Source: Flavobacteriales bacterium (lineage in GTDB: Bacteria; Bacteroidota; Bacteroidia; Flavobacteriales; BACL11). Taken from it: 64,000 nucleotides of DNA. The stretch spans positions 62,001 to 126,000 of the forward strand of contig PAHP01000006.1 in the NCBI GenBank assembly GCA_002705205.1. The letters are read 5' to 3'. The notes under the pieces are model-generated. The model was not told the DNA's origin. It did not search any database and was given only the letters and a program-made list of their open reading frames with translations. The position numbers and the translations under genes were made by a program. Below, piece by piece: positions 1-64,000 of this stretch (position 1 is the stretch's first letter; each line of letters starts with the position of its first letter).

Positions 1-124
1 CAATTGTATCCATGCAACCATTAGTCACTGTTGGATTTGGATTCATGTTTTCTTCTTCTTCTTCTTTTTTACAAGCAGTAATTATTATAGAAAATGCTAA
101 TAATATATAAAGGATATTTTTCAT
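1..124 (-). CDS. Lipoprotein, N-terminal part (runs off the window)
   Basis: This is the first 41 codons of a lipoprotein whose remainder lies before base 1. The visible protein starts MKNILYILLAFSIIITAC, a short hydrophobic signal with lipobox ITAC (lipidated Cys18). Two Lys and five Glu follow the Cys; acidic residues just after a Lys resemble the export signal known to send Bacteroidota lipoproteins to the cell surface, so surface exposure is plausible. The last visible residues (NGCMDTI) look like the start of a Cys-Met-Asp motif seen in secreted proteins of this phylum (compare GCMNPLANNYNPNA in the protein at 59.1 kb). Function unknown. A -7 box lies 25 nt upstream. Confidence 0.75.
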   Translation of the reverse strand, partial: MKNILYILLAFSIIITACKKEEEEENMNPNPTVTNGCMDTI

Positions 125-149
125 TATTTATATTTTTGATGAATTACGG

Positions 150-157
150 CAAATATA
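150..157 (-). promoter_or_regulatory. Predicted -7 box (TATATTTG) for the lipoprotein
   Basis: Read on the minus strand this is an exact TAnnTTTG match, the Bacteroidota -7 consensus. It lies 25 nt before the lipoprotein ATG, a usual distance. No convincing -33 element was seen. Confidence 0.5.
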
Positions 158-192
158 CAACTATTGCTATAATTAAATATTAAGAGTTCTTA

Positions 193-1884
193 CTATATTT
201 TTGAATTTGTCAGACTCATTATTTCATCTTCTAGAACATTAGCATTGTCGACTAATGCTTGTCCTTTAATTAGAATATCATTGACAAAATTCTTATCAGT
301 ACAATCCCCACAATTAATTTTTACATTTAAGAATGCTCCCATTACTGCAGTACGAGCACATAATGCTCCAACACCAGCGTCTGTCACTGAGTTAGGGTTT
401 CCAAATTCTGCCATAGCTTTCATTACTTCCATGGATTTGTAAGATATTTCCATTACTTTAAAAGGGGTAAGGATAGCGTGTTTTGTAGCCTTTTGTATGG
501 CTTCTTTTCTAATATTTATTGCTTCTTCCGTATCTTTTGGCAGACGGAATGCATCCATTATTTTATTAAATGAATTTGTATCTTCATCTACTAATTTTAG
601 TAAGGTGTTTTGATATTCCATTCCTTTTTCTGCCCAATTTGAGAATTCTTCCCATCTATTATCCCAACCTCTTTTATGTGCAGATAGATTAGCAACCATT
701 GTTCCTAGTGAGATACCCATAGCACCACAATAAGCTGAAATAGAGCCTCCTCCAGGAGCAGGGCTTTCGCTTGCAGTTTCATTGGAAAAATCAGTTAGTG
801 TCATGTTTACTAGAGGGTTTTTTGTTTCATCTTCTAGAATGTATTCAATCACTCTTTCTCTAGGTTCAAAAGGCTCTAATTCATCTAATCCTAAGGTTTT
901 AATTGCGATTTTTATGATCTCGCTTTCATGTATTCCTGTTGAACGTTTTTGTTTCTTTAAAAAGTGTTTTCCAGCATCAATTAATACTTTTTTAGGAACT
1001 AGCCCTACTAATTCGGATCCTGTTACTCTCATCCCTCTTGCAATTGAACGTTCACACGTTTTTTCGAATACCTCATGTAAGGGTGAGATATTGATGTTTG
1101 TTAAATTATAAGATATTTGTGCTATTCCATATTCTTCAATAAACCAACCTATTCCTTTTACACATTTAAATAATCCTGGTGTTTTTAGTGGGTCTCCATT
1201 TTTGTCAGTTATTATTTTTCCAGATAAGGTTCCTCCTTCTCTTTTTATTCTACCTGCTTCACGAATATCAAATGCTACTGCATTTGCTCTTCTAGTTGAT
1301 GTGGTATTTAGATTAATATTATAAGCTACTAGAAAGTCACGAGCTGATATAGCAGTTGCGCCTGATCTTTCTACAGAACTGTTAAATTTTGCTGGGCCAA
1401 AATCTGGTTTCCAAGAAGGATCAATTATTTTTTTTGCTAACCCTTCATATTCACCCTTACGGCAATTTGCTAGATTTTTTCTTTTTTCTTCTTTGGCTGC
1501 TGCCTCATAGTAGTAAATAGGAATTCCAAGCTCTTTTCCTACTCTTTCTCCTAATTTGTGTGCCCACTTTATGCATTCATCCATAGTAATGTTTGAAATT
1601 GGAACTAATGGACAAACGTCAGTTGCTCCCATTCTAGGATGTTCTCCACAGTGTTTGCTCATATCAATAAGTTCTTGAGCTTTTTTTATCAGTAGAAATG
1701 CAGCGTCTATTACTTGTTGTGGCTCTCCTACAAAAGTAATTACTGTTCGATTTGTTGCTTTTCCTGCATCTATATTCAATAGTTTTACTCCTTCAACTTG
1801 TTCAACAATTTGAGAAATATTTTTGATTTTTTCTTGATCTCTCCCTTCTGATATATTTGGAACACATTCAATAATTTGTTTCAT
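193..1884 (-). CDS. ftcD: Glutamate formimidoyltransferase / formimidoyltetrahydrofolate cyclodeaminase
   Basis: Bifunctional cytoplasmic enzyme of histidine breakdown. It moves the formimino group of N-formimino-glutamate to tetrahydrofolate, then deaminates the product to methenyl-THF. The 563-residue protein has the N-terminal transferase half (CVPNISEGRD at residues 5-14; HCGEHPRMGATD near 78-89, holding the catalytic His of the family) and a C-terminal cyclodeaminase domain starting near residue 355 with SPAPGGGSISA near 371. The length fits the fused two-domain form. The frame is open further upstream, but MKQIIECVPN at 1884 is the natural start because the family begins there; a longer start would overlap the queE promoter. 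Other histidine-degradation genes are not in this window. Confidence 0.95.
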   Translation of the reverse strand: MKQIIECVPNISEGRDQEKIKNISQIVEQVEGVKLLNIDAGKATNRTVITFVGEPQQVIDAAFLLIKKAQELIDMSKHCGEHPRMGATDVCPLVPISNITMDECIKWAHKLGERVGKELGIPIYYYEAAAKEEKRKNLANCRKGEYEGLAKKIIDPSWKPDFGPAKFNSSVERSGATAISARDFLVAYNINLNTTSTRRANAVAFDIREAGRIKREGGTLSGKIITDKNGDPLKTPGLFKCVKGIGWFIEEYGIAQISYNLTNINISPLHEVFEKTCERSIARGMRVTGSELVGLVPKKVLIDAGKHFLKKQKRSTGIHESEIIKIAIKTLGLDELEPFEPRERVIEYILEDETKNPLVNMTLTDFSNETASESPAPGGGSISAYCGAMGISLGTMVANLSAHKRGWDNRWEEFSNWAEKGMEYQNTLLKLVDEDTNSFNKIMDAFRLPKDTEEAINIRKEAIQKATKHAILTPFKVMEISYKSMEVMKAMAEFGNPNSVTDAGVGALCARTAVMGAFLNVKINCGDCTDKNFVNDILIKGQALVDNANVLEDEIMSLTNSKI

Positions 1885-1904
1885 GCTTTTAGTTTTATAA
1901 AAAG

Positions 1905-1912
1905 CAAAGATA
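1905..1912 (-). promoter_or_regulatory. Predicted -7 box (TATCTTTG) for ftcD
   Basis: Exact TAnnTTTG match on the minus strand, 20 nt before the ftcD ATG at 1884. It supports that start over a longer reading frame. Confidence 0.5.
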
Positions 1913-1934
1913 GTATTCTTCTTCAGAAAAAACA

Positions 1935-1942
1935 TATTTTTG
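1935..1942 (+). promoter_or_regulatory. Predicted -7 box (TATTTTTG) for queE, unusually close
   Basis: Exact TAnnTTTG match only 5 nt before the queE ATG at 1948. Transcription from it would start at or next to the start codon, so the mRNA would be leaderless or nearly so. Confidence 0.45.
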
Positions 1943-1947
1943 CCAAT

Positions 1948-2580
1948 ATGGACAAACAGACAGAATTAGCATTGAAGAGAGGAGAGTACTTGCCATTAAT
2001 GGAAGGGTTTTATACAATACAAGGAGAGGGTTTTTTTTCAGGTAAGGCAGCTTATTTCTTGCGTATTGGAGGTTGTGATGTTGGTTGTAGATGGTGTGAT
2101 GTAAAAGAAAGCTGGAATGCAGACTTACATCCACCAACTTCGATAGTAGATATTATAAAAGGAATTGAGAAGTACTCAGTTGATACTGTTGTAATTACTG
2201 GTGGAGAGCCATTAATGTGGAATCTCGATAAATTAACTTTGATTCTTAAAGAAAAAGGCTTAAAAGTACATCTGGAAACTTCTGGCGCATATCCATTAAG
2301 TGGATATTTTGATTGGATCTGTTTGTCTCCAAAAAAAATGCAAGCCTCATTGTCTGAAATAAAACCATTGGTAGATGAGTTAAAAATAATAGTGAATAAT
2401 AAGCATGATTTAAAGTGGGCAGAAGAGCAAAGGAAATATGTTAAAAAAGACTGTAAGTTATATTTACAATCTGAGTGGAGTAGGCGAGAGCAGAATATTC
2501 CGATTATCATTGATTTTGTAAAAGAAAATATAGAATGGAGTATTTCATTACAAAGTCATAAATACATGAATATTCCTTAA
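1948..2580 (+). CDS. queE: 7-carboxy-7-deazaguanine synthase QueE
   Basis: Radical SAM enzyme that converts 6-carboxytetrahydropterin to 7-carboxy-7-deazaguanine, a step towards queuosine in tRNA. The 210-residue protein has the CX3CX2C iron-sulfur motif (C43, C47, C50 in GGCDVGCRWCDVKESW) and VVITGGEPLMWN, the usual GGEP segment for SAM binding. Length and the compact cluster motif fit QueE. The start MDKQTELAL at 1948 is preferred over upstream in-frame ATGs, which would overlap the ftcD coding region. Its stop shares a base with the next start (TAATG), suggesting coupling to the OmpA-family gene. Other queuosine genes are not visible here. Confidence 0.92.
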   Translation: MDKQTELALKRGEYLPLMEGFYTIQGEGFFSGKAAYFLRIGGCDVGCRWCDVKESWNADLHPPTSIVDIIKGIEKYSVDTVVITGGEPLMWNLDKLTLILKEKGLKVHLETSGAYPLSGYFDWICLSPKKMQASLSEIKPLVDELKIIVNNKHDLKWAEEQRKYVKKDCKLYLQSEWSRREQNIPIIIDFVKENIEWSISLQSHKYMNIP

Positions 2581-4187
2581 TGTATAGATTGCTGTTAATA
2601 TTATTATTGATACCTGCTTTTTCTTTTGCACAGAAGAAAGACTACAAGACTTTTGATAAAGCTGTTAAATATAATAATAATGGGAATACTCAGAAAGCAA
2701 TAAAACTTGCAAACAAAGCTTTAGAGAGCTCGCCTAATTGGAGTAAGCCTAATTTACTTATGGCTTCTATCTATGCTAATGATAACCAGATTGAATTAGC
2801 AGCTGATTATCTGCTTAGAGTATATGATGAGAATGAGCCTCAAGATGCAAAAGGAATTGAGCAGATAGTAAAGTTATATTATTCGAATGGATTTTATCAT
2901 GAAGCTTTATTCTATGCAGAAAAAATAATTGCTCAGGATACCAATAAATATAGATTTAATAATAAGATTGATAGGTATATTAAGAATTGTAGGTTCGCAA
3001 TTGAGGCGTTAAATAATCCTGTTGAATTTAATCCAGTCAACCTTGGAAATAAAATAAATAGCGAACTTGAAGAATATCTGCCAGCAATCTCTATTGATGG
3101 AAAAACTTTAGTATATAGTAGGAGATTAAATATTACAAATATCTTGCAAGAGGATTTCTATATATCTGAAATAGATGAAGATAATAAATGGAGTCAGTCG
3201 CATCCATTTGAGGGCAATTTAAATACCTTAGGTAATGAAGGGGCTTTTTCTTTTTCTCCAGATAAAGAAATGGCTGTTTTTACAGCTTGTGATAGAGAAG
3301 ATATGATTGGTAGGTGTGATTTATATATATATATTAATGGTAAAAGTTATAATGCTGGCAAGAGTATTAATTCTAAGGAATGGGATTCTCAAGGATGTTT
3401 TTCCCCTGATAGGAAGTATTTATATTTTGTAAGTAGCAGAAAAGGTGGTTATGGTGGAAAAGATATTTGGAGGTCAGAAATTACAAAAGAAGGTTTTTTA
3501 AAACCTGAGAATTTAGGTCCTCATATTAACACTAAGTTTGATGAGATGTCTCCTTTTTTACATCCTGATAATCTGACATTATATTTTGCTTCAAATGGCC
3601 ATATAGGAATGGGTGATTATGACGTGTTTGTTTCTAGAAGGGAATCTTCTGTAAATAAATGGTCTAAGCCTAAAAATATGGGATATCCTATTAATTCTTT
3701 TAATACTGAGAATTCATTAATTGTATCTAGTAATGGAAGAACTGCTTATTATACTTCGAATGTAAGTGGTTTTGGACTAGAAGATATATTTATGTTTGAA
3801 TTGCCTAAGGAAGTGCAAGCTGAGGCAATCACAACATTAGAGATGAATATTATTACATCTAAAGTGGGAGAGGAGGTGATCCTTAAGAATGTAATTTTTG
3901 CTTCTAATTCTGCTACAATTGATTCTGCCTCATTTCTTGAATTGGATAAGTTAATTATTTATCTTAGAAAGAATCCAGAGATTAATATTGAGATTCAAGG
4001 TCACACTGACAATGTTGGGAGCAAAGAAGATAATCAGATTTTATCAGAAAAAAGAGCGGAGGTTGTGTTTGATTATTTGAATACTAGAGTTAAAAATAAA
4101 CTTATTTACAAAGGCTTTGGGGAGAGCATACCTATATCCAATAATAAAGAAATAAATAGAAGGACCTCTTTTGTAATTATTCAGTAA
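2580..4187 (+). CDS. OmpA-family envelope protein with TPR and PD40 repeats
   Basis: Predicted periplasmic/outer-membrane protein of 535 residues. It has a signal peptide (MYRLLLILLLIPAFSFAQ), TPR-like helices at about residues 25-130, WD40-like PD40 beta-propeller repeats at about 160-400 (for example CFSPDRKYLYFVSSRKGGYG), and a C-terminal OmpA peptidoglycan-binding domain at about 432-535 with GHTDNVGS and a NRRTSF end. This order resembles PorE of the type IX secretion system, but I do not see PorE's carboxypeptidase-regulatory domain, so it may be PorE or one of its many paralogues. It starts inside the queE stop codon and ends 11 nt inside the convergent OstA-like gene. Confidence 0.85.
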   Translation: MYRLLLILLLIPAFSFAQKKDYKTFDKAVKYNNNGNTQKAIKLANKALESSPNWSKPNLLMASIYANDNQIELAADYLLRVYDENEPQDAKGIEQIVKLYYSNGFYHEALFYAEKIIAQDTNKYRFNNKIDRYIKNCRFAIEALNNPVEFNPVNLGNKINSELEEYLPAISIDGKTLVYSRRLNITNILQEDFYISEIDEDNKWSQSHPFEGNLNTLGNEGAFSFSPDKEMAVFTACDREDMIGRCDLYIYINGKSYNAGKSINSKEWDSQGCFSPDRKYLYFVSSRKGGYGGKDIWRSEITKEGFLKPENLGPHINTKFDEMSPFLHPDNLTLYFASNGHIGMGDYDVFVSRRESSVNKWSKPKNMGYPINSFNTENSLIVSSNGRTAYYTSNVSGFGLEDIFMFELPKEVQAEAITTLEMNIITSKVGEEVILKNVIFASNSATIDSASFLELDKLIIYLRKNPEINIEIQGHTDNVGSKEDNQILSEKRAEVVFDYLNTRVKNKLIYKGFGESIPISNNKEINRRTSFVIIQ

Positions 4188-5670
4188 AGATATCTTCTTT
4201 TCTTTTTGGCTGCTCATTTCCCCTCCATTCAAATCCCTTTAGGTACCTATCTTTTTCTTTTACTTCTTCATATGGGGTTGTAATTGAATTTGGCTTGATC
4301 TCATAATTGAGTGTTTTTAGTTTATTGTCTTTAAAATAAAGTATAAGATCAGTGCATTCAGTATAATTAACTCCTATCTTTTCTTCTGTTTCTTCATCTT
4401 TAACTATAAATATACTTTGCCCATTTCCTTTTATATTCATTTTTTTTATTTTATTCTCTGAAAAATATGCAATCATATTCTTTCCTTTAATTTGATTGTA
4501 ATCTAATGAGTCTTCTTGAACAATAATTATAGGGTTTGGCTTTAAGAATAGTTTCTCGATCTTACCATGACTTACAAGGAAATTTAGGCTGTCAGCAGTT
4601 ATTTGATATTCATTTGACCATAGTATAGGGCGTCTATACATCTGAATAATTGAGTCAGTAAAATGATAGCTTAAAGAATCGCACTTTCCTTGAAAATCTG
4701 GCTTAAAAAATTTCACTTTATTGTAAGCTAGTATTTTTTTATTACCAATTTTTTGTTGGCTAACAAATTTATTAGCATGCATAAACAGAGTGTCATCTGT
4801 AAATAATATCTGAAGCATAGGATTTTGTGTAATTTCAACAAACTCTTCTCTTTCAAAATATTCTGCAAATCCACCAAATATAGTTGTGTTCTCTACAGTA
4901 TCAATTACTTCAACATTATTGATTGCTATTCCATAGCCTTTATTTTTATTATAAAAGAGACTATCTCCTTTTAGTATATAATTGTCAGTTGTAATAATCG
5001 CATTTTTCTTAAATTGTGCAATATCAGTTTTAGTATTATACCATCCATTCTCACAATAAATAGTCTTGTTTTTTGAGATAATATTTGAAGGTCCAAAGAA
5101 ATAACTAAGTTCACTCTTAGAATTATAATGCATATTATCAGTAAATATATTGTAGTCTTTAGCAATAACTGTTACTGAGTCAGTAAAGATAAATTTATGA
5201 GTATTTGAATAATATGATCCTTTCTTTGAGTTTATGGTTTTTTCATTATCAATAATTGTTCCTGCATTAGGGTATAATGCAATATTAGTTTTAAGATTAT
5301 ATAAGATCTTTTCTGTCTTTAAAGTCATATGTTTATCAATAAGTATAACATTCCCATTTATCTCAGCATTGTTTTTTTTACCAAAATAAATGAGTTTTTT
5401 TCCGATCAGTGTAATGCTATCTCCTTGATTTATTATCACTTTCCCAAAAGCTTTCATTTTATCTTCATTAGCATAATGATAAGCAGAGTCACAATGCATG
5501 AGGGCATTATTATGCTTAAAAGATACATTTCCAATTAATCGCCAATAATCAGGGTGTTTATTAGTGTTGGCAATAGTATTGTCAGCATTTAGGATTTCTA
5601 TCTTTTTACTTGTTTGTGCATTTAAAGAAATACTCAGAATTACTAGTAAAATATGTAGTGGGAATTTCAA
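4177..5670 (-). CDS. OstA/LptA-like envelope protein
   Basis: Predicted exported protein of 497 residues with signal peptide MKFPLHILLVILSISLNAQ. The rest is rich in short beta-strand repeats with alternating GNV, DSL and LIY-type segments, as in the OstA-like family of Bacteroidota, which is related to the LptA/LptD N-domain folds that carry lipopolysaccharide across the periplasm. An LPS-transport role is inferred from that fold. It is the last gene of the block glyA-rel-fur-purA, beginning 3 nt after purA ends. Its 3' end overlaps the convergent OmpA-family gene by 11 nt, with no terminator between them. Confidence 0.8.
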   Translation of the reverse strand: MKFPLHILLVILSISLNAQTSKKIEILNADNTIANTNKHPDYWRLIGNVSFKHNNALMHCDSAYHYANEDKMKAFGKVIINQGDSITLIGKKLIYFGKKNNAEINGNVILIDKHMTLKTEKILYNLKTNIALYPNAGTIIDNEKTINSKKGSYYSNTHKFIFTDSVTVIAKDYNIFTDNMHYNSKSELSYFFGPSNIISKNKTIYCENGWYNTKTDIAQFKKNAIITTDNYILKGDSLFYNKNKGYGIAINNVEVIDTVENTTIFGGFAEYFEREEFVEITQNPMLQILFTDDTLFMHANKFVSQQKIGNKKILAYNKVKFFKPDFQGKCDSLSYHFTDSIIQMYRRPILWSNEYQITADSLNFLVSHGKIEKLFLKPNPIIIVQEDSLDYNQIKGKNMIAYFSENKIKKMNIKGNGQSIFIVKDEETEEKIGVNYTECTDLILYFKDNKLKTLNYEIKPNSITTPYEEVKEKDRYLKGFEWRGNEQPKRKEDIFTE

Positions 5671-5673
5671 GCT

Positions 5674-6933
5674 TTATCTAAAAAGTGTCTGTTTCCTGTC
5701 AGGACCAACTGAAATAATTGTAATTTTAGTTTCTAATTCAGCCTCTAGCCATTCAATGTAATCATGTACTTCTTGTGGAGCTTTAGAAAGGTCTTCTAAT
5801 TGCATTAGATCCATATTCCATCCTTTTATTTCTTTATAAACAGGAGTGAGATTTTCATTGTCTTCAAATGGTAGGTAGTCAATTTTTTGCCCATCTAACT
5901 GATAGTGAGTACACGCCTTAATTTTAGGTATTCCTGACAAAACATCAGCTTTCATCATCATTAATTGCGTTACTCCATTAATATTGATTGCATATTTTAG
6001 GGCAGGGATATCAATCCAGCCACATCTTCTTGGCCTTCCTGTTGTAGCTCCAAACTCATTCCCAACCTTTCCTAATCTTGCGCCAACTTCATCAAATAAT
6101 TCTGATGGAAAAGGACCGCTGCCAACTCTAGTACAATAAGCCTTAAAAATACCGAATACTTCTCCGATCTTATTAGGAGATATTCCTAGTCCAGTACAGG
6201 CTCCGGCGGCAATTGTATTTGAAGATGTTACAAAAGGATAAGAGCCAAAGTCAATATCTAATAATGTTCCTTGTGCTCCTTCTGCCAAGATCTTTTTGCC
6301 TGATTTAATAGCAGTATGAATATAATGTTCACTTTCAACATGCTTAAATTTTTTTAAGGTAGTTAATGAAGAGAACCAGTCAGATTCTAATTTATCTAGC
6401 TCATATTTAAAATCATAGAAATGAAGAATTTGAATATGCTTCCGTTTTAATTTCTCATATTTTTCTTTAAAATTAGGAGAAGAGATGTCTCCAACTCTTA
6501 ATCCGTTACGACCTGTTTTATCCATGTAGGTAGGTCCAATGCCTTTTAAAGTTGATCCAATTTTTTGTTTACCTTTTGCTTGTTCTGATGCAGCGTCAAT
6601 TAATTTATGTGTAGGTAGAATCAAATGTGCTTTTTTAGATATTAATAGTTCTGACATCTCAATATTTAACTTATTAATTGCATCTATTTCATTTTCAAAG
6701 ATCACCGGATCAATAACTACTCCATTTCCAATTAAGTTTATAACTCCTTTGTGAAATATGCCAGAAGGAATAGTATGTAGAACATGTTTTATGCCATCAA
6801 ACTCAAGTGTATGGCCTGCATTTGGGCCACCTTGGAATCTAGCAATAATGTCATATCTTGACGTTAATACATCAACAATCTTTCCTTTTCCTTCATCTCC
6901 CCATTGGAGTCCTAATAATACATCTGCTTTCAT
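5674..6933 (-). CDS. purA: Adenylosuccinate synthase
   Basis: Cytoplasmic enzyme that joins IMP and aspartate using GTP to give adenylosuccinate, the first committed step to AMP. The 419-residue protein has the N-terminal GLQWGDEGKGK phosphate loop (residues 8-18), PNAGHT near residue 38, GIGPTYMDK near 135 and TTGRPRRCGWID, all family signatures. Length is normal. It follows the Fur-family gene by 15 nt and precedes the OstA-like gene by 3 nt, so the three are probably cotranscribed. The guaB gene at 15.6 kb starts the competing branch from IMP to GMP. Confidence 0.97.
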   Translation of the reverse strand: MKADVLLGLQWGDEGKGKIVDVLTSRYDIIARFQGGPNAGHTLEFDGIKHVLHTIPSGIFHKGVINLIGNGVVIDPVIFENEIDAINKLNIEMSELLISKKAHLILPTHKLIDAASEQAKGKQKIGSTLKGIGPTYMDKTGRNGLRVGDISSPNFKEKYEKLKRKHIQILHFYDFKYELDKLESDWFSSLTTLKKFKHVESEHYIHTAIKSGKKILAEGAQGTLLDIDFGSYPFVTSSNTIAAGACTGLGISPNKIGEVFGIFKAYCTRVGSGPFPSELFDEVGARLGKVGNEFGATTGRPRRCGWIDIPALKYAININGVTQLMMMKADVLSGIPKIKACTHYQLDGQKIDYLPFEDNENLTPVYKEIKGWNMDLMQLEDLSKAPQEVHDYIEWLEAELETKITIISVGPDRKQTLFR

Positions 6934-6948
6934 CTATTTTTTGAGATT

Positions 6949-7404
6949 TTATTTTTTTATTTTTATTTGACATTCTTTACAGATTCCATATAGGTTTAAT
7001 GCATGTCTACTGATTTTAAAGTGCATGTTTTCTTCTATAACATTTTTAATGCTTTGTATTCTTGGATCGCAGAATTCAATTACGTTATCACAACTTGTGC
7101 AAATTAGATGGTCATGCTGTTTATTAGAATAAGATTTTTCATACTGCGCTTGAGCCTTACCAAATTGATGTTTTCTTATTAAGTGAGCATCCAATAAGAT
7201 TTCTATAGTGTTGTATAGCGTTGCTCTGCTTACCCTATAGTTCTTATTCTTCATTTGAATATACATTGATTCAACATCAAAGTGTCCATTGTAATTATAG
7301 ATTTCCTCTAGAATTGCATAACGTTCAGGAGTTTTTCTATGATTCTTTTTAATTAGATATTCTGTAAATATCTCAGTAACACTATCAATTATATTTGGCT
7401 TCAA
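6949..7404 (-). CDS. Fur-family metal-dependent transcription regulator
   Basis: DNA-binding repressor of 151 residues. The N-terminal winged helix (about 15-85, with [20 protein letters not shown] as recognition region) is followed by a metal-binding dimer domain with HDHLICTSC and GICKEC, the paired CxxC zinc site. Whether it senses iron, zinc or peroxide cannot be told from sequence alone. The start codon appears to be TTG at 7404: the frame stays open upstream but no ATG or GTG lies close, and a -7 box sits 23 nt before it. It sits 80 nt after rel and 15 nt before purA. Confidence 0.88.
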
Positions 7405-7427
7405 TTTTTGTCTATTGGATTTAAATA

Positions 7428-7435
7428 CAAAATTA
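7428..7435 (-). promoter_or_regulatory. Predicted -7 box (TAATTTTG) for the Fur-family gene
   Basis: Exact TAnnTTTG match on the minus strand in the 80-nt gap between rel and the Fur-family gene, 23 nt before the TTG start. It suggests that fur-purA-ostA can be transcribed separately from glyA-rel. Confidence 0.45.
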
Positions 7436-7484
7436 TAAATTTTACTGATTTAAATATTAAAAAAATAGATAAAGAACTTGAAAG

Positions 7485-9683
7485 CTAATTATGTTTATAA
7501 GTTCTTGTAATTGATGATATAGCTTCTACTTTCTCCAGCTTAATTGTTAGTTCTTTTAGGAATGAAACATTGTGAACTTTTAAAGTGATAATTCCTTCAA
7601 AGGTTCCGTCATTACTACTAATATTAATACTTTTAATATTTACATTCATTTGATTAGAAATAATTTGAGTGACTTTGTTCATAAGTCCTACACTGTCAAT
7701 TCCTTTTATATTTATGGTAGCAACAAAATCTAATTCATCTTTTCTTATCCATTTTGCAATAAGAATTCTGTAAGAATAATTTGCTCTAAGTTGTATGGCG
7801 TTAGGACAATCTGATCTGTGAATCTTAATTCCATCAACAACTGTTAAAAAACCGAATATATTATCTCCAGGGATTGGATTGCAGCATTTTGCCATTTCAT
7901 AATCTAACACTTCGTCATTATCATTAAAGACAATTACTTTTTCTGATTTTGAAGAGTTCTTTGGCACAGGAGGTCCATATATTTTATTTTTAATTGTTTG
8001 ATACCATCCTCGATTCTTAAGACGAACAAAGTTCTTTATCTCACTATTTGATATTGCTCCCGTTCCAAATCTAAAATATAGTTCTAGAGAGTTTCCAGAT
8101 TCAAAGTGTCTTATTAATTCTGTTTCAGTTTTATTATTTAATTTAAGTTTAAGATGTTTTAGTTTTCTTTCTGCAAGTTCCTTGCCTATCATAGCAATTT
8201 TCTTTTTATCTTCTTTCAGTGCAGATTTAATTTTTGATTTTGCTCTGGAGGTTACAACAAATCTCAGCCAATCTTTTCTTGGTCTTTGTTTCTTAGATGT
8301 AATAACTTCAACTTGATCACCACTATTAAGTTTTTTACTTAGAGAAACTAATTTTCCATTTACCTTAACCCCCATACACTTTAATCCAATATCAGTATGT
8401 ATTGAAAAAGCGAAATCAAGCGCTGTCGCTCCTTTTGGCAGTACTTTTAAGTCACCTCCAGGTGTAAATATGTATATTTCTCCTGAATACAGGTTAAGTT
8501 TAAAGTCGTCAATAAAATCAATTGCATTTACTTCAGGGTTCTCAAGCAGCTCTCTTATATTCACAATCCATTCGTCAAGTGAATTTTCCTTACTTCCTTT
8601 TTGTTTATATTTCCAGTGGGCTGCATACCCTTTTTCAGCAATATCATCCATTCTTCTGCTTCTTATCTGTACTTCTACCCATTTTCCATCATCACCCATT
8701 ACAGTAGTATGTAATGATTCATATCCATTTGCTTTTGGTGTTGAAATCCAATCTCTCAATCTATCAGGATTAGGCTTATAGAAGTCTGTAACAATAGAGT
8801 ATATTTTCCAGCAATCAGATTTTTCATCTAAACTGCTTGAATCGACAATGATTCTAACCGCAAATTTGTCAAAAATGTTATCAAAATTTACGCTTTTTGA
8901 AACCATCTTATTTCTGATAGAAAATATAGATTTAGGTCTGCCTTTAATTGAGAAATTTAATTTATTTTCTTTTAGTTTAAATTTTATAGGTTTTGTAAAT
9001 TTTGTGATATATTTTTTGCGCTCCTCTTTTGTCGCTCTTAATTCTTCAGAGATTGCCTTATATACTTCAGGTTTAGTAAATTTTAACCCTAAATCTTCTA
9101 ATTCTGTTTTTATTGAATAAAGTCCTAGCCTGTGAGCAAGTGGTGCGTATAAATAAAGTGTCTCTGATGCAATTTTAAGTTTTTTATGAACTGGCATTGA
9201 ATGGAGAGTTCTCATATTGTGTAGTCTGTCCGCAAGCTTTATGAGGATGACCCTCACATCATCTGATAATGTAAGTAGCATCTTTCTGAAATTTTCTGCC
9301 TGCATTGATACATTTTTATCAAATACATCTTGGATTTTAGTGAGTCCATCAATAATTGTTGCAACTTTTTTTCCAAATATTTTTTCAATATCTTCTAAGG
9401 TGTAGTCAGTGTCTTCAACTATATCATGTAACAATGCGCACATAATAGATGTTGCTCCAAGACCGATTTCTTTAGCTGCAATATGTGCAACAGCAATAGG
9501 ATGGTATATGTAGGGTTCTCCAGTTTTTCTTCTTTGTTCCTTATGAGCCTTAACTGAAAGATCAAAAGCTTTTCTGATATCTTTCTTGTCTTTTTTATCA
9601 ACTTTATCAGCGCATGAGCGTAATAAAGATCTGTATCTATTCAGTATCTCCTTTTTCTCTTTTTCTAAGTCAATTGGCTGCAT
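7485..9683 (-). CDS. rel: RelA/SpoT-family bifunctional (p)ppGpp synthetase/hydrolase
   Basis: Stringent-response enzyme of 732 residues that makes and degrades (p)ppGpp. Domains in order: HD hydrolase (about 40-200, with HPIAVAHIA and LLHDIVEDT), synthetase (about 235-345, with STPKANGYESLHTTV near 315), TGS (about 400-460, with IFTPGGDLKVLPKGATALDF), a helical/zinc-finger region with MAKCCNPIPGD, and a C-terminal ACT domain (about 650-730). The intact HD motif argues for a two-way Rel rather than a synthesis-only RelA. It starts 5 nt after glyA ends. The position next to purA is notable because PurA is a known (p)ppGpp target in some bacteria; functional linkage is inference. Confidence 0.95.
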   Translation of the reverse strand: MQPIDLEKEKKEILNRYRSLLRSCADKVDKKDKKDIRKAFDLSVKAHKEQRRKTGEPYIYHPIAVAHIAAKEIGLGATSIMCALLHDIVEDTDYTLEDIEKIFGKKVATIIDGLTKIQDVFDKNVSMQAENFRKMLLTLSDDVRVILIKLADRLHNMRTLHSMPVHKKLKIASETLYLYAPLAHRLGLYSIKTELEDLGLKFTKPEVYKAISEELRATKEERKKYITKFTKPIKFKLKENKLNFSIKGRPKSIFSIRNKMVSKSVNFDNIFDKFAVRIIVDSSSLDEKSDCWKIYSIVTDFYKPNPDRLRDWISTPKANGYESLHTTVMGDDGKWVEVQIRSRRMDDIAEKGYAAHWKYKQKGSKENSLDEWIVNIRELLENPEVNAIDFIDDFKLNLYSGEIYIFTPGGDLKVLPKGATALDFAFSIHTDIGLKCMGVKVNGKLVSLSKKLNSGDQVEVITSKKQRPRKDWLRFVVTSRAKSKIKSALKEDKKKIAMIGKELAERKLKHLKLKLNNKTETELIRHFESGNSLELYFRFGTGAISNSEIKNFVRLKNRGWYQTIKNKIYGPPVPKNSSKSEKVIVFNDNDEVLDYEMAKCCNPIPGDNIFGFLTVVDGIKIHRSDCPNAIQLRANYSYRILIAKWIRKDELDFVATINIKGIDSVGLMNKVTQIISNQMNVNIKSINISSNDGTFEGIITLKVHNVSFLKELTIKLEKVEAISSITRTYKHN

Positions 9684-9688
9684 TGTTT

Positions 9689-10960
9689 TTATGCAAAAAT
9701 TGGGTAGCTACTCATTAGTTTATTTACCTCTACTCGTACATTATTAATTATATCTTCATCTGTATGATTTAATATAACTTTATCGATTAAATCAACAATA
9801 ACAGGAATTATATCTTCTTTTATTCCTCTTGTAGTTATTGCAGGTGTTCCAATTCTTATTCCAGAGGTTATAAAAGGGGATTGAGTGTCAAATGGGACCA
9901 TGTTTTTGTTAGTTGTAATGTCAGCTTTTACTAGTGCATTTTCTGCATCTTTTCCTGTGATGTTTTTATTTCTTAGGTCAATAAGCATACAATGATTCTC
10001 TGTCCCTCCTGATATTATATTGTATCCTTTTTTTATAAATTCATTCGCCATTATTTTTGAATTTTTTATTACTTGCTCTGCATATATCTTAAATGAAGGA
10101 TTTAGAGCTTCTCCAAAAGCAATTGCTTTAGCTGCAATAACATGTTCTAATGGCCCCCCTTGTGATCCAGGGAATACTGCAGAATTTAAGATTGTAGACA
10201 TCATTTTATTTTTGCCCTTAAGGGTTTTTAATCCCCATGGATTTTCAAAATCTTTACCCATCATTATCATTCCTCCTCTAGGACCTCTTAAGGTTTTGTG
10301 TGTAGTGGTAGTGAGTATATGACAGTAAGGAGCTGGGTTGTTTAATAATTTTGCAGCAATTAGTCCTGCAGGATGAGCAATGTCACCCATTAGTAGTGCT
10401 CCAGTTTTATCAGCTATTTCTCTAAATCTTGCATAGTCCCAATCTTGTGAATATGCAGAGGCTCCACAAATAATTAATTTTGGTTGTTCTTTTAAAGCAA
10501 TTTTTTCTAGTGTATTGTAATCAATCTTCCCGCTTGATTCTTCTACATTATAGAATGATGTGTTATATAATTTACCTGAGAAGTTTACAGGAGATCCATG
10601 TGTTAGATGTCCTCCGTGAGATAAGTTAAACCCAAGAATCTTATCTCCAGCATTTAAACATGCCAACATTACAGATGAGTTAGCTTGTGAACCAGAATGA
10701 GGTTGTACATTTACGTATTCAACATCAAATAGTTCTTTAGCTCTGTCAATAGCTAATTGCTCTATTTTGTCGACAATTTGACATCCTCCATAATATCTTT
10801 TATTAGGATATCCCTCGGCATATTTATTTGTTAAGCAAGAGCCCATTGCTTCCATTACTTCATCGCTTACAAAGTTTTCTGAGGCGATTAACTCTATTCC
10901 ATTTCTTTGTCGTTGGTTTTCTTCTGTAATTAAATCAAAAATTATTTGATCATTTTTCAT
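9689..10960 (-). CDS. glyA: Serine hydroxymethyltransferase
   Basis: PLP enzyme that interconverts serine plus THF with glycine plus methylene-THF, the main source of one-carbon units. The 423-residue protein has [13 protein letters not shown] near the N-terminus, [11 protein letters not shown], and the PLP-lysine segment [14 protein letters not shown] near residues 218-231. It is the first gene of the minus-strand block, with rel starting 5 nt downstream. Its promoter region is shared with the divergent flavoprotein gene. The gcvT gene at the window's right end belongs to the same one-carbon metabolism. Confidence 0.97.
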
Positions 10961-10999
10961 CTTATTAATGTATTTAAATTTTTATTTTCGTAATCGCAA

Positions 11000-11007
11000 C
11001 AAATGTA
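11000..11007 (-). promoter_or_regulatory. Predicted -7 box (TACATTTG) for glyA
   Basis: Exact TAnnTTTG match on the minus strand, 39 nt before the glyA ATG, in the 54-nt divergent gap. For the plus strand only a near match (TATTTTCG, 10983-10990) is seen. Confidence 0.45.
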
Positions 11008-11014
11008 AAAATTT

Positions 11015-11959
11015 ATGAATAGAGTAAAAGAACTTTTTGGAATAAAATATCCAATAATTCAAGGAGGAATGATCTGGTGTAGTGGTTGGAGGTTAGCATC
11101 TGCGGTTAGTAATGCAGGAGGGTTGGGTTTAATTGGTTCAGGTTCAATGTATCCAGATGTATTTCGTGAGCATATTATTAGATGTAAAAAGGCAACAAAG
11201 AAGCCTTTCGGGGTCAATCTTCCTTTAATTTACCCTGATATTTCAGATCATATTAAAATATTAATAGATGAAGGGGTTAAGATTGTTTTTACTTCAGCAG
11301 GTAGCCCTAATAAATATACTTCACTATTTAAGAGGCATGGAATAAAAGTGACTCATGTTGTTTCTAGTGAGAGTTTTGCAAGAAAGAGTCTTGAGGCAGG
11401 TGTTGATGCAATCGTTGCTGAGGGGTTTGAGGCAGGTGGTCATAATGGAATAGAAGAGATTACTACTATGTGTTTGATTCCAAAAGTTGTTGATTCTATT
11501 GATCTTCCTATAATATCAGCTGGAGGTATATTTGATGGTAGAGGAATGTTAGCTGCTATGAGTTTAGGAGCTGATGGAGTTCAGGTTGGAAGTAGGTTTG
11601 CAATTAGTAAAGAGAGTTCGGCACATGAAAAATTTAAGAATTATGTTGTTAATTCTAAAGAGGGTGATACAAAACTTACTTTAAAAGAATTAACTGCTGT
11701 AAGGTTACTTAAAAATGACTTCTATCAGAAGATACAGGATGCATATAATGCAAAAGCGAATATTAATGATTTAAAAGAATTATTAGGTAAGGGAAGGGCT
11801 AAAAAAGGAATGTTTGAAGGAGACTTAAAAGAAGGTGAGTTGGAAATTGGTCAGGTGTCATCTATGATTAATAAAATAGAGTCAGCTTCTGAAATAATTA
11901 TTGATATGATGGATGGTTTTTATAAAGCAAAAGAATCTACCTCAAATATTCTAATTTAA
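11015..11959 (+). CDS. Nitronate monooxygenase / FabK-like flavoprotein
   Basis: FMN-dependent TIM-barrel protein of 314 residues of the 2-nitropropane dioxygenase family, which includes nitronate monooxygenases and enoyl-ACP reductase FabK. Visible motifs are IKYPIIQGGMIWCSGWRLAS at the N-terminus, GVNLPL, the AEGFEAGGHNG segment near residue 140 (the family's conserved His-Gly loop), and ISAGGIFDGRGMLAAMSLGADGVQVGSRF, which binds FMN phosphate. Which substrate it uses cannot be decided from sequence. It is divergent from glyA and appears to be transcribed alone; the next gene is 154 nt away with its own promoter. Confidence 0.85.
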   Translation: MNRVKELFGIKYPIIQGGMIWCSGWRLASAVSNAGGLGLIGSGSMYPDVFREHIIRCKKATKKPFGVNLPLIYPDISDHIKILIDEGVKIVFTSAGSPNKYTSLFKRHGIKVTHVVSSESFARKSLEAGVDAIVAEGFEAGGHNGIEEITTMCLIPKVVDSIDLPIISAGGIFDGRGMLAAMSLGADGVQVGSRFAISKESSAHEKFKNYVVNSKEGDTKLTLKELTAVRLLKNDFYQKIQDAYNAKANINDLKELLGKGRAKKGMFEGDLKEGELEIGQVSSMINKIESASEIIIDMMDGFYKAKESTSNILI

Positions 11960-11993
11960 CAATAAAAATAGAGGGTTTTGGGCGATATTATCT

Positions 11994-12098
11994 TTAGTCT
12001 TTTATAGCTATCATGGTTACTTTTGGGATAGTAAGATTGTTGTATCCCCTTGCTTCTTTTTCTGATCGTATAAATTTTCCTTTTTGTATATTTGCTGA
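11994..12098 (-). pseudogene. Possible C-terminal relic of an unidentified minus-strand gene
   Basis: On the minus strand a 34-codon open stretch ends in TAA at 11996-11994. Its last part reads RSEKEARGYNNLTIPKVTMI followed by AIKD and the stop. The base composition is richer in G+C than neighbouring intergenic DNA and the peptide looks protein-like. It has no start codon of its own and is cut at its upstream end by the promoter of the gene at 12114. I do not recognise the parent family. It could be a chance open frame. Confidence 0.3.
12087..12094 (+). promoter_or_regulatory. Predicted -7 box (TATATTTG) for the 1136-residue cargo gene
   Basis: Exact TAnnTTTG match, 19 nt before the ATG at 12114. 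Confidence 0.45.
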
Positions 12099-12113
12099 AA
12101 ATTAAATTATAAT

Positions 12114-15100
12114 ATGAAGAAATATTTCTTACTGTTTTTAATGTTAATACTTTCTTCTAGTTTATTTCCTTCACATTTTATAGGAGGAGAAATAACATGG
12201 GAATGTAATACAGATCCGATGAGTCCTGATTATGGAAAGTATACGCTTTTTCTACATATCTATCAAGACTGTGATGGTATTGATTTTAGTTATTTTAGTG
12301 AGAATATAACAGTCCACAATCATCCTTCTTTATCTTCAATTACTTGTAATTGGATAGATACAAATGATATATCTACCTCAGGTGTTTCTGGGTCTTCGGC
12401 TTGTTATGATTGTGATAACCAACCCTTTGGAGAATTTGGTGCTGTTAAAGAATGGATTTATTCCTCTGGGCCAATTGTGATAAATGGAACTCCACCTGCA
12501 GGTGGTTGGCACTTTACCTGGGGTACCTGCTGTAGAAGTAGTAACTTGACACAGGGGATGAATGATGCTGATTGGACTATAAGGTCAGTATTATATCCAT
12601 ATACAGATCCTAGTGGTACAGTTTTTCCTAATAATAACATCTGTCATGATAATTCTCCAATATTTAAAGAGCAGCCAAAAACACTTTTGTGTACAGGCTA
12701 TCCATTTTCATATAGCCACCTGGCTTTTGATGTTGAACTTGACTCATTAAGCTACAGTTGGGCTGAACCATTAGGTGATGAGTTTCTTTATGATCCTAAC
12801 AATCCTGCTAGCATTGCATTGCCATTTACTGCTCCTTATTCTGTAAATGCTCCAATTCCTGGAAATCCTACGTTAAATAATGAGAATGGTGAAATCTCAT
12901 TCTTATCAAACATTTCTGGAATATTTGTAACTTGTGTAAAAGTTGAATCATATAAATGTGGGCAATTAGTTGCAGAAGTATTTAGAGATGTTAATGTAGC
13001 ATTAAAAGATTGTGGAACATTACCAAATGGGGCGCAAAACCTACCTCCAGTGATTACGGCACCTTTAGGTTATCAGAATTGGATTACAAATTTAAACCCT
13101 TCTACAAATTTACCATCATATGAAACTACGATTATGGCTGGTGAATTGGTTAGTTTTTCTGTAGTTGCAACAGATGATGATGTTAATATTACTGGAAATA
13201 AACAAAATATAACCCTAGAAGTTGAAGGTGGGCAGTTAGATCCTTTATTAGCATTAAGTAATCCAGCAACATTTATAACAGATTCATTTGCTGCTGGTTT
13301 TGTTTCTGGAAGTTTTTTATGGGAGTCTAATTGTGATCACATGCAGGATTATGGATGTGGAAGGCAGGGGGGGGCTTATACTTTTAATCTTAAAGCATAT
13401 GATGATTTTTGTCCAGCAAACGGTATTGTAATTGCTACAATCACTATAAATGTAATACCTCCTCAACCAGACTTAAGGTGCTTAGCCGTAGATGCTACTG
13501 GAGGCGTAGATTTATATTTTTATTTTCCAGCAGGCGTTGTTGATACAAATATTAAGTATGATATATATCATTCTAAACAAATTGATGGGCCTTATTCATT
13601 AATTGATAGTATTTTTTATCCTGATACAAATTATTATCATTCAGCCTCTAATGCTAGTAATTCAAGGAGTTATTACTATCTTTTAGGAAGCGTTACATGT
13701 GGAACGAATATTGGAAGTGCATCAGACTCTTTATTATTCTCTGATACTTTAAGTACAATTTTGATGGATGCATATGCTATTAATTTTGGTAATACTGCTG
13801 AAATGAATTGGAATCCAATTCATACTCCATTATTAAATTCTTCTGATTCAGATTATGATTTACATTATATTAATGCATATAATTCAGATAATATTATTGC
13901 AGTGTTGCCAGATACTTTTTATCAGATGGATGGAGATAACTGTAATTATTTCCCCGAATTCTATGTTGAGATTTCTGATATAAGTGGATGTTCTTCAAGA
14001 TCATCAGTGAGTACTGTGCATCTGCTTGATACAATCACTCCTATTACTCCAGTTATTGAGAGTGTTTCTGTGAATAATCTTGGGCAGTCAGAGGTCTCTT
14101 GGGCAAACTCAGCGGGTGCTGATTATTACATTATCTACATTCAAGATAATAATGGTGCATGGATTACTTTAGACTCTGTAGATGCTGTACAGAATAGTTA
14201 TCTTTATCAAGCTTCGCAAGCAGGTACAATTATTGAAAGATTTAACATTAGAGCTGTTGATAGTTGTGGGAATTCAAGGGTTCAATCTTTAGAGCATAAT
14301 TCAATATTATTGACATATAATTCCGATGCTTGTGAATATTCAATTCAATTGGATTGGAATGAATATATTAATTGGACTGAAGGGACTAGTCATTATAAAG
14401 TCCTAATTACTGAAGTAAATGAGGATAATATTACAATTAATACCGAGATTAGACTTGAAGATGATACTGAATTGATAATTGAGAATATTGGATCTTTATC
14501 AGACTATTTTGTTATAATTGAGGCATATAATTTTGATTCTTCTCTTGTTTCTAGATCTAATCAAATAGAGATAAATATAGCCTTAGCGAACAAGCCTTTA
14601 TTCAACTATATTGAATATGTAACAATTAATCATGATAATGGCTCAGTAGATATTAGTTGTCTTGTAGATTTATCGGGTGTTATTAATCATTATGATGTAT
14701 ATAGATCAATTAGGTATGATGAGAATTTCTTTAAAATTGGAGAAATAGATTTTTCAAATGAGAATCCAATTTATTATAATGATTTAGATGTGTCTACAAG
14801 TAATGATTTCTATCAATATAAAATTTATCCTGTTGATACTTGTGGAATAAGTCTCATAACACCATTAATTAACCTTCCAGAGTATGTAGGTGTTGTCTCA
14901 TTTGCTCAAACAATTCTTCTTGAAGCTGAGATAAATGTTGATTCATTGCAAGATATTTCAGATTATACAGGTCAATATACAAATACTTTAGTTTTTAATA
15001 ATTATGACAAATGGTTGGGCGAGGTATCACATTACAATTTATATAGATCTTATAGTGGAGAGGATTTTAAATTTTTAAAAACTTTAGATCCAGATAATCC

Positions 15101-15524
15101 ATTAATCTATGTTGATATAGTTACGGAGTTTTATGATGGAGATGGTAAGTTCTGCTATTATATTGAAGCTGTAGAAGGAGGTAATACTCCTTATGGACCT
15201 ACTATTGAAGGAAGTAGGTCTAATGTTGTGTGCGTTTCACAAGTGCCGGCAGTTTTTATTCCATCAGTTTTTACTCCTAATGGTGATGCACATAATGAAA
15301 TCTTTATACCTATTACATATTTTGTTTCTAAAGAAGGTTTTTCTTTTTCTATTTACAACAGAGATGGTGAGGTTATTTTTGAAACAAATAATCCAAAAAA
15401 AGGATGGGATGGTTCATTTTTTAGGTCACAAGTGCAAAATGGCAATTATGTTTATCGTCTTCAGTTTGTCAATGGGGATGGTAAATTGTCTGAGAAAACA
15501 GGTGTAATATCTCTTGTAAGATGA
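12114..15524 (+). CDS. Secreted protein with type B type IX sorting domain
   Basis: Predicted cell-surface or secreted protein of 1136 residues. After a signal peptide (MKKYFLLFLMLILSSSLFPS) comes SHFIGGEITWEC, an N-terminal module common in large Bacteroidota surface proteins. The middle contains Cys-rich and fibronectin-like beta modules (for example repeated SYYYLLGSV and FYQYKIYPVDTCG-like segments). The last 90 residues form a gliding-motility-associated C-terminal domain: VFIPSVFTPNGDAHNEIF, SIYNRDGEVIFETNNPKKGW, NGNYVYRLQF and a basic end. This domain directs secretion and attachment by the type IX system. No enzyme motif was recognised; adhesion is a guess. A strong terminator follows. 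Confidence 0.85.
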   Translation: MKKYFLLFLMLILSSSLFPSHFIGGEITWECNTDPMSPDYGKYTLFLHIYQDCDGIDFSYFSENITVHNHPSLSSITCNWIDTNDISTSGVSGSSACYDCDNQPFGEFGAVKEWIYSSGPIVINGTPPAGGWHFTWGTCCRSSNLTQGMNDADWTIRSVLYPYTDPSGTVFPNNNICHDNSPIFKEQPKTLLCTGYPFSYSHLAFDVELDSLSYSWAEPLGDEFLYDPNNPASIALPFTAPYSVNAPIPGNPTLNNENGEISFLSNISGIFVTCVKVESYKCGQLVAEVFRDVNVALKDCGTLPNGAQNLPPVITAPLGYQNWITNLNPSTNLPSYETTIMAGELVSFSVVATDDDVNITGNKQNITLEVEGGQLDPLLALSNPATFITDSFAAGFVSGSFLWESNCDHMQDYGCGRQGGAYTFNLKAYDDFCPANGIVIATITINVIPPQPDLRCLAVDATGGVDLYFYFPAGVVDTNIKYDIYHSKQIDGPYSLIDSIFYPDTNYYHSASNASNSRSYYYLLGSVTCGTNIGSASDSLLFSDTLSTILMDAYAINFGNTAEMNWNPIHTPLLNSSDSDYDLHYINAYNSDNIIAVLPDTFYQMDGDNCNYFPEFYVEISDISGCSSRSSVSTVHLLDTITPITPVIESVSVNNLGQSEVSWANSAGADYYIIYIQDNNGAWITLDSVDAVQNSYLYQASQAGTIIERFNIRAVDSCGNSRVQSLEHNSILLTYNSDACEYSIQLDWNEYINWTEGTSHYKVLITEVNEDNITINTEIRLEDDTELIIENIGSLSDYFVIIEAYNFDSSLVSRSNQIEINIALANKPLFNYIEYVTINHDNGSVDISCLVDLSGVINHYDVYRSIRYDENFFKIGEIDFSNENPIYYNDLDVSTSNDFYQYKIYPVDTCGISLITPLINLPEYVGVVSFAQTILLEAEINVDSLQDISDYTGQYTNTLVFNNYDKWLGEVSHYNLYRSYSGEDFKFLKTLDPDNPLIYVDIVTEFYDGDGKFCYYIEAVEGGNTPYGPTIEGSRSNVVCVSQVPAVFIPSVFTPNGDAHNEIFIPITYFVSKEGFSFSIYNRDGEVIFETNNPKKGWDGSFFRSQVQNGNYVYRLQFVNGDGKLSEKTGVISLVR

Positions 15525-15541
15525 TAATTATGATATATGAT

Positions 15542-15576
15542 AAATAGTCCCTTTTTTAGGGACTATTTTATTTTTT
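15542..15576 (+). terminator. Rho-independent terminator after the cargo gene
   Basis: A perfect 10-bp stem, AAATAGTCCC (15542-15551) and GGGACTATTT (15559-15568), with a 7-nt loop, is followed by a T-rich run. It separates the cargo gene from guaB, whose -7 box begins 8 nt further on. Confidence 0.9.
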
Positions 15577-15583
15577 AAAGTGT

Positions 15584-15591
15584 TAATTTTG
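15584..15591 (+). promoter_or_regulatory. Predicted -7 box (TAATTTTG) for guaB
   Basis: Exact TAnnTTTG match lying between the terminator and guaB, 22 nt before the ATG. It probably drives guaB and the folding-factor genes behind it. Confidence 0.5.
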
Positions 15592-15613
15592 CATAATTTT
15601 TATAATTTACGAT

Positions 15614-17077
15614 ATGAGTAATAAAATAATAATGAAAGAAGGACTAACTTATGATGATGTATTAGTTGTTCCTGCATACTCAGAGGTACTTCCTTATGCA
15701 GTGGATACTTCAACATTTTTTACTAAGAATATAAAATTAAATATTCCTGTAGTTGCAGCTGCAATGGATACAGTCACAGAATCAGACATGGCTATTGCAA
15801 TTGCTCAAGAAGGGGGTATTGGTGTCCTTCATAAGAATATGAGTATAGAAGATCAAGCCCTTCAAGTAAGAAAAGTAAAGAGATCAGAAAGCGGTATGAT
15901 TTTAGATCCAATTACTTTGGGTTTAGAATCTAATGTAGGGGATGCTTTTAAGATGATGAAAGAAAATAAGATAGGAGGAATACCTATTGTAGATAAAAAT
16001 TTATATTTATTAGGAATTGTAACAAATAGAGATTTAAGATTTGAGAAGAATATGGATCTGTCGATTAAGAATGTAATGACATCTGAAGCTCTTATTACTA
16101 CTAGTCTTAATGATTTAGGTAATGCAGAGAATATTTTAAAATCTAATAAGATAGAGAAATTGCCAATAGTTGATTCTGATAATAAGTTAGTAGGATTAAT
16201 TACTTTTAAGGACATTATTAAAAATAGAATGAGACCTAACGCATGTAAAGATAAATATGGAAGATTAAGAGTAGCTGCTGCTGTTGGTATTACCTCAGAC
16301 TTAATAGATAGAGTCACATCTTTAGCTAATGCATCAGTTGACGCTATAGTTATTGATACTGCACATGGACATACAAAGGGTGTTGTTAATGCTCTTAAAT
16401 CTGTAAAGGAATCTTTCCCTAATTTAGATGTTGTTGTAGGTAATATTGCCACTGGTGACGCCGCTGAAGCATTAATTAATGCTGGAGCAGATGCAGTTAA
16501 GGTTGGTATTGGTCCAGGATCAATATGTACCACAAGAATTATTGCTGGTATTGGTGTCCCACAATTGACAGCAGTAATAGATGTAGCTGAGGTTGCATTA
16601 AAGAAAAACATTCCATTAATTGCTGATGGAGGAATCCGATATTCAGGAGATATTGTAAAGGCATTAGTTGGAGGCGCTAGTACTGTAATGCTTGGTTCGA
16701 TAATTGCTGGAGTTGAGGAAGCCCCTGGAGAAACAATTATTTTTGAAGGAAGGAAGTTTAAAACATATAGAGGTATGGGGTCAATTGACGCTATGGAAAA
16801 AGGATCTAAAGATAGATATTTTCAAGCTAATGAGTTTGATACGAAAAAGCTAGTTCCTGAAGGTATAGTAGGAAGAGTTGCATATAAAGGAAAGCTTTCG
16901 GAAGTGATTCATCAAATGATTGGAGGATTAAGAGCGGGTATGGGATATACTGGTTCTGAAAGGATTTCTGATTTGAGTAAATCTGATTTTTTGAAAATAA
17001 CTTCAGCAAGTGTAGCTGAAAGCCATCCTCATGATGTTACAATAACAAGAGAAGCACCAAACTATAGTAGAAAATAA
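15614..17077 (+). CDS. guaB: IMP dehydrogenase
   Basis: Oxidises IMP to XMP with NAD+, the rate-limiting step to guanine nucleotides. The 487-residue TIM-barrel protein has LTYDDVLVVPAYSEV near the N-terminus, two CBS domains at about residues 95-205, and the active-site loop GIGPGSICTTR with catalytic Cys305, followed by the flap and YRGMGSIDAM. Length is normal. A folding-factor gene begins 12 nt downstream, so guaB probably heads an operon running to def. Its promoter lies directly after a terminator. Confidence 0.97.
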   Translation: MSNKIIMKEGLTYDDVLVVPAYSEVLPYAVDTSTFFTKNIKLNIPVVAAAMDTVTESDMAIAIAQEGGIGVLHKNMSIEDQALQVRKVKRSESGMILDPITLGLESNVGDAFKMMKENKIGGIPIVDKNLYLLGIVTNRDLRFEKNMDLSIKNVMTSEALITTSLNDLGNAENILKSNKIEKLPIVDSDNKLVGLITFKDIIKNRMRPNACKDKYGRLRVAAAVGITSDLIDRVTSLANASVDAIVIDTAHGHTKGVVNALKSVKESFPNLDVVVGNIATGDAAEALINAGADAVKVGIGPGSICTTRIIAGIGVPQLTAVIDVAEVALKKNIPLIADGGIRYSGDIVKALVGGASTVMLGSIIAGVEEAPGETIIFEGRKFKTYRGMGSIDAMEKGSKDRYFQANEFDTKKLVPEGIVGRVAYKGKLSEVIHQMIGGLRAGMGYTGSERISDLSKSDFLKITSASVAESHPHDVTITREAPNYSRK

Positions 17078-17089
17078 AAAAAATAAAAA

Positions 17090-19012
17090 ATGAAAAAATT
17101 AGTATCTAGTGTTTTATCAGTAGCATTTGTTTTAATCTCACATGCTCAGAATGTATTAACTATTGGGGATGAAGATATTTCCTTAAATGAATTTAAGAGT
17201 ATTTTTTATAAGAACAATCAGGATCTAGAATTGTCAAAAGATTATCTAGATGAGTATATGAATTTATTTGTAAATTTCAAATTAAAAGTTATTGAAGCCA
17301 AAGCATTAGGTTTAGATACAGTGTCATCTTTTATTAATGAGCTTGATGGTTACAGAAAGCAATTAGCAAAACCTTACTTGAAGAATAATGAGTTTGATGC
17401 TGAGATGCTTAATGAGGCGTATGAAAGAATGAAAAAAGATATCAATGCAAGTCATATTTTAATTGCTTTAGATGAAAAAGCATCTGAGGTAGATGAAAAA
17501 GAAGCTTATGATAAATTGTTAGAACTAAGAAAATTAATCCTTAGTGGTAATATTTCTTTTGAGGAGGCTGCAGAATATAATTCAGATGATAAATCAGCCG
17601 TGTCTAATAAAGGTAATCTTGGCTACTTTACTGCTTTCATGATGGTATATGATTTTGAAACAGCTGCTTATCAAACAGGACTTGGTGAGATCTCAATGCC
17701 AATAAGAACGAAATATGGCTATCATATATTAAAAGTAAATGATAAAAGAGATGCTGTTGGAAAAGTAAAAGTAGCTCATATTATGTTTAAAGTAGTGAAA
17801 GGGGCTAATGAAAATCAGATTAGTCAAGCAAAAGATAAAATTAATGAAGTTCTAAAATTATTGAATAGTGGTGATGAGTTTGCTGATGTTGCAGAACGTT
17901 ATTCTGAAGATAGGTCTACTGCTGTTAAGGGAGGAGTTTTACCGCCATTTGGTGTTGGAAAAATGGTTCCGAAATTTGAGAATGTTGCTTTTTCACTTAA
18001 AGATATTGGTGATCTATCGGTTCCGTTTAGGACTGAGTATGGTTGGCATGTTATAGTTTTGTTAGAGAAGTATCCTATTAGTGAATTCGAGGAAATTGAG
18101 GTAGAACTAAGGAGAAAAGTAGAGAGAGATAGTAGAGGTGAATTGAGTCAGAAGGCTCTTTTTGAACAACTACATGAGACATATAAGGTGAGAAACAAAC
18201 CTGCTCAATATAATAAATTCAGAAAAACTTCAGCTTTAAAAGTTGCTAAAGGAACTTTTAAGATTTTAGTGAAAAATAATGCAACACTCTTCACTATTGA
18301 TGAAAAATTAGTTCAGGTAAATGATTTTGCTAAATATATTTTAGAGAATCAAAAGACAGGAAGTAATATTGATGACATGTATACTGACTTTGTAAATAAT
18401 GAATTATTACTTTATGAAGAGAGTTTGTTAGAAAAAAAGTACCCTGAGTATAAGGCTTTATTAAATGAATATAGAGAAGGGATTTTGTTATTTGATATGA
18501 CAAATAGTAAGGTTTGGAGAAAAGCTGTAGAGGATACTCTAGGTTTGAAAGCTTTTTTTGAAGAGAATAAATCTAATTATAGCTGGCAAGAGAGGGTTGA
18601 TGCAACTATATATAGTTGTATTGATTTATTTACTGCAAAGAAAGTAAAGAGGGAGATTTATAAGAAACATCGAGGAAAGATTACTGATGAGGAGATTTTA
18701 GAGAAGATTAATAAAGATGCAGTATTGTCTTTACAGATTGAAAGTAAGAAATTTGAAGGGGGAGATAATCAATATATAGATGATTTAGAATGGAAATCAG
18801 GTATTGCACAGGATATTGTTTTAAAAGATGGTTCTTATGTCTTAGTTGATATTCATGAAGTCTTGCCTTCAGCTATAAAAGCAATGGATGAAACTAGAGG
18901 TAAAGTTATTTCTGACTACCAGAATGCTTTGGAGAAAGAGTGGCTTTCTAGTTTAAAGTTAAAATATCCTATTACAATTAATACTGAGGTGCTTTATTCA
19001 TTAATAAGGTAA
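17090..19012 (+). CDS. Periplasmic peptidyl-prolyl isomerase with two parvulin domains
   Basis: Predicted periplasmic folding factor of 640 residues with signal peptide MKKLVSSVLSVAFVLISHAQ. An N-terminal helical chaperone part (about 22-115) is followed by two parvulin domains, roughly 118-218 (SHILIALDE to GYHILKVND) and 228-335 (AHIMFKVV to GWHVIVLLE). The remaining 300 residues are unassigned and helical. The layout resembles SurA/PpiD proteins acting on outer-membrane proteins. It is followed with 1 nt between stop and start by a SurA-like lipoprotein and then by a SurA homologue, forming a three-gene folding cluster. Confidence 0.88.
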   Translation: MKKLVSSVLSVAFVLISHAQNVLTIGDEDISLNEFKSIFYKNNQDLELSKDYLDEYMNLFVNFKLKVIEAKALGLDTVSSFINELDGYRKQLAKPYLKNNEFDAEMLNEAYERMKKDINASHILIALDEKASEVDEKEAYDKLLELRKLILSGNISFEEAAEYNSDDKSAVSNKGNLGYFTAFMMVYDFETAAYQTGLGEISMPIRTKYGYHILKVNDKRDAVGKVKVAHIMFKVVKGANENQISQAKDKINEVLKLLNSGDEFADVAERYSEDRSTAVKGGVLPPFGVGKMVPKFENVAFSLKDIGDLSVPFRTEYGWHVIVLLEKYPISEFEEIEVELRRKVERDSRGELSQKALFEQLHETYKVRNKPAQYNKFRKTSALKVAKGTFKILVKNNATLFTIDEKLVQVNDFAKYILENQKTGSNIDDMYTDFVNNELLLYEESLLEKKYPEYKALLNEYREGILLFDMTNSKVWRKAVEDTLGLKAFFEENKSNYSWQERVDATIYSCIDLFTAKKVKREIYKKHRGKITDEEILEKINKDAVLSLQIESKKFEGGDNQYIDDLEWKSGIAQDIVLKDGSYVLVDIHEVLPSAIKAMDETRGKVISDYQNALEKEWLSSLKLKYPITINTEVLYSLIR

Positions 19013-19013
19013 G

Positions 19014-19850
19014 ATGTTAGTTAGAAAGTTCCCTGTATATTTAGGTGCTCTTTTATTATTTTTTTCTTGTTTATCTAAAAAAGATAATAGAATAATTGCT
19101 AGCGTTAGTGAAAGCGATTTGTTTTTGTCTGATATTTTAGATGAAATGCCAGCTCAAGTTGAAGATTCCGCTTATTTTGTTGAAAGGTATGTGAATAAAT
19201 GGATTAGAGAACAGTTGATGGTCTATAATGCAGAAATGAATTTAAGTAGTCATATGAAAAATTATGATAAGCAAATAGAAGACTATAGAAACTCTTTATT
19301 GATTTATGCTTATCAGCAGGAGTTATTAAATCAGCATCTAGATACTGTAATTGATAAAGAAGATATAGAATCTTACTATAATCAGTATATAGATCAGTTT
19401 AAGCTTACTAAGAATATTTTTAAAGGCAGGTTTATTGTAGTTAATAAGTTGGCCCCAGATATAATTTTATTAGAAAAGTTAGTTAAATCAAATAAAGAGG
19501 GAGCATTAGATGATTTAATTGATTATTGTCAACAATTTGCAAAGGAATATTATTTAGAAGATGATAAATGGGAATATTTTTCAATATTTAATGAAAAATT
19601 GCCAGAATTAATAGTAGAGGAGGCTTATTTTTTAAGTAATACTAAAGGAGTTTCTTTTGAAGATAATGTATTCAGGTACTATATATATATTGATGATTAT
19701 AAACTGAAGGGTAGTCTTAGTCCTCTAGATATGGAAAGAGATAAGATTCAGAACGTGCTTCTTAATAAAAAGAAAATAGAATATTTACAGCAATTAGAAG
19801 ATGAATTATATCAGAAAGGGTTAGCTTTGAAAAAAATTAAAATTTACTAA
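19014..19850 (+). CDS. SurA-N-like lipoprotein lacking a parvulin domain
   Basis: Predicted lipoprotein of 278 residues (signal MLVRKFPVYLGALLLFFSC, lipidated Cys19). Residues 30-120 (SESDLFLSDIL, then a helical stretch with VNKWIREQLMVYNAEMNL) resemble the N-terminal chaperone segment of SurA-type isomerases, but no HILV...GxLGxF parvulin pattern is present. It sits between two parvulin proteins, one base after the first and sharing a base with the start of the next (TAATG). A role as a membrane-anchored partner in outer-membrane protein folding is inferred from position and the SurA-like helices only. Confidence 0.7.
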   Translation: MLVRKFPVYLGALLLFFSCLSKKDNRIIASVSESDLFLSDILDEMPAQVEDSAYFVERYVNKWIREQLMVYNAEMNLSSHMKNYDKQIEDYRNSLLIYAYQQELLNQHLDTVIDKEDIESYYNQYIDQFKLTKNIFKGRFIVVNKLAPDIILLEKLVKSNKEGALDDLIDYCQQFAKEYYLEDDKWEYFSIFNEKLPELIVEEAYFLSNTKGVSFEDNVFRYYIYIDDYKLKGSLSPLDMERDKIQNVLLNKKKIEYLQQLEDELYQKGLALKKIKIY

Positions 19851-21175
19851 TGAAAAGAATCTTAAATATATTTCTTTTAAGTTGTTTAACATTGATGTTA
19901 GAAGCGCAATCAATTGACAAGGTAGAGGCAATTATAGGAGGTGAGATTGTCCTTACCTCAGATATTGAGTCTCAATATGTACAATATTTGTCTCAAGGAA
20001 ATCTAAAATCAGATTTTGTAAAGTGTGAAATCATTGAAGATCTTTTGTTTCAGAGGTTACTTATTAATCAAGCAAAAATAGATAGTGTTAACATAACAGA
20101 AGAGGAGATTGATCTTGAGGTTTTAAAACGATTAAATTACTTTGAAAGCCAGTTAGGCTCAGTTAAGAAGGTTGAAGAGTATTTTTCAAAGCCTAAAGCT
20201 GAAATAGAGTTAGAGTTAGAGAGAGTAATTAAAGATCAATTTTTAGCTCAGAAAGTAGAAGCATCAATTACTTCTAATATAAAAGTAACTCCATCAGAGG
20301 TAAAAGAATTTTTTAATAGTCAAGATGTATCTGAAATTCCTATTGTACCAACTCAGGTTGAGATGTCTCAGATTGTGATTAGGCCAGAAATATCTGAAAA
20401 TCAGAAAGATAAAATTAGAGAGAAGCTGAGCTCCTTTAGAGAGAGAGTATATAATGGAGAGGATTTTAAAGTTTTAGCTGCTTTATATTCAGATGACCAG
20501 GGCTCTGCTTCATCTGGAGGGGAGCTTGGATTTGTAAATAGAGGAGAGTTAGTTCCTGAGTTTGAAAGAGCTGCTTTTAGATTAAGTGAAGGCGAAATAT
20601 CAGAAGTTGTAGAGTCTCAGTTTGGTTTTCATATTATTCAATTGATTGAAAGAAGAGGAGAGCAGATTAATGTTCGCCATATTTTACTTAAAATAAAAGT
20701 TAGTTCTACAGCATTATATAATGCAAAGATGAAAATTGAAGATATAGAGAAAGAAATAAAAGAAGGAAAGATCTCCTTCGATGAAGCAATTGAGAAGTAT
20801 AGTGATCATGAGAGTAGAAATAATGGAGGATTATTATTAAACCCTAATACTATGTCAACTCTGCATACAATTGAAGATATGGATCCTACTCTTAGATATG
20901 CAGTCGAAAATCTTAATGAGAGTGATATGTCAGCACCATCAATTATGAAATTGCTTGATGAGACTAAGGCTTATAGAATATTAAGAATAAATACAAAAAT
21001 AGAAGAGCATAAAGCAAACCTAGTTGATGATTTTTCTATGATAAAAGATTTTGCAATAAACATTAAAAAACAAGATCAGTTAATTAAATGGATTGGAAAA
21101 ACTATAGAAAAGACTTATATTAAACTTAATAAAGAGATTTCTATTTGTGAATTTAAAAATAAATGGATAATATGA
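19850..21175 (+). CDS. surA: SurA-type peptidyl-prolyl isomerase/chaperone
   Basis: Predicted periplasmic chaperone of 441 residues with signal peptide MKRILNIFLLSCLTLMLEAQ. The N-terminal chaperone domain begins IDKVEAIIGGEIVLTSDIE, matching the SurA start (VVNDxxxxxSDI). A clear parvulin domain spans about 168-268 (QIVIRPE ... GGELGFVNRGELVPEFE ... FGFHIIQLIE), and a second, more divergent one about 275-385 (VRHILLKIK ... SDHESRNNGG). SurA escorts outer-membrane proteins to the BAM machinery. It is overlapped by the next gene, moxR. Confidence 0.9.
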   Translation: MKRILNIFLLSCLTLMLEAQSIDKVEAIIGGEIVLTSDIESQYVQYLSQGNLKSDFVKCEIIEDLLFQRLLINQAKIDSVNITEEEIDLEVLKRLNYFESQLGSVKKVEEYFSKPKAEIELELERVIKDQFLAQKVEASITSNIKVTPSEVKEFFNSQDVSEIPIVPTQVEMSQIVIRPEISENQKDKIREKLSSFRERVYNGEDFKVLAALYSDDQGSASSGGELGFVNRGELVPEFERAAFRLSEGEISEVVESQFGFHIIQLIERRGEQINVRHILLKIKVSSTALYNAKMKIEDIEKEIKEGKISFDEAIEKYSDHESRNNGGLLLNPNTMSTLHTIEDMDPTLRYAVENLNESDMSAPSIMKLLDETKAYRILRINTKIEEHKANLVDDFSMIKDFAINIKKQDQLIKWIGKTIEKTYIKLNKEISICEFKNKWII

Positions 21176-22128
21176 ATAATGATGTAGAATCTATTAATAA
21201 GTTTGTTCTCAGGTATAATGATTTTAAGACTGAGATATCAAAAGTTATAGTGGGTCAGGAGGATGTCATACAACAAGTTTTAATTTCAATTTTTTGCAAT
21301 GGCCATTGTTTATTGGTAGGCGTTCCAGGTCTTGCAAAAACATTATTAGTAGAAACTATTGCTAACTCTTTAGGGCTTAACTTTAAACGTATTCAATTCA
21401 CTCCTGATCTGATGCCTTCTGATATAGTAGGCGCTGAGATATTAGATGAAAAAAGAGAATTTAGATTTATTAAAGGACCCTTGTTCTCTAATATTATCTT
21501 AGCTGATGAGATTAATAGAACGCCACCAAAAACACAATCAGCTTTATTAGAAGCAATGCAAGAGAGATCTGTAACAAATGCAGGTGATAAATATATTCTA
21601 GATAAACCATTCTTTGTATTGGCTACACAAAATCCTATAGAACAGGAAGGGACTTATCCTTTGCCTGAGGCTCAGTTAGATAGGTTTATGTTTAATGTAT
21701 TATTAGATTATCCAAATTATGAAGAAGAATTACAGATAGTAAGACAGACGACAGTTAAACAAGACGTCAAGCTAAATATTGTAATGTCAGCTGAAGAGAT
21801 TGTAAATTACCAAGAGATCATTACCAAATTACCGGTTACCCATAATGTATTAGAATATGTAGTAAGCCTTGTGTCTAAAACAAGGCCAAATTCTGATAAA
21901 ACAGCTGATGTTGTGAAAGAATATATTGAATGGGGTGCAGGGCCACGAGCATCACAATATATGCTTATGGCAGCAAAATGTCATGCTGCGATTCATGGTA
22001 AGTATTCTCCAGATATTGAGGATGTTAAAGCTGTTGCAAAGCCTATATTGAGGCATAGAATAGTTAGAAATTATAAGGCAGAGGCAGAGGGTTTAAGTGT
22101 AGATAAGATTATTGAGTCAATTTTATAA
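21163..22128 (+). CDS. MoxR-family AAA+ ATPase
   Basis: Cytoplasmic ATPase of 321 residues. MoxR proteins act as chaperones that help insert metal cofactors or mature vWA-domain partner proteins. Motifs: Walker A in VGVPGLAKTLL (about residue 47), FTPDLMPSDIVG, Walker B in IILADEINRTPPKTQSALLEAMQE-type sequence, and ATQNPIEQEGTYPLPEAQLDRF. Two starts are possible: ATG at 21163 (overlaps surA by 13 nt) or at 21172, which makes a 4-nt ATGA overlap typical of coupled genes. The DUF58/vWA partners that usually follow are absent here; def comes next, its start sharing one base with the moxR stop. Confidence 0.9.
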   Translation: MDNMNNDVESINKFVLRYNDFKTEISKVIVGQEDVIQQVLISIFCNGHCLLVGVPGLAKTLLVETIANSLGLNFKRIQFTPDLMPSDIVGAEILDEKREFRFIKGPLFSNIILADEINRTPPKTQSALLEAMQERSVTNAGDKYILDKPFFVLATQNPIEQEGTYPLPEAQLDRFMFNVLLDYPNYEEELQIVRQTTVKQDVKLNIVMSAEEIVNYQEIITKLPVTHNVLEYVVSLVSKTRPNSDKTADVVKEYIEWGAGPRASQYMLMAAKCHAAIHGKYSPDIEDVKAVAKPILRHRIVRNYKAEAEGLSVDKIIESIL

Positions 22129-22685
22129 TGATATTACCAATAGTTTCTTTTGGATCAGCAATCTTAAGAGAGAGATGTAAGGATATTAATTCAGACTATC
22201 CTGATTTGGATATATTGTTAGGTAATATGTGGGAAACCATGTATCAGGCTAATGGAGTAGGACTTGCAGCGCCTCAGATTAATAAAAATATTCGCTTATT
22301 CTTAATTGATACATCGCCTTTTTTAGAAGATGATGAAATTAAAGAGACTGCAGTAAAGAAAGTATTTATTAATGCACAAATAGTTAAGGAAGAAGGTGAT
22401 GAATGGAGTTTTAATGAGGGTTGCTTATCTATACCTGAAATAAGGGAAGATATATTTAGGAAGTCTACTATTGTTGTTGAATATCTTAATGAGAGATTTG
22501 AAAGAAAAGTAGAGTCTTTTGATGGAGTAGCTGCTCGTGTAATACAACATGAATATGATCATATTAATGGAATACTTTTTACAGATAAATTGTCTCCTTT
22601 ACGTAAAAGAATGATAAAAAGTAAGTTATTTGAAATTAGTAAAGGAAATGTAAAAGTTCCTTATAAAATGAGGTTTCCTAAGTAG
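22128..22685 (+). CDS. def: Peptide deformylase
   Basis: Removes the formyl group from the N-terminal methionine of new proteins. The 185-residue protein has all three family motifs: GVGLAAPQI (about 44-52), EGCLSIPE (about 103-110, metal-binding Cys) and QHEYDHINGILF (about 144-155, two metal-binding His and the catalytic Glu). It is the last gene of the guaB-to-def run and starts inside the moxR stop (TAATG). The convergent FAH-family gene ends 4 nt away, with no terminator visible. Confidence 0.97.
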   Translation: MILPIVSFGSAILRERCKDINSDYPDLDILLGNMWETMYQANGVGLAAPQINKNIRLFLIDTSPFLEDDEIKETAVKKVFINAQIVKEEGDEWSFNEGCLSIPEIREDIFRKSTIVVEYLNERFERKVESFDGVAARVIQHEYDHINGILFTDKLSPLRKRMIKSKLFEISKGNVKVPYKMRFPK

Positions 22686-22689
22686 ATCT

Positions 22690-23301
22690 TTATTTTATCA
22701 CTACTTTAAGTATTTCCTCATTTTTAATAAAACCTTTTAGTATGTCTCCATTCTTTACTGAACCTACTCCCTTTGGTGTTCCGGTAAATATTAAATCTCC
22801 TATTTTAAGCGTAAAAAATCTTGAAGCATAAGCAATAATTTGGTCAAATGTAAAAATCATTTCATTACTATTGCCTTTTTGAACTTCTTTCCCGTTTTTA
22901 TTTAAAGAAAAGACAATGTTATCTAATTCCAGATTAGACTTATCAATGAAAGATCTGCTAATTTGTGCTGAACCATCAAACCCTTTAGATTTTTCCCATG
23001 GGTGTCCTTTATCTTTACATTCGTTTTGTACATCTCTAGCAGTAAAATCAATTCCTATACCTATTTCTGAATAATATTTATAAGCAAATTGCTCTTCAAT
23101 GTTTTTACCTGTTTTGTTTATTTTTATTACTAACTCTACTTCATAGTGAATGTTATTTGAAAAATCAGGAATAAAGAATGGATGTCCTTTTGGTTGTATT
23201 GCAGTTTCTGGTTTTAAGAATAAAATAGGCTCTTTTGGAATATTATTTTGTAACTCTTTTGCATGATCTGCATAATTTCTTCCAATACAAATAATTTTCA
23301 T
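22690..23301 (-). CDS. Fumarylacetoacetate hydrolase (FAH) family protein
   Basis: Metal-dependent hydrolase or decarboxylase of 203 residues. The start MKIICIGRNYADHAKEL, the metal-binding EVELVIKI segment, GIDFTARDVQ, HPWEKSKGFDGSAQI and LIFTGTPKGVG are typical of the small FAH proteins, which include acylpyruvases and oxaloacetate decarboxylases. The exact substrate is unknown. The gene starts 4 nt after the exonuclease gene ends, so the two are likely cotranscribed from the E2 promoter. Confidence 0.88.
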   Translation of the reverse strand: MKIICIGRNYADHAKELQNNIPKEPILFLKPETAIQPKGHPFFIPDFSNNIHYEVELVIKINKTGKNIEEQFAYKYYSEIGIGIDFTARDVQNECKDKGHPWEKSKGFDGSAQISRSFIDKSNLELDNIVFSLNKNGKEVQKGNSNEMIFTFDQIIAYASRFFTLKIGDLIFTGTPKGVGSVKNGDILKGFIKNEEILKVVIK

Positions 23302-23305
23302 GCTA

Positions 23306-24091
23306 TTAAGAGTTAAATTTATTTTTCAGTTTCATTTGGGTGGCAAAATCACTCATCATATTTTTAGTGTATAAAGGAAAATCTGCTTGATTAATCCAGG
23401 AAAAATATCCGGGGTTTTCATTCCATATTTTTTCTAGCGTTTCCCCTCTGTATTTACCAAAGCTAAGTATTTTTTTTCCTTCTTCATTATATCGTATAAA
23501 TCCAGCCATATCAGCAAATTTTCCACCAACTTGAGAGAATTCGGCTAAAAACCGTGTATTATTCTCTAGTTCATTGTACTTTTTAAGTTGGGAAAGTAAT
23601 ACTTCGTAAGTTGCGATAGTATCTGCCTCTGCTGAGTGTGCATTTGTTAAATCTTTATTGCAATAGAATTTATAAGCTGCAACTAATGTTCTTTTTTCCA
23701 TTTTATGGAAGATGTTTTGAACATCAATAGATTTTCTATTTTTCATATTAAAATCTATCCCAGATCTTAGGAATTCCTCAGCAAGTAAAGGAATGTCAAA
23801 TTTATTAGAGTTATACCCGCCTAAGTCACAGTTCTTTATTAGTTCTGAAATCTCTTCTGCTAAATGCTGAAATGTTGGTTCATTTGCTACTTTCTCATTA
23901 GATATTCCATGTATTTCTGTTGTTTCTGGAGGAATAGGTATAGTAGGATTTACAAGCCATGTTTTACTTTCTTTATTTCCGTTAGGGAAAACTTTTAGTA
24001 TAGAGATCTCTACTATTCTGTCTTTTGATATTTGTAAACCTGTTGTTTCTAAGTCAAAGAAAACAATAGGTTTTTCTAAATTTAAATTCAT
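23306..24091 (-). CDS. DEDDh 3'-5' exonuclease (DnaQ/PolC epsilon-like)
   Basis: Predicted DNA or RNA exonuclease of 261 residues. The catalytic set of the DEDDh group is visible: FFDLETTGL (Asp13, Glu15), GYNSNKFDIPLL (Asp) and HSAEADTIATYEV (His and last Asp). The C-terminal 75 residues (FGKYRGETLEKIWNENPGYFSW) form a small extra domain often attached to exonucleases of Bacteroidota, with a GKYRG...PGYF pattern. It may proofread replication or act in repair. It follows the E2 gene by 52 nt. Confidence 0.88.
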   Translation of the reverse strand: MNLNLEKPIVFFDLETTGLQISKDRIVEISILKVFPNGNKESKTWLVNPTIPIPPETTEIHGISNEKVANEPTFQHLAEEISELIKNCDLGGYNSNKFDIPLLAEEFLRSGIDFNMKNRKSIDVQNIFHKMEKRTLVAAYKFYCNKDLTNAHSAEADTIATYEVLLSQLKKYNELENNTRFLAEFSQVGGKFADMAGFIRYNEEGKKILSFGKYRGETLEKIWNENPGYFSWINQADFPLYTKNMMSDFATQMKLKNKFNS

Positions 24092-24143
24092 AGCAAGTGA
24101 AAGTGCTAGTAAGTTTATGGATTTTAATAAAATCTAGTAAATA

Positions 24144-25448
24144 TTATACAATTGTATTTGTATCAAAATTCTCTAAATAATCAGCAACTTTTCTTACAAA
24201 TTGACCTCCTAGAGCCCCATCAACAACTCTGTGGTCATATGAAAGAGAAAGAAACATCATATGACGGATTGCTATTACATCTCCATGTTCAAGTTCTAAA
24301 ACAACTGGTTTCTTTTTAATTACTCCGCATGCCAATATAGCTACTTGAGGTTGATTAATAATAGGTGTCCCCATTAGGTTTCCAAATGTTCCGACGTTTG
24401 TCATTGTGATTGTTCCTCCTTGTATGTCGTCAGGATTTAGTTGAGCTCCTCTAGCTCTTGAGGCTAGGTCGTTTACAGACTTAGTAATACCTATTAGATT
24501 CTTATTTTGACATTCTTTAATTACAGGAACAATAAGATTTCCATCAGGTAGTGCAGCAGCCATTCCAATGTTTACGTTTCTATGAATATGAATGTTGGTT
24601 CCATCAACAGAAACATTAATCATAGGGAAGTCTTTAACTGCTTTTGCCATCGCTTCAATAATAATAGGAGTAAATGTAATATTTTGACCTTCTCTTTTCT
24701 TAAAATCAGCCTTTACAGAGTTTCTCCAATTTACGATATTTGTCATGTCAGCCTCAACAAAAGATGTGATGTGTGCAGACGTTTTCTTAGACATAGTCAT
24801 GTGTGATGAGATTAGCTTTCTCATTCTGTCCATTTCAACAATCTCGGTATCTCCTGTTATAGGGATATCTACTTTATTATCTTCCTTAGCTTCATCAATA
24901 GGCTGAGTTGTTGTTGTTGTTGTTGTTGTTGTTAAAGGAGGGTTCTTTCTATTCTTTAAATAAGACATCATGTCTGATTTAGTGACTCTGCCTTCTTTTC
25001 CTGTTCCAGAAATAGTTTCTAACTCATCTAGATTAATTCCTTCTTTCGAAGCCATATTCTTTACAAGCGGGGAGTAGAATCTATCTGCTGAGCTAGTAAT
25101 TGTTGTACTGGTATTAGTAGTCTTTATGACTGACTCTTCGGTAGGTTTTATTGGTTCTTGATCTTTTTTTGGTTTAGAAGGTGCTGAAGCATTAATAGTT
25201 TCATCGCCTTTGGTTTCCAAAATAGCAAAAGCCTCACCAACTTTAATGACGTCATCTGCTTGAAAAAGCTGCTCTACTAGTTTTCCTTCATGAGTTGAAG
25301 GTACTTCTGAATCAACTTTGTCAGTAGCAATCTCTATAATTGTTTCATCAATTTCAATCATGTCTCCAATATTCTTGCTCCATGATATTACGGTTGCTTC
25401 TGAAACACTCTCACCCATTTTGGGCATAATAAGCTCTACTCTTGCCAT
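24144..25448 (-). CDS. 2-oxoacid dehydrogenase complex E2 (dihydrolipoyl acyltransferase)
   Basis: Core acyltransferase of a 2-oxoacid dehydrogenase complex, 434 residues. Domains: lipoyl domain 1-77 with the lipoylated Lys44 in EIATDKVDSEVPS; an E3/E1-binding domain about 124-172 (FYSPLVKNMASKEGINLDEL, GTGKEGRVTKSD); and the catalytic domain about 205-430 ending in SYDHRVVDGALGG with the active-site His and Asp. Bacteroidota E2 proteins of this type usually serve branched-chain or 2-oxoglutarate dehydrogenase; which one is unclear. The linker holds a run of nine Thr encoded by a triplet repeat. The E1 and E3 genes are not here. Confidence 0.93.
   Translation of the reverse strand: MARVELIMPKMGESVSEATVISWSKNIGDMIEIDETIIEIATDKVDSEVPSTHEGKLVEQLFQADDVIKVGEAFAILETKGDETINASAPSKPKKDQEPIKPTEESVIKTTNTSTTITSSADRFYSPLVKNMASKEGINLDELETISGTGKEGRVTKSDMMSYLKNRKNPPLTTTTTTTTTQPIDEAKEDNKVDIPITGDTEIVEMDRMRKLISSHMTMSKKTSAHITSFVEADMTNIVNWRNSVKADFKKREGQNITFTPIIIEAMAKAVKDFPMINVSVDGTNIHIHRNVNIGMAAALPDGNLIVPVIKECQNKNLIGITKSVNDLASRARGAQLNPDDIQGGTITMTNVGTFGNLMGTPIINQPQVAILACGVIKKKPVVLELEHGDVIAIRHMMFLSLSYDHRVVDGALGGQFVRKVADYLENFDTNTIV
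24907..24933. repeat. (GTT)9 triplet repeat inside the E2 gene
   Basis: Nine consecutive GTT units on the plus strand read on the coding strand as ACA codons. They give most of a nine-Thr run (the last Thr is ACT) in the flexible linker between the subunit-binding and catalytic domains of E2. Being a triplet, length change would keep the frame. Confidence 0.95.
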
Positions 25449-25465
25449 AGTATATTAATTTTTCG

Positions 25466-25473
25466 CAAAATTA
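25466..25473 (-). promoter_or_regulatory. Predicted -7 box (TAATTTTG) for the E2 gene
   Basis: Exact TAnnTTTG match on the minus strand, 17 nt before the E2 ATG at 25448. Confidence 0.45.
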
Positions 25474-25538
25474 AGAAAAGAAAGCAATTTAATTCTTTTT
25501 TGATAGTTAGTTTTTAATACCATTTTGTTAGTTGTGAA

Positions 25539-26144
25539 TTACTCAGAATAAGGCATTCTACTTGAAATGGCTGTTCCTAAGGTTATGTCATCAGCATACT
25601 CAAGCTCATCACCTATTGCGATTCCTCTTGCTATTGAAGATATTTTGATGTTAAAATCTTTTAATCTTCTAAATAAATAAAAGTTTGTGGTGTCTCCTTC
25701 CATTGTAGTGCTTAATGCAAAAATGACTTCTTTAACATTATCTGAATTAATCCTTTTTATTAGCTCATCAACTCTTATGTCTGTTGGTCCTACACCATCT
25801 ATAGGAGATATTAGTCCTCCTAATATATGATAAACACCATTAAATTGCATGGTGTTTTCAATTGCCATCATTACTCGTATATCTTGAACAACGCAAATTG
25901 TCTTACTATCTCTTTTATTATTAATACATACCTCACATAATTCATTGTCTGAAATGCTATAACATTTTTTGCAATAATTAATCCTGTTAATTAATTGAAT
26001 AAAAGAATCACCAAATAATTCTATTTTATACTTGTCTTGTTTAAGCATATGAAGTACAAGTCTTAATGCAGATTTCTTTCCAATACCTGGAAGGCTAGAT
26101 AATTGCTCAACAGCATTCTCAACAAGTTTTGATGGAAAATTCAT
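25539..26144 (-). CDS. recR: Recombination mediator protein RecR
   Basis: DNA-repair protein that with RecO/RecF loads RecA at gaps. The 201-residue protein has the helix-hairpin-helix LSSLPGIGKKSALRLVLHML, a four-Cys zinc finger (CKKC ... CEVC, about 56-71), and a Toprim domain (CVVQDIRVMMAIENT, then YHILGGLISPIDGVGP). The start MNFPSKLVENAVEQL at 26144 matches the family; an ATG 27 nt further upstream lies on the far side of the -7 box and is disfavoured. The box ends only 5 nt before this start. Confidence 0.95.
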   Translation of the reverse strand: MNFPSKLVENAVEQLSSLPGIGKKSALRLVLHMLKQDKYKIELFGDSFIQLINRINYCKKCYSISDNELCEVCINNKRDSKTICVVQDIRVMMAIENTMQFNGVYHILGGLISPIDGVGPTDIRVDELIKRINSDNVKEVIFALSTTMEGDTTNFYLFRRLKDFNIKISSIARGIAIGDELEYADDITLGTAISSRMPYSE

Positions 26145-26149
26145 ATATG

Positions 26150-26157
26150 CAAATCTA
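26150..26157 (-). promoter_or_regulatory. Predicted -7 box (TAGATTTG) for recR, unusually close
   Basis: Exact TAnnTTTG match on the minus strand ending 5 nt before the recR ATG at 26144, implying a leaderless or nearly leaderless mRNA. Confidence 0.45.
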
Positions 26158-26177
26158 ATATTAATGTACAAAACTTT

Positions 26178-26185
26178 TAGCTTTG
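26178..26185 (+). promoter_or_regulatory. Predicted -7 box (TAGCTTTG) for the symporter
   Basis: Exact TAnnTTTG match, 15 nt before the ATG at 26201, in the short gap divergent to recR. Confidence 0.45.
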
Positions 26186-26200
26186 TAAAAAAAAATATCT

Positions 26201-27622
26201 ATGTCCCCAATTCTATTAATTAGTATAATTTCATTATATTTTATACTACTTTTCTTTATCTCATATTTAACAGGTAAAAATGATAGCAATGAAACTTTTT
26301 TTAGAGGTAATAGAAGCTCTCCATGGTATGTTATTGCTTATGGGATGATAGGGACAACTCTTTCAGGGATTACTTTTATTTCAGTTCCTGGATGGGTTGA
26401 TTCTAGCCAGTTCTCTTATATGCAAATGGTATTCGGTTTTTTCGTTGGATATTTTATTATCTCAAGAATACTACTTCCACTTTATTATAAACTTGAGTTA
26501 ACGTCAATATATACTTATTTAAGAGATAGATTAGGAAATAGTAGCTATAAAACAGGTTCTTTGTTTTTTATACTCTCTAGAACAATTGGCGCTTCATTTA
26601 GACTTTTTCTAATTGCTACAGTTTTACAATTTGCTGTTTTTGATTCATGGAATGTTCCATTTTATATAACAGTAATCATTACGATCTCTCTTATTTGGCT
26701 TTATACTTATAGAGGTGGTATGAAAACTATTATTTGGACCGATACACTTCAGACAACATTTATGTTATCTACTGTTATTATTATTGCTTATACACTTATT
26801 CAGAAAATGGATTTAAACTTTTTATCTGTTGTTTCATTAATTAATGAGTCAGATTATTCAAGGGCTTTCTTTTTTGATGATTGGACAGATAAAAAATACT
26901 TCTTTAAACAATTCTTCTCTGGTATGTTTATGGCTATTGTAATGACTGGTCTAGATCAGGATCAGATGCAAAAAAATCTGAGCTGTCGAAATTTAAAGGA
27001 TGCACAAAAAAACATGACATTCTTCAGTACAATACTAATCTTTGTGGATCTTATATTTCTGTCACTTGGTGCGTTACTTTACATATATTCAGATACATTT
27101 AATATAATTATTCCTGGAAATGCAGATATGTTGTTTCCAAACATTGCTTTGAATTCTGGACTGCCAGTATATGTTGGGATACTATTTATAATTGGAATAA
27201 TAGCTGCTGCTTACTCTAGTGCAGATTCAGCATTAACTTCTTTAACTACTTCTTTTTGTGTTGATATTATTGAATTTGAAAAACAAGATCCAAATCAGCA
27301 AGTTAAAACAAGAAAATATGTTCATTTATTATTCTCTCTTATTCTATTAGCTGTAATTTTAATATTTAATGCTATTAATGATCAGAGTGTAATCAAATCA
27401 TTATTCACTGTTGCTGGTTATACTTACGGACCACTTCTTGGAATGTTCTCATTTGGACTTTTCACCAAATATAAAGTTAAAGATGAATATGTTCCATTAA
27501 TTGCCATTGCCTCTCCAATTATCTGTTATATTTTAAATCTATATATTCCTTTTGGATTTGAATTATTGATATTAAATGGTTTGATTACATTTATAGGCCT
27601 ATATTTATTAAAAACTAAATAA
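26201..27622 (+). CDS. Sodium/solute symporter (SSS family)
   Basis: Inner-membrane transporter of 473 residues with about 13 hydrophobic segments. The pattern fits the sodium:solute symporter family: SYLTGKNDSNETFFRGNRSSPW after helix 1, GMIGTTLSGITFISVPGWV, YTYRGGMKTIIWTDTLQT, and IAAAYSSADSALTSLTTSF, the Ser/Thr-rich sodium-site region of helix 8. The substrate (sugar, proline, pantothenate and so on) cannot be assigned. It is divergent from recR. Right after its TAA stop, in the same frame, lies an unrelated 18-codon relic of a secreted-protein gene. Confidence 0.92.
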   Translation: MSPILLISIISLYFILLFFISYLTGKNDSNETFFRGNRSSPWYVIAYGMIGTTLSGITFISVPGWVDSSQFSYMQMVFGFFVGYFIISRILLPLYYKLELTSIYTYLRDRLGNSSYKTGSLFFILSRTIGASFRLFLIATVLQFAVFDSWNVPFYITVIITISLIWLYTYRGGMKTIIWTDTLQTTFMLSTVIIIAYTLIQKMDLNFLSVVSLINESDYSRAFFFDDWTDKKYFFKQFFSGMFMAIVMTGLDQDQMQKNLSCRNLKDAQKNMTFFSTILIFVDLIFLSLGALLYIYSDTFNIIIPGNADMLFPNIALNSGLPVYVGILFIIGIIAAAYSSADSALTSLTTSFCVDIIEFEKQDPNQQVKTRKYVHLLFSLILLAVILIFNAINDQSVIKSLFTVAGYTYGPLLGMFSFGLFTKYKVKDEYVPLIAIASPIICYILNLYIPFGFELLILNGLITFIGLYLLKTK

Positions 27623-27628
27623 AAAAAA

Positions 27629-27682
27629 TACTTCTTAATCTACGATGACGGAACAGTAGAGCAAAGAATAGTTATAGAGTAG
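27629..27682 (+). pseudogene. 18-codon C-terminal relic of a type IX cargo gene
   Basis: The bases read YFLIYDDGTVEQRIVIE and then TAG. This closely matches the last residues of the choice-of-anchor-B protein at 59.1 kb (LFYLFDDGTVEKRIVVD, then stop), a variant sorting tail of secreted Bacteroidota proteins. Only the tail is present, directly behind two Lys codons after the symporter stop and in the same frame. Its last 11 nt overlap the end of the convergent lgt gene. It is best read as what is left of a deleted gene; in-frame read-through of the symporter stop is possible but makes little sense for a membrane transporter. Confidence 0.75.
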
Positions 27683-28838
27683 ATTTTTTATTTTTATTAT
27701 ATAAAATAGTACAACCTGTTATTCCAATAAGGACTAAGCAGAAAGAAATAATCTCTGCCTGGGTAATGCCTCCTAATATATTATATTCGGTATTTATTCT
27801 TATCTTTTCAATAAAAAAACGTTCAATACCATTTAATACTAAGTAGGTGAAAAACATGACTCCAGCTATTTTTATCCTTTTACGAATAGTCCATAAGAAA
27901 GAAAAAATAAGAACCGCCATGATAACTTCATAAAAAGCAGTAGGCCATACTGGATTTGCTAATTCATAGCAATAAGGGTGCCAGAATTTATCTCCACAAT
28001 CTTCCATTGGTATTCCAGCACGAATCACATTATGAGGAAAGTTATAGCTCCACATCCAATCAGGTAAGTAGCTCATCCAATCAGGTTTTGCAGCTAAATT
28101 ATTAATACCCCAGTCTCCATCTCCTGACATTTGACAGCCAATCCTGCCAACTCCATAAGCAAGCATTAGTCCAGGTGCTGCAGAATCTGCTAAATGTAAA
28201 GGTTTTATTTTATATTTTTTGCCATACCAAATAACCGCTATAGTTCCTGCAATAAGTCCACCATAAAAGGTAAGTCCACTAAAAGAAATTAATTGACTTA
28301 TTGGATCAGCTAAAAAAAGATCTATATTCTCAAGGTTATGAAATATTTTTGCTCCTATAATACCAGATATAGCAGCAATCATAGTCATATTACCTGCTAA
28401 TTGAAAAGGATGAACCTCTTTCTCAATCTGTTTTGGAGTTTCTAATCTATCTTTATTTTTTTCTTTATACTTTAAGTAAATTGAAATCCCAGCAATAATG
28501 ACTCCTCCTAACATATGCCCCCTTAATGATAGAATAAATCCTTGTGGATCAAGGACTAAATCAGAATAGTTTAAGATAGCTTCTATACCTTTAAATCCTA
28601 TGATAAAACCACTAATAAGAGAAGATAGAATTTCTGTTTTTGTAATGCCTTCTCCTATAACCTCTTTTATCTTGCTAGAAGATATAATTCCTTCTTGTTC
28701 TTTTCGCTTTAGTTCAAGCAATAGTATCATGCTTGCAGAAATAAATGCCATAGCTACAAAAAAACCAAAGGTTTGAATTGGTAGAGGAATATTCATTCCA
28801 AAAAGATCATATATAAGATGACTTATTGTTGGGTACAT
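27672..28838 (-). CDS. lgt: Prolipoprotein diacylglyceryl transferase
   Basis: Inner-membrane enzyme that attaches diacylglycerol to the lipobox Cys, the first step in making the many lipoproteins seen here. The key segment GRIGCQMSGDGDWG (about residue 230) and the GGLIAGTIAV helix fit the family. At 388 residues it is about 100 longer than common Lgt proteins. The extra part (about 70-135) looks like a second copy of the first catalytic-half segment: ISGFIIGFKGIEAIL...RGHMLGGVIIAG compared with ISGIIGAKIFHNLE...GLTFYGGLIAG (about 155-215). The last codons overlap the gene relic at 27629-27682. It follows mtaB by 17 nt. Confidence 0.93.
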   Translation of the reverse strand: MYPTISHLIYDLFGMNIPLPIQTFGFFVAMAFISASMILLLELKRKEQEGIISSSKIKEVIGEGITKTEILSSLISGFIIGFKGIEAILNYSDLVLDPQGFILSLRGHMLGGVIIAGISIYLKYKEKNKDRLETPKQIEKEVHPFQLAGNMTMIAAISGIIGAKIFHNLENIDLFLADPISQLISFSGLTFYGGLIAGTIAVIWYGKKYKIKPLHLADSAAPGLMLAYGVGRIGCQMSGDGDWGINNLAAKPDWMSYLPDWMWSYNFPHNVIRAGIPMEDCGDKFWHPYCYELANPVWPTAFYEVIMAVLIFSFLWTIRKRIKIAGVMFFTYLVLNGIERFFIEKIRINTEYNILGGITQAEIISFCLVLIGITGCTILYNKNKKSTL

Positions 28839-28855
28839 AATTTTTTTTGATATTA

Positions 28856-30148
28856 TTATTTAACTTCCGAAAGAACATTTAGATTTTCATCGAACGAAAG
28901 TAATTTTATTTTTAGTGTTTGTTGTATAAATTTGTCAGAAAATGGAATTTTTACTTTTATATAGTTGTCTGTAAAGCCAAAAAGAAAACCATCTTTATTG
29001 TCTTTTTCAAATAGTGCTTTTTGCTCAGTTTCTATATATCTTTGATAGAATTTTCTTTGTAGTTTGTTAGACAATATTCTTAATTTCTTGCTCCTTTCAG
29101 ATCTTTTCTTTTTGGTTATAGAACCATCTAATTTTATTGCTTCAGTGTTTTCTCGTTCAGAATACGAGAAAACATGTAGATATGCAATTGGTAAATCTTT
29201 GATAAAGTTAAGAGTTTTATTAAACTCTTTATCTGTCTCACCTGGAAAGCCAACAATTACGTCAGCTCCTATACAAACATCTTTTATTTCTTTATTTATC
29301 TTAGTTATTTTATCTCTGTAAATTCTGGTGTTATACCTTCTTTTCATTTTACCTAAAATCATATCAGATCCTGATTGCAATGGAATATGAAAATGTGGCA
29401 TAAACTTGTCTGATTTTTTTATTTGATGAATTGTTTCGTCTTTGATTAAATTAGGTTCAATAGATGATATTCTATAGCGTTCAATTCCATTTACCTTATC
29501 TAACTCCTTAATTAAATCAGTAAAGTTTCTATTCCCATCATTAAAAAGACCAATATTAACACCGGTAATTACAATTTCTTTTATTTCTTTTGAAGATATC
29601 TCATTTGCGTTAGTTATAATATTTTTAATAGTATCACACCTGCTTTTTCCTCTTGCAAGTGGAATAGTACAATATGTACAAGGATAATCACATCCATCTT
29701 GTATCTTAAGAAATGAACGACTTCTATCGTTTAATGAATAAGAAGAAAAATAATCTAAATTATCAATCTCACATCCATGTATTTTAGTGGTATTAGTATT
29801 GTTGAGATTCTCTAGTAATTTTGGTAAATTAAATTTTTCATTTGCACCAAGAACCATATCGACTCCATTAATGCCTGTTATTTCTTTTGGTTTTAGTTGT
29901 GCGAAACAACCTGTAACAATAATAAACGAATTTGGTGAGTTTCTTTTTGCTTTCCTGATAATCCTTCTGCATTCTCTATTTGCATTCTCTGTTACTGAAC
30001 AAGTGTTAATTACATAGAGATCAGCTTGATCATCAAAAGATGTTTTAATAAAACCTATTCTAGACAGTTGCCTACTAATTGTAGATGTCTCAGAGAAATT
30101 GAGTTTACACCCCAATGTATAGAATGCTGCTTTCTTGTCTTTAAACAT
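28856..30148 (-). CDS. mtaB: tRNA-N6-threonylcarbamoyladenosine methylthiotransferase MtaB
   Basis: Radical SAM enzyme that converts t6A37 to ms2t6A37 in tRNAs. The 430-residue protein has the N-terminal cluster domain (AAFYTLGCKLNFSET, INTCSVTENANRECR, VTGCFAQLKP, supplying three Cys), the radical SAM CX3CX2C in QDGCDYPCTYCTIPLARG, GADVIVGFPGETDKEF, and a C-terminal TRAM-like stretch. The opening YTLGCKLNxxE is typical of MtaB rather than MiaB or RimO. It heads the mtaB-lgt pair. A -7 box ends 4 nt before its ATG. Confidence 0.93.
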   Translation of the reverse strand: MFKDKKAAFYTLGCKLNFSETSTISRQLSRIGFIKTSFDDQADLYVINTCSVTENANRECRRIIRKAKRNSPNSFIIVTGCFAQLKPKEITGINGVDMVLGANEKFNLPKLLENLNNTNTTKIHGCEIDNLDYFSSYSLNDRSRSFLKIQDGCDYPCTYCTIPLARGKSRCDTIKNIITNANEISSKEIKEIVITGVNIGLFNDGNRNFTDLIKELDKVNGIERYRISSIEPNLIKDETIHQIKKSDKFMPHFHIPLQSGSDMILGKMKRRYNTRIYRDKITKINKEIKDVCIGADVIVGFPGETDKEFNKTLNFIKDLPIAYLHVFSYSERENTEAIKLDGSITKKKRSERSKKLRILSNKLQRKFYQRYIETEQKALFEKDNKDGFLFGFTDNYIKVKIPFSDKFIQQTLKIKLLSFDENLNVLSEVK

Positions 30149-30152
30149 AATG

Positions 30153-30160
30153 CAAAAGTA
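30153..30160 (-). promoter_or_regulatory. Predicted -7 box (TACTTTTG) for mtaB, unusually close
   Basis: Exact TAnnTTTG match on the minus strand ending 4 nt before the mtaB ATG at 30148, implying a leaderless mRNA. Confidence 0.45.
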
Positions 30161-30216
30161 GAAAAAGGAAAAATATTAAACATTTTGTAACCAAATATAT
30201 TTTGATCACGTAATAA

Positions 30217-33200
30217 ATGATATGTTCTCCAAGACTAATTTTAACTAAATCCAAATTTATGACAATATTGTTACTGTTTAGTTTTTTCTGTAAAAAAAAA
30301 TATAATATTAAAGAAACTTCTTTAAAATACATTTTCTTAGTCCTTATAGCCATGCTTGTTTCCTATAGCGCAACCTCACAAGTAACAGCTGATTTTACGA
30401 CAATTAATTCTACATCAGGATGTGGCTCATTAGTAGTTGAGTTTGAAGACTTATCGCTTGGTAGTCCAACATCGTGGCTGTGGGACTTTGGGAATGGAAA
30501 TACATCAGTTTTAAAAGACCCAATTACAATTTACAGTGTTCCAGGTATTTATGATGTAACATTGAAAGTGTCAGATGCTTTAGGTGATAATGTAAAGACT
30601 AAGTATGCTTATGTAAAGGTGTATGAGAATCCAGTAGCAGTTTTTCAAGCCAGTACAGCTGTGGAAGGATGTATGCCTTTAAATATTGATTTTGAGGATC
30701 TGTCAACTCATACTGTTCCTATTGTTTCATGGCAATGGGATTTTGGAGATGGGGGCGGAAGCTTTGTTGAAGATCCGTCATATAATTATTTAAATAATGG
30801 TGACTTCTCAGTGTCATTGTCAATAACTGATGATAATGGCTGTCAAAGCTTAGTTACTGATCTAGAATTAGTAACAGTACATAAAGTTCCTGTTGTAGAT
30901 TTTGAGTCAGATATTTTCTTCTCATGTAATTCATCTGAGTCGGTCTCTTTTACAAATAATAGTATGTTTTCTACTAATTATCAATGGGATTTCGGTGATG
31001 GAAATGTTTCTAGCATTGCAAATCCGACACATATGTATAATTCCGGAGTATATTCAGTAACACTAATTGCAAAAGAAGGAAATTGTTCAGATACTCTTGT
31101 TTATAATGATTATATTAAGATAGGAGATTCCCTAACACCTAATTTTATAGTTAACACAAATTCTGGGTGTGAAGATTTAGATGTTGTATTTACGGATGTT
31201 ACTATTAACAATCCAGATGTTTGGCTCTGGGATTTTGGAGATGGAACAACTTCAACCAACCAGAATCCATCACATACATATATTAATGCTGGAGTCTATG
31301 ATATTACATTGACAACTAGCCTTTCTGGGCAGTGCTTAACTTCATTGGTTTTTCCTGCAAAGATTGATGTCTTTGAGAATCCAGATGTTAATTTTATTGC
31401 AGATACAACTTATGCATGTTCTGCTCCTTTTGATGTTTTGTTTACTGACAATACAGCCAATGTTTCGAAGTGGCTCTGGGATTTTGGTGACGGACAAACT
31501 GATAGTATAACAAATCCTCTTCATTCTTTTGTAAATTATGGATCTTACGATATTACTCTAACTGTTGAGAACTTAGATGGCTGTTCTTCATCTTTATCTT
31601 TATTAGATCTCATTAAAGTAGATAAGATAATAGTTGATTTTTCTGCAAGTAATCTTGAGGGGTGCGCTCCTTATGCTATTGACTTTAATGATGTTACTGT
31701 GTCATCAAGACCATTGATAGATTGGAGCTGGGATTTTGGAGATGGCAACTTCTCTAATCTGCAAAACCCATCTAATACTTATTTAAATCCAGGAGTATTT
31801 GATGTAAGTTTAGTTGTGGTAAATGACTATGGATGTCAATCATCTTTTGGTTTCACCGATTATATAAAAGCTGATGAGGCTCCTTTAGTTGATTTCACTT
31901 CTAGCACAGTAACTTCTTGTGCGGGTCAGGATATTAATTTTACTGACTTATCATCTTTAGGAGCTAATAACTGGCAATGGAGTTTTGGAGAGGGTATATT
32001 TTCCAATATACAGAGTCCTGTTTATCAATATTCTTTACCTGGTCTTTATGATGTAAGCTTGATTGCTGGTGTTAATTCATGTCGTGATACATTAGTGATG
32101 TCAGATTATATTAAAATTATTGAGCCAGCTGCTATATTTGAAGTGGAATATAATTGTGATAATCCTCTTTTAGTTAATTTTTCTAACCTTTCAATAGGTG
32201 CAGATTTAGTTAATTGGGATTTTGGTGATGGTGTAAGCTCTAACCAGTTAAATCCGAGTCATGTATTCACTACTCTTGGTGTGCATGATGTTTCATTGTC
32301 CGTAACTAATAATATTACAGGATGTACACATGAATTTATAAAGCAAATAAAACTTACTGAACCAGTTGCTAATTTTGATTACTTAATAAATCCAACTAAT
32401 GGGTATCAAGATTCAGTTGGCTGTGCGCCAAAAAAAGTATATATTGATAATAAATCACAAGATTGTGCTTACTATAAAGTATTATGGTCTGATGGCTATG
32501 TTGGTTATGGTAGAGAGGATCATACTTTTACTGCAGAAGGAGATTTTGATGTTACGCTTATTGTAACAGACATACATGGGTGTAAGGATACAATGATGGT
32601 AGAGAGTATGTATCATATATATGACATAGAAGTTGATTTCGGTATATCAAATATTTTGGGATGTGATTCTATGTTGGTTGGTTTTACTGACCTTACAGTA
32701 CCTGCATCATCTAACTTATTATGGGATTTTGGAGATGGAGAGAGTTCTCTTTTTAATAATTCAGAACACATATATTATAATGAAGGGTATTATGATGTAA
32801 CAGTTTTTGGAGAGTCTTCTAAGGGTTGTAAGGATACTTTAAAGAGATTAGAATATATTAAATTTCAATATCCTACGGCTAACTTTAGTGTTAGTAGTCA
32901 GGGTATTTGTCCTGGTGATGATGTCTTCTTTACAAACTTGTCTAATGGATTTCAGATCAATTCAGTATGGGACTTTGGTGATGGGAGTCAGTCTAGTGAT
33001 GTTAGTCCAATACATCAATTCAGTTATAATGGAGTCTATGATATTAATCTAATGGTTACCGATTCTTTTGGCTGCTCAAATAGCTTAAATTTAAATAGCC
33101 ATATTGAGGTTCAGAAACCAACGGCTGATTTTACTACTCCAGTTCTTGGTTCAAGTTGCCCTCCTCTAATTTCAGATTTTACAAATTTATCATCCAATGA

Positions 33201-35577
33201 TGCTAGTTTTTTTACTTGGGAATTTAGTGACGGAGGTAGCTCTACAATTGAGAATCCTACACACTTGTTTTCTAATTCTGGAATATTTGATGTGTCATTA
33301 ATTGTTGAAAATTCATTTGGTTGTCAAGATACATTAGTAAAATTAGGCTTAGTAAATATTTCTGGTCCAATTGGGAGTTTTATAGTTTCTGATTCATTAG
33401 TGTGTAAAAATCAGGGTGTTAATTTTATTCCAAATTTAGTTAATACATCTGCGTATTTGTGGGACTTTGGTGATGGTTTTTATTCTAATGATAGTTTTCC
33501 AACTCATGAATATGCAGTAGCAGGGAATTTTATTCCTACATTGATTGCAGAAAGTGATTCTGGTTGTCAGATTACTATTAGTTTATTCGATACTATTCAT
33601 GTGAGAGAGGTAACTGTTGATGCGGGAAGCTCTGATGAGATATGTTTGGGGGAGTCTATTCAGTTAAGTGCAACTGGTAGTAGTACGCAATTTACCTGGG
33701 TTCCTTCAGCTACATTATCAAATCCTAATATTATTGATCCTGTTGCGCTGCCTTTAACTGATGTGTTGTATTTTGTATATCATAGTGACGGAATTTGTGA
33801 TGCAGTTGATTCTGTTTTTATAGCTGTTCATAGTGAAGTTCCAGAGGCAAGTTTTACTACAAATAATAATTGTGAGGGTGATATAACATCATTCTTTGCA
33901 AATTCAGGATTAAATACTGTAAATGTATCTTATGATTGGAGTTTTGGTCAGAATGGGCAAAATGTAAATACTTCTCTAAATGTAGGAAATAACTTAATTA
34001 TGCTTGTTGTAAAAAATATGAATAATTCTTGTATTGATTCTGTTATTAAGAGTGTCCAATTATTTCCATTGCCAGTAGCTGATTTTTCTGCAAGTGATGC
34101 ATGTTTAGGAGAGGATATTAATTTTACTGACAATTCATCAATAAATACTGTGGAGTGGTCATATAATTTTGCCGACGGGATAGGGGTTTCTAGTGATCCA
34201 AGTCCATCATATCTTTTTCCAGAAGTTGGAGTCTATAATGTTACTTTAAGGGTTACTTCTAATGAGGGGTGTGAGAATATTGTTAGTAAGGGTGTTCAGG
34301 TTCATGAATTGCCTTTAGTTGATTTTATTATTGAGAATCATTGTGAGAATCAAGGAAATATATTTACTGATTTGTCTTCTGTTTCTAATAGTCAAATATT
34401 AGGGATTCAGTATGACTTTAATGATGGGAACATTTCAAATGATTCTATTAGCTCTCATGTCTTCTTAGGTAACGGGCTTTTTGATGTGAGCTTGACGGCT
34501 GTAACTAAAAATGGTTGTAAAAGTACGTTGATTAAAACAGCAGAGGTTTATGCTAAACCTATTGTTGATTTTACAATTTCAGAATTCTGTCTTGGAAGTC
34601 CAACAATCTTTAATGATTATTCTTTTGTAGAAGGATCAGGTATTACAAACTGGAATTGGATTTTTGGTTTAGAGAGTTTCTCAACTAATAATAATACAGT
34701 TTATACATTTAAGAATGACGGAATCCATTATATTAGCCTGTCAGTTATGTCTGCTAGAGGATGTCAAGGGCTAAAAGAAGAAAAAATTATAGTAAATAAA
34801 TTGCCAGAGCCTGTTTTTGAAGCGCCTTCATATACTTGTTTAGGTAGTGAGTTTAGTGTTAGTGATATGTCAGATGGTAATGGTGCTGATATAATAGCTT
34901 GGAGTTATCAATTTGGGGATGGTAGTTCTTCGAATGAGCAGAATCCTGATCATACATATCATTATATAGGAGAGTTTGATGTTAGCTTAGAGGTGGTCTC
35001 GCAAGACGGCTGTATAAAAGATACTATTATTCCAAACATGATTACTGTTCATTCTCTTCCTGTAGCGGATTTTCAAGCTAGTGCTTTAATGGTTTCGGAA
35101 ATTAATTCAGAGATTAGTTTTTATAATCATTCTGAAGGAGCTACATCTTATTTTTGGGATTTTGATGATGGTGATTATTCAGTTGAAGAAGATCCTGTGT
35201 ATGATTTTAGAAATACAAGAGATTATAATGTGTCATTAACAGCAGTAAGTGACTTTGGCTGTGAATCAGAAATCATTAAAATTATTAATATTTATCCTGA
35301 GTTTACAATTTTTATACCTGATGCCTTTACTCCTGATGGCGATGGTATAAATGATGTGTTTGAGGTTCAGGGAAATAAGATTGCAGAGTTTGAAATGCAA
35401 GTTTTTGATAGGTGGGGAGGGGTGGTTTTTGAGTCGAAGAGTATTGATTTAGGATGGAATGGTGCTGATTATTCAGGATTATTGACAGATAGTGGGGTTT
35501 ATTTGTATCGAATCACTGCACATGATCTTAATGGTAGAATTTGGGTTTATAATGGAGAACTAAACCTTATGAGGTAA
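30217..35577 (+). CDS. Giant PKD-repeat surface protein with type B type IX sorting domain
   Basis: Predicted secreted or surface protein of up to 1786 residues. After a signal sequence (SLKYIFLVLIAMLVSYSATS, about 37-56) come about twenty PKD-like beta domains, each marked by variants of WxWDFGDG plus a YDVxL strand. One Ig-like domain with WVPSATLSNPNIIDP interrupts the series near residue 1160. The end is a gliding-motility-associated domain (FIPDAFTPDGDGINDVFEV, FDRWGGVVFES, SGVYLYRITAHD). It is probably an adhesin or structural surface protein. The true start is unclear: ATG at 30217 or 30259 gives a long leader peptide with an extra hydrophobic stretch and nine A's (30292-30300); a rare ATT start at 30307 would give a clean signal peptide. 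Confidence 0.88.
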   Translation: MICSPRLILTKSKFMTILLLFSFFCKKKYNIKETSLKYIFLVLIAMLVSYSATSQVTADFTTINSTSGCGSLVVEFEDLSLGSPTSWLWDFGNGNTSVLKDPITIYSVPGIYDVTLKVSDALGDNVKTKYAYVKVYENPVAVFQASTAVEGCMPLNIDFEDLSTHTVPIVSWQWDFGDGGGSFVEDPSYNYLNNGDFSVSLSITDDNGCQSLVTDLELVTVHKVPVVDFESDIFFSCNSSESVSFTNNSMFSTNYQWDFGDGNVSSIANPTHMYNSGVYSVTLIAKEGNCSDTLVYNDYIKIGDSLTPNFIVNTNSGCEDLDVVFTDVTINNPDVWLWDFGDGTTSTNQNPSHTYINAGVYDITLTTSLSGQCLTSLVFPAKIDVFENPDVNFIADTTYACSAPFDVLFTDNTANVSKWLWDFGDGQTDSITNPLHSFVNYGSYDITLTVENLDGCSSSLSLLDLIKVDKIIVDFSASNLEGCAPYAIDFNDVTVSSRPLIDWSWDFGDGNFSNLQNPSNTYLNPGVFDVSLVVVNDYGCQSSFGFTDYIKADEAPLVDFTSSTVTSCAGQDINFTDLSSLGANNWQWSFGEGIFSNIQSPVYQYSLPGLYDVSLIAGVNSCRDTLVMSDYIKIIEPAAIFEVEYNCDNPLLVNFSNLSIGADLVNWDFGDGVSSNQLNPSHVFTTLGVHDVSLSVTNNITGCTHEFIKQIKLTEPVANFDYLINPTNGYQDSVGCAPKKVYIDNKSQDCAYYKVLWSDGYVGYGREDHTFTAEGDFDVTLIVTDIHGCKDTMMVESMYHIYDIEVDFGISNILGCDSMLVGFTDLTVPASSNLLWDFGDGESSLFNNSEHIYYNEGYYDVTVFGESSKGCKDTLKRLEYIKFQYPTANFSVSSQGICPGDDVFFTNLSNGFQINSVWDFGDGSQSSDVSPIHQFSYNGVYDINLMVTDSFGCSNSLNLNSHIEVQKPTADFTTPVLGSSCPPLISDFTNLSSNDASFFTWEFSDGGSSTIENPTHLFSNSGIFDVSLIVENSFGCQDTLVKLGLVNISGPIGSFIVSDSLVCKNQGVNFIPNLVNTSAYLWDFGDGFYSNDSFPTHEYAVAGNFIPTLIAESDSGCQITISLFDTIHVREVTVDAGSSDEICLGESIQLSATGSSTQFTWVPSATLSNPNIIDPVALPLTDVLYFVYHSDGICDAVDSVFIAVHSEVPEASFTTNNNCEGDITSFFANSGLNTVNVSYDWSFGQNGQNVNTSLNVGNNLIMLVVKNMNNSCIDSVIKSVQLFPLPVADFSASDACLGEDINFTDNSSINTVEWSYNFADGIGVSSDPSPSYLFPEVGVYNVTLRVTSNEGCENIVSKGVQVHELPLVDFIIENHCENQGNIFTDLSSVSNSQILGIQYDFNDGNISNDSISSHVFLGNGLFDVSLTAVTKNGCKSTLIKTAEVYAKPIVDFTISEFCLGSPTIFNDYSFVEGSGITNWNWIFGLESFSTNNNTVYTFKNDGIHYISLSVMSARGCQGLKEEKIIVNKLPEPVFEAPSYTCLGSEFSVSDMSDGNGADIIAWSYQFGDGSSSNEQNPDHTYHYIGEFDVSLEVVSQDGCIKDTIIPNMITVHSLPVADFQASALMVSEINSEISFYNHSEGATSYFWDFDDGDYSVEEDPVYDFRNTRDYNVSLTAVSDFGCESEIIKIINIYPEFTIFIPDAFTPDGDGINDVFEVQGNKIAEFEMQVFDRWGGVVFESKSIDLGWNGADYSGLLTDSGVYLYRITAHDLNGRIWVYNGELNLMR

Positions 35578-35594
35578 TTTTAATTACTTAAATT

Positions 35595-35638
35595 AGCCAA
35601 CTTAAAACTGAACTATGAGGTGGAAAGTTGGCTTTTTT
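35595..35638 (+). terminator. Terminator-like hairpin enclosing the next start codon
   Basis: A perfect 9-bp stem, AGCCAACTT (35595-35603) and AAGTTGGCT (35625-35633), is followed at once by further T's (six in a row, 35633-35638). It lies 18 nt after the PKD gene and fits a rho-independent terminator for it. The 21-nt loop contains the ATG (35615) of the binding-lipoprotein gene, and the right arm codes for its residues 4-7, so the hairpin may also affect translation or transcription of that gene. Confidence 0.65.
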
Positions 35639-37183
35639 GTTTTAGGATTATTTTTGAGTTTTTGTGGAAGTAAATATTCAAATGATAATTTGTCAATATT
35701 TAAGTATAATGAATCTGCTGGTATTAATACATTAGATCCTGCTTTTGCAAAGGATCAGGCTACGGTATGGGCAGTAAATCAATTGTTTAACGGATTAGTT
35801 CAATTAGATAGTAGTTTAATAGTTCAGCCTTCCGTAGCAAAATATTGGAATATATCACCTGATGCTTTAGTTTATACTTTTTTTCTACGAAGTGATGTTT
35901 TCTTTCATGATCATAGTATATTTAAGGATGGAAAAGGAAGGAAGGTCGTGGCTTATGATTTTGAGTATTCATTTAACCGGCTTTTAGATAAAAAGCTAGC
36001 TGCACCAGGGGCTTGGGTGCTTTCTAATATCAAATCTTATTCAGCTGTAAATGATAGTACTTTTAGAGTAGAATTAGTGAAGCCTTTTCCTGCCTTCTTG
36101 TCATTACTAAGTATGCAGTATTGCTCTGTTGTTCCAAAAGAAATAGTGGAAGGGGGTAATTTTCATAGGCGCCCTGTGGGCACTGGGCCATTTAAGTTTC
36201 AGTTATGGGAAGATGGTATTAAATTAGTGTTTAGAAGTAATCCAAATTATTTTGAAAAAGAAGCGGGTAAGTCGTTGCCTTATCTAGATGCTATTGCTAT
36301 TACATTTGTTAAAGATAAGCAGTCTGCATTCTTGCAATTTATTCAGGGTGAGTTAGATTTTATATCAGGAATTGATGCGTCTTATAAGGATGATATTCTT
36401 ACTCGTAATGGAGAGCTGCAAGATAAGTATAAGGAAGAAGTGAGACTGCAATCTCAGCCATATCTAAACACTGAGTATCTTGGGTTTTTGATGGAGAATA
36501 ATGCTTTGCCATTGGAGGTAAGAAAGGCGATAAATTATGGGTTTGATAGGGTAAAGATGCTTAAATATCTTAGAAATAATATTGGTACTCCTGCTACAAA
36601 TGGTTTTGTTCCTGTTGGTCTTCCTTCTTTTAGCGAGAGGGTTGTTGGTTATGGGTATAATCCGGAGAAAGCAAGAGAGCTGATTAAGGTTTCTGGATTT
36701 AATACTCAAGATGAGATTGTGTTGTCTACAACTGCATCATATCTGGACTTATGTGAATATATTCAAAATAGTTTAGAGCAAATAGGTTTAAATATAAAGC
36801 TAGAGGTGAATCCTGCATCTGCTCATAGGGAAATGGTAGCTAATTCAAGGCTTCGTTTTTTTAGAGGAAGTTGGATAGCAGATTATCCTGATGCAGAAAA
36901 TTACCTCTCTCTCTTTTGTAGTGAGAACTTCTCTCCTGGTGGTCCTAATTACACTCATTTTAGTGATATTAATTATGACATGTTATATGAAGAATCATTG
37001 TCAGAGACAAATGATAGTTTAAGGGCTTTTTTGTATCAGAGAATGGATAGTATAATTACAGAGAATGCAGTATTTGTACCTCTTTATTATGATAGAGTTT
37101 TAAGGTTTAGTCAAAAAGAGATTAGTGGGTTTAATAGTAATGCTATGAACTTGCTTGATTTAAAAAGAGTAAAAAAGAAATAA
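35615..37183 (+). CDS. ABC transporter peptide-binding lipoprotein (SBP_bac_5 family)
   Basis: Solute-binding lipoprotein of 522 residues, family 5 (OppA/DppA type), anchored through Cys17 (signal MRWKVGFFVLGLFLSFC). Family marks: INTLDPAFAKDQATVWAVNQLFNG-type N-terminus, AKYWNISPDALVYTFFLRSDVFFHD, VVAYDFEYSFNRLLD, RRPVGTGPFKF, and RKAINYGFDR. It probably binds peptides or related solutes for import, but no permease or ATPase gene is next to it. No other start codon is available for the lipoprotein signal, so the start lies within the terminator-like hairpin of the previous gene. No separate promoter was found. Confidence 0.88.
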   Translation: MRWKVGFFVLGLFLSFCGSKYSNDNLSIFKYNESAGINTLDPAFAKDQATVWAVNQLFNGLVQLDSSLIVQPSVAKYWNISPDALVYTFFLRSDVFFHDHSIFKDGKGRKVVAYDFEYSFNRLLDKKLAAPGAWVLSNIKSYSAVNDSTFRVELVKPFPAFLSLLSMQYCSVVPKEIVEGGNFHRRPVGTGPFKFQLWEDGIKLVFRSNPNYFEKEAGKSLPYLDAIAITFVKDKQSAFLQFIQGELDFISGIDASYKDDILTRNGELQDKYKEEVRLQSQPYLNTEYLGFLMENNALPLEVRKAINYGFDRVKMLKYLRNNIGTPATNGFVPVGLPSFSERVVGYGYNPEKARELIKVSGFNTQDEIVLSTTASYLDLCEYIQNSLEQIGLNIKLEVNPASAHREMVANSRLRFFRGSWIADYPDAENYLSLFCSENFSPGGPNYTHFSDINYDMLYEESLSETNDSLRAFLYQRMDSIITENAVFVPLYYDRVLRFSQKEISGFNSNAMNLLDLKRVKKK

Positions 37184-37268
37184 TATATCATTAAATGATT
37201 GATAGCATTAGTCTTAGTGATTTTTACATAAAGCTTTTATTTATATTATTTTATTGATATTTTTTTTT

Positions 37269-37276
37269 TATTTTTG
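37269..37276 (+). promoter_or_regulatory. Predicted -7 box (TATTTTTG) for the small lipoprotein
   Basis: Exact TAnnTTTG match, 68 nt before the ATG at 37345. The transcript would carry a leader of about 60 nt that includes a relatively GC-rich patch (37298-37333) which I cannot match to a known riboswitch. Confidence 0.4.
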
Positions 37277-37344
37277 TACTGATAAGTAAAAAAAGAAGGG
37301 GCAAGCCGAAAACCATTTTAGAGTAGGCACTATAAAAGTATTTT

Positions 37345-37578
37345 ATGATGAATATTACACCTTTTATCAAAGAATTATTTCTTTCAAGAAAAATGAGCCT
37401 TTTATTTTTAGTGGCGTTTTCTTTTGCTTCGTGTAAGGAATGTCAAGATTGTACATGTACAGCTGAGGGAATATCAACTACAGAAGAGGTATGTAAAGAA
37501 GATATGACTACTGCTGAATATAATACGGCTATTGCAGTAATAGAGAATAATGAGGAATTTGATTGTCAATGTAATTAA
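37345..37578 (+). CDS. Small Cys-rich lipoprotein
   Basis: Predicted lipoprotein of 77 residues with lipobox FASC. The mature part is about 48 residues and contains eight Cys: CKECQDCTC just at the start, then EEVC and FDCQC near the end. The pattern C-x2-C-x2-C ... EVC ... DC is shared with the tandem pair at 47.1-47.6 kb, so this is a distant paralogue. A later ATG at 37393 would give a signal peptide without positive charges, so the start at 37345, giving SRK before the hydrophobic part, is preferred. A terminator follows. Function unknown; metal binding or disulfide-rich structure is possible. Confidence 0.7.
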   Translation: MMNITPFIKELFLSRKMSLLFLVAFSFASCKECQDCTCTAEGISTTEEVCKEDMTTAEYNTAIAVIENNEEFDCQCN

Positions 37579-37593
37579 TATAATTTAATAACA

Positions 37594-37626
37594 AAAAAAC
37601 CCCACTATTTATTGGTGGGGTTTTTT
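37594..37626 (+). terminator. Rho-independent terminator after the small lipoprotein
   Basis: Stem CCCCACTA (37600-37607) and TGGTGGGG (37613-37620, one G-T pair) with a 5-nt loop is flanked by an A tract and followed by six T's. The flanking A and T runs could also work in the opposite direction. Confidence 0.88.
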
Positions 37627-37675
37627 ATGTTAAAAACCATCAAAAAATATAATGTAAACTGACATTGTATTTTTA

Positions 37676-37683
37676 TATTTTTG
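37676..37683 (+). promoter_or_regulatory. Predicted -7 box (TATTTTTG) for pheT
   Basis: Exact TAnnTTTG match, 23 nt before the pheT ATG at 37707. Confidence 0.45.
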
Positions 37684-37706
37684 CATGTATTACAAACAAC
37701 TGTTAA

Positions 37707-40130
37707 ATGAGAATATCTTACAACTGGCTAAAGAATTACTTAAATCTTGATCTTCCTTCTGTAGAGATTGCTGCCTTACTAACTGATACCGGACTTGAGG
37801 TTGAAGGAATAGAAGAGGTAGAAAGTATTAAAGGAGGCCTTAAAGGAGTGGTAATTGGCAAGGTGCTTACTAAAGTCCAGCACCCCAATGCTGATAGATT
37901 AAGCCTTACCACTGTAGATATTGGAGCAAAAGAATCATTGCAAATAGTTTGCGGAGCACCTAATGTAGAAATTGGCCAGAAAGTTCCCGTAGCAACAGTA
38001 GGAACGTGGCTTTATGATAATGATGAAAAATTTAAGATAAAAAAAGGAAAAATAAGAGGAGAAGAGTCTGTAGGTATGATTTGTGGAGAGGATGAATTAG
38101 GACTTGGAGACGCAACAGATGGAATCATGGTTCTTGATGATAATGCAAGGGTAGGGATGCCCGCCAGTGAATATTTTCGATTAGAATCAGATACAGTATT
38201 TAATATTGGATTGACACCAAATAGATCTGATGCCATGGGTCATATTGGTGTTGCTCGTGATTTGCTTGCTGTTTTAAACCATAAAGGGAAAAAACTACAG
38301 ATGTGCAGGCCATCAGTTAATCGTTTTAAAGTGGGTAATACGAAAAAAACTATTGCTGTTGAAGTAAAAGATGCTGAGCGTTGTCCTAGATATTCTGGAG
38401 TAAGTATTAGTGGTGTTAAAATAGAAAGTTCACCTGATTGGCTGCAAAATAAATTAAAAGTAATTGGCCTCACACCTATAAATAATGTAGTAGATATTAC
38501 TAATTATGTGCTTCATGAGCTGGGTCAGCCACTACATGCTTTTGATATTGCCAAAATTAAAGGAGACAAGGTTATTGTTTCAACTATCAAAAATAAAACT
38601 AATTTTATTACACTAGATGAAAAAGAACTAGAAATTTCATCTGATGATTTAATGATAAATAATTCAGCTAAACCAATGTGTATTGCTGGTGTATTTGGTG
38701 GTGTTGATTCTGCTGTTTCTAACACAACAACTGACGTGTTCCTTGAGTCTGCCTATTTTAATCCGGTTAGTGTTCGTAAAACAGCTAAGAGGCATACACT
38801 AAGCACTGATGCATCTTTTCGTTTTGAAAGAGGATGTGACCCTAACATAACTATTTATGCACTAAAGCGTGCAGCACTTTTAATCACTGAGATATGTGGT
38901 GGAGAAGTTTCTTCAGAAATTATAGATATTTATCCTAAGAAGATTAAGCACTTTGCTGTTGATCTTACTTACAAGAAGATGGACGCACTTATTGGTGCGA
39001 AAATTGACAGAGAGGCTGTAAAGTCTATTCTTCTTGACTTAGAGATTGAAATTATAAGTAGTTCTAATAATGGTTTAAGCCTACTTATTCCTCCTTTCCG
39101 TTCTGACGTGGAAAGAGAAGTAGATGTAATTGAGGAAGTTTTAAGGATCTATGGATTCAACACAGTAGTAACTTCTACTAAATTAAATACTTGTATATCA
39201 ACCAGAAATAGTGATAATTCACAAAAAGTATGCAATAAGATTTCAAGTCTTTTAACTAATAATGGTTTTTATGAAACAATTAATAACTCTCTAACAAAAG
39301 GAGCTTATACATCGCTTATTTCTGAATTAGATACATCCAAAAATATAGAGTTATTAAACCCATTATCACAGGATTTAGATGTAATGCGTCAATCTTTAAT
39401 GTTTGGTGGTTTAGAGAATATAGCTTATAATCAAAATAGAAAGAATCCTAATATTAAATTTTATGAATTTGGAAAAACATATCATAAAACCAAAGATGGT
39501 AATTTGGAAAATTGGCACTTGCAACTAATAGTAAGCGGAAGGGTGAATGCTGAAAACTGGGACAGTTTAAATCATAAGATAGACTTTTATTTCATTAAAC
39601 AACAAGTAGAGCATATTCTGAGTAGATTAGGAATTAAACAATTTAACTCAGAAACTATTTCCACACATGGTTTTGCCGATGGCTTAATGTATAAGTTCAA
39701 AAATAAACGATTGGTTTGTTTTGGTGAACTTGATAAGAGGCTATGTAAAGCATTTGATGTGAAATCAGAAGTATATGCTGCTGATTTTAACTGGGATTTC
39801 ATATTAGAGCTTGTAACTTATAATAAGATTAAATACAAAGAAGTTTCAAAATTCCCTAAAGTCCGGAGAGATCTCTCATTATTAGTGAATAAATCAGTTT
39901 CTTTTGATGATTTAAATAATATTGCTCGGAAAACTAATAATACAATATTAAAAGCAGTTAACTTATTTGATGTATATGAAGGGGATAATCTTCCTGAAGG
40001 AAAGAAGTCATATGCATTGTCATTTATCATGGCTGATTCTACTAAAACCTTAACTGATAAATATGTAGATAAAGTTATGGATAAACTAATCAAATCTTTT
40101 ATTGAAAAAGCAGGAGCAGAGGTAAGATAA
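37707..40130 (+). CDS. pheT: Phenylalanine--tRNA ligase beta subunit
   Basis: Beta chain of the alpha2-beta2 enzyme that charges tRNA-Phe. The 807-residue protein begins MRISYNWLKNYLNLDL. It has the EMAP-like tRNA-binding domain at about 40-150 (VQHPNADRLSLTTVDIG, IVCGAPNV), the B3/B4 editing region about 215-395 (NNVVDITNYVLHELGQPLHA), B5 about 405-475, and the C-terminal anticodon-binding FDX-ACB domain from about 710 (KFPKVRRDLSLLV). Length is normal. The alpha subunit gene pheS is not next to it. It converges with the FAD dehydrogenase gene with 9 nt between stops. Confidence 0.97.
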   Translation: MRISYNWLKNYLNLDLPSVEIAALLTDTGLEVEGIEEVESIKGGLKGVVIGKVLTKVQHPNADRLSLTTVDIGAKESLQIVCGAPNVEIGQKVPVATVGTWLYDNDEKFKIKKGKIRGEESVGMICGEDELGLGDATDGIMVLDDNARVGMPASEYFRLESDTVFNIGLTPNRSDAMGHIGVARDLLAVLNHKGKKLQMCRPSVNRFKVGNTKKTIAVEVKDAERCPRYSGVSISGVKIESSPDWLQNKLKVIGLTPINNVVDITNYVLHELGQPLHAFDIAKIKGDKVIVSTIKNKTNFITLDEKELEISSDDLMINNSAKPMCIAGVFGGVDSAVSNTTTDVFLESAYFNPVSVRKTAKRHTLSTDASFRFERGCDPNITIYALKRAALLITEICGGEVSSEIIDIYPKKIKHFAVDLTYKKMDALIGAKIDREAVKSILLDLEIEIISSSNNGLSLLIPPFRSDVEREVDVIEEVLRIYGFNTVVTSTKLNTCISTRNSDNSQKVCNKISSLLTNNGFYETINNSLTKGAYTSLISELDTSKNIELLNPLSQDLDVMRQSLMFGGLENIAYNQNRKNPNIKFYEFGKTYHKTKDGNLENWHLQLIVSGRVNAENWDSLNHKIDFYFIKQQVEHILSRLGIKQFNSETISTHGFADGLMYKFKNKRLVCFGELDKRLCKAFDVKSEVYAADFNWDFILELVTYNKIKYKEVSKFPKVRRDLSLLVNKSVSFDDLNNIARKTNNTILKAVNLFDVYEGDNLPEGKKSYALSFIMADSTKTLTDKYVDKVMDKLIKSFIEKAGAEVR

Positions 40131-40139
40131 GAAGAGTAT

Positions 40140-41684
40140 TTAACACTTATTAGCACATTTTTCACCGTCTATGGCAGCTGATATAATGCCTCCAGCATAT
40201 CCTGCCCCTTCTCCACAAGGAAAAAGTCCTTTGATTTGCGTATGCTGAAATGTGTCCTTATTTCTAGGTATGCGTACAGGAGAGGAGGTCCTGGTTTCTG
40301 GAGCGTGTATTACAGCCTCATTTGTTAGATATCCTTTCATTTGTTTTCCAAAATGAATAAAACCTTCTTTTAATCTATCATTTATAAATTTTGGTAATAC
40401 ATCACTGATTCTTAGCGTTTCAGTTCCAGGAAAGTAAGATGTTTTAGGAATGTCATTAGATAATTTATTATTAGTAAAATCAACTAATCTTTGTGCTGGA
40501 ACCTTTTGTGTACCTCCTGCTAATTTACAGCAATTTTGTTCAATTTCTTTTTGAAAATACATCCCTGCTAATGCTCCTTTATCTCTATATTTTTTAAAAT
40601 CGTTTAACTTAAGCTCTACTACAATTCCTGAATTTGAGGTTTTATAATCTCTTCTTGATGGCGACCATCCATTAGTAACGACCTCACCAGGACTTGTTGC
40701 GCATGGAGCTATAATTCCTCCAGGACACATGCAAAATGAGTACACCCCTCTTCCATCTACTTGTTGTACAATAGAGTAGGGTGCAGGAGGAAGGTATTCA
40801 CCTCTCTTTTGACATTTATATTGTATTTGATCTATAAGCTCTTGAGTGTGTTCAACTCTTACCCCTATAGCAAATGCTTTAGTTTGTATTTCTATTTCTT
40901 TTTTATATAATAATTCAAAGATATCTCTTCCTGAATGCCCAGTTGCTAAAATAACTTTTCCGGCATTAATAACATCTCCATTTTGTAAAACTACCCCATC
41001 AGTTTTTTTGTTTTTAATAATAATATCTATTACTCTAGAATTAAATATAACCTCACCTCCGTATTGAAGTATTGTTTCTCTAATATTTTGAATAATCTTG
41101 GGTAGTTTATTGGTGCCTATATGGGGATGTGCATTTACTTTTATATTATGATTAGCTCCATGATTGATTAATATATCAAGGATTCTATTTACATCACCTC
41201 TTTTTTTAGTTCTAGTATATAGTTTCCCATCTGAAAATGTTCCTGCGCCTCCCTCGCCAAAACAGTAATTTGAGTCTTCATTTACAATATGTTCTTTAGT
41301 TATCTTTGCAAGATCAATTCTTCTTGATCTAACATCCTTTCCTCTTTCTAAGACTATTGGTTTCTTTCCATTTTCTATTAGCTTTAACGCAGCAAATAGT
41401 CCAGCAGGTCCAGCTCCGATAATAATAACCTCTTCTTCTGCATTAGTTACATCTTTATAATCAGGAATATACATCTTTCTCTCACTAAATTCCTCATTAA
41501 TATATACATTCATTATAAGATTAATCTTTGTTATTCTTTGCCTAGAATCTATAGATTTTTTTAGAATCTCAATATGATTAATCGAAGATGCTTTGGTATT
41601 TATCTTATCTGAAACAGCTTTTAACAGTAAATTAGGGTTTTCTGATTGGTTAGGTAATACTTGTATTTGGATATTTTTTATCAT
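40140..41684 (-). CDS. FAD-dependent dehydrogenase of unknown substrate
   Basis: Flavoprotein of 514 residues of the uncharacterised FAD-dependent dehydrogenase group. An N-terminal domain of about 80 residues precedes the Rossmann motif IIIGAGPAGLFAALKLIENG near residue 86, followed by LERGKDVRSRR, a GEGGAGTFSDGKL segment near 140, VILATGHSGRDIF and a C-terminal CGEGAGYAGGIISAAIDG, all typical of this group. No reaction is established. It is divergent from the DUF4294 gene across 56 nt, and both have a -7 box right next to the start codon. Confidence 0.88.
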   Translation of the reverse strand: MIKNIQIQVLPNQSENPNLLLKAVSDKINTKASSINHIEILKKSIDSRQRITKINLIMNVYINEEFSERKMYIPDYKDVTNAEEEVIIIGAGPAGLFAALKLIENGKKPIVLERGKDVRSRRIDLAKITKEHIVNEDSNYCFGEGGAGTFSDGKLYTRTKKRGDVNRILDILINHGANHNIKVNAHPHIGTNKLPKIIQNIRETILQYGGEVIFNSRVIDIIIKNKKTDGVVLQNGDVINAGKVILATGHSGRDIFELLYKKEIEIQTKAFAIGVRVEHTQELIDQIQYKCQKRGEYLPPAPYSIVQQVDGRGVYSFCMCPGGIIAPCATSPGEVVTNGWSPSRRDYKTSNSGIVVELKLNDFKKYRDKGALAGMYFQKEIEQNCCKLAGGTQKVPAQRLVDFTNNKLSNDIPKTSYFPGTETLRISDVLPKFINDRLKEGFIHFGKQMKGYLTNEAVIHAPETRTSSPVRIPRNKDTFQHTQIKGLFPCGEGAGYAGGIISAAIDGEKCANKC

Positions 41685-41689
41685 TAGTA

Positions 41690-41697
41690 CAAAATTA
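41690..41697 (-). promoter_or_regulatory. Predicted -7 box (TAATTTTG) for the FAD dehydrogenase, unusually close
   Basis: Exact TAnnTTTG match on the minus strand ending 5 nt before the ATG at 41684. Confidence 0.45.
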
Positions 41698-41728
41698 CAT
41701 AATACAATCTATTGTATCGTAATCTGAT

Positions 41729-41736
41729 TATATTTG
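41729..41736 (+). promoter_or_regulatory. Predicted -7 box (TATATTTG) for the DUF4294 gene, unusually close
   Basis: Exact TAnnTTTG match ending 4 nt before the ATG at 41741. Confidence 0.45.
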
Positions 41737-41740
41737 TTGC

Positions 41741-42325
41741 ATGAGATTTTTTATTCTTTTTGCTTTTATTTTACTATTTAATCAGTCTTTTTGTCAAGAT
41801 CAACAATTCAATGTAATAGATTTTCAAGTAATTGATGGTGATACAATATTTGTTTCTAATGTTCCTGAGATAGAGGTCTTGTCATTTAAGAATCAAAAAG
41901 AGCTATCGAGATATTATATATTAAAAAGGAGAGTTTTGAAAGTTTATCCCTATGCCTTAGCAGCAAAAGAAAAATTAGAAGAAATAAGAAATGAACTCGA
42001 TTCAATTCCAAAGAGAAGACAAAAGAAACGATATACAAAAGAGGTTGCTAAATGGGTAAAAGAAGAATATACAGAAAGATTAAAGAATCTTACTATGAGT
42101 GAAGGAAAGATATTGGTGAAATTAATTTACAGAGAAACAAGAACTACTTCATATGAAATTCTAAAATCATACAGAGGAAGATTTAATGCGTTTTTTTGGC
42201 AAACAATGGCAAAGCTTTGGGATAATAACTTAAAAACTGAATATAATCCTTTAAACATAAGAGAGGATATGCTTATTGAACACATTCTAATACAAGAAGA
42301 AATAGAAGCAGCTTTAGAAGAATAA
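41741..42325 (+). CDS. DUF4294-like exported protein
   Basis: Exported protein of 194 residues with signal peptide MRFFILFAFILLFNQSFCQ. The body is strongly charged and helical, with RYYILKRRVLKVYPYALAAK, EVAKWVKEEYTERLKNLT and LVKLIYRETRTTSYEILKSY-type segments matching the Bacteroidota family of unknown function DUF4294. The conserved RGRFNAFFWQTMAKLWDNNLK region near residues 146-166 is also present. No function is established for the family. It stands alone between divergent and convergent neighbours. Confidence 0.8.
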   Translation: MRFFILFAFILLFNQSFCQDQQFNVIDFQVIDGDTIFVSNVPEIEVLSFKNQKELSRYYILKRRVLKVYPYALAAKEKLEEIRNELDSIPKRRQKKRYTKEVAKWVKEEYTERLKNLTMSEGKILVKLIYRETRTTSYEILKSYRGRFNAFFWQTMAKLWDNNLKTEYNPLNIREDMLIEHILIQEEIEAALEE

Positions 42326-42353
42326 AGAGAAAAACATTTCCTTTAATTATTTT

Positions 42354-43241
42354 CTATACAAATTGTGCTGATACTTTTTTATTTCTGACCCCTTCTGAGT
42401 AATCATAAAATCCTGCTCCTGATTTTATACCTAAGTGTCCATTTTTTACCATATCAATTAATAATGGACATGGGGTATACTTTTCACCACCAAACCCATC
42501 ATGCATTACTTCTAGAATAGATAAACATACGTCTAATCCAATAAAATCTGCCAAATGTAATGGGCCCATTGGGTGTGACATACCTAGAATCATTACAGTA
42601 TCAATACCTTCAACAGAGGATATCTTTTCATTTAAAGTGTAAATAGCTTCATTAATCATTGGCATTAGTATACGATTTGCTACAAATCCAGGAGCATCAT
42701 TTACTTCAACAGGTATCTTGTTTAAAGATTTGCTTAAACTCATTATAGAGTTAGTTACTTGATCTGATGTTTGTTTTCCTCGTATTACTTCTACAAGCTT
42801 CATAAGTGGTACTGGATTCATGAAGTGCATTCCAATTATTTTTTCCGCTCTATTAGTTACTGAAGCAATTTCAGTAATTGAGATAGATGAAGTATTTGAA
42901 GCTAAGATGGTGTTTAGATCGCAGATTTGATCTAATTGTTGAAATATCTTTAACTTTAAATCTTTATTCTCGGTTGCAGCTTCTACCACCAAATCAGCTC
43001 CGTCCACACCTGATTCTAGATCAGTATATGTAGATATATTAGCTAAAGTATTTGATTTCTGACTCTCAGTAATTTTTTCTTTTTTAACCATTCTTTCAAG
43101 ATTTTTTTCAATGGTTTTTAAGGCCTTTTCAAGCGCTTCACTTGAGATGTCAACTAGCTTAACGTTAAAATTTTTCTGAGCAAATGTATGAGCGATTCCA
43201 TTTCCCATTGTTCCTGCACCAATTACTGTAATATTCTTCAT
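42354..43241 (-). CDS. 3-hydroxyacyl-CoA (3-hydroxybutyryl-CoA) dehydrogenase
   Basis: NAD-dependent enzyme of 295 residues that oxidises 3-hydroxyacyl-CoA in fatty-acid or butyrate metabolism. It has the Rossmann loop VIGAGTMGNGIAHTFAQ (residues 6-22), ASNTSSISITEIA, the active-site region IGMHFMNPVPLMKLVEVIRG (His and Glu), and NDAPGFVANRILMPMINEAI with the conserved Asn. This is the stand-alone form, not fused to a hydratase. It lies 29 nt after the M43 protease gene on the same strand but is functionally unrelated to it. Confidence 0.94.
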   Translation of the reverse strand: MKNITVIGAGTMGNGIAHTFAQKNFNVKLVDISSEALEKALKTIEKNLERMVKKEKITESQKSNTLANISTYTDLESGVDGADLVVEAATENKDLKLKIFQQLDQICDLNTILASNTSSISITEIASVTNRAEKIIGMHFMNPVPLMKLVEVIRGKQTSDQVTNSIMSLSKSLNKIPVEVNDAPGFVANRILMPMINEAIYTLNEKISSVEGIDTVMILGMSHPMGPLHLADFIGLDVCLSILEVMHDGFGGEKYTPCPLLIDMVKNGHLGIKSGAGFYDYSEGVRNKKVSAQFV

Positions 43242-43270
43242 TTTCTTTGTATTTAGTTTCTTTATATCTA

Positions 43271-45229
43271 TTATTTCTTTATAAGACGGATACTCGTATT
43301 ATTTACTTTTATAACATATACTCCTTTAGATAAAGAGTCTATATTAATTTCATTCTCAGACGTCTCCAAAACTTTCTTTCCTAGCATATTGTAAATCTCT
43401 TTTTTACCAGTATAATTTATAGTAATACTTTTGTCAGCAGGGTTAGGATATACTAGAATAGTATTTTGCATGTCCTCATGTATAGAATTGGTGATATTTG
43501 CGCTAATATTAATATTGTCAATAAATAGATTATTTTCGTATTGATTCACATTCCTAAATTTAATAATTACACCATCTATATTTATATAATTATTTAAATT
43601 AATAGACACAGAATTCCAATCATTATTACCACTAGGGAACCATTCAAATCCATTAAATATCGGTGTTGTGGTTACTAAATTAGCTCCAGCTTTTTCCCAC
43701 ACCTTCTCCCAACTTAATCCGCAATCAGAAGACACTAGAATAATTAATGTGTCAGACCAGTTTTGTGCCAAACTAGGATCTGTCCATAGCGAATAAGCAT
43801 AATCAAAACTTAAGTCAATATTGCTTGCATTAGAGAAATTTAATGTCGGTGAATTAAGATCATCATACTCTCCATTAGCTGAGTATATTGAGTTTTCAAT
43901 AGATATACAGCCGCTACTGTTGTAACCATAATTTGAATTAACTTCCCATGTTTGATCACCATCAGGATTATCAATAGACCAATTATTTGGAAGCGTTGTA
44001 TTTTGGAATCCTTCAGTTATAGGAGGAGTGTCTCCAGCACAACCACAAACTGCTAAACACGCATTATAACTGCTGTAAGAACCATTTCCTGTACCTGGAT
44101 CGACACAATTGCCTTGATTGTCACAATCCCATGAACTTGCAACAATACCGTTACAATTAACAGAAACAGTTGAGTTCTTTAACTCAACTCTTCCTCCTTG
44201 CCATGTTGAAGCATTTAATGTGCCTAGCATTACATCTACCTGTCCCTGAGAAAACATCCATTGATCGCTTGAATATGACATATAATTCTCATCCATATCT
44301 AATACATTGCTTGTAAATATATTTGAATAAGATAGATCATTACATGTGTTGTTATTTGTAAAAGCATTAACACTACCAAAATAAATATCTTCTGTTGCAG
44401 GAGTGTCATCTACATCTCCCCAACTATATATACTAGAGAGGTCATTATCACAACAGCCTGAACTTTCACAAAATGTGTGACTTAAACCTAAATAATGTCC
44501 AACTTCGTGTGTAGTTGTTCTGCCATCACTAAAATTACTAGAGCTACCGACAGTACCAAAATATCTGTAATCTACAACAATTCCATCTTTCCAAGATTGA
44601 TTGCCAGCCTGTAAGCCAGGAAGATAAGCATAACCAAGTGTTTGTCCGCCTCCTGAAGATCCAATTTTGCAAATCCAGATATTAAGATACCTTAATGGAT
44701 CCCAATTATCAATCCCTCCAGTAGATGCTTGTTTCATATCATTAGATTGCGTGTCATAATCCCAATCTGAATTAGAAGTAGGAGTTCTAGTTATTCCTGT
44801 TGTTGGATTTCCAGATGGATCAATACTTGCTAGGCAAAATTGAATCTGTGGGTTTCCTACATTATTAATAAATGTATTTCTTGGAGGGTTAGGGAACTCT
44901 GGGTTTGTTTGACTGTAATCTTGATTTAATATTAATAATTGATCTTCTATTTGAGCATCTGGTATATTTGTATTTGAACCTATTGCATCTTGTGTTCTAT
45001 GAACAACATGAATTACTACTGGGATTGTAATTACAGGTTGATTTTTATTGTCTATAAACTGATTGTTTTTATTGTAGTTATAAAGATTCTGTCTATTTAA
45101 TTCATAATCTAGATTATTTTTTAACTCATTTTTTATTAGATCAGTTGTCATGCATTTTTTTGTGTTTGTTTGGCAATAGATAAGATTGCTTAAAAAAAGC
45201 GATATTGAAATGATTAAGATTTTTTTCAT
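43271..45229 (-). CDS. Secreted M43 metalloprotease with type A type IX sorting domain
   Basis: Secreted zinc protease of 652 residues of the pappalysin family. It has a signal peptide (MKKILIISISLFLSNLIYCQ), a propeptide-like stretch with IPVVIHVVHRTQD (about 70), the zinc site TTHEVGHYLGLSHTF near residues 237-251 (HExxHxxGxxH) and the downstream Met-turn region with NYMSYSSDQWMFSQGQ. After it comes a jelly-roll-like domain (about 405-580) and the C-terminal type A sorting signal (VYPNPADKSITINY, MLGKKVLETSENEINIDSLS, GVYVIKV). It likely digests proteins outside the cell. Confidence 0.92.
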   Translation of the reverse strand: MKKILIISISLFLSNLIYCQTNTKKCMTTDLIKNELKNNLDYELNRQNLYNYNKNNQFIDNKNQPVITIPVVIHVVHRTQDAIGSNTNIPDAQIEDQLLILNQDYSQTNPEFPNPPRNTFINNVGNPQIQFCLASIDPSGNPTTGITRTPTSNSDWDYDTQSNDMKQASTGGIDNWDPLRYLNIWICKIGSSGGGQTLGYAYLPGLQAGNQSWKDGIVVDYRYFGTVGSSSNFSDGRTTTHEVGHYLGLSHTFCESSGCCDNDLSSIYSWGDVDDTPATEDIYFGSVNAFTNNNTCNDLSYSNIFTSNVLDMDENYMSYSSDQWMFSQGQVDVMLGTLNASTWQGGRVELKNSTVSVNCNGIVASSWDCDNQGNCVDPGTGNGSYSSYNACLAVCGCAGDTPPITEGFQNTTLPNNWSIDNPDGDQTWEVNSNYGYNSSGCISIENSIYSANGEYDDLNSPTLNFSNASNIDLSFDYAYSLWTDPSLAQNWSDTLIILVSSDCGLSWEKVWEKAGANLVTTTPIFNGFEWFPSGNNDWNSVSINLNNYINIDGVIIKFRNVNQYENNLFIDNINISANITNSIHEDMQNTILVYPNPADKSITINYTGKKEIYNMLGKKVLETSENEINIDSLSKGVYVIKVNNTSIRLIKK

Positions 45230-45252
45230 TGTAAATGTTTAATAATTTGTTG

Positions 45253-46065
45253 TTATAAAAATACGACTTTAAGGTTATCAAGATAGATCTTCTTTGTTTC
45301 AAGTGTAGATCCTTTATTAGCGCCTATGAATACTTTAAATGACTCTGCTCCTATTCCTTCAGATATTGTTTGAGTAAGGTCTATATAAATTTTATTCCAT
45401 TCTGCTTGAGGGTATATTAATTGTAATTCTTTTTTAACAACCCCTCCAGGAAAATTTATATATACGCCAATTAGGAAGTCTGTATCGCACTTATAGTCAA
45501 GTTCTAAATAAACATCAGCACCTTGCTGAGGAAGATTCTCTAATTTATTTGTAGTTATTTCAGATAAAAATACTGAATCAACAAGATTTATTGTGCCGTA
45601 ATTACCATCAATAGAGTTGAAATTTTCAATGGAGAATGTTGAGCTGTCAGTTTCTAAACTTAATCCAGAGCCATCAAAATCTTCAATAAAAATAGAATCA
45701 TTACTGTAAAGGGATTCTACTGACGGGTTAACTTCAATAGTTGTTCTCGATTCAAAATTATATTCATCAATAATATATGATGTGTAAAAAGGGTATGCAA
45801 TTCTACTACTTGCAATTCCATTTTTCTTAATTCCTGCCTTTACTCTTAACTTATGTGTTCCTGAAGATAAAATTGGAAAATGTGCTGGTAATTCATAAAC
45901 TCCTTGTAAATTATCATCAATATAAATCCAAGCATCAGTAATGTTGTACGTTTCGGTTGAATCTAGATAAATATTTTTAATACTAATATAAGATGGCTTA
46001 TTAATATCGCGTTTTTCACATGAAAACAGTATTAAAAGAATTAGTAAGCTTAGTATTTTATTCAT
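45253..46065 (-). CDS. Lipoprotein of unknown function
   Basis: Predicted lipoprotein of 270 residues (signal MNKILSLLILLILFSC, lipidated Cys16). The middle has a PEGA-like beta stretch with WIYIDDNLQGVYELPAHFPI and GTHKLRVKAGIKKNGI; the rest (about 130-270, FIEDFDGSGLSLE ... YLELDYKCDTDFLIGVYINF ... KIYLDNLKVVFL) looks like a carbohydrate-binding-type jelly roll. I do not recognise a named family. The start at 46065 is chosen over one 27 nt upstream because it gives a clean lipoprotein signal. It precedes the M43 protease gene by 23 nt and may be cotranscribed with it. Confidence 0.75.
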   Translation of the reverse strand: MNKILSLLILLILFSCEKRDINKPSYISIKNIYLDSTETYNITDAWIYIDDNLQGVYELPAHFPILSSGTHKLRVKAGIKKNGIASSRIAYPFYTSYIIDEYNFESRTTIEVNPSVESLYSNDSIFIEDFDGSGLSLETDSSTFSIENFNSIDGNYGTINLVDSVFLSEITTNKLENLPQQGADVYLELDYKCDTDFLIGVYINFPGGVVKKELQLIYPQAEWNKIYIDLTQTISEGIGAESFKVFIGANKGSTLETKKIYLDNLKVVFL

Positions 46066-46184
46066 ATTAACAATATAGTGTGTAATTAACAATACTTAAT
46101 AATGTAAAGAAAACCATTTTATTGTCTTATTTTGTATTGTAAACTTGTTACAAAAATAGTTAAAAGATTTATAAAAGATAAGTA

Positions 46185-46835
46185 ATGTTAGATAGTTTTA
46201 GGCACCAAGGTATGCGAAAGCAATTAGTTGATCATCTGAAAGAGAAAGGAATTAAAGATCAAAATGTTTTAGGTGCAATTAATACAATACCTAGACATCA
46301 GTTTTTAGATACAGCATTTGTAAATTTTGCTTATCAAGACAAAGCTTTTCCAATTGGATCAGGACAGACGATTTCACAGCCATTCACAGTTGCCTTCCAG
46401 TCTCAACTGTTAGATTTAAAGCCAAATGAAAAAGTACTTGAAGTTGGCACAGGTTCTGGATACCAAGCTGCTGTACTCTCTTTGTTAGATGCAGAGGTGT
46501 TTACTATTGAGCGTCAAAGAGATTTATTTCTAAAAACAAAGGAATTTCTACCCAAGTTAGGCTATAACTGTATGTTTATATATGGAGATGGATATAAAGG
46601 ATTACCTAAGTTTGCTCCTTTTGATAAGATTATAATTACTTGTGGAGCTCCTTTTATTCCTGAGGACTTACTAGCTCAGTTAAAAGTAGGAGGGAAGATG
46701 GTGGCTCCTATTGGGGATGGCAACACACAATTAATGCATTTGATTGAGAAAATATCAGAGAAAGAAAATAAAATAACAACTCATGGGAACTTTTCTTTTG
46801 TACCTATGCTAAATGATAAAAGCAATGGAAACTAA
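46185..46835 (+). CDS. pcm: Protein-L-isoaspartate O-methyltransferase
   Basis: Cytoplasmic repair enzyme of 216 residues that methylates abnormal isoaspartyl residues in aged proteins. Motifs: IPRHQFLD, FPIGSGQTISQPFTVAFQ, the SAM-binding loop EVGTGSGYQAAVLS (about 86-99), and IITCGAPFIPEDLLAQLKVGG. Length is normal. The next gene overlaps its end by 11 nt, so the two are translated from one mRNA. Confidence 0.95.
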   Translation: MLDSFRHQGMRKQLVDHLKEKGIKDQNVLGAINTIPRHQFLDTAFVNFAYQDKAFPIGSGQTISQPFTVAFQSQLLDLKPNEKVLEVGTGSGYQAAVLSLLDAEVFTIERQRDLFLKTKEFLPKLGYNCMFIYGDGYKGLPKFAPFDKIIITCGAPFIPEDLLAQLKVGGKMVAPIGDGNTQLMHLIEKISEKENKITTHGNFSFVPMLNDKSNGN

Positions 46836-47034
46836 AGATTCAGTAGGAAACTTGCTCAATGATGGAGATACAGTAATTATCTCGAAAACCTTAAAAGTAA
46901 AAGGAATGTCAAAGACTCTTAAAAGAGGAGAGAAAATTAAAAATATACGAACGATAGGGGATCCTCAAAATATTGAGTGTAGAATTGGTAAGAATCAATT
47001 AGTAATAAAAACTCAATTTATTAAGAAGGCGTAA
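46825..47034 (+). CDS. Short PhnA-like (YjdM C-domain) protein
   Basis: Protein of 69 residues matching the C-terminal domain of the PhnA/YjdM family: DSVGNLLNDGDTVIISKTLK, VKGMSKTLKRGEKIKNIRTI, IECRIGKNQLVIKTQFIKK. The zinc-ribbon domain present in the longer E. coli protein is absent, as in many Bacteroidota. In spite of the old name linking it to phosphonates its job is not established. The start METKDSVG (46825) overlaps the pcm end by 11 nt; another in-frame ATG lies at 46813. Confidence 0.85.
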   Translation: METKDSVGNLLNDGDTVIISKTLKVKGMSKTLKRGEKIKNIRTIGDPQNIECRIGKNQLVIKTQFIKKA

Positions 47035-47090
47035 GATGTAAAATGCATTTTTAAAAGTTTCATTTTTTTTTAGTATAATTGCACTTTATT

Positions 47091-47336
47091 ATGAAGAAAT
47101 TACTATTATTTTTTGCTATAGCCTTTGTTTTTTCTGCTTGCAATAAATGTAAGGAATGCACAGATGGAGATCCATGGACTGTTGGAGGATATTCTGGTAT
47201 TAGTGAGCAAGAAACATATGGAGACCAAATAACCGAAGTATGTAGTGATAACTTTGAATCTAAGAAAGATTTTAATGATTTTATAGATAGCTTGGAAGAT
47301 GATGGTTATGATTGTAAAAGTGATTTCTGGAACTAA
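47091..47336 (+). CDS. Small Cys-rich lipoprotein, tandem copy 1
   Basis: Predicted lipoprotein of 81 residues (signal MKKLLLFFAIAFVFSAC, lipidated Cys17). The mature part has CNKCKECTDGD at the start, EVCSDNFESKKDF in the middle and DCKSDFWN at the end. The next gene encodes a near-copy, and the gene at 37.3 kb a distant one. The mature protein has five Cys besides none in the signal part, in a C-x2-C-x2-C ... C ... C pattern. No family function is known to me. The start is set by the lipoprotein signal at 47091. Confidence 0.75.
   Translation: MKKLLLFFAIAFVFSACNKCKECTDGDPWTVGGYSGISEQETYGDQITEVCSDNFESKKDFNDFIDSLEDDGYDCKSDFWN
47241..47336 (+). repeat. 96-nt direct repeat, copy 1
   Basis: The last 32 codons (including stop) of tandem lipoprotein copy 1 match the last 32 codons of copy 2 at 84 of 96 positions by eye. 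It shows recent tandem duplication. Confidence 0.9.
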
Positions 47337-47346
47337 AATTAAAAAA

Positions 47347-47589
47347 ATGAAAAAAATATTATTATTTTCGGCAGTAGTACTTATGTTTTCTGCTTGTAAT
47401 AAATGCAAGGAATGTACACATGATACTATGGAGTATCAATCTTATGATGAGAATGGGAATTACGATTCATTTGGTAACTATATAGAGGAGGTTTGCAGTG
47501 ACAACTTTGAATCTAAAAAAGATTTTAATGATTATATAGATGCAATGGAAGATAATAATTATGATTGTAAAAGTGATTTCTGGAATTAA
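47347..47589 (+). CDS. Small Cys-rich lipoprotein, tandem copy 2
   Basis: Predicted lipoprotein of 80 residues (signal MKKILLFSAVVLMFSAC, lipidated Cys17), starting 10 nt after copy 1. The first mature residues (CNKCKECT) and the last 31 residues are nearly the same as copy 1, while the middle (HDTMEYQSYDENGNYDSFGN) differs fully, so the middle is the variable part. Function unknown. The pair is probably cotranscribed and may continue into the lipoprotein gene at 47642. Confidence 0.75.
   Translation: MKKILLFSAVVLMFSACNKCKECTHDTMEYQSYDENGNYDSFGNYIEEVCSDNFESKKDFNDYIDAMEDNNYDCKSDFWN
47494..47589 (+). repeat. 96-nt direct repeat, copy 2
   Basis: Partner of the repeat at 47241-47336, about 88 percent identical by hand count. 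Changes are mostly silent or conservative except around codons 17-18 and 21-22. Confidence 0.9.
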
Positions 47590-47641
47590 AAATATTAAAA
47601 CAAATACTAACTTAATTATACTAACTTAAAACAAAAACGAT

Positions 47642-48256
47642 ATGAAAAAAATGTACCCATTATTAGCAATATTTGTTGTAGCAGCTGTTCTATCTAGCTG
47701 TACTTCAACTAATAAAGCTGCAGCAGGAGCTCCAATTGATTTGCCAGGAGATATTTCTCACCAAACTTTAGAGGCTGATATAACTGTTGATGACACAAAA
47801 AAGATTAAAGGTTCTTCTTCTTCTACATGGTTCCTTATGTTTAGAATTGAAGGAGACAGTGAATATGCTGATGGAGTTGACTATGGAGCATATGGAAATG
47901 TTTCTGCTAAGTCAAGCCCAATATCTTGGCTTTGGAACGCAATAAATCCTTTTTCAATACTTAGCAATGTATTGACAGGAGATGCAGCAGGTAAAGTTAA
48001 ATCTTCAGCAGCTTATGATGCTTTAAATGGAACTGATGCTGATTTTATTGCTCACCCAAGATATGTTTATACGGAAAGAAACTGGTTTATTATTAAGCAG
48101 TACGAGGCTACTGTTGAGGGTTACCCAGGTTACTATTCAAACATTAGAAGTTATGACCCGGTACAAAGAAAATTAGATCAAAATCTTGAGAATGCTGTAA
48201 ATAAAAAGATTATAAAAAAGCTAGGAATTGGAGCTGGTCATGTTCATGAGCATTAA
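47642..48256 (+). CDS. Lipoprotein of unknown function
   Basis: Predicted lipoprotein of 204 residues (signal MKKMYPLLAIFVVAAVLSSC, lipidated Cys20). The mature part has KKIKGSSSSTWFLMFRIEGD, a hydrophobic stretch SSPISWLWNAINPFSILSNV (about 98-117) that might sit at a membrane, HPRYVYTERNWFIIKQYEATVEGYPGYY-type segments and a C-terminal GHVHEH that could bind metal. The AHPRYVYTERNWFIIK...EGYPG pattern suggests a TRL/DUF-like small envelope family, but I cannot name it. A strong terminator follows. Confidence 0.7.
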   Translation: MKKMYPLLAIFVVAAVLSSCTSTNKAAAGAPIDLPGDISHQTLEADITVDDTKKIKGSSSSTWFLMFRIEGDSEYADGVDYGAYGNVSAKSSPISWLWNAINPFSILSNVLTGDAAGKVKSSAAYDALNGTDADFIAHPRYVYTERNWFIIKQYEATVEGYPGYYSNIRSYDPVQRKLDQNLENAVNKKIIKKLGIGAGHVHEH

Positions 48257-48281
48257 AATATTTTTACAATATTAATTTTAT

Positions 48282-48310
48282 AAAAAAGGGGCCATTAGGC
48301 TCCTTTTTTT
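48282..48310. terminator. Bidirectional rho-independent terminator
   Basis: The stem runs AAAAAAGGGGCC (48282-48293) to GGCTCCTTTTTT (48298-48309), with a 4-nt ATTA loop and one G-T pair. An A run before and T run after let it work from both sides. The stop codon of the convergent aminotransferase gene (48309-48311) lies in its T run. Confidence 0.9.
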
Positions 48311-49490
48311 ATTCATCTAATATTGATTTTATTATTTTACATCCTTTAATAATATCATTGTCGGAAATAGTAAGAGGAGGTGTAATACGAATAGCAGTAT
48401 CAGTAAATAAAAAATAGAATAATATCAATCCTTTTTCTAAAGATTTATCTACAACTTTTCTTACCAAAGACTCATCATCTAATTCAATAGCAAGCATAAG
48501 ACCCTTACCTCTAATCTCTTTTATTTTTGAATGAATTAAATTTGCTCTAAAAAGCCGTTCTTTTTCCTCTATATCATTTATTATTTCTGTAGAAATCAGG
48601 TGCTCTAAGCAAGCTAAGCTTGCGGCGCAATTTACAGGATGACCTCCAAAAGTAGTAATATGGCCTAAGCTAGGCTCAAAAGTTAATAGATTCATTAGTT
48701 TATTTGAAGAAATAAAAGCACCTATTGGCATACCTGCTCCCATTCCTTTTGCAAGACATAGTATATCTGGAATTACATTATAACACTCAAAGCCAAATAG
48801 AGTTCCTAGTCTACCATAACAGGTCTGTATTTCATCAAAAATAAGTAGTGTTCCTGTTTCGGCACATTTCTTTTTCACATTTAATAAAAAGTTATTTTCT
48901 GGACTTATAAATCCACTAGCACCCTGTATTGGCTCAATAACGACCGCGGCAGTTTTATTTGTAATATTAGCTAATGTACTATCATCATTAAAATGAATTT
49001 GGTTACAAGATGGTAAAAGAGGCCTGTAATTTGCTTTCTTCCGCTCATTTCCCATAATACTTAATGATCCTTGTGTTGAACCATGATATGAATTCTTACA
49101 AGAAATGATTTCTGAGCGACCTGTAGCTCTTTTTGCTAACTTCATAGCCCCTTCAATTGCTTCTGTTCCAGAATTAGTAAAGTAGGTTGTATTTAGACTA
49201 GTAGGTAGATTTTTTGCCAATAACTCAGCTAATTTATATTGAGGGTTCTGCACGTATTCTCCATATACCATTACATGAGAATATTTATTTAATTGTTTTT
49301 TTACAGCATTTGTAATAATTGAATTAGAGTGACCTAACGTACAAGCTGATACTCCCGCAACAAAATCTAGATATTGCTTGCCTTCTACATCAGTTATATA
49401 ACTTCCCTTTGCACTTTTAATCTCTAAGCATGAAGGAGTCGGGAATGTCTGAGCTTGATGTTTTTTAAAGATCTCTTTTGCAGCATCCAT
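48309..49490 (-). CDS. Class III PLP aminotransferase (acetylornithine/ornithine type)
   Basis: PLP-dependent aminotransferase of 393 residues. Family marks: YLDFVAGVSACTLGHSN, TYFTNSGTEAIEGAMKLAKR, NSYHGSTQGSLSIMGN, VVIEPIQGASGFISP, LIFDEIQTCYGRLG and the PLP lysine in LCLAKGMGAGMPIGAF. The layout fits acetylornithine, ornithine or similar omega-aminotransferases; the exact substrate is open. It is the last gene of a tight four-gene operon, starting 2 nt after the transketolase C-subunit gene. Its end overlaps the terminator. Confidence 0.9.
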   Translation of the reverse strand: MDAAKEIFKKHQAQTFPTPSCLEIKSAKGSYITDVEGKQYLDFVAGVSACTLGHSNSIITNAVKKQLNKYSHVMVYGEYVQNPQYKLAELLAKNLPTSLNTTYFTNSGTEAIEGAMKLAKRATGRSEIISCKNSYHGSTQGSLSIMGNERKKANYRPLLPSCNQIHFNDDSTLANITNKTAAVVIEPIQGASGFISPENNFLLNVKKKCAETGTLLIFDEIQTCYGRLGTLFGFECYNVIPDILCLAKGMGAGMPIGAFISSNKLMNLLTFEPSLGHITTFGGHPVNCAASLACLEHLISTEIINDIEEKERLFRANLIHSKIKEIRGKGLMLAIELDDESLVRKVVDKSLEKGLILFYFLFTDTAIRITPPLTISDNDIIKGCKIIKSILDE

Positions 49491-49492
49491 TC

Positions 49493-50428
49493 TTACTTTC
49501 TTGCTATTACTTTTTTTGCTGAATCAACAATTGCATTCCTATCAATACCATATTTTTCCATTAATTTCATTGGGGGCCCACTTTCTCCAAACATATCATT
49601 CATTCCAACCATTTCAATAGGAGTAGGTAGTTTTCTTGATAGAAGCTGTGCAATACTATCTCCAAGTCCTCCGTTTAGCATGTGCTCTTCAGCAGTAACA
49701 ACACATTTAGTTCTTTTGACAGATTCTATTATAGCATCATTATCTAAGGGTTTAATAGTGTGGATATTAATAACATCAGCTGAAATCCCTTCTTTATTAA
49801 GTGTTTTTTCTGCTTCTAGAGATTCCCAAACTAAATGACCAGTTGCTAATATTGTTACATCATCTCCTTTTTTTAAGTGCAATGCCTTTCCAATCTCAAA
49901 TTTTTGATCAGCAGGAGTAAAGTTGGGTACTTTGGGTCTTCCAAATCTTAAGTAAACAGGGCCAACATAATCTGCTATAGCAATAGTAGCTGCTTTAGTT
50001 TGATTGTAGTCACAAGGATTAATCACTACCATATGAGGTAGCATTTTCATCATGCCAATATCTTCTAAGGTTTGATGTGTAGCACCATCTTCACCTAATG
50101 TCAAGCCAGCATGTGAAGCGCAAATTTTAACATTCTTATTCGAATAAGCAACTCCTTGTCTTATTTGATCATAAACTCTAGCTGTAGAGAAGTTTGCAAA
50201 GGTTCCTGTAAAGGGGATCTTTCCTCCAATAGTCATCCCTGCAGCAATTCCTATCATATTTGCTTCAGCAATTCCAATCTGAAAGAATCGTTCTGGGTTC
50301 TCATCTTGAAAATCATTCATTTTTAAGGAGCCTGTAAGATCAGCGCAAAGCGCAACTACCTCTTTATTAGTTCTTCCTAATTCTGTTAATCCTGCGCCAA
50401 ATCCTGATCTTGTATCTTTTAATTCCAT
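49493..50428 (-). CDS. Transketolase, C-terminal subunit
   Basis: C-terminal half of a split transketolase, 311 residues: the pyrimidine-binding domain (LCADLTGSLKMNDF, RFFQIGIAEANMIGIAAGMTI with the catalytic Glu of the GxAE type, FATFANFSTARVYDQIRQG-like segment, HAGLTLGEDGATHQTLEDIG) and the C-terminal transketolase domain (VTILATGHLVWESLEAEK). It pairs with the N-terminal subunit at 51795-52640 to move two-carbon units in the pentose phosphate pathway. Unusually a vWA-protein gene lies between the two halves. Spacings are 3 nt to the vWA gene and 2 nt to the aminotransferase gene. Confidence 0.93.
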   Translation of the reverse strand: MELKDTRSGFGAGLTELGRTNKEVVALCADLTGSLKMNDFQDENPERFFQIGIAEANMIGIAAGMTIGGKIPFTGTFANFSTARVYDQIRQGVAYSNKNVKICASHAGLTLGEDGATHQTLEDIGMMKMLPHMVVINPCDYNQTKAATIAIADYVGPVYLRFGRPKVPNFTPADQKFEIGKALHLKKGDDVTILATGHLVWESLEAEKTLNKEGISADVINIHTIKPLDNDAIIESVKRTKCVVTAEEHMLNGGLGDSIAQLLSRKLPTPIEMVGMNDMFGESGPPMKLMEKYGIDRNAIVDSAKKVIARK

Positions 50429-50431
50429 TTC

Positions 50432-51805
50432 TTAATAGATTTTAATAAGTTCTGATTGTCCTGATTTTAATTTAAAACTTCTCTCAGTCGTATAAATATA
50501 ATTCTTTCCTGATTTAGCTCTAAAAACTACTTTATACCTTCCAGGTAATAGTGTTAACCTGTGTTGATCTTTTTCTCCTTTAAAATGATATATTTGTTCT
50601 AGATTATCACCATTGTAAACATACAGCCCTCCATATCCTTTTGAAGGAAGTATTATATTAGCAACACCCGGTGTTTCAATTGCATATGTAGTTTTTGCAC
50701 TTTGATAAATTTCTACATCTAAGAAGCTCTTCCTTGGAAGTGTCAGAAGCTCAATGTCATAACTACCAGTAAGATATTTCTCAACCGTATTTATTTCTTG
50801 CACATTAAGTGTTGAATCTATTTTTGAAGGACGTACTATATATTGGTACTTTACCTTAGAATTCATTGTTATTTCTAATTCACCTTGAGGAGTATTTATA
50901 GGAATAATGGTGTGTTTGCCAGCTCTAAGTTCAATATCATTAACTGTAACAGGAGGGATTGTATGTGCAACAACTTTATATGTTAGTACAGGATCAATCA
51001 CCATAGTGTCAGGATTCCCATAAGCATTTATAGTATGTATATAATTATACTTAGATATTCCTGTGAAATCATTATAGAAAGTAATATTTACATTAGTTTC
51101 TGTAGGCTCTCCATTCTCATCTAATAGATTAACTTGCGCAGTCGTATTGTCGATAACATGTGATATTACAATATTTAAGATATTTGTGAAATCTTGTTCT
51201 TTACTTGCATCAAAAAATCTACCTACACAATCAAATGATTCTTTCCAGCTCTGATCAAGTCCTACGCCAATTACAAAAGGCTTTAGAATAATGCCTTTTC
51301 TTTGATAAAGTCTTGAGACAGCACAAGGGTCCATTTCACACTCTTCTTTACCATCAGTTATTAGGATAACAATATTTCTAGCGTCTTTATCAGGGAAGTC
51401 TTTTGCTCCTTCTTCTAGAGAACGAGCAATTGGAGTTGTTCCTCTAGATCTTATCACAGATAATTTTTTTTTGATAATATCTACAGCATAATTAGCTTTT
51501 AAGAATCCTACTTCTAAATGAGTATCCTCACAATCTTGAGGTGGGTACCCGCTTTTATGTCCATAGACTCTTAATGCTAACTCTAAATTTTCGATATCTT
51601 GTAAGGAATCAACCATATTGCTTAAAAGTTTTTTAGCAATATCAATCTTTCTTCCACTCTGCCATCTTCCAAGCATTGATGCTGATGCATCAAAAATAAA
51701 AAGAATACGACTTAATGGCTCTTTCTTTGTCTGAGCTATAGTGTTAAAATTTCCTGAAAATAGGAAAAAAGCTATTAATAATATTTTAAAATCTCTAGTA
51801 GTCAC
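50432..51805 (-). CDS. Exported von Willebrand factor A-domain protein
   Basis: Predicted exported protein of 457 residues with an N-terminal hydrophobic signal (FKILLIAFFLFSGNFNTIAQ, about 6-25). The vWA domain at about 33-215 has a complete metal site: FDASASM (Asp39, Ser41, Ser43), the Thr in SRGTTPIARSLEEG and the Asp in VILITDGKEEC. The rest is made of beta-sandwich repeats resembling PEGA-type segments (HRLTLLPGRYKVVFRAKSG). It lies inside the transketolase operon, overlapping the N-subunit gene by 11 nt. A link with carbohydrate metabolism is not apparent. The MoxR ATPase at 21.2 kb belongs to a family that often partners vWA proteins, but it is distant. Confidence 0.88.
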   Translation of the reverse strand: MTTRDFKILLIAFFLFSGNFNTIAQTKKEPLSRILFIFDASASMLGRWQSGRKIDIAKKLLSNMVDSLQDIENLELALRVYGHKSGYPPQDCEDTHLEVGFLKANYAVDIIKKKLSVIRSRGTTPIARSLEEGAKDFPDKDARNIVILITDGKEECEMDPCAVSRLYQRKGIILKPFVIGVGLDQSWKESFDCVGRFFDASKEQDFTNILNIVISHVIDNTTAQVNLLDENGEPTETNVNITFYNDFTGISKYNYIHTINAYGNPDTMVIDPVLTYKVVAHTIPPVTVNDIELRAGKHTIIPINTPQGELEITMNSKVKYQYIVRPSKIDSTLNVQEINTVEKYLTGSYDIELLTLPRKSFLDVEIYQSAKTTYAIETPGVANIILPSKGYGGLYVYNGDNLEQIYHFKGEKDQHRLTLLPGRYKVVFRAKSGKNYIYTTERSFKLKSGQSELIKIY

Positions 51806-52640
51806 CTAAGGTTACAGGGTTTTGTGAAAGCGCATCAGATAATTGCTCGTCATTAGGTGCCGATCCATGCCACTTATGTGTTCCCATCATAAAATCAACT
51901 CCATTACCCATCTCAGTATGCATAATAATTACTATTGGTTTTCCAGATCCACTAAGTTTCTTTGCTGCTTGCAATGTATTAATAATCGCTTCAATATTAT
52001 TACCTTCTTTTTCTTCAAGTACAAGCCAGCCAAAAGACTCAAGCTTAGCTTTTAGATCGCCAATTGGTAATACGTCATCTAATGACCCGTCAATTTGTTT
52101 TTGATTATAGTCAATAGTTGAAATAATATTATCTACGTTATTTCCTGCAGCATACATTAATGCCTCCCAAACCTGTCCTTCTTGCAATTCTCCATCACCA
52201 TGCAAAGAATAGACTAATGAGTTGTCATTATTTAGTTTTTTAGTAAGCGCTACTCCAATTGCATTTGAAAGTCCCTGACCTAATGACCCTGATGCCATTC
52301 TTATCCCTTCTAGTCCCTCATGTGTTGTTGGGTGTCCTTGTAATCTACTGTTTATTTTTCTAAATGTTGATAGCTCTTCTATATTGAAATAACCACTCCT
52401 TGCTAACACTGAATAAAATACAGGTGAAATATGTCCATTTGATAGTAAAAAAACATCTTCATTTTTTGCATTCATACTAAAGTTGGTATTGTGATTCATA
52501 ATATTAAAATAGAGAGCTGTAAAATATTCAGCACATCCTAATGAACCTCCGGGGTGTCCAGAACTATTAGCATGAACCATTCTTAATATATCTCTTCTTA
52601 CTTGTACAACCGTATCTTTTAATTCAGCAATATTTAGCAT
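51795..52640 (-). CDS. Transketolase, N-terminal subunit
   Basis: N-terminal, thiamine-diphosphate-binding half of a split transketolase, 281 residues. Marks: HANSSGHPGGSLGCAEYFTA, DVFLLSNGHISPVFYSVLAR, GSLGQGLSNAIGVAL and the ThDP/magnesium motif GDGELQEGQVWEALMYAAG followed by DYNQKQIDG. It is complete, with its own start and stop, so it is a true split subunit and not a broken gene. It heads the four-gene operon; a -7 box lies 24 nt before the ATG. Confidence 0.94.
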   Translation of the reverse strand: MLNIAELKDTVVQVRRDILRMVHANSSGHPGGSLGCAEYFTALYFNIMNHNTNFSMNAKNEDVFLLSNGHISPVFYSVLARSGYFNIEELSTFRKINSRLQGHPTTHEGLEGIRMASGSLGQGLSNAIGVALTKKLNNDNSLVYSLHGDGELQEGQVWEALMYAAGNNVDNIISTIDYNQKQIDGSLDDVLPIGDLKAKLESFGWLVLEEKEGNNIEAIINTLQAAKKLSGSGKPIVIIMHTEMGNGVDFMMGTHKWHGSAPNDEQLSDALSQNPVTLGDY

Positions 52641-52664
52641 TTTTTTATCTTAATTAATTTCTTT

Positions 52665-52672
52665 CAAAAATA
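52665..52672 (-). promoter_or_regulatory. Predicted -7 box (TATTTTTG) for the transketolase operon
   Basis: Exact TAnnTTTG match on the minus strand, 24 nt before the ATG at 52640. Confidence 0.45.
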
Positions 52673-52785
52673 AGAATACTTATCTCTGTAGATATTTAAC
52701 CAAATGAAATATCATTAAATTTATTAACGAATTATTGACAAGAAAAAGTTGTATAGCTTCACAGTATTACTTGTCTGTAAAATGA

Positions 52786-52793
52786 TACCTTTG
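52786..52793 (+). promoter_or_regulatory. Predicted -7 box (TACCTTTG) for ychF
   Basis: Exact TAnnTTTG match, 23 nt before the ychF ATG at 52817. The 176-nt divergent gap holds this and the transketolase promoter; nothing else was recognised in it. Confidence 0.45.
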
Positions 52794-52816
52794 ACAACCT
52801 TTTAAATTTTTTATAT

Positions 52817-53914
52817 ATGGCCTTAAAATGTGGAATTGTAGGATTACCGAATGTTGGCAAATCAACTCTTTTTAATTGTTTGTCTAAAGCTAAAGCTCAG
52901 TCAGCAAACTTTCCTTTTTGTACTATTGAGCCTAATGTAGGTATTATTACTGTTCCTGATGAAAGACTAGAGACTTTAGCAAATATTGTTAATCCAGAAA
53001 GAGTCATGCCAACTACTGTTGAAGTGGTAGATATTGCAGGGCTTGTTAAAGGAGCTAGTAAAGGGGAGGGGTTAGGCAATAAATTTTTAGGTAATATTCG
53101 TGAGACTAATGCAATTATTCATGTTTTAAGATGTTTTGAAGATGAAAATATTGTTCATGTTGATGGTTCTGTTAACCCAGTAAGAGATAAAGAAACAATT
53201 GATATGGAATTACAGTTAAAAGATCTAGAAACATTAGAAAAATTACGTGACAAAAATATTAGAACTGCAAAGTCTGGAGATAAGTTAGCGAATAGAATAA
53301 TTAATACTGCTGAGAAATATATAGCACACTTAGAAGCTGGTAACTCAGCAAGAAGTATGCATTCTAATGATGAAGAGTTAGAAATAATATCTGATTTACA
53401 TTTAATTACAGCAAAGCCTGTTTTATATATATGTAATGTTAATGAAGTTTCTTTAAAGACAGGAAATAAGCATGTGGACGCAGTAAAAGATGCTGTTAAG
53501 AATGAAGATGCTGAGGTTATTTTAATTGCAACGGCTATTGAATCAGAGATTGCTGAACTAGATGAAATCGAAGAACAGCAAATGTTCTTAGAAGAGTTAG
53601 GCTTAGAAAAACCTGGCGTACATTACTTAATTCAGGCAACTTACAAGTTACTAAACCTTCAGACTTTCTTTACTGCTGGAGCAAAGGAGGTAAGAGCATG
53701 GACAATTAAAAAGGGCATGAAAGCTCCTAAAGCTGCAGCAGTTATACATACTGATTTTGAGAAAGGTTTTATTAGAGCAGAAGTAATATCATACAATGAC
53801 TTTATTAATTTAGGATCTGAGCAAGCTTCTAGGGATGCGGGAAAGCTTTCTATAGAAGGTAAAGATTATATGGTAAAAGATGGTGATATTATACATTTTC
53901 GATTTAATGTATAA
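52817..53914 (+). CDS. ychF: OBG-type ATPase YchF
   Basis: Ribosome-associated P-loop protein of 365 residues, related to human OLA1. It has GLPNVGKSTLFNCLSKAKAQ (residues 9-28), the FPFCTIEPNVGI switch I, VDIAGLVKGASKGEGLGNKF switch II, and CNVNE in place of the usual NKxD. The change to NxxE explains why this family prefers ATP to GTP. The C-terminal TGS domain is present (VIHTDFEKGFIRAEVI, ending HFRFNV). Length is normal. It is transcribed alone between divergent and downstream promoters. Confidence 0.97.
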   Translation: MALKCGIVGLPNVGKSTLFNCLSKAKAQSANFPFCTIEPNVGIITVPDERLETLANIVNPERVMPTTVEVVDIAGLVKGASKGEGLGNKFLGNIRETNAIIHVLRCFEDENIVHVDGSVNPVRDKETIDMELQLKDLETLEKLRDKNIRTAKSGDKLANRIINTAEKYIAHLEAGNSARSMHSNDEELEIISDLHLITAKPVLYICNVNEVSLKTGNKHVDAVKDAVKNEDAEVILIATAIESEIAELDEIEEQQMFLEELGLEKPGVHYLIQATYKLLNLQTFFTAGAKEVRAWTIKKGMKAPKAAAVIHTDFEKGFIRAEVISYNDFINLGSEQASRDAGKLSIEGKDYMVKDGDIIHFRFNV

Positions 53915-54025
53915 TTATCTGAAAAATAAAAGAATAAAGCCACATATACTTAACATAATTTTTCTGGTTGAAAAACCTGTTAATAACGTACTAATCTTTT
54001 TATAAATAAGATTAATGAGTGTTTT

Positions 54026-54033
54026 TATATTTG
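54026..54033 (+). promoter_or_regulatory. Predicted -7 box (TATATTTG) for parE
   Basis: Exact TAnnTTTG match, 42 nt before the parE ATG at 54076. It lies within the longest open frame (a GTG at 54019 would begin before it), so it argues for the shorter start. Confidence 0.45.
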
Positions 54034-54075
54034 CTTTCTAATTTTTCAAAAACAAGCAAAACAAGAATTAATCTA

Positions 54076-55920
54076 ATGGATGTAGCAAATTATAATGAAG
54101 ATAGTATACGTTCACTTGATTGGAAAGAACATATTCGATTACGACCAGGCATGTATATTGGTAAAATGGGAAATGGATCATCTCCTGATGACGGTGTCTA
54201 TGTACTGCTAAAAGAGGTGATTGATAATTCTATCGATGAGTTTGTCATGGGTAATGGAAAAACAATTGAAGTAAATATAAAAAACAATAAAGTTTCTATA
54301 CGTGATTTTGGAAGAGGTATACCTTTAGGAAAAGTAATTGACTGTGTCTCTAAGATTAATACAGGTGCAAAATATGACTCAAAAGTTTTTAAGAAATCAG
54401 TTGGACTTAATGGTGTTGGTACAAAAGCTGCAAATGCATTGTCTTCTTACTTTAAAATTAGTTCAGTTCGTGAAGGAAAAAGTAAACTAGTTGAATTTAA
54501 ACAAGGGGAGATTATTAATGACGAACCAATACAGGAAAATACTAGCAGAAGAGGAACTAAAGTTACTTTTATCGCTGATGAATCTCTTTTTGGTAAATAT
54601 CGATTTATAAGTGAGTATGTAGAAAAAATGATGTGGAATTATTGTTACCTGAATCCCGGACTAACAATTATATATAATAATGAGAAATATTATTCTGAGA
54701 ACGGTTTATTTGATCTATTAGATCAGAATACTGATGCTGAGAAACTATATCCAATTATTCATCTTTCTAGTAATGATATTGAGGTAGCAATAACACACTG
54801 TAAGAGTCAATATTCTGAGCAATATTATTCATTTGTCAATGGACAGCATACTGTTCAAGGAGGAACTCATCAAGGAGCTTTCCGACAGGCTCTTGTAAAA
54901 ACAATAAGGGAGTTTTATGGTAAAAATTATGATGCATCTGATATCAGGCAAGCAATAAATGCAGCAATTAGCATTAAAGTAATTGAACCAGTTTTTGAGT
55001 CTCAAACTAAAACAAAACTTGGCTCTGCTGAGATGGAGCCTGGTGGCGTTACAGTTTTAACATTTATTCAAGATTTTCTTAAAAAACAACTGGACAACTT
55101 TCTTCATAAGAATCCTGTTACTGCTGAGGCAATTGAGGAAAAGATAAAGCAAACGGAGCATGAAAGAAAGGCAATGGCAGGAGTAAAAAAACTTGCTAGA
55201 GAAAGAGCTAAGAAAGCCAATCTACACAATAAGAAATTACGAGATTGTAGGGTGCATTATAATGATCAGAAGCAAGAAAATAGAGCTGATTCAACACTTT
55301 TTATTACAGAGGGAGATTCAGCATCTGGGTCAATTACTAAAACTCGTGACATTAAAACACAAGCAGTATTTAGTCTTCGAGGTAAACCACTCAATTCGTT
55401 CGGACTGACCAAAAAGGTTGTTTATGAAAATGAGGAGTTTAATTTATTGCAAGCAGCTCTTAATATTGAACAGGGTATTGATGACTTGCGTTATAATAAA
55501 ATTGTAATTGCTACTGATGCTGATGTAGATGGAATGCATATTAGACTATTGTTACTTACTTTCTTTTTACAGTTTTTCCCAGAACTAGTCAAAGAAGGAC
55601 ATGTTTACATTCTAGAGACACCTTTATTTAGAGTAAGAAATAAAAAGAAAACTATATATTGTTATTCAGAAAAAGATAGAAGAGAGGCGCTTCAGGAAAT
55701 TGGTAATTCAGCAGAAATAACACGTTTTAAAGGACTTGGGGAAATATCACCAAGTGAGTTTAAATATTTTATAGGTAGTGACATGAGACTAGACCCTGTA
55801 ATACTAGGAAAAGAATCAAAAGTTCAAGATTTATTAAAATATTTTATGGGAAAAAATAGTAAAGAAAGACAAGACTTTATAATTTCTAATCTAAGAGTTG
55901 AAGAGGATATAATTAATTAA
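54076..55920 (+). CDS. parE: DNA topoisomerase IV subunit B (ParE)
   Basis: ATPase subunit of the type IIA topoisomerase that unlinks daughter chromosomes, 614 residues. GHKL ATPase features: [27 protein letters not shown] (catalytic Glu, Asn), [24 protein letters not shown]. Transducer: [14 protein letters not shown]. Toprim: EGDSASGSI near residue 412 and [19 protein letters not shown] near 478, lacking the long insertion of some GyrB proteins. The start [16 protein letters not shown] at 54076 is preferred because the promoter lies between it and an earlier GTG. It is followed after 4 nt by a small membrane-protein gene and then parC. Confidence 0.93.
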
Positions 55921-55924
55921 TACA

Positions 55925-56407
55925 ATGAATCTAAAATATCATAACATAAAAAGGTCATATTTAATAACCGCTATGATATCATTAGTTGGAGTACTTGGCT
56001 TTGCTCTTCCATTATTATTTTCATATATGCTTCCTAATTCCGGTATTACTTCTTATATCATTGAAAATAAAAATTATATTTTATTATTAATTCCTGTCTT
56101 TGTTTATATTATAATTAAAGGGATATTCTTCTATAAAATATCAATAGATAATTATGTAATTCAGATTGTGTCATCTAGGACTATTAGCGGGATTTTTGGA
56201 AAGAGAAATTATGTTGATATCTCACATAAGATGTTAGAAGATTATTCTTTTTTTGAAAGACCATTCTCCATCAATAAAACTTTAATGCTGAAAATAAGAA
56301 ACAATAACAGGAGAATTATTAAACGATTTAACATGACTTTAATATCTGAAGAAGAGATTGAAGGAATTAGCAGCATATTAGATAAAATAATTGTAAAAAA
56401 CAATTAA
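55925..56407 (+). CDS. Small membrane protein between parE and parC, PH-like domain possible
   Basis: Protein of 160 residues with two membrane helices, about residues 13-36 (ITAMISLVGVLGFALPLLFS) and 49-67 (YILLLIPVFVYIIIKGIF). The cytoplasmic C-terminal half (YKISIDNYVIQIVSSRTIS ... YVDISHKMLEDYSFFERPFS ... TLMLKIRNNNRRIIKRFNMT) alternates strand-forming residues like bacterial PH/bPH domains. I cannot name the family. It starts 4 nt after parE and its TAA shares a base with the parC ATG, so it is translationally coupled to the topoisomerase subunits. Whether it has a role in chromosome segregation is unknown. Confidence 0.75.
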   Translation: MNLKYHNIKRSYLITAMISLVGVLGFALPLLFSYMLPNSGITSYIIENKNYILLLIPVFVYIIIKGIFFYKISIDNYVIQIVSSRTISGIFGKRNYVDISHKMLEDYSFFERPFSINKTLMLKIRNNNRRIIKRFNMTLISEEEIEGISSILDKIIVKNN

Positions 56408-59064
56408 TGAACAGAGAGAATCCAATAGATGAAAAAAATAAAGAAGAGAAGGTTATTCATGTTTTTGGGATGTACCAGAACTGGTTCCTCGACTATGCTT
56501 CATATGTAATCCTAGAAAGAGCTGTCCCTAATATTAACGATGGTTTAAAACCTGTGCAAAGAAGGATTCTTCATTCTTTAAAAGAATTAGATGATGGAAG
56601 GTATCATAAGGTTGCAAATGTAATTGGGCACACTATGAAATATCATCCTCATGGAGATGCTTCTATTGGAGATGCAATGGTTCAGATTGGGCAGAAAGAA
56701 TTATTACTTGATATGCAGGGTAATTGGGGAAATCTTGCAACTGGAGACAGAGCAGCTGCTCCTAGATATATTGAGGTCAGATTAACTCCTTTTGCATTAG
56801 ATGTTGTATATAATAAAAAGATCACACATTGGAGATCAAGTTATGATGGAAGAGGGAGGGAGCCACAAACACTACCAGTAAAGTTTCCTTTACTTCTAGT
56901 TCATGGAGTTGAAGGTATTGCTGTAGGACTCTCAACAAAGATATTGCCACATAATTTTAATGAACTTATTGATGCTTCAATAAAAGTCCTTAATGGAATA
57001 AAACCAAAGATATTTCCTGATTTTTTTAGTGGAGGAAGTGCTGATTTTAGTAATTATAATAATGGAATGAGAGGTGGTAAAGTTCGAGTAAGAGCTAAAA
57101 TTACTCAAGAAGACAGGAATACTTTAATAATATCAGAGTTACCGTTCTCAACAAATACATCATCATTAATTAATTCTATATTGAAAGCTAATGACAAGGG
57201 AAAAATAAAGATAAAAAAGATAGAAGATAATACTGCTGAGAATGTAGAGATTTCAGTTTCAATTCCATCAGGAATATCACCTGACAAGACCATTGATGCT
57301 CTATACAGATTTACTGACTGTGAAATATCTATCTCACCATTAGCGTGTATTATTGAAGATAATACTCCAAAATTCATGGGTGTATCTGAAATTTTACAAC
57401 ACTCCACTAATTATACACTAGAACTACTAACAAAGGAACTTGAGGTAAATCTTAGTGAAACACAAGATAAATGGCATTTTGCCTCTTTAGAAAGAATATT
57501 TATCGAGAATCGGATCTATCATAAAATTGAAGAACTAGATAGCTGGCAAAAAATAATCTCAACAATCCATACAGAGATAAATCCTTATATAAAAGATTTA
57601 ATTAAAGAAGTTAGTGATGAGGATATTGAGAAGCTTACTGAAATAAAAATCAAAAAGATTACAAAGTTTGATTTAGATAGAGCCAGAGAAGAGCTAAGTA
57701 AGCTTGAAGAAAGAATTAAGGAAATCAAAGGCTATCTAGCTAACATAACTGACTATGCTATTGATTATTTTAAGAGCCTTAAATCCAAGTATGGGAAAGA
57801 TAAGAAGCGAAGAACTGAGATAAGAACTTTTGAAAGTATTGATGCTACAAAGGTTGTTGTAGCTAATAAAAGACTTTATGTTAATAGAGAAGAAGGTTTT
57901 ATTGGAACTACAATGCGTAAGGATGAGTTTATTTCTGATTGCTCTGATATTGATGATATTATTGTTTTTAGGAAAAATGGCTATATGCAGGTTGTTAAAG
58001 TAGATAGCAAAGTGTTTGTAGGTAAAGATATTATTCATTGTGCAGTTTTTAAGAAGAAAGATGAGCGGACAATATATAATATGATTTATAAAGACGGATT
58101 ATCTGGAAATACAATGATGAAGCGTTTTCCTGTAACCTCTATTACTAGAAATAAAGAATATCAAGTAACAAAATCTGACAAGGGTAGTAAAATAATTTAT
58201 TTTACTGCAAATCCAAATGGAGAAGCTGAAAAAGTAACTATTCATCTTAGAAAGTTAGCTAAACTTAAGACATTGAAGATGGATATTGATTTTGCTGAAT
58301 TAAGTATTAAAGGAAAGGGGGCTGGAGGAAATATTCTAACTAAAAAAGCAGTTAAGAAGGTCGAATTAAAATCAATAGGAATATCAACTTTATCAGCACG
58401 TAAAATTTGGTTTGATGATACAGTGCAAAGATTAAATGTTGATGAAAGAGGAGAGTTGTTAGGAGCTTTTAAGTCAGATGACAAGATACTTACTATTCAT
58501 CAATCTGGAGACATTGAATTAAAGAGCTTTGATATTAGTAATCATTTTGATGAAGACATGATACTAATAGAAAAAAATAACATTCAAAAACCTATCTCCG
58601 CAATTTATTATAATAAAAATAAAAAGAGCTATTATGTGAAACGGTTTTTAGTATCTAATACTATGAGCCGTTTTAATCTTATGCCTAATGATGGAGAAAA
58701 TCAACTTGAGGTAGTAACTACTGACTGGCATCCTCAAGTTGAGATTATTTTTGTAAAAGAGAAAGGAAAAGAAAGGCAAAAAAAGATTATTAACCTCCAA
58801 GAATTTATCTCAATAAAAGGAGAAAAATCTCTAGGTAATAAACTAACATCTAAGAAAGTGAAAGAAATTAACTTATTAGAACCTCTTCCATTTAAAGAAT
58901 CATTAGAAGAAGATCAGCCAGAAGAACTTAATACAAAAGAAAATATTGGCAATACAAAATCAGAGATTAAAATTACAGATAAATTAAAAAAAGATCAATT
59001 AGATGGAAATGAGAAGTCTGAAGATGATGAATATTTAGGAGGGCAAATAACTCTTGAACTTTAA
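56407..59064 (+). CDS. parC: DNA topoisomerase IV subunit A (ParC)
   Basis: DNA-breaking subunit of topoisomerase IV, 885 residues. It shows YASYVILERAVPNINDGLKP, the winged-helix QRRILHSLKELDDG, KYHPHGDASIGDAMV and the active-site Tyr121 in AAPRYIEVRL. The C-terminal beta-pinwheel covers about 490-830 with weak repeats, followed by an acidic tail of about 50 residues. It overlaps the small membrane-protein gene by one base. Pairing with parE marks it as ParC rather than GyrA. Confidence 0.94.
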   Translation: MNRENPIDEKNKEEKVIHVFGMYQNWFLDYASYVILERAVPNINDGLKPVQRRILHSLKELDDGRYHKVANVIGHTMKYHPHGDASIGDAMVQIGQKELLLDMQGNWGNLATGDRAAAPRYIEVRLTPFALDVVYNKKITHWRSSYDGRGREPQTLPVKFPLLLVHGVEGIAVGLSTKILPHNFNELIDASIKVLNGIKPKIFPDFFSGGSADFSNYNNGMRGGKVRVRAKITQEDRNTLIISELPFSTNTSSLINSILKANDKGKIKIKKIEDNTAENVEISVSIPSGISPDKTIDALYRFTDCEISISPLACIIEDNTPKFMGVSEILQHSTNYTLELLTKELEVNLSETQDKWHFASLERIFIENRIYHKIEELDSWQKIISTIHTEINPYIKDLIKEVSDEDIEKLTEIKIKKITKFDLDRAREELSKLEERIKEIKGYLANITDYAIDYFKSLKSKYGKDKKRRTEIRTFESIDATKVVVANKRLYVNREEGFIGTTMRKDEFISDCSDIDDIIVFRKNGYMQVVKVDSKVFVGKDIIHCAVFKKKDERTIYNMIYKDGLSGNTMMKRFPVTSITRNKEYQVTKSDKGSKIIYFTANPNGEAEKVTIHLRKLAKLKTLKMDIDFAELSIKGKGAGGNILTKKAVKKVELKSIGISTLSARKIWFDDTVQRLNVDERGELLGAFKSDDKILTIHQSGDIELKSFDISNHFDEDMILIEKNNIQKPISAIYYNKNKKSYYVKRFLVSNTMSRFNLMPNDGENQLEVVTTDWHPQVEIIFVKEKGKERQKKIINLQEFISIKGEKSLGNKLTSKKVKEINLLEPLPFKESLEEDQPEELNTKENIGNTKSEIKITDKLKKDQLDGNEKSEDDEYLGGQITLEL

Positions 59065-59124
59065 TTTAATCAACAAAAAAATACTATAAAATAAGTAGAT
59101 TTTCTATATTTTTACAAAAAATAA

Positions 59125-61125
59125 ATGAACATGAAAAAAACTCTAATCTTAATACTTTTTATAACACCTATATTAATTATAGCGCAAAATTCCTATAACT
59201 TAACGCTAGTAGCAGATTACGAATGGTTTTCTACTGAGGGAAATGATATATGGGGGTGGGTAGATCCTTTAGATGGTGCCGAATATGCCCTTGTAGGCTT
59301 AAACGATGGTTTTGCTTGTGTTAATGTTAGTTCTGCATCAAACCCTATTTTGGAATTTGAGATTCCTGATTTAAATTCAACTTGGAGAGATGTAAAGACA
59401 TGGGGTAATTATGCTTACGTTACTACTGAAGCAGATGCTGGTTTATTAATAGTAGATTTAACTGATATGACTGGAAATACTTATTGGCATTTAAGTACCT
59501 TTAACAACCCTTCTACAGGAGCAACAGTTGAGTTTACAGCAGCACATAATTTATATATTGACGAAAAAGGAATATGCTATATCTTTGGTGCCAGCCTTAA
59601 TGGTGGAGGTTCAAACCCTTCAGATGGAGCGATATTTTTAGATGTTGGAAATAATCCTACAAATCCAATTTATCTAGGTGAATGGGATGAAGAGTATATT
59701 CATGATGGTATGGTTAGAGGAGATACTATGTATGCTGGCTGTATATATACTGGTGATCTTTATATTGTTGATGTAAGCAATAAAAATAACCCTGTGACTA
59801 TAGGAACACATCAAACTCCTAGTGCTTTTACACATAATGCTTGGATAAGTGATGATGGAAATCATGTTTTTACCACTGATGAGACCTCAGATGCTTATAT
59901 TGGGTCCTACAACATATCAGATATGTCTAATATCCAAGAAGTAGATAGAATCCAATCCAATCCTGGATCTAATTCAATCCCTCATAATACTCATGTTGAT
60001 GGAAATTTTCTTGTCACTTCATGGTACAGAGATGGAACAACAGTTCATGATATCTCTAATCCAAATAATTTAGTTCAGGTTGCTTATTATGATTCTTATT
60101 CAGGATCTGGCGATGGATTTGATGGTTGTTGGGGAACATACCCATTTTTACCCTCAGGTATTATAATTTCATCTGACATTAATACTAGTAGTAATGGGAA
60201 CGCACGATTATTAATATTTGAAAGAGGCTTTTCTAATGCTTGTTATTTGGAAGGAAATGTTATCGATGGTAATAGTGGATTAAATCTCACAGGAGCTACT
60301 GTTGTAATCTTAAATACTACTATACCTAATAGTTCTAGCACTAATTTAAATGGAGAGTATACTAGTGGTAATGCTGATGCAGGCACTTTTGATGTTGAAT
60401 TTTCAATGCTAGGTTATATTTCTGACACTTTGCAAGCAACATTGATTAACGGACAAGTTGTTTTGCTAAATGCTACATTATATAATGACCCTAATATGCC
60501 AATTTTAGGCTGTATGAATCCATTAGCAAATAATTATAATCCTAATGCGAACACATCATTAGAATTTGGAGGAGAGTATGATAATACTTTTTCTACTGGA
60601 GGTTATTTTAATGGTAATCAGCATCTAATTTTTAACGCTACAACTGATTTATTAATAAAGTCAGCAGTATTTTATGCTGATGACCCAAGATCAGTAACTT
60701 TTGAGTTAAGAAATAATAGTGGGAACGTTATTGATGACACAACACATTTATTAATTCAAGGTGCACAACAACTAACTTTAAATTTTGAAGTGCCTGCTGG
60801 AACAGATATGCAATTAGGTATTTCTAGCGGGAATACGGGCTTATATAGAAATAATGATGGAGCTAATTACCCTTATAATATTGGTTCAGTAATGAGTATT
60901 ACTGGAAATAGTGCAGACCCTGATTATTATTATTTCTATTATAATATTGAGGTTGAAGTTCCTTGTGACAATACAATATTAGGTCTTAATCATGTAGACA
61001 AACCTACAAGAAGCATGTTCAAAGTGACAGACGTATTGGGTAGAGAAGTAGGTTATAGTTCTAATCAAACGCTGTTCTATTTATTTGATGATGGTACAGT
61101 TGAGAAAAGAATTGTTGTAGATTAA
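59125..61125 (+). CDS. Choice-of-anchor-B/LVIVD surface protein with variant sorting tail
   Basis: Secreted protein of 666 residues (ATG at 59131 is equally good). Signal peptide MKKTLILILFITPILIIAQ. LVIVD-type propeller repeats at about 30-370 (YALVGLNDGFACVNVSSASN, AGLLIVDLTD, GDLYIVDVSNKNNP, THNAWISDDGNHVFTTDE) mark the choice-of-anchor-B family. A carboxypeptidase-regulatory-like domain follows at about 375-450 (CYLEGNVIDGNSGLNLTGAT), then GCMNPLANNYNPNA, a Cys-Met-Asn repeat module. The tail (MFKVTDVLGREVGYSSNQ ... FDDGTVEKRIVVD) is a type A-like sorting signal. Its stop touches the convergent permease stop with no base between. Confidence 0.85.
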   Translation: MNMKKTLILILFITPILIIAQNSYNLTLVADYEWFSTEGNDIWGWVDPLDGAEYALVGLNDGFACVNVSSASNPILEFEIPDLNSTWRDVKTWGNYAYVTTEADAGLLIVDLTDMTGNTYWHLSTFNNPSTGATVEFTAAHNLYIDEKGICYIFGASLNGGGSNPSDGAIFLDVGNNPTNPIYLGEWDEEYIHDGMVRGDTMYAGCIYTGDLYIVDVSNKNNPVTIGTHQTPSAFTHNAWISDDGNHVFTTDETSDAYIGSYNISDMSNIQEVDRIQSNPGSNSIPHNTHVDGNFLVTSWYRDGTTVHDISNPNNLVQVAYYDSYSGSGDGFDGCWGTYPFLPSGIIISSDINTSSNGNARLLIFERGFSNACYLEGNVIDGNSGLNLTGATVVILNTTIPNSSSTNLNGEYTSGNADAGTFDVEFSMLGYISDTLQATLINGQVVLLNATLYNDPNMPILGCMNPLANNYNPNANTSLEFGGEYDNTFSTGGYFNGNQHLIFNATTDLLIKSAVFYADDPRSVTFELRNNSGNVIDDTTHLLIQGAQQLTLNFEVPAGTDMQLGISSGNTGLYRNNDGANYPYNIGSVMSITGNSADPDYYYFYYNIEVEVPCDNTILGLNHVDKPTRSMFKVTDVLGREVGYSSNQTLFYLFDDGTVEKRIVVD

Positions 61126-63336
61126 TTAATCTTTAATAGTAAGCCTCAATACAGAGCATGATGAGTTTGATGCAAACTTATCCTTACCTGAGCCAAATAA
61201 CATACTTTTCCAAGTGTCTTGCTTAGGAGTTCCTAATACTAATAAATCATACTCAGCTGTAAGTTCTGATATTAATTCAGAAGGATCTTCTGAAGTTTCA
61301 ATCCTTAATTTAGCAATATCATTGTGCTGATTTAATAATAACTCTGTACTTTTTTTAATGTTTTTAACTTTTTCTTTGGTATTTTCTTCAGAAATAACAT
61401 GTAATAATGTAAAACTAGCATCGTAAAACTTACAAACATTAGCAGTAGTATTAATGAGCTTCCCTATATCCCTACTATTTGGACGTACTGCTAGAACAAC
61501 TTTTCTTATATAACGAACACCATTGTCCTTAAAAAGTGCAAAATTCGAGTTGATATTACTTACTATCCATCCTACAGGGTTATTGATTAAGAATCCATTA
61601 CTTATTCTTCCATTCCAAGAAAGAAGTAGCCAATCAGACTTAGAATGATCAGAAAGAACTTGCATCGTTTCAGAGACATTATGAGTTACAATGGATTCAA
61701 AATCAAGTTTTAAATTATTTACCTCTTGAACAATTGATAATTGCCTTCTTAATGATTTTATTTTTGGAGTTTCAATAAGAACAGCATCTAAGAATGTTTG
61801 GTCTGGAACCTCCTTGATATTAACTACTTGAAGAGTTTTTTTCTTGTTAAGTGCAGCTCCAACTTCAATTAAAGATTCAGGTGAATATTCATTTCCAAAA
61901 AGTGGAATTATCACACCAGCATTTGGATTAATTTGTCCGTCAAGCCAGTCCTTATGTTCTTCATTAATAGCATTATAGTTTGTGTCATGCTTAATATTAT
62001 CACTATTATTATTAAAAAATAGAAATTTTGCAGCGCTCTGGCCATAATTTTTTAAAACTCCTGTTCTAGAAGCTTTAATCCCGTATAAATAAAATATTGT
62101 ACTTCCAATTAATCCAATTATAATCAAAACTAGTATTGGCAACCATCCTAAATAAAATAATAGTACTAGACCGCTAATTATACCGAAAATCTGAACATAA
62201 GGATAAAATGGAGATTTGTAGGTAGGTTTATACCACTGAACTGCCGTTTCTCTAAGAACTATAACAGAGATATTTACAGCTATAAACATACTTACTTTAA
62301 ATGCACTTGCTAACTTGACAATTTTTTCAACATCTAGAAACATTATTATGAATGCCATCATAAGGCAAGTAAGTAATATTGTATTAATTGGAGTTAAGTA
62401 TCTATCATGAACTTTCGAAAGATTATTAGGTAATAATTTATCCATTGCCATAGCAAAAGGGAATCTTGAAGCTGCTAAAACTCCAGAATTAGCCATTGAA
62501 ATAAGTGTAACTACAGCAAGCGCTGCAATTATATAAGCAAATAATTGATTTCCTAATACAAGAGATAATGTATAAATAGGTCTAATATCTTTATTTAATT
62601 CAGCTAATGGAACGTTACCAACTAAAGTGTATGAAATTCCTATATAGATAGCTGTAATAATAATTAAAGAGAGAATCATTGATAAAGGAAGGTTTCTGCT
62701 TGGATTTTTCACTTCTCCTGCTACAGCTGCTATTTTAGTTACTCCGGCATAAGCAATATAAACGAATGCAATTGTGCTTAAGAAAGAACCTGAACCATTA
62801 TTAAAAAATGGATTTAACAAGTCACTTTTTATTTCAGGAATGCCTATAAAAAATAAAGAAATTAAACCTATTAAGCTAAGAGAAATTATAATTATTTGCA
62901 CTTTTCCAACCTTTTTAATTCCAAAGATATTTAAGAACATTATTAAAAATAAAAAGACTAATGATATATATTTCACAAATTCATATGGAATACTAGTCAA
63001 AACATATAGGTATGCACCTAGTCCAATTAATGCAAAAGAACTTTTTAGTATTAATGAGATCCAAAGTCCTAAACCAGATATAGTGCCCATTATAGGTCCA
63101 AAGGCTCTTTCAATATATAAATATGCTCCACCTGACTTTGGCATTGCAGTTGCTAACTCAGATTTAGATAAAACTGCAGGAAGAATGCTAATTGCCGCCA
63201 ACAAGAATGCTAGCCAAACTGATGATCCAGTTTTTACAGCTGCAATACCAGGTATAATAAAGATACCTCCTAGCATTCCTGCTATACATATTGCAATTGC
63301 AGCAGGTAATGATAATGTTCTGTTAAGTTTTTTCAT
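61126..63336 (-). CDS. APC-family amino-acid permease fused to universal stress domains
   Basis: Inner-membrane transporter of 736 residues. About 12 hydrophobic helices fill residues 10-420, with the APC signature SLPAAIAICIAGMLGGIFII and KSELATAMPKSGGAYLYIER. The cytoplasmic C-terminus (about 465-736) looks like two UspA-type domains; the second (VVLAVRPNSRDIGKLINTTA ... YDLLVLGTPKQDTW ... FGSGKDKFASNSSCSVLRL) has the usual G-x-G...S nucleotide-loop order. Such fusions exist in other bacteria; the Usp part may regulate transport. A tiny upstream frame (63333-63347) overlaps its start. Confidence 0.9.
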   Translation of the reverse strand: MKKLNRTLSLPAAIAICIAGMLGGIFIIPGIAAVKTGSSVWLAFLLAAISILPAVLSKSELATAMPKSGGAYLYIERAFGPIMGTISGLGLWISLILKSSFALIGLGAYLYVLTSIPYEFVKYISLVFLFLIMFLNIFGIKKVGKVQIIIISLSLIGLISLFFIGIPEIKSDLLNPFFNNGSGSFLSTIAFVYIAYAGVTKIAAVAGEVKNPSRNLPLSMILSLIIITAIYIGISYTLVGNVPLAELNKDIRPIYTLSLVLGNQLFAYIIAALAVVTLISMANSGVLAASRFPFAMAMDKLLPNNLSKVHDRYLTPINTILLTCLMMAFIIMFLDVEKIVKLASAFKVSMFIAVNISVIVLRETAVQWYKPTYKSPFYPYVQIFGIISGLVLLFYLGWLPILVLIIIGLIGSTIFYLYGIKASRTGVLKNYGQSAAKFLFFNNNSDNIKHDTNYNAINEEHKDWLDGQINPNAGVIIPLFGNEYSPESLIEVGAALNKKKTLQVVNIKEVPDQTFLDAVLIETPKIKSLRRQLSIVQEVNNLKLDFESIVTHNVSETMQVLSDHSKSDWLLLSWNGRISNGFLINNPVGWIVSNINSNFALFKDNGVRYIRKVVLAVRPNSRDIGKLINTTANVCKFYDASFTLLHVISEENTKEKVKNIKKSTELLLNQHNDIAKLRIETSEDPSELISELTAEYDLLVLGTPKQDTWKSMLFGSGKDKFASNSSCSVLRLTIKD

Positions 63337-63347
63337 ACTATAATCAT
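63333..63347 (-). other. Possible leaderless mini-ORF (MIIV) overlapping the permease start
   Basis: On the minus strand the first ATG after the -7 box, 2 nt away, opens a 4-codon frame (Met-Ile-Ile-Val-stop). Its TGA overlaps the permease ATG as ATGA. It could be chance, or it could couple translation of the permease to a leaderless uORF. Confidence 0.25.
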
Positions 63348-63349
63348 TG

Positions 63350-63357
63350 CAAATATA
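63350..63357 (-). promoter_or_regulatory. Predicted -7 box (TATATTTG) for the permease
   Basis: Exact TAnnTTTG match on the minus strand, 13 nt before the permease ATG at 63336 and 2 nt before an out-of-frame ATG. Confidence 0.45.
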
Positions 63358-63401
63358 TATTAATCTGCAAAAATAATTTAGCTATAAGATACTAGATTTA
63401 T

Positions 63402-63409
63402 TAAATTTG
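63402..63409 (+). promoter_or_regulatory. Predicted -7 box (TAAATTTG) for gcvT
   Basis: Exact TAnnTTTG match, 18 nt before the gcvT ATG at 63428. Confidence 0.5.
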
Positions 63410-63427
63410 CACAAAGAAATATTTATA

Positions 63428-64000
63428 ATGAAAAAATTAGTTTTATCAGATGTTCATCTGAGTCTAGGAGGGAAGATGGTTGATTTTGCAGGATACAAAA
63501 TGCCTATCCAATATGCTGATGGTGTAATATCAGAACATAATGCTGTTCGAAATTCAGTCGGTGTATTTGATGTATCTCATATGGGAGAGATTTTTATAAG
63601 TGGAGATAAGGCTTTCAATTTTTTACAATACATAACATCTAATAATCTGAATAAACTTACTCCTGGTAAGGTCCAATACACTTGTTTTCCAAATGATACT
63701 GGAGGTATTGTCGATGATTTTTTGTTATATATGGTTTCTGAGAATAATTATTTAGCAGTAGTAAATGCATCTAATATTCAAAAAGATTTAGATTGGATGA
63801 AAAAACATAACTCTTTTGGTTGCAATATTAACAACCAATCAGAAGAATACTCTTTATTAGCTGTACAAGGACCTAAATCGATTGAACTATTACAGGAACT
63901 AACTAATATTAATTTATCTGAAATAAAGTATTACCACTTTAAAGTTACTTCTATTTCAGGTATTAATAATGTAATTTTATCAAGGACAGGTTATACAGGA
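63428..64000 (+). CDS. gcvT: Glycine cleavage system T protein (aminomethyltransferase), N-terminal part
   Basis: First 191 codons of the T protein, which passes the aminomethyl carbon of glycine to tetrahydrofolate; the rest lies beyond the window. Visible motifs: HLSLGGKMVDFAGYKMPIQY near the N-terminus, SVGVFDVSHMGEIFISG, YTCFPNDTGGIVDDFLLY (GGxxDD folate-site region) and LLAVQGPKS. These are the standard N-terminal GcvT features. A -7 box lies 18 nt before the ATG. It belongs to the same one-carbon network as glyA and ftcD. Confidence 0.95.
   Translation, partial: MKKLVLSDVHLSLGGKMVDFAGYKMPIQYADGVISEHNAVRNSVGVFDVSHMGEIFISGDKAFNFLQYITSNNLNKLTPGKVQYTCFPNDTGGIVDDFLLYMVSENNYLAVVNASNIQKDLDWMKKHNSFGCNINNQSEEYSLLAVQGPKSIELLQELTNINLSEIKYYHFKVTSISGINNVILSRTGYTG

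Follow-up and report, generated by a model that had tools for sequence, protein, structure and literature searches.

A very probable deletion scar of a secreted-protein gene between convergent symporter and lgt genes in a Flavobacteriales bacterium

Introduction

Type A C-terminal domains (CTDs; PF18962, TIGR04183) end in basic and hydrophobic residues and are carried by many unrelated protein bodies. According to PMC10202324, type A CTDs need their last 13 residues for secretion, and for the HBP35 CTD the last 22 residues are enough. Bacterial gene remnants are recognized by homology to intact genes, by the loss of a start codon and by a larger or intact counterpart in relatives, and they shrink between conserved genes. 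A further process, border-induced selection, has been put forward in PMC9748784, by which a neutral stretch flanked on both sides by conserved sequence withstands complete deletion; its authors model human introns and name prokaryotic spacers as a possible use. A literature search with the letters 'DDGTVEKR' and 'YDDGTVEK', which are typical of the tails described here, found no mention of them, and on remnants and CTDs it returned general papers only.

Here we describe a short intergenic sequence in a 64,000-nucleotide stretch of a Flavobacteriales genome, referred to as the window (part of contig C7 of genome G000, a 1.21-Mb, 20-contig assembly estimated to be 73% complete). A sequence-only reading had taken 54 of these bases to be the tail of a lost type IX cargo gene. 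Its observation is partly confirmed and its interpretation partly supported. We find it very probable that a secreted cargo gene once lay between a symporter gene and lgt and that nearly all of it was deleted, its end and probably also its start being left behind as a scar.

Results

The scar lies between two convergent genes. The upstream neighbour (26201–27622, plus strand) encodes a sodium:solute symporter (SSF; PF00474, E 1.2e-21) that also matches TIGR00813 at E 7.9e-42, under that model's curated cut-off, and its TAA stop (27620–27622) borders the relic. The downstream neighbour, lgt (prolipoprotein diacylglyceryl transferase; 27672–28838, minus strand; PF01790, E 1.5e-38), has its stop at 27672–27674, so that 49 bases separate the two stop codons. 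In the frame of the symporter stop, bases 27629–27682 read YFLIYDDGTVEQRIVIE and a stop, and the longer stretch 27623–27682 reads KKYFLIYDDGTVEQRIVIE and the same stop, a TAG at 27680–27682 on the plus strand. The last 11 bases (27672–27682) overlap the 3′ end of lgt, as judged from the sequence and its open reading frames, such that the lgt stop and last lgt codons are the antisense of the dead gene's last codons. Both the shared frame and the overlap had been claimed from the sequence and are confirmed. Between the symporter stop and the tail stop the tail frame contains no ATG, GTG or TTG codon, and ATA stands where a start would be expected; hence the remnant is not translated by ordinary initiation. 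Within 26201–28838, the symporter is closest to those of G017, G043, G040, G018 and G038 (87–89%), lgt to those of G033, G020, G013, G038 and G034 (72–75%) and topoisomerase IV to the g10 group. Judged by these similarities, the scar's two neighbour genes may have different histories.

The relic's similarity to intact gene ends is far more than chance. A single 29-residue query from the window's own surface protein (59125–61125, plus strand; choice-of-anchor B family, TIGR04312, 197 bits against a cut-off of 100; tail LFYLFDDGTVEKRIVVD) matches 27 places in the genome, among them the relic at E 0.0064 in an open frame of 19 residues. With a 29-position profile built from 23 tails of the same genome, the relic itself excluded, the match reaches E 3.2e-7 (31.5 bits, profile positions 13–29), and is strong only from about 27638 onward. 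At base level, a model built on the final 45 bases of 23 tails from the source genome gives 55.0 bits for 27638–27682 (IYDDGTVEQRIVIE and the TAG stop), compared with a median of 52.8 for intact tails; random sequence with the same dinucleotide make-up (first-order Markov, 4 Mb) nowhere exceeds 18.1. The relic tail thus scores like an intact one and has hardly decayed. The proposed kinship with the 59.1-kb protein holds as to tail type; that protein is not the best partner, however, with 33 of 45 bases identical against 39 of 45 for the nearest intact tail in the genome (G000:C2:48233). The remnant accordingly resembles intact genes at a significant level, lacks a usable frame of its own and corresponds, in G013 and G038, to a larger or intact gene at the same junction.

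The symporter–lgt junction was compared in relatives outside the source genus, mostly Flavobacteriales assemblies that are presumably marine, and an intact gene was sought in other lineages. A search of 100 genomes, the source genome among them, recovered the symporter in 74; it yielded 30 loci, and longer stretches of 20 were read. Most relatives have neither cargo gene nor relic at this position. Among genomes with both genes in one stretch, the two overlap or nearly abut in G010, G007, G019, G032, G001 and G018, 14 bases lead to the lgt stop in G034, and lgt is broken in G051. Elsewhere the junction holds a short frame resembling a lipoprotein within about 170 bases (G024 and G014, by eye), a secreted protein of 231–236 residues (G039 and G030), an opposite-strand gene (G043 and G036) or 6,214 bases comprising a large cargo gene and a second gene (G040). 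In G017, G016, G002, G004 and G003, which showed no lgt next to the symporter, a secreted-type gene likewise follows it. In G001 the symporter gene itself (L018/L068, G001:C2:352255-353676) shifts frame near codon 411.

A complete cargo gene occupies the junction in G013, as the sequence-only reading had anticipated for such a comparison. Its 2,273 bases hold one 764-residue CotH gene (E 1e-66), which starts with a TTG on the symporter stop and ends in FYLYQNGIVEKKIVF with a short extension. In G038, an ATG overlapping the symporter TGA opens the gene of a 312-residue signal-peptide/Lcl_C protein, and after its stop a tail remnant, VERRIVIE and a stop, lies on the lgt stop in the same register as in the window. 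The G038 gene is not in frame with its own tail remnant, and so may have taken the place of the ancestral cargo. A shorter remnant, TGAAAAAAGAATATTTATAAAATAG, sits on the lgt stop of G034, again in the window's register (last 24 bases, 22.4 bits, p 2.5e-7 per position). A tail model of the last 24 bases was run on the space before lgt at 35 loci (30 of the 38 lgt-matching genomes and 5 others). Of the 34 that could be scored, exactly three have their best score above 20 bits at precisely +11 from the lgt stop, namely the window (26.6), G038 (29.1) and G034 (22.4), and these three align without gaps through the tail end and on into lgt. The junction across relatives can be read as a deletion series of a surface-protein gene in small, presumably marine genomes, from a complete gene (G013) through an eroded tail (G038), the 64-base scar of the window and a shorter scar (G034) to no trace (G018, G001). 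The claim that a secreted-protein gene was deleted behind the symporter is borne out by these relatives, which carry a complete or partly eroded cargo gene at the junction.

The bases before 27638 probably derive from the other end of the lost gene. Bases 27619–27637 (plus strand) read ATAAAAAAAATACTTCTTA in the register in which the cargo start codon of G038 and G013 overlaps the symporter stop: ATA replaces ATG or TTG, and an A-run and the first signal-peptide codons follow. Compared with 19 cargo-type starts from the source genome, positions +4 to +19 of this head, 16 bases in all, reach 16.3 bits without a gap. Random sequence of 1 Mb contains no position scoring as high, and of 352 ORF ends used as controls only 3 do, the window locus (counted twice, as window and as L001) and one true cargo start; another true cargo start scores 15.3 bits. 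The alternative, on which the sequence-only reading had settled, is that only the tail survives and that these bases are eroded tail. The tail upstream of its conserved end likewise has an A-run followed by ATAC, the 16 A-rich bases on which the head match rests still score 9.05 bits as eroded tail, and a detached tail in G043 (L177) has an in-frame E-K-N-T stretch able to imitate ATGAAAAAAATAC. That best fit, however, needs a fitted 7-base gap, whereas the start reading is gapless, scores higher and has its register fixed by relatives. We therefore regard survival of the tail alone as rather unlikely. The scar is probably about 19 bases of cargo start joined to about 45 bases of cargo end, 64 bases in total. 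On this partition, the YFL at the beginning of the 54 bases, all of which had been assigned to the tail, more likely belongs to the start, the tail assignment standing from about 27638, and the idea that the rest of the gene has vanished entirely probably does not hold. The A-run is of uncertain length, so that head and tail may have been joined in frame or out of it.

Detached tails also occur elsewhere in the family. The tail profile gave 302 matches in 13 genomes, 57 (E ≤ 1), 130 and 115 (E ≤ 0.001), of which 16 have an open frame of fewer than 60 residues. Classified by eye, eight of these are detached tails: the window, G000 C14:51630, G013 C14, G013 C4, G009 C1:235532, G012 C1, G011 C4 and G005 C17. 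The second of them in the source genome (G000:C14:51630-51716, L169, minus strand) consists of 39 tail residues without a body, directly behind a gene that we take to be KdsA-like. By eye, that of G009 resembles a start (ATGAAGAAATTACTATCTT) fused to a tail in a different frame, that of G011 has two internal stops and that of G005 is a fragment. The remaining short frames were not counted, four lying at contig ends (G013 C37, G029 C4, G011 C18, G021 C10) and four being frameshifted or degenerate tails of longer genes (G001 C2, G009 C1:302415, G029 C24, G011 C15).

A pattern for a start followed closely by a tail (TGAARAAR, then the tail pattern within 0–30 or 31–61 bases) was matched 18 and 2 times, respectively, in 52 family genomes, and a reversed control pattern once. 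This count was rejected as a tally of ghost genes, since 16 of the 20 matches are tails of longer open frames or lie at a locus edge; the search does not discriminate because E-K codons within the tail imitate a start. Only four short frames emerged (L171, L177, L184, L190), of which L177 fits a tail no less well than a start. L190 (G044:C5:5489-5566) is a detached tail at the end of another gene, presumably stomatin/SPFH-like, whose last codons (MKKKK) and stop may derive from the dead gene. Another locus in the source genome, L032 (G000:C14:64063-64122, minus strand), has a 96-residue frame with a signal peptide, a body of about 50 residues and a divergent tail (DNNKILFYIYDDGTIKKRITTK); a large in-frame deletion in a cargo gene may have produced it.

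The tail itself belongs to a family that current models do not flag. More than 20 proteins of the source genome, with differing bodies, end in a tail of about 40 residues (KLLKVTDLLGRE..N.PLFYIYDDGTVEKRIIIE; 59125–61125 of the window and cargo loci L034–L050). Five tails of this type gave no match to Pfam or NCBIfam CTD models at E ≤ 10, PF18962 and TIGR04183 included, and neither the 59.1-kb protein nor the G013 gene matches these two models. In a class-wide sample of 149 genomes, tail matches at E ≤ 1e-6 occur in three, with 26 in the source genome and one in each of two others, and at the thresholds used all 13 family genomes searched carry 10 to 48 matches. The tail family is almost confined to one bacterial family. 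It resembles type A CTDs in its C-terminal position, its basic and hydrophobic last residues (KRIVIE), its many unrelated bodies and the presence of SprA in the genome (2,668 bits, cut-off 200), but differs in being only about 40 residues long, in matching no model and in its nearly single-family range. The last 11 columns of the tail profile line up with ordinary type A CTD ends at an hhalign probability of only 4.5%, which does not establish homology to these. The SprA match points to a type IX translocon in this genome and makes type IX export of the tailed proteins plausible. The tails would then be type IX signals, so that the description of the lost gene as type IX cargo is compatible with the translocon although no CTD model recognizes tails of this type.

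Discussion

An ancestral order of symporter, cargo gene and lgt, in which the cargo start codon would have lain over the symporter stop and its last codons over the lgt stop, accounts for the arrangements in the window, G038, G034 and G013. The comparisons show that the body of the cargo gene was lost in the source lineage and that its tail is left at the shared position; nearly the whole gene was presumably removed by a single large deletion, the tail apparently staying where it was. The scar probably persists since further deletion would cut the symporter or lgt, pinning both its ends; the last 11 bases are directly protected because the antisense of the tail encodes the last lgt codons. The scar's existence requires no present function. 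Like the sequences modelled under border-induced selection (PMC9748784), it would be a neutral stretch between conserved borders, an analogy that may apply here. It differs from described bacterial gene remnants in being only 64 bases long and in probably keeping both ends, and is recognizable only because its tail is a conserved sequence of many copies.

Other origins for these bases fare less well. Tail and symporter stop share a frame that no other stop interrupts, and readthrough of the TAA could in principle append the tail to the C-terminus of the symporter. The shared frame is nonetheless incidental, since the G034 remnant lies in a different one; a 312-codon gene intervenes in G038, the symporter genes of most relatives end without such a tail and a surface-sorting tail is unexpected on an inner-membrane transporter. 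Readthrough is therefore scarcely credible. It is somewhat less far-fetched, and still very improbable, that gene conversion or the movement of a mobile gene end brought the tail to a junction that never had a cargo gene in the source lineage. Paralogues and even different genera have family tails of similar DNA sequence (up to 93% over 44 bases), which favours such an arrival. Yet among the 23 tails, codons of matching residues are identical in 59.0% of cases; codon usage predicts 50.9%, and random middle segments reach 57.5%. Conservation at the protein level thus explains most of the DNA similarity, with little DNA identity in excess of the protein's needs. Head codons show a slight excess of the same kind (0.510 against 0.416 expected, 14 genes). 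Cargo genes at the same junction in relatives, and a tail end collinear with G038 and G034 into lgt, speak against transfer as well, and the notion of movable gene ends, put forward in the sequence-only reading, is not upheld.

A present role for the bases, for example as a terminator between the convergent genes or as the end of lgt, is suggested by the 11 bases that encode the lgt end on the opposite strand and by a tail no more decayed than intact ones. The relic has no terminator-like site, however, the one site found (27736–27760, minus strand) being inside lgt; and of 16 further family genomes in which a single stretch contains both symporter and lgt, only G034 has a remnant, while G013 has the intact gene. 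We consider retention for such a role highly unlikely, and prefer the deletion of a cargo gene between the two borders.

The last codons of a dead gene can hence persist as the antisense end of its neighbour, and conserved tails are usable as tracers of lost cargo genes. The unmodelled tail family is probably a more useful lead than the scar, because current family models do not flag its proteins as secreted cargo. We suggest tentatively, as a possibility about which we remain doubtful, that the tail YDDGTVEKRIxIE serves as a minimal signal for outer-membrane export, so far uncatalogued and restricted to one marine Flavobacteriales family, and is borne by tens of unrelated cargos whose genes come and go at fixed junctions. 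If so, ghosts consisting of a head and a tail would be a readable fossil record of surface-protein turnover in this family.
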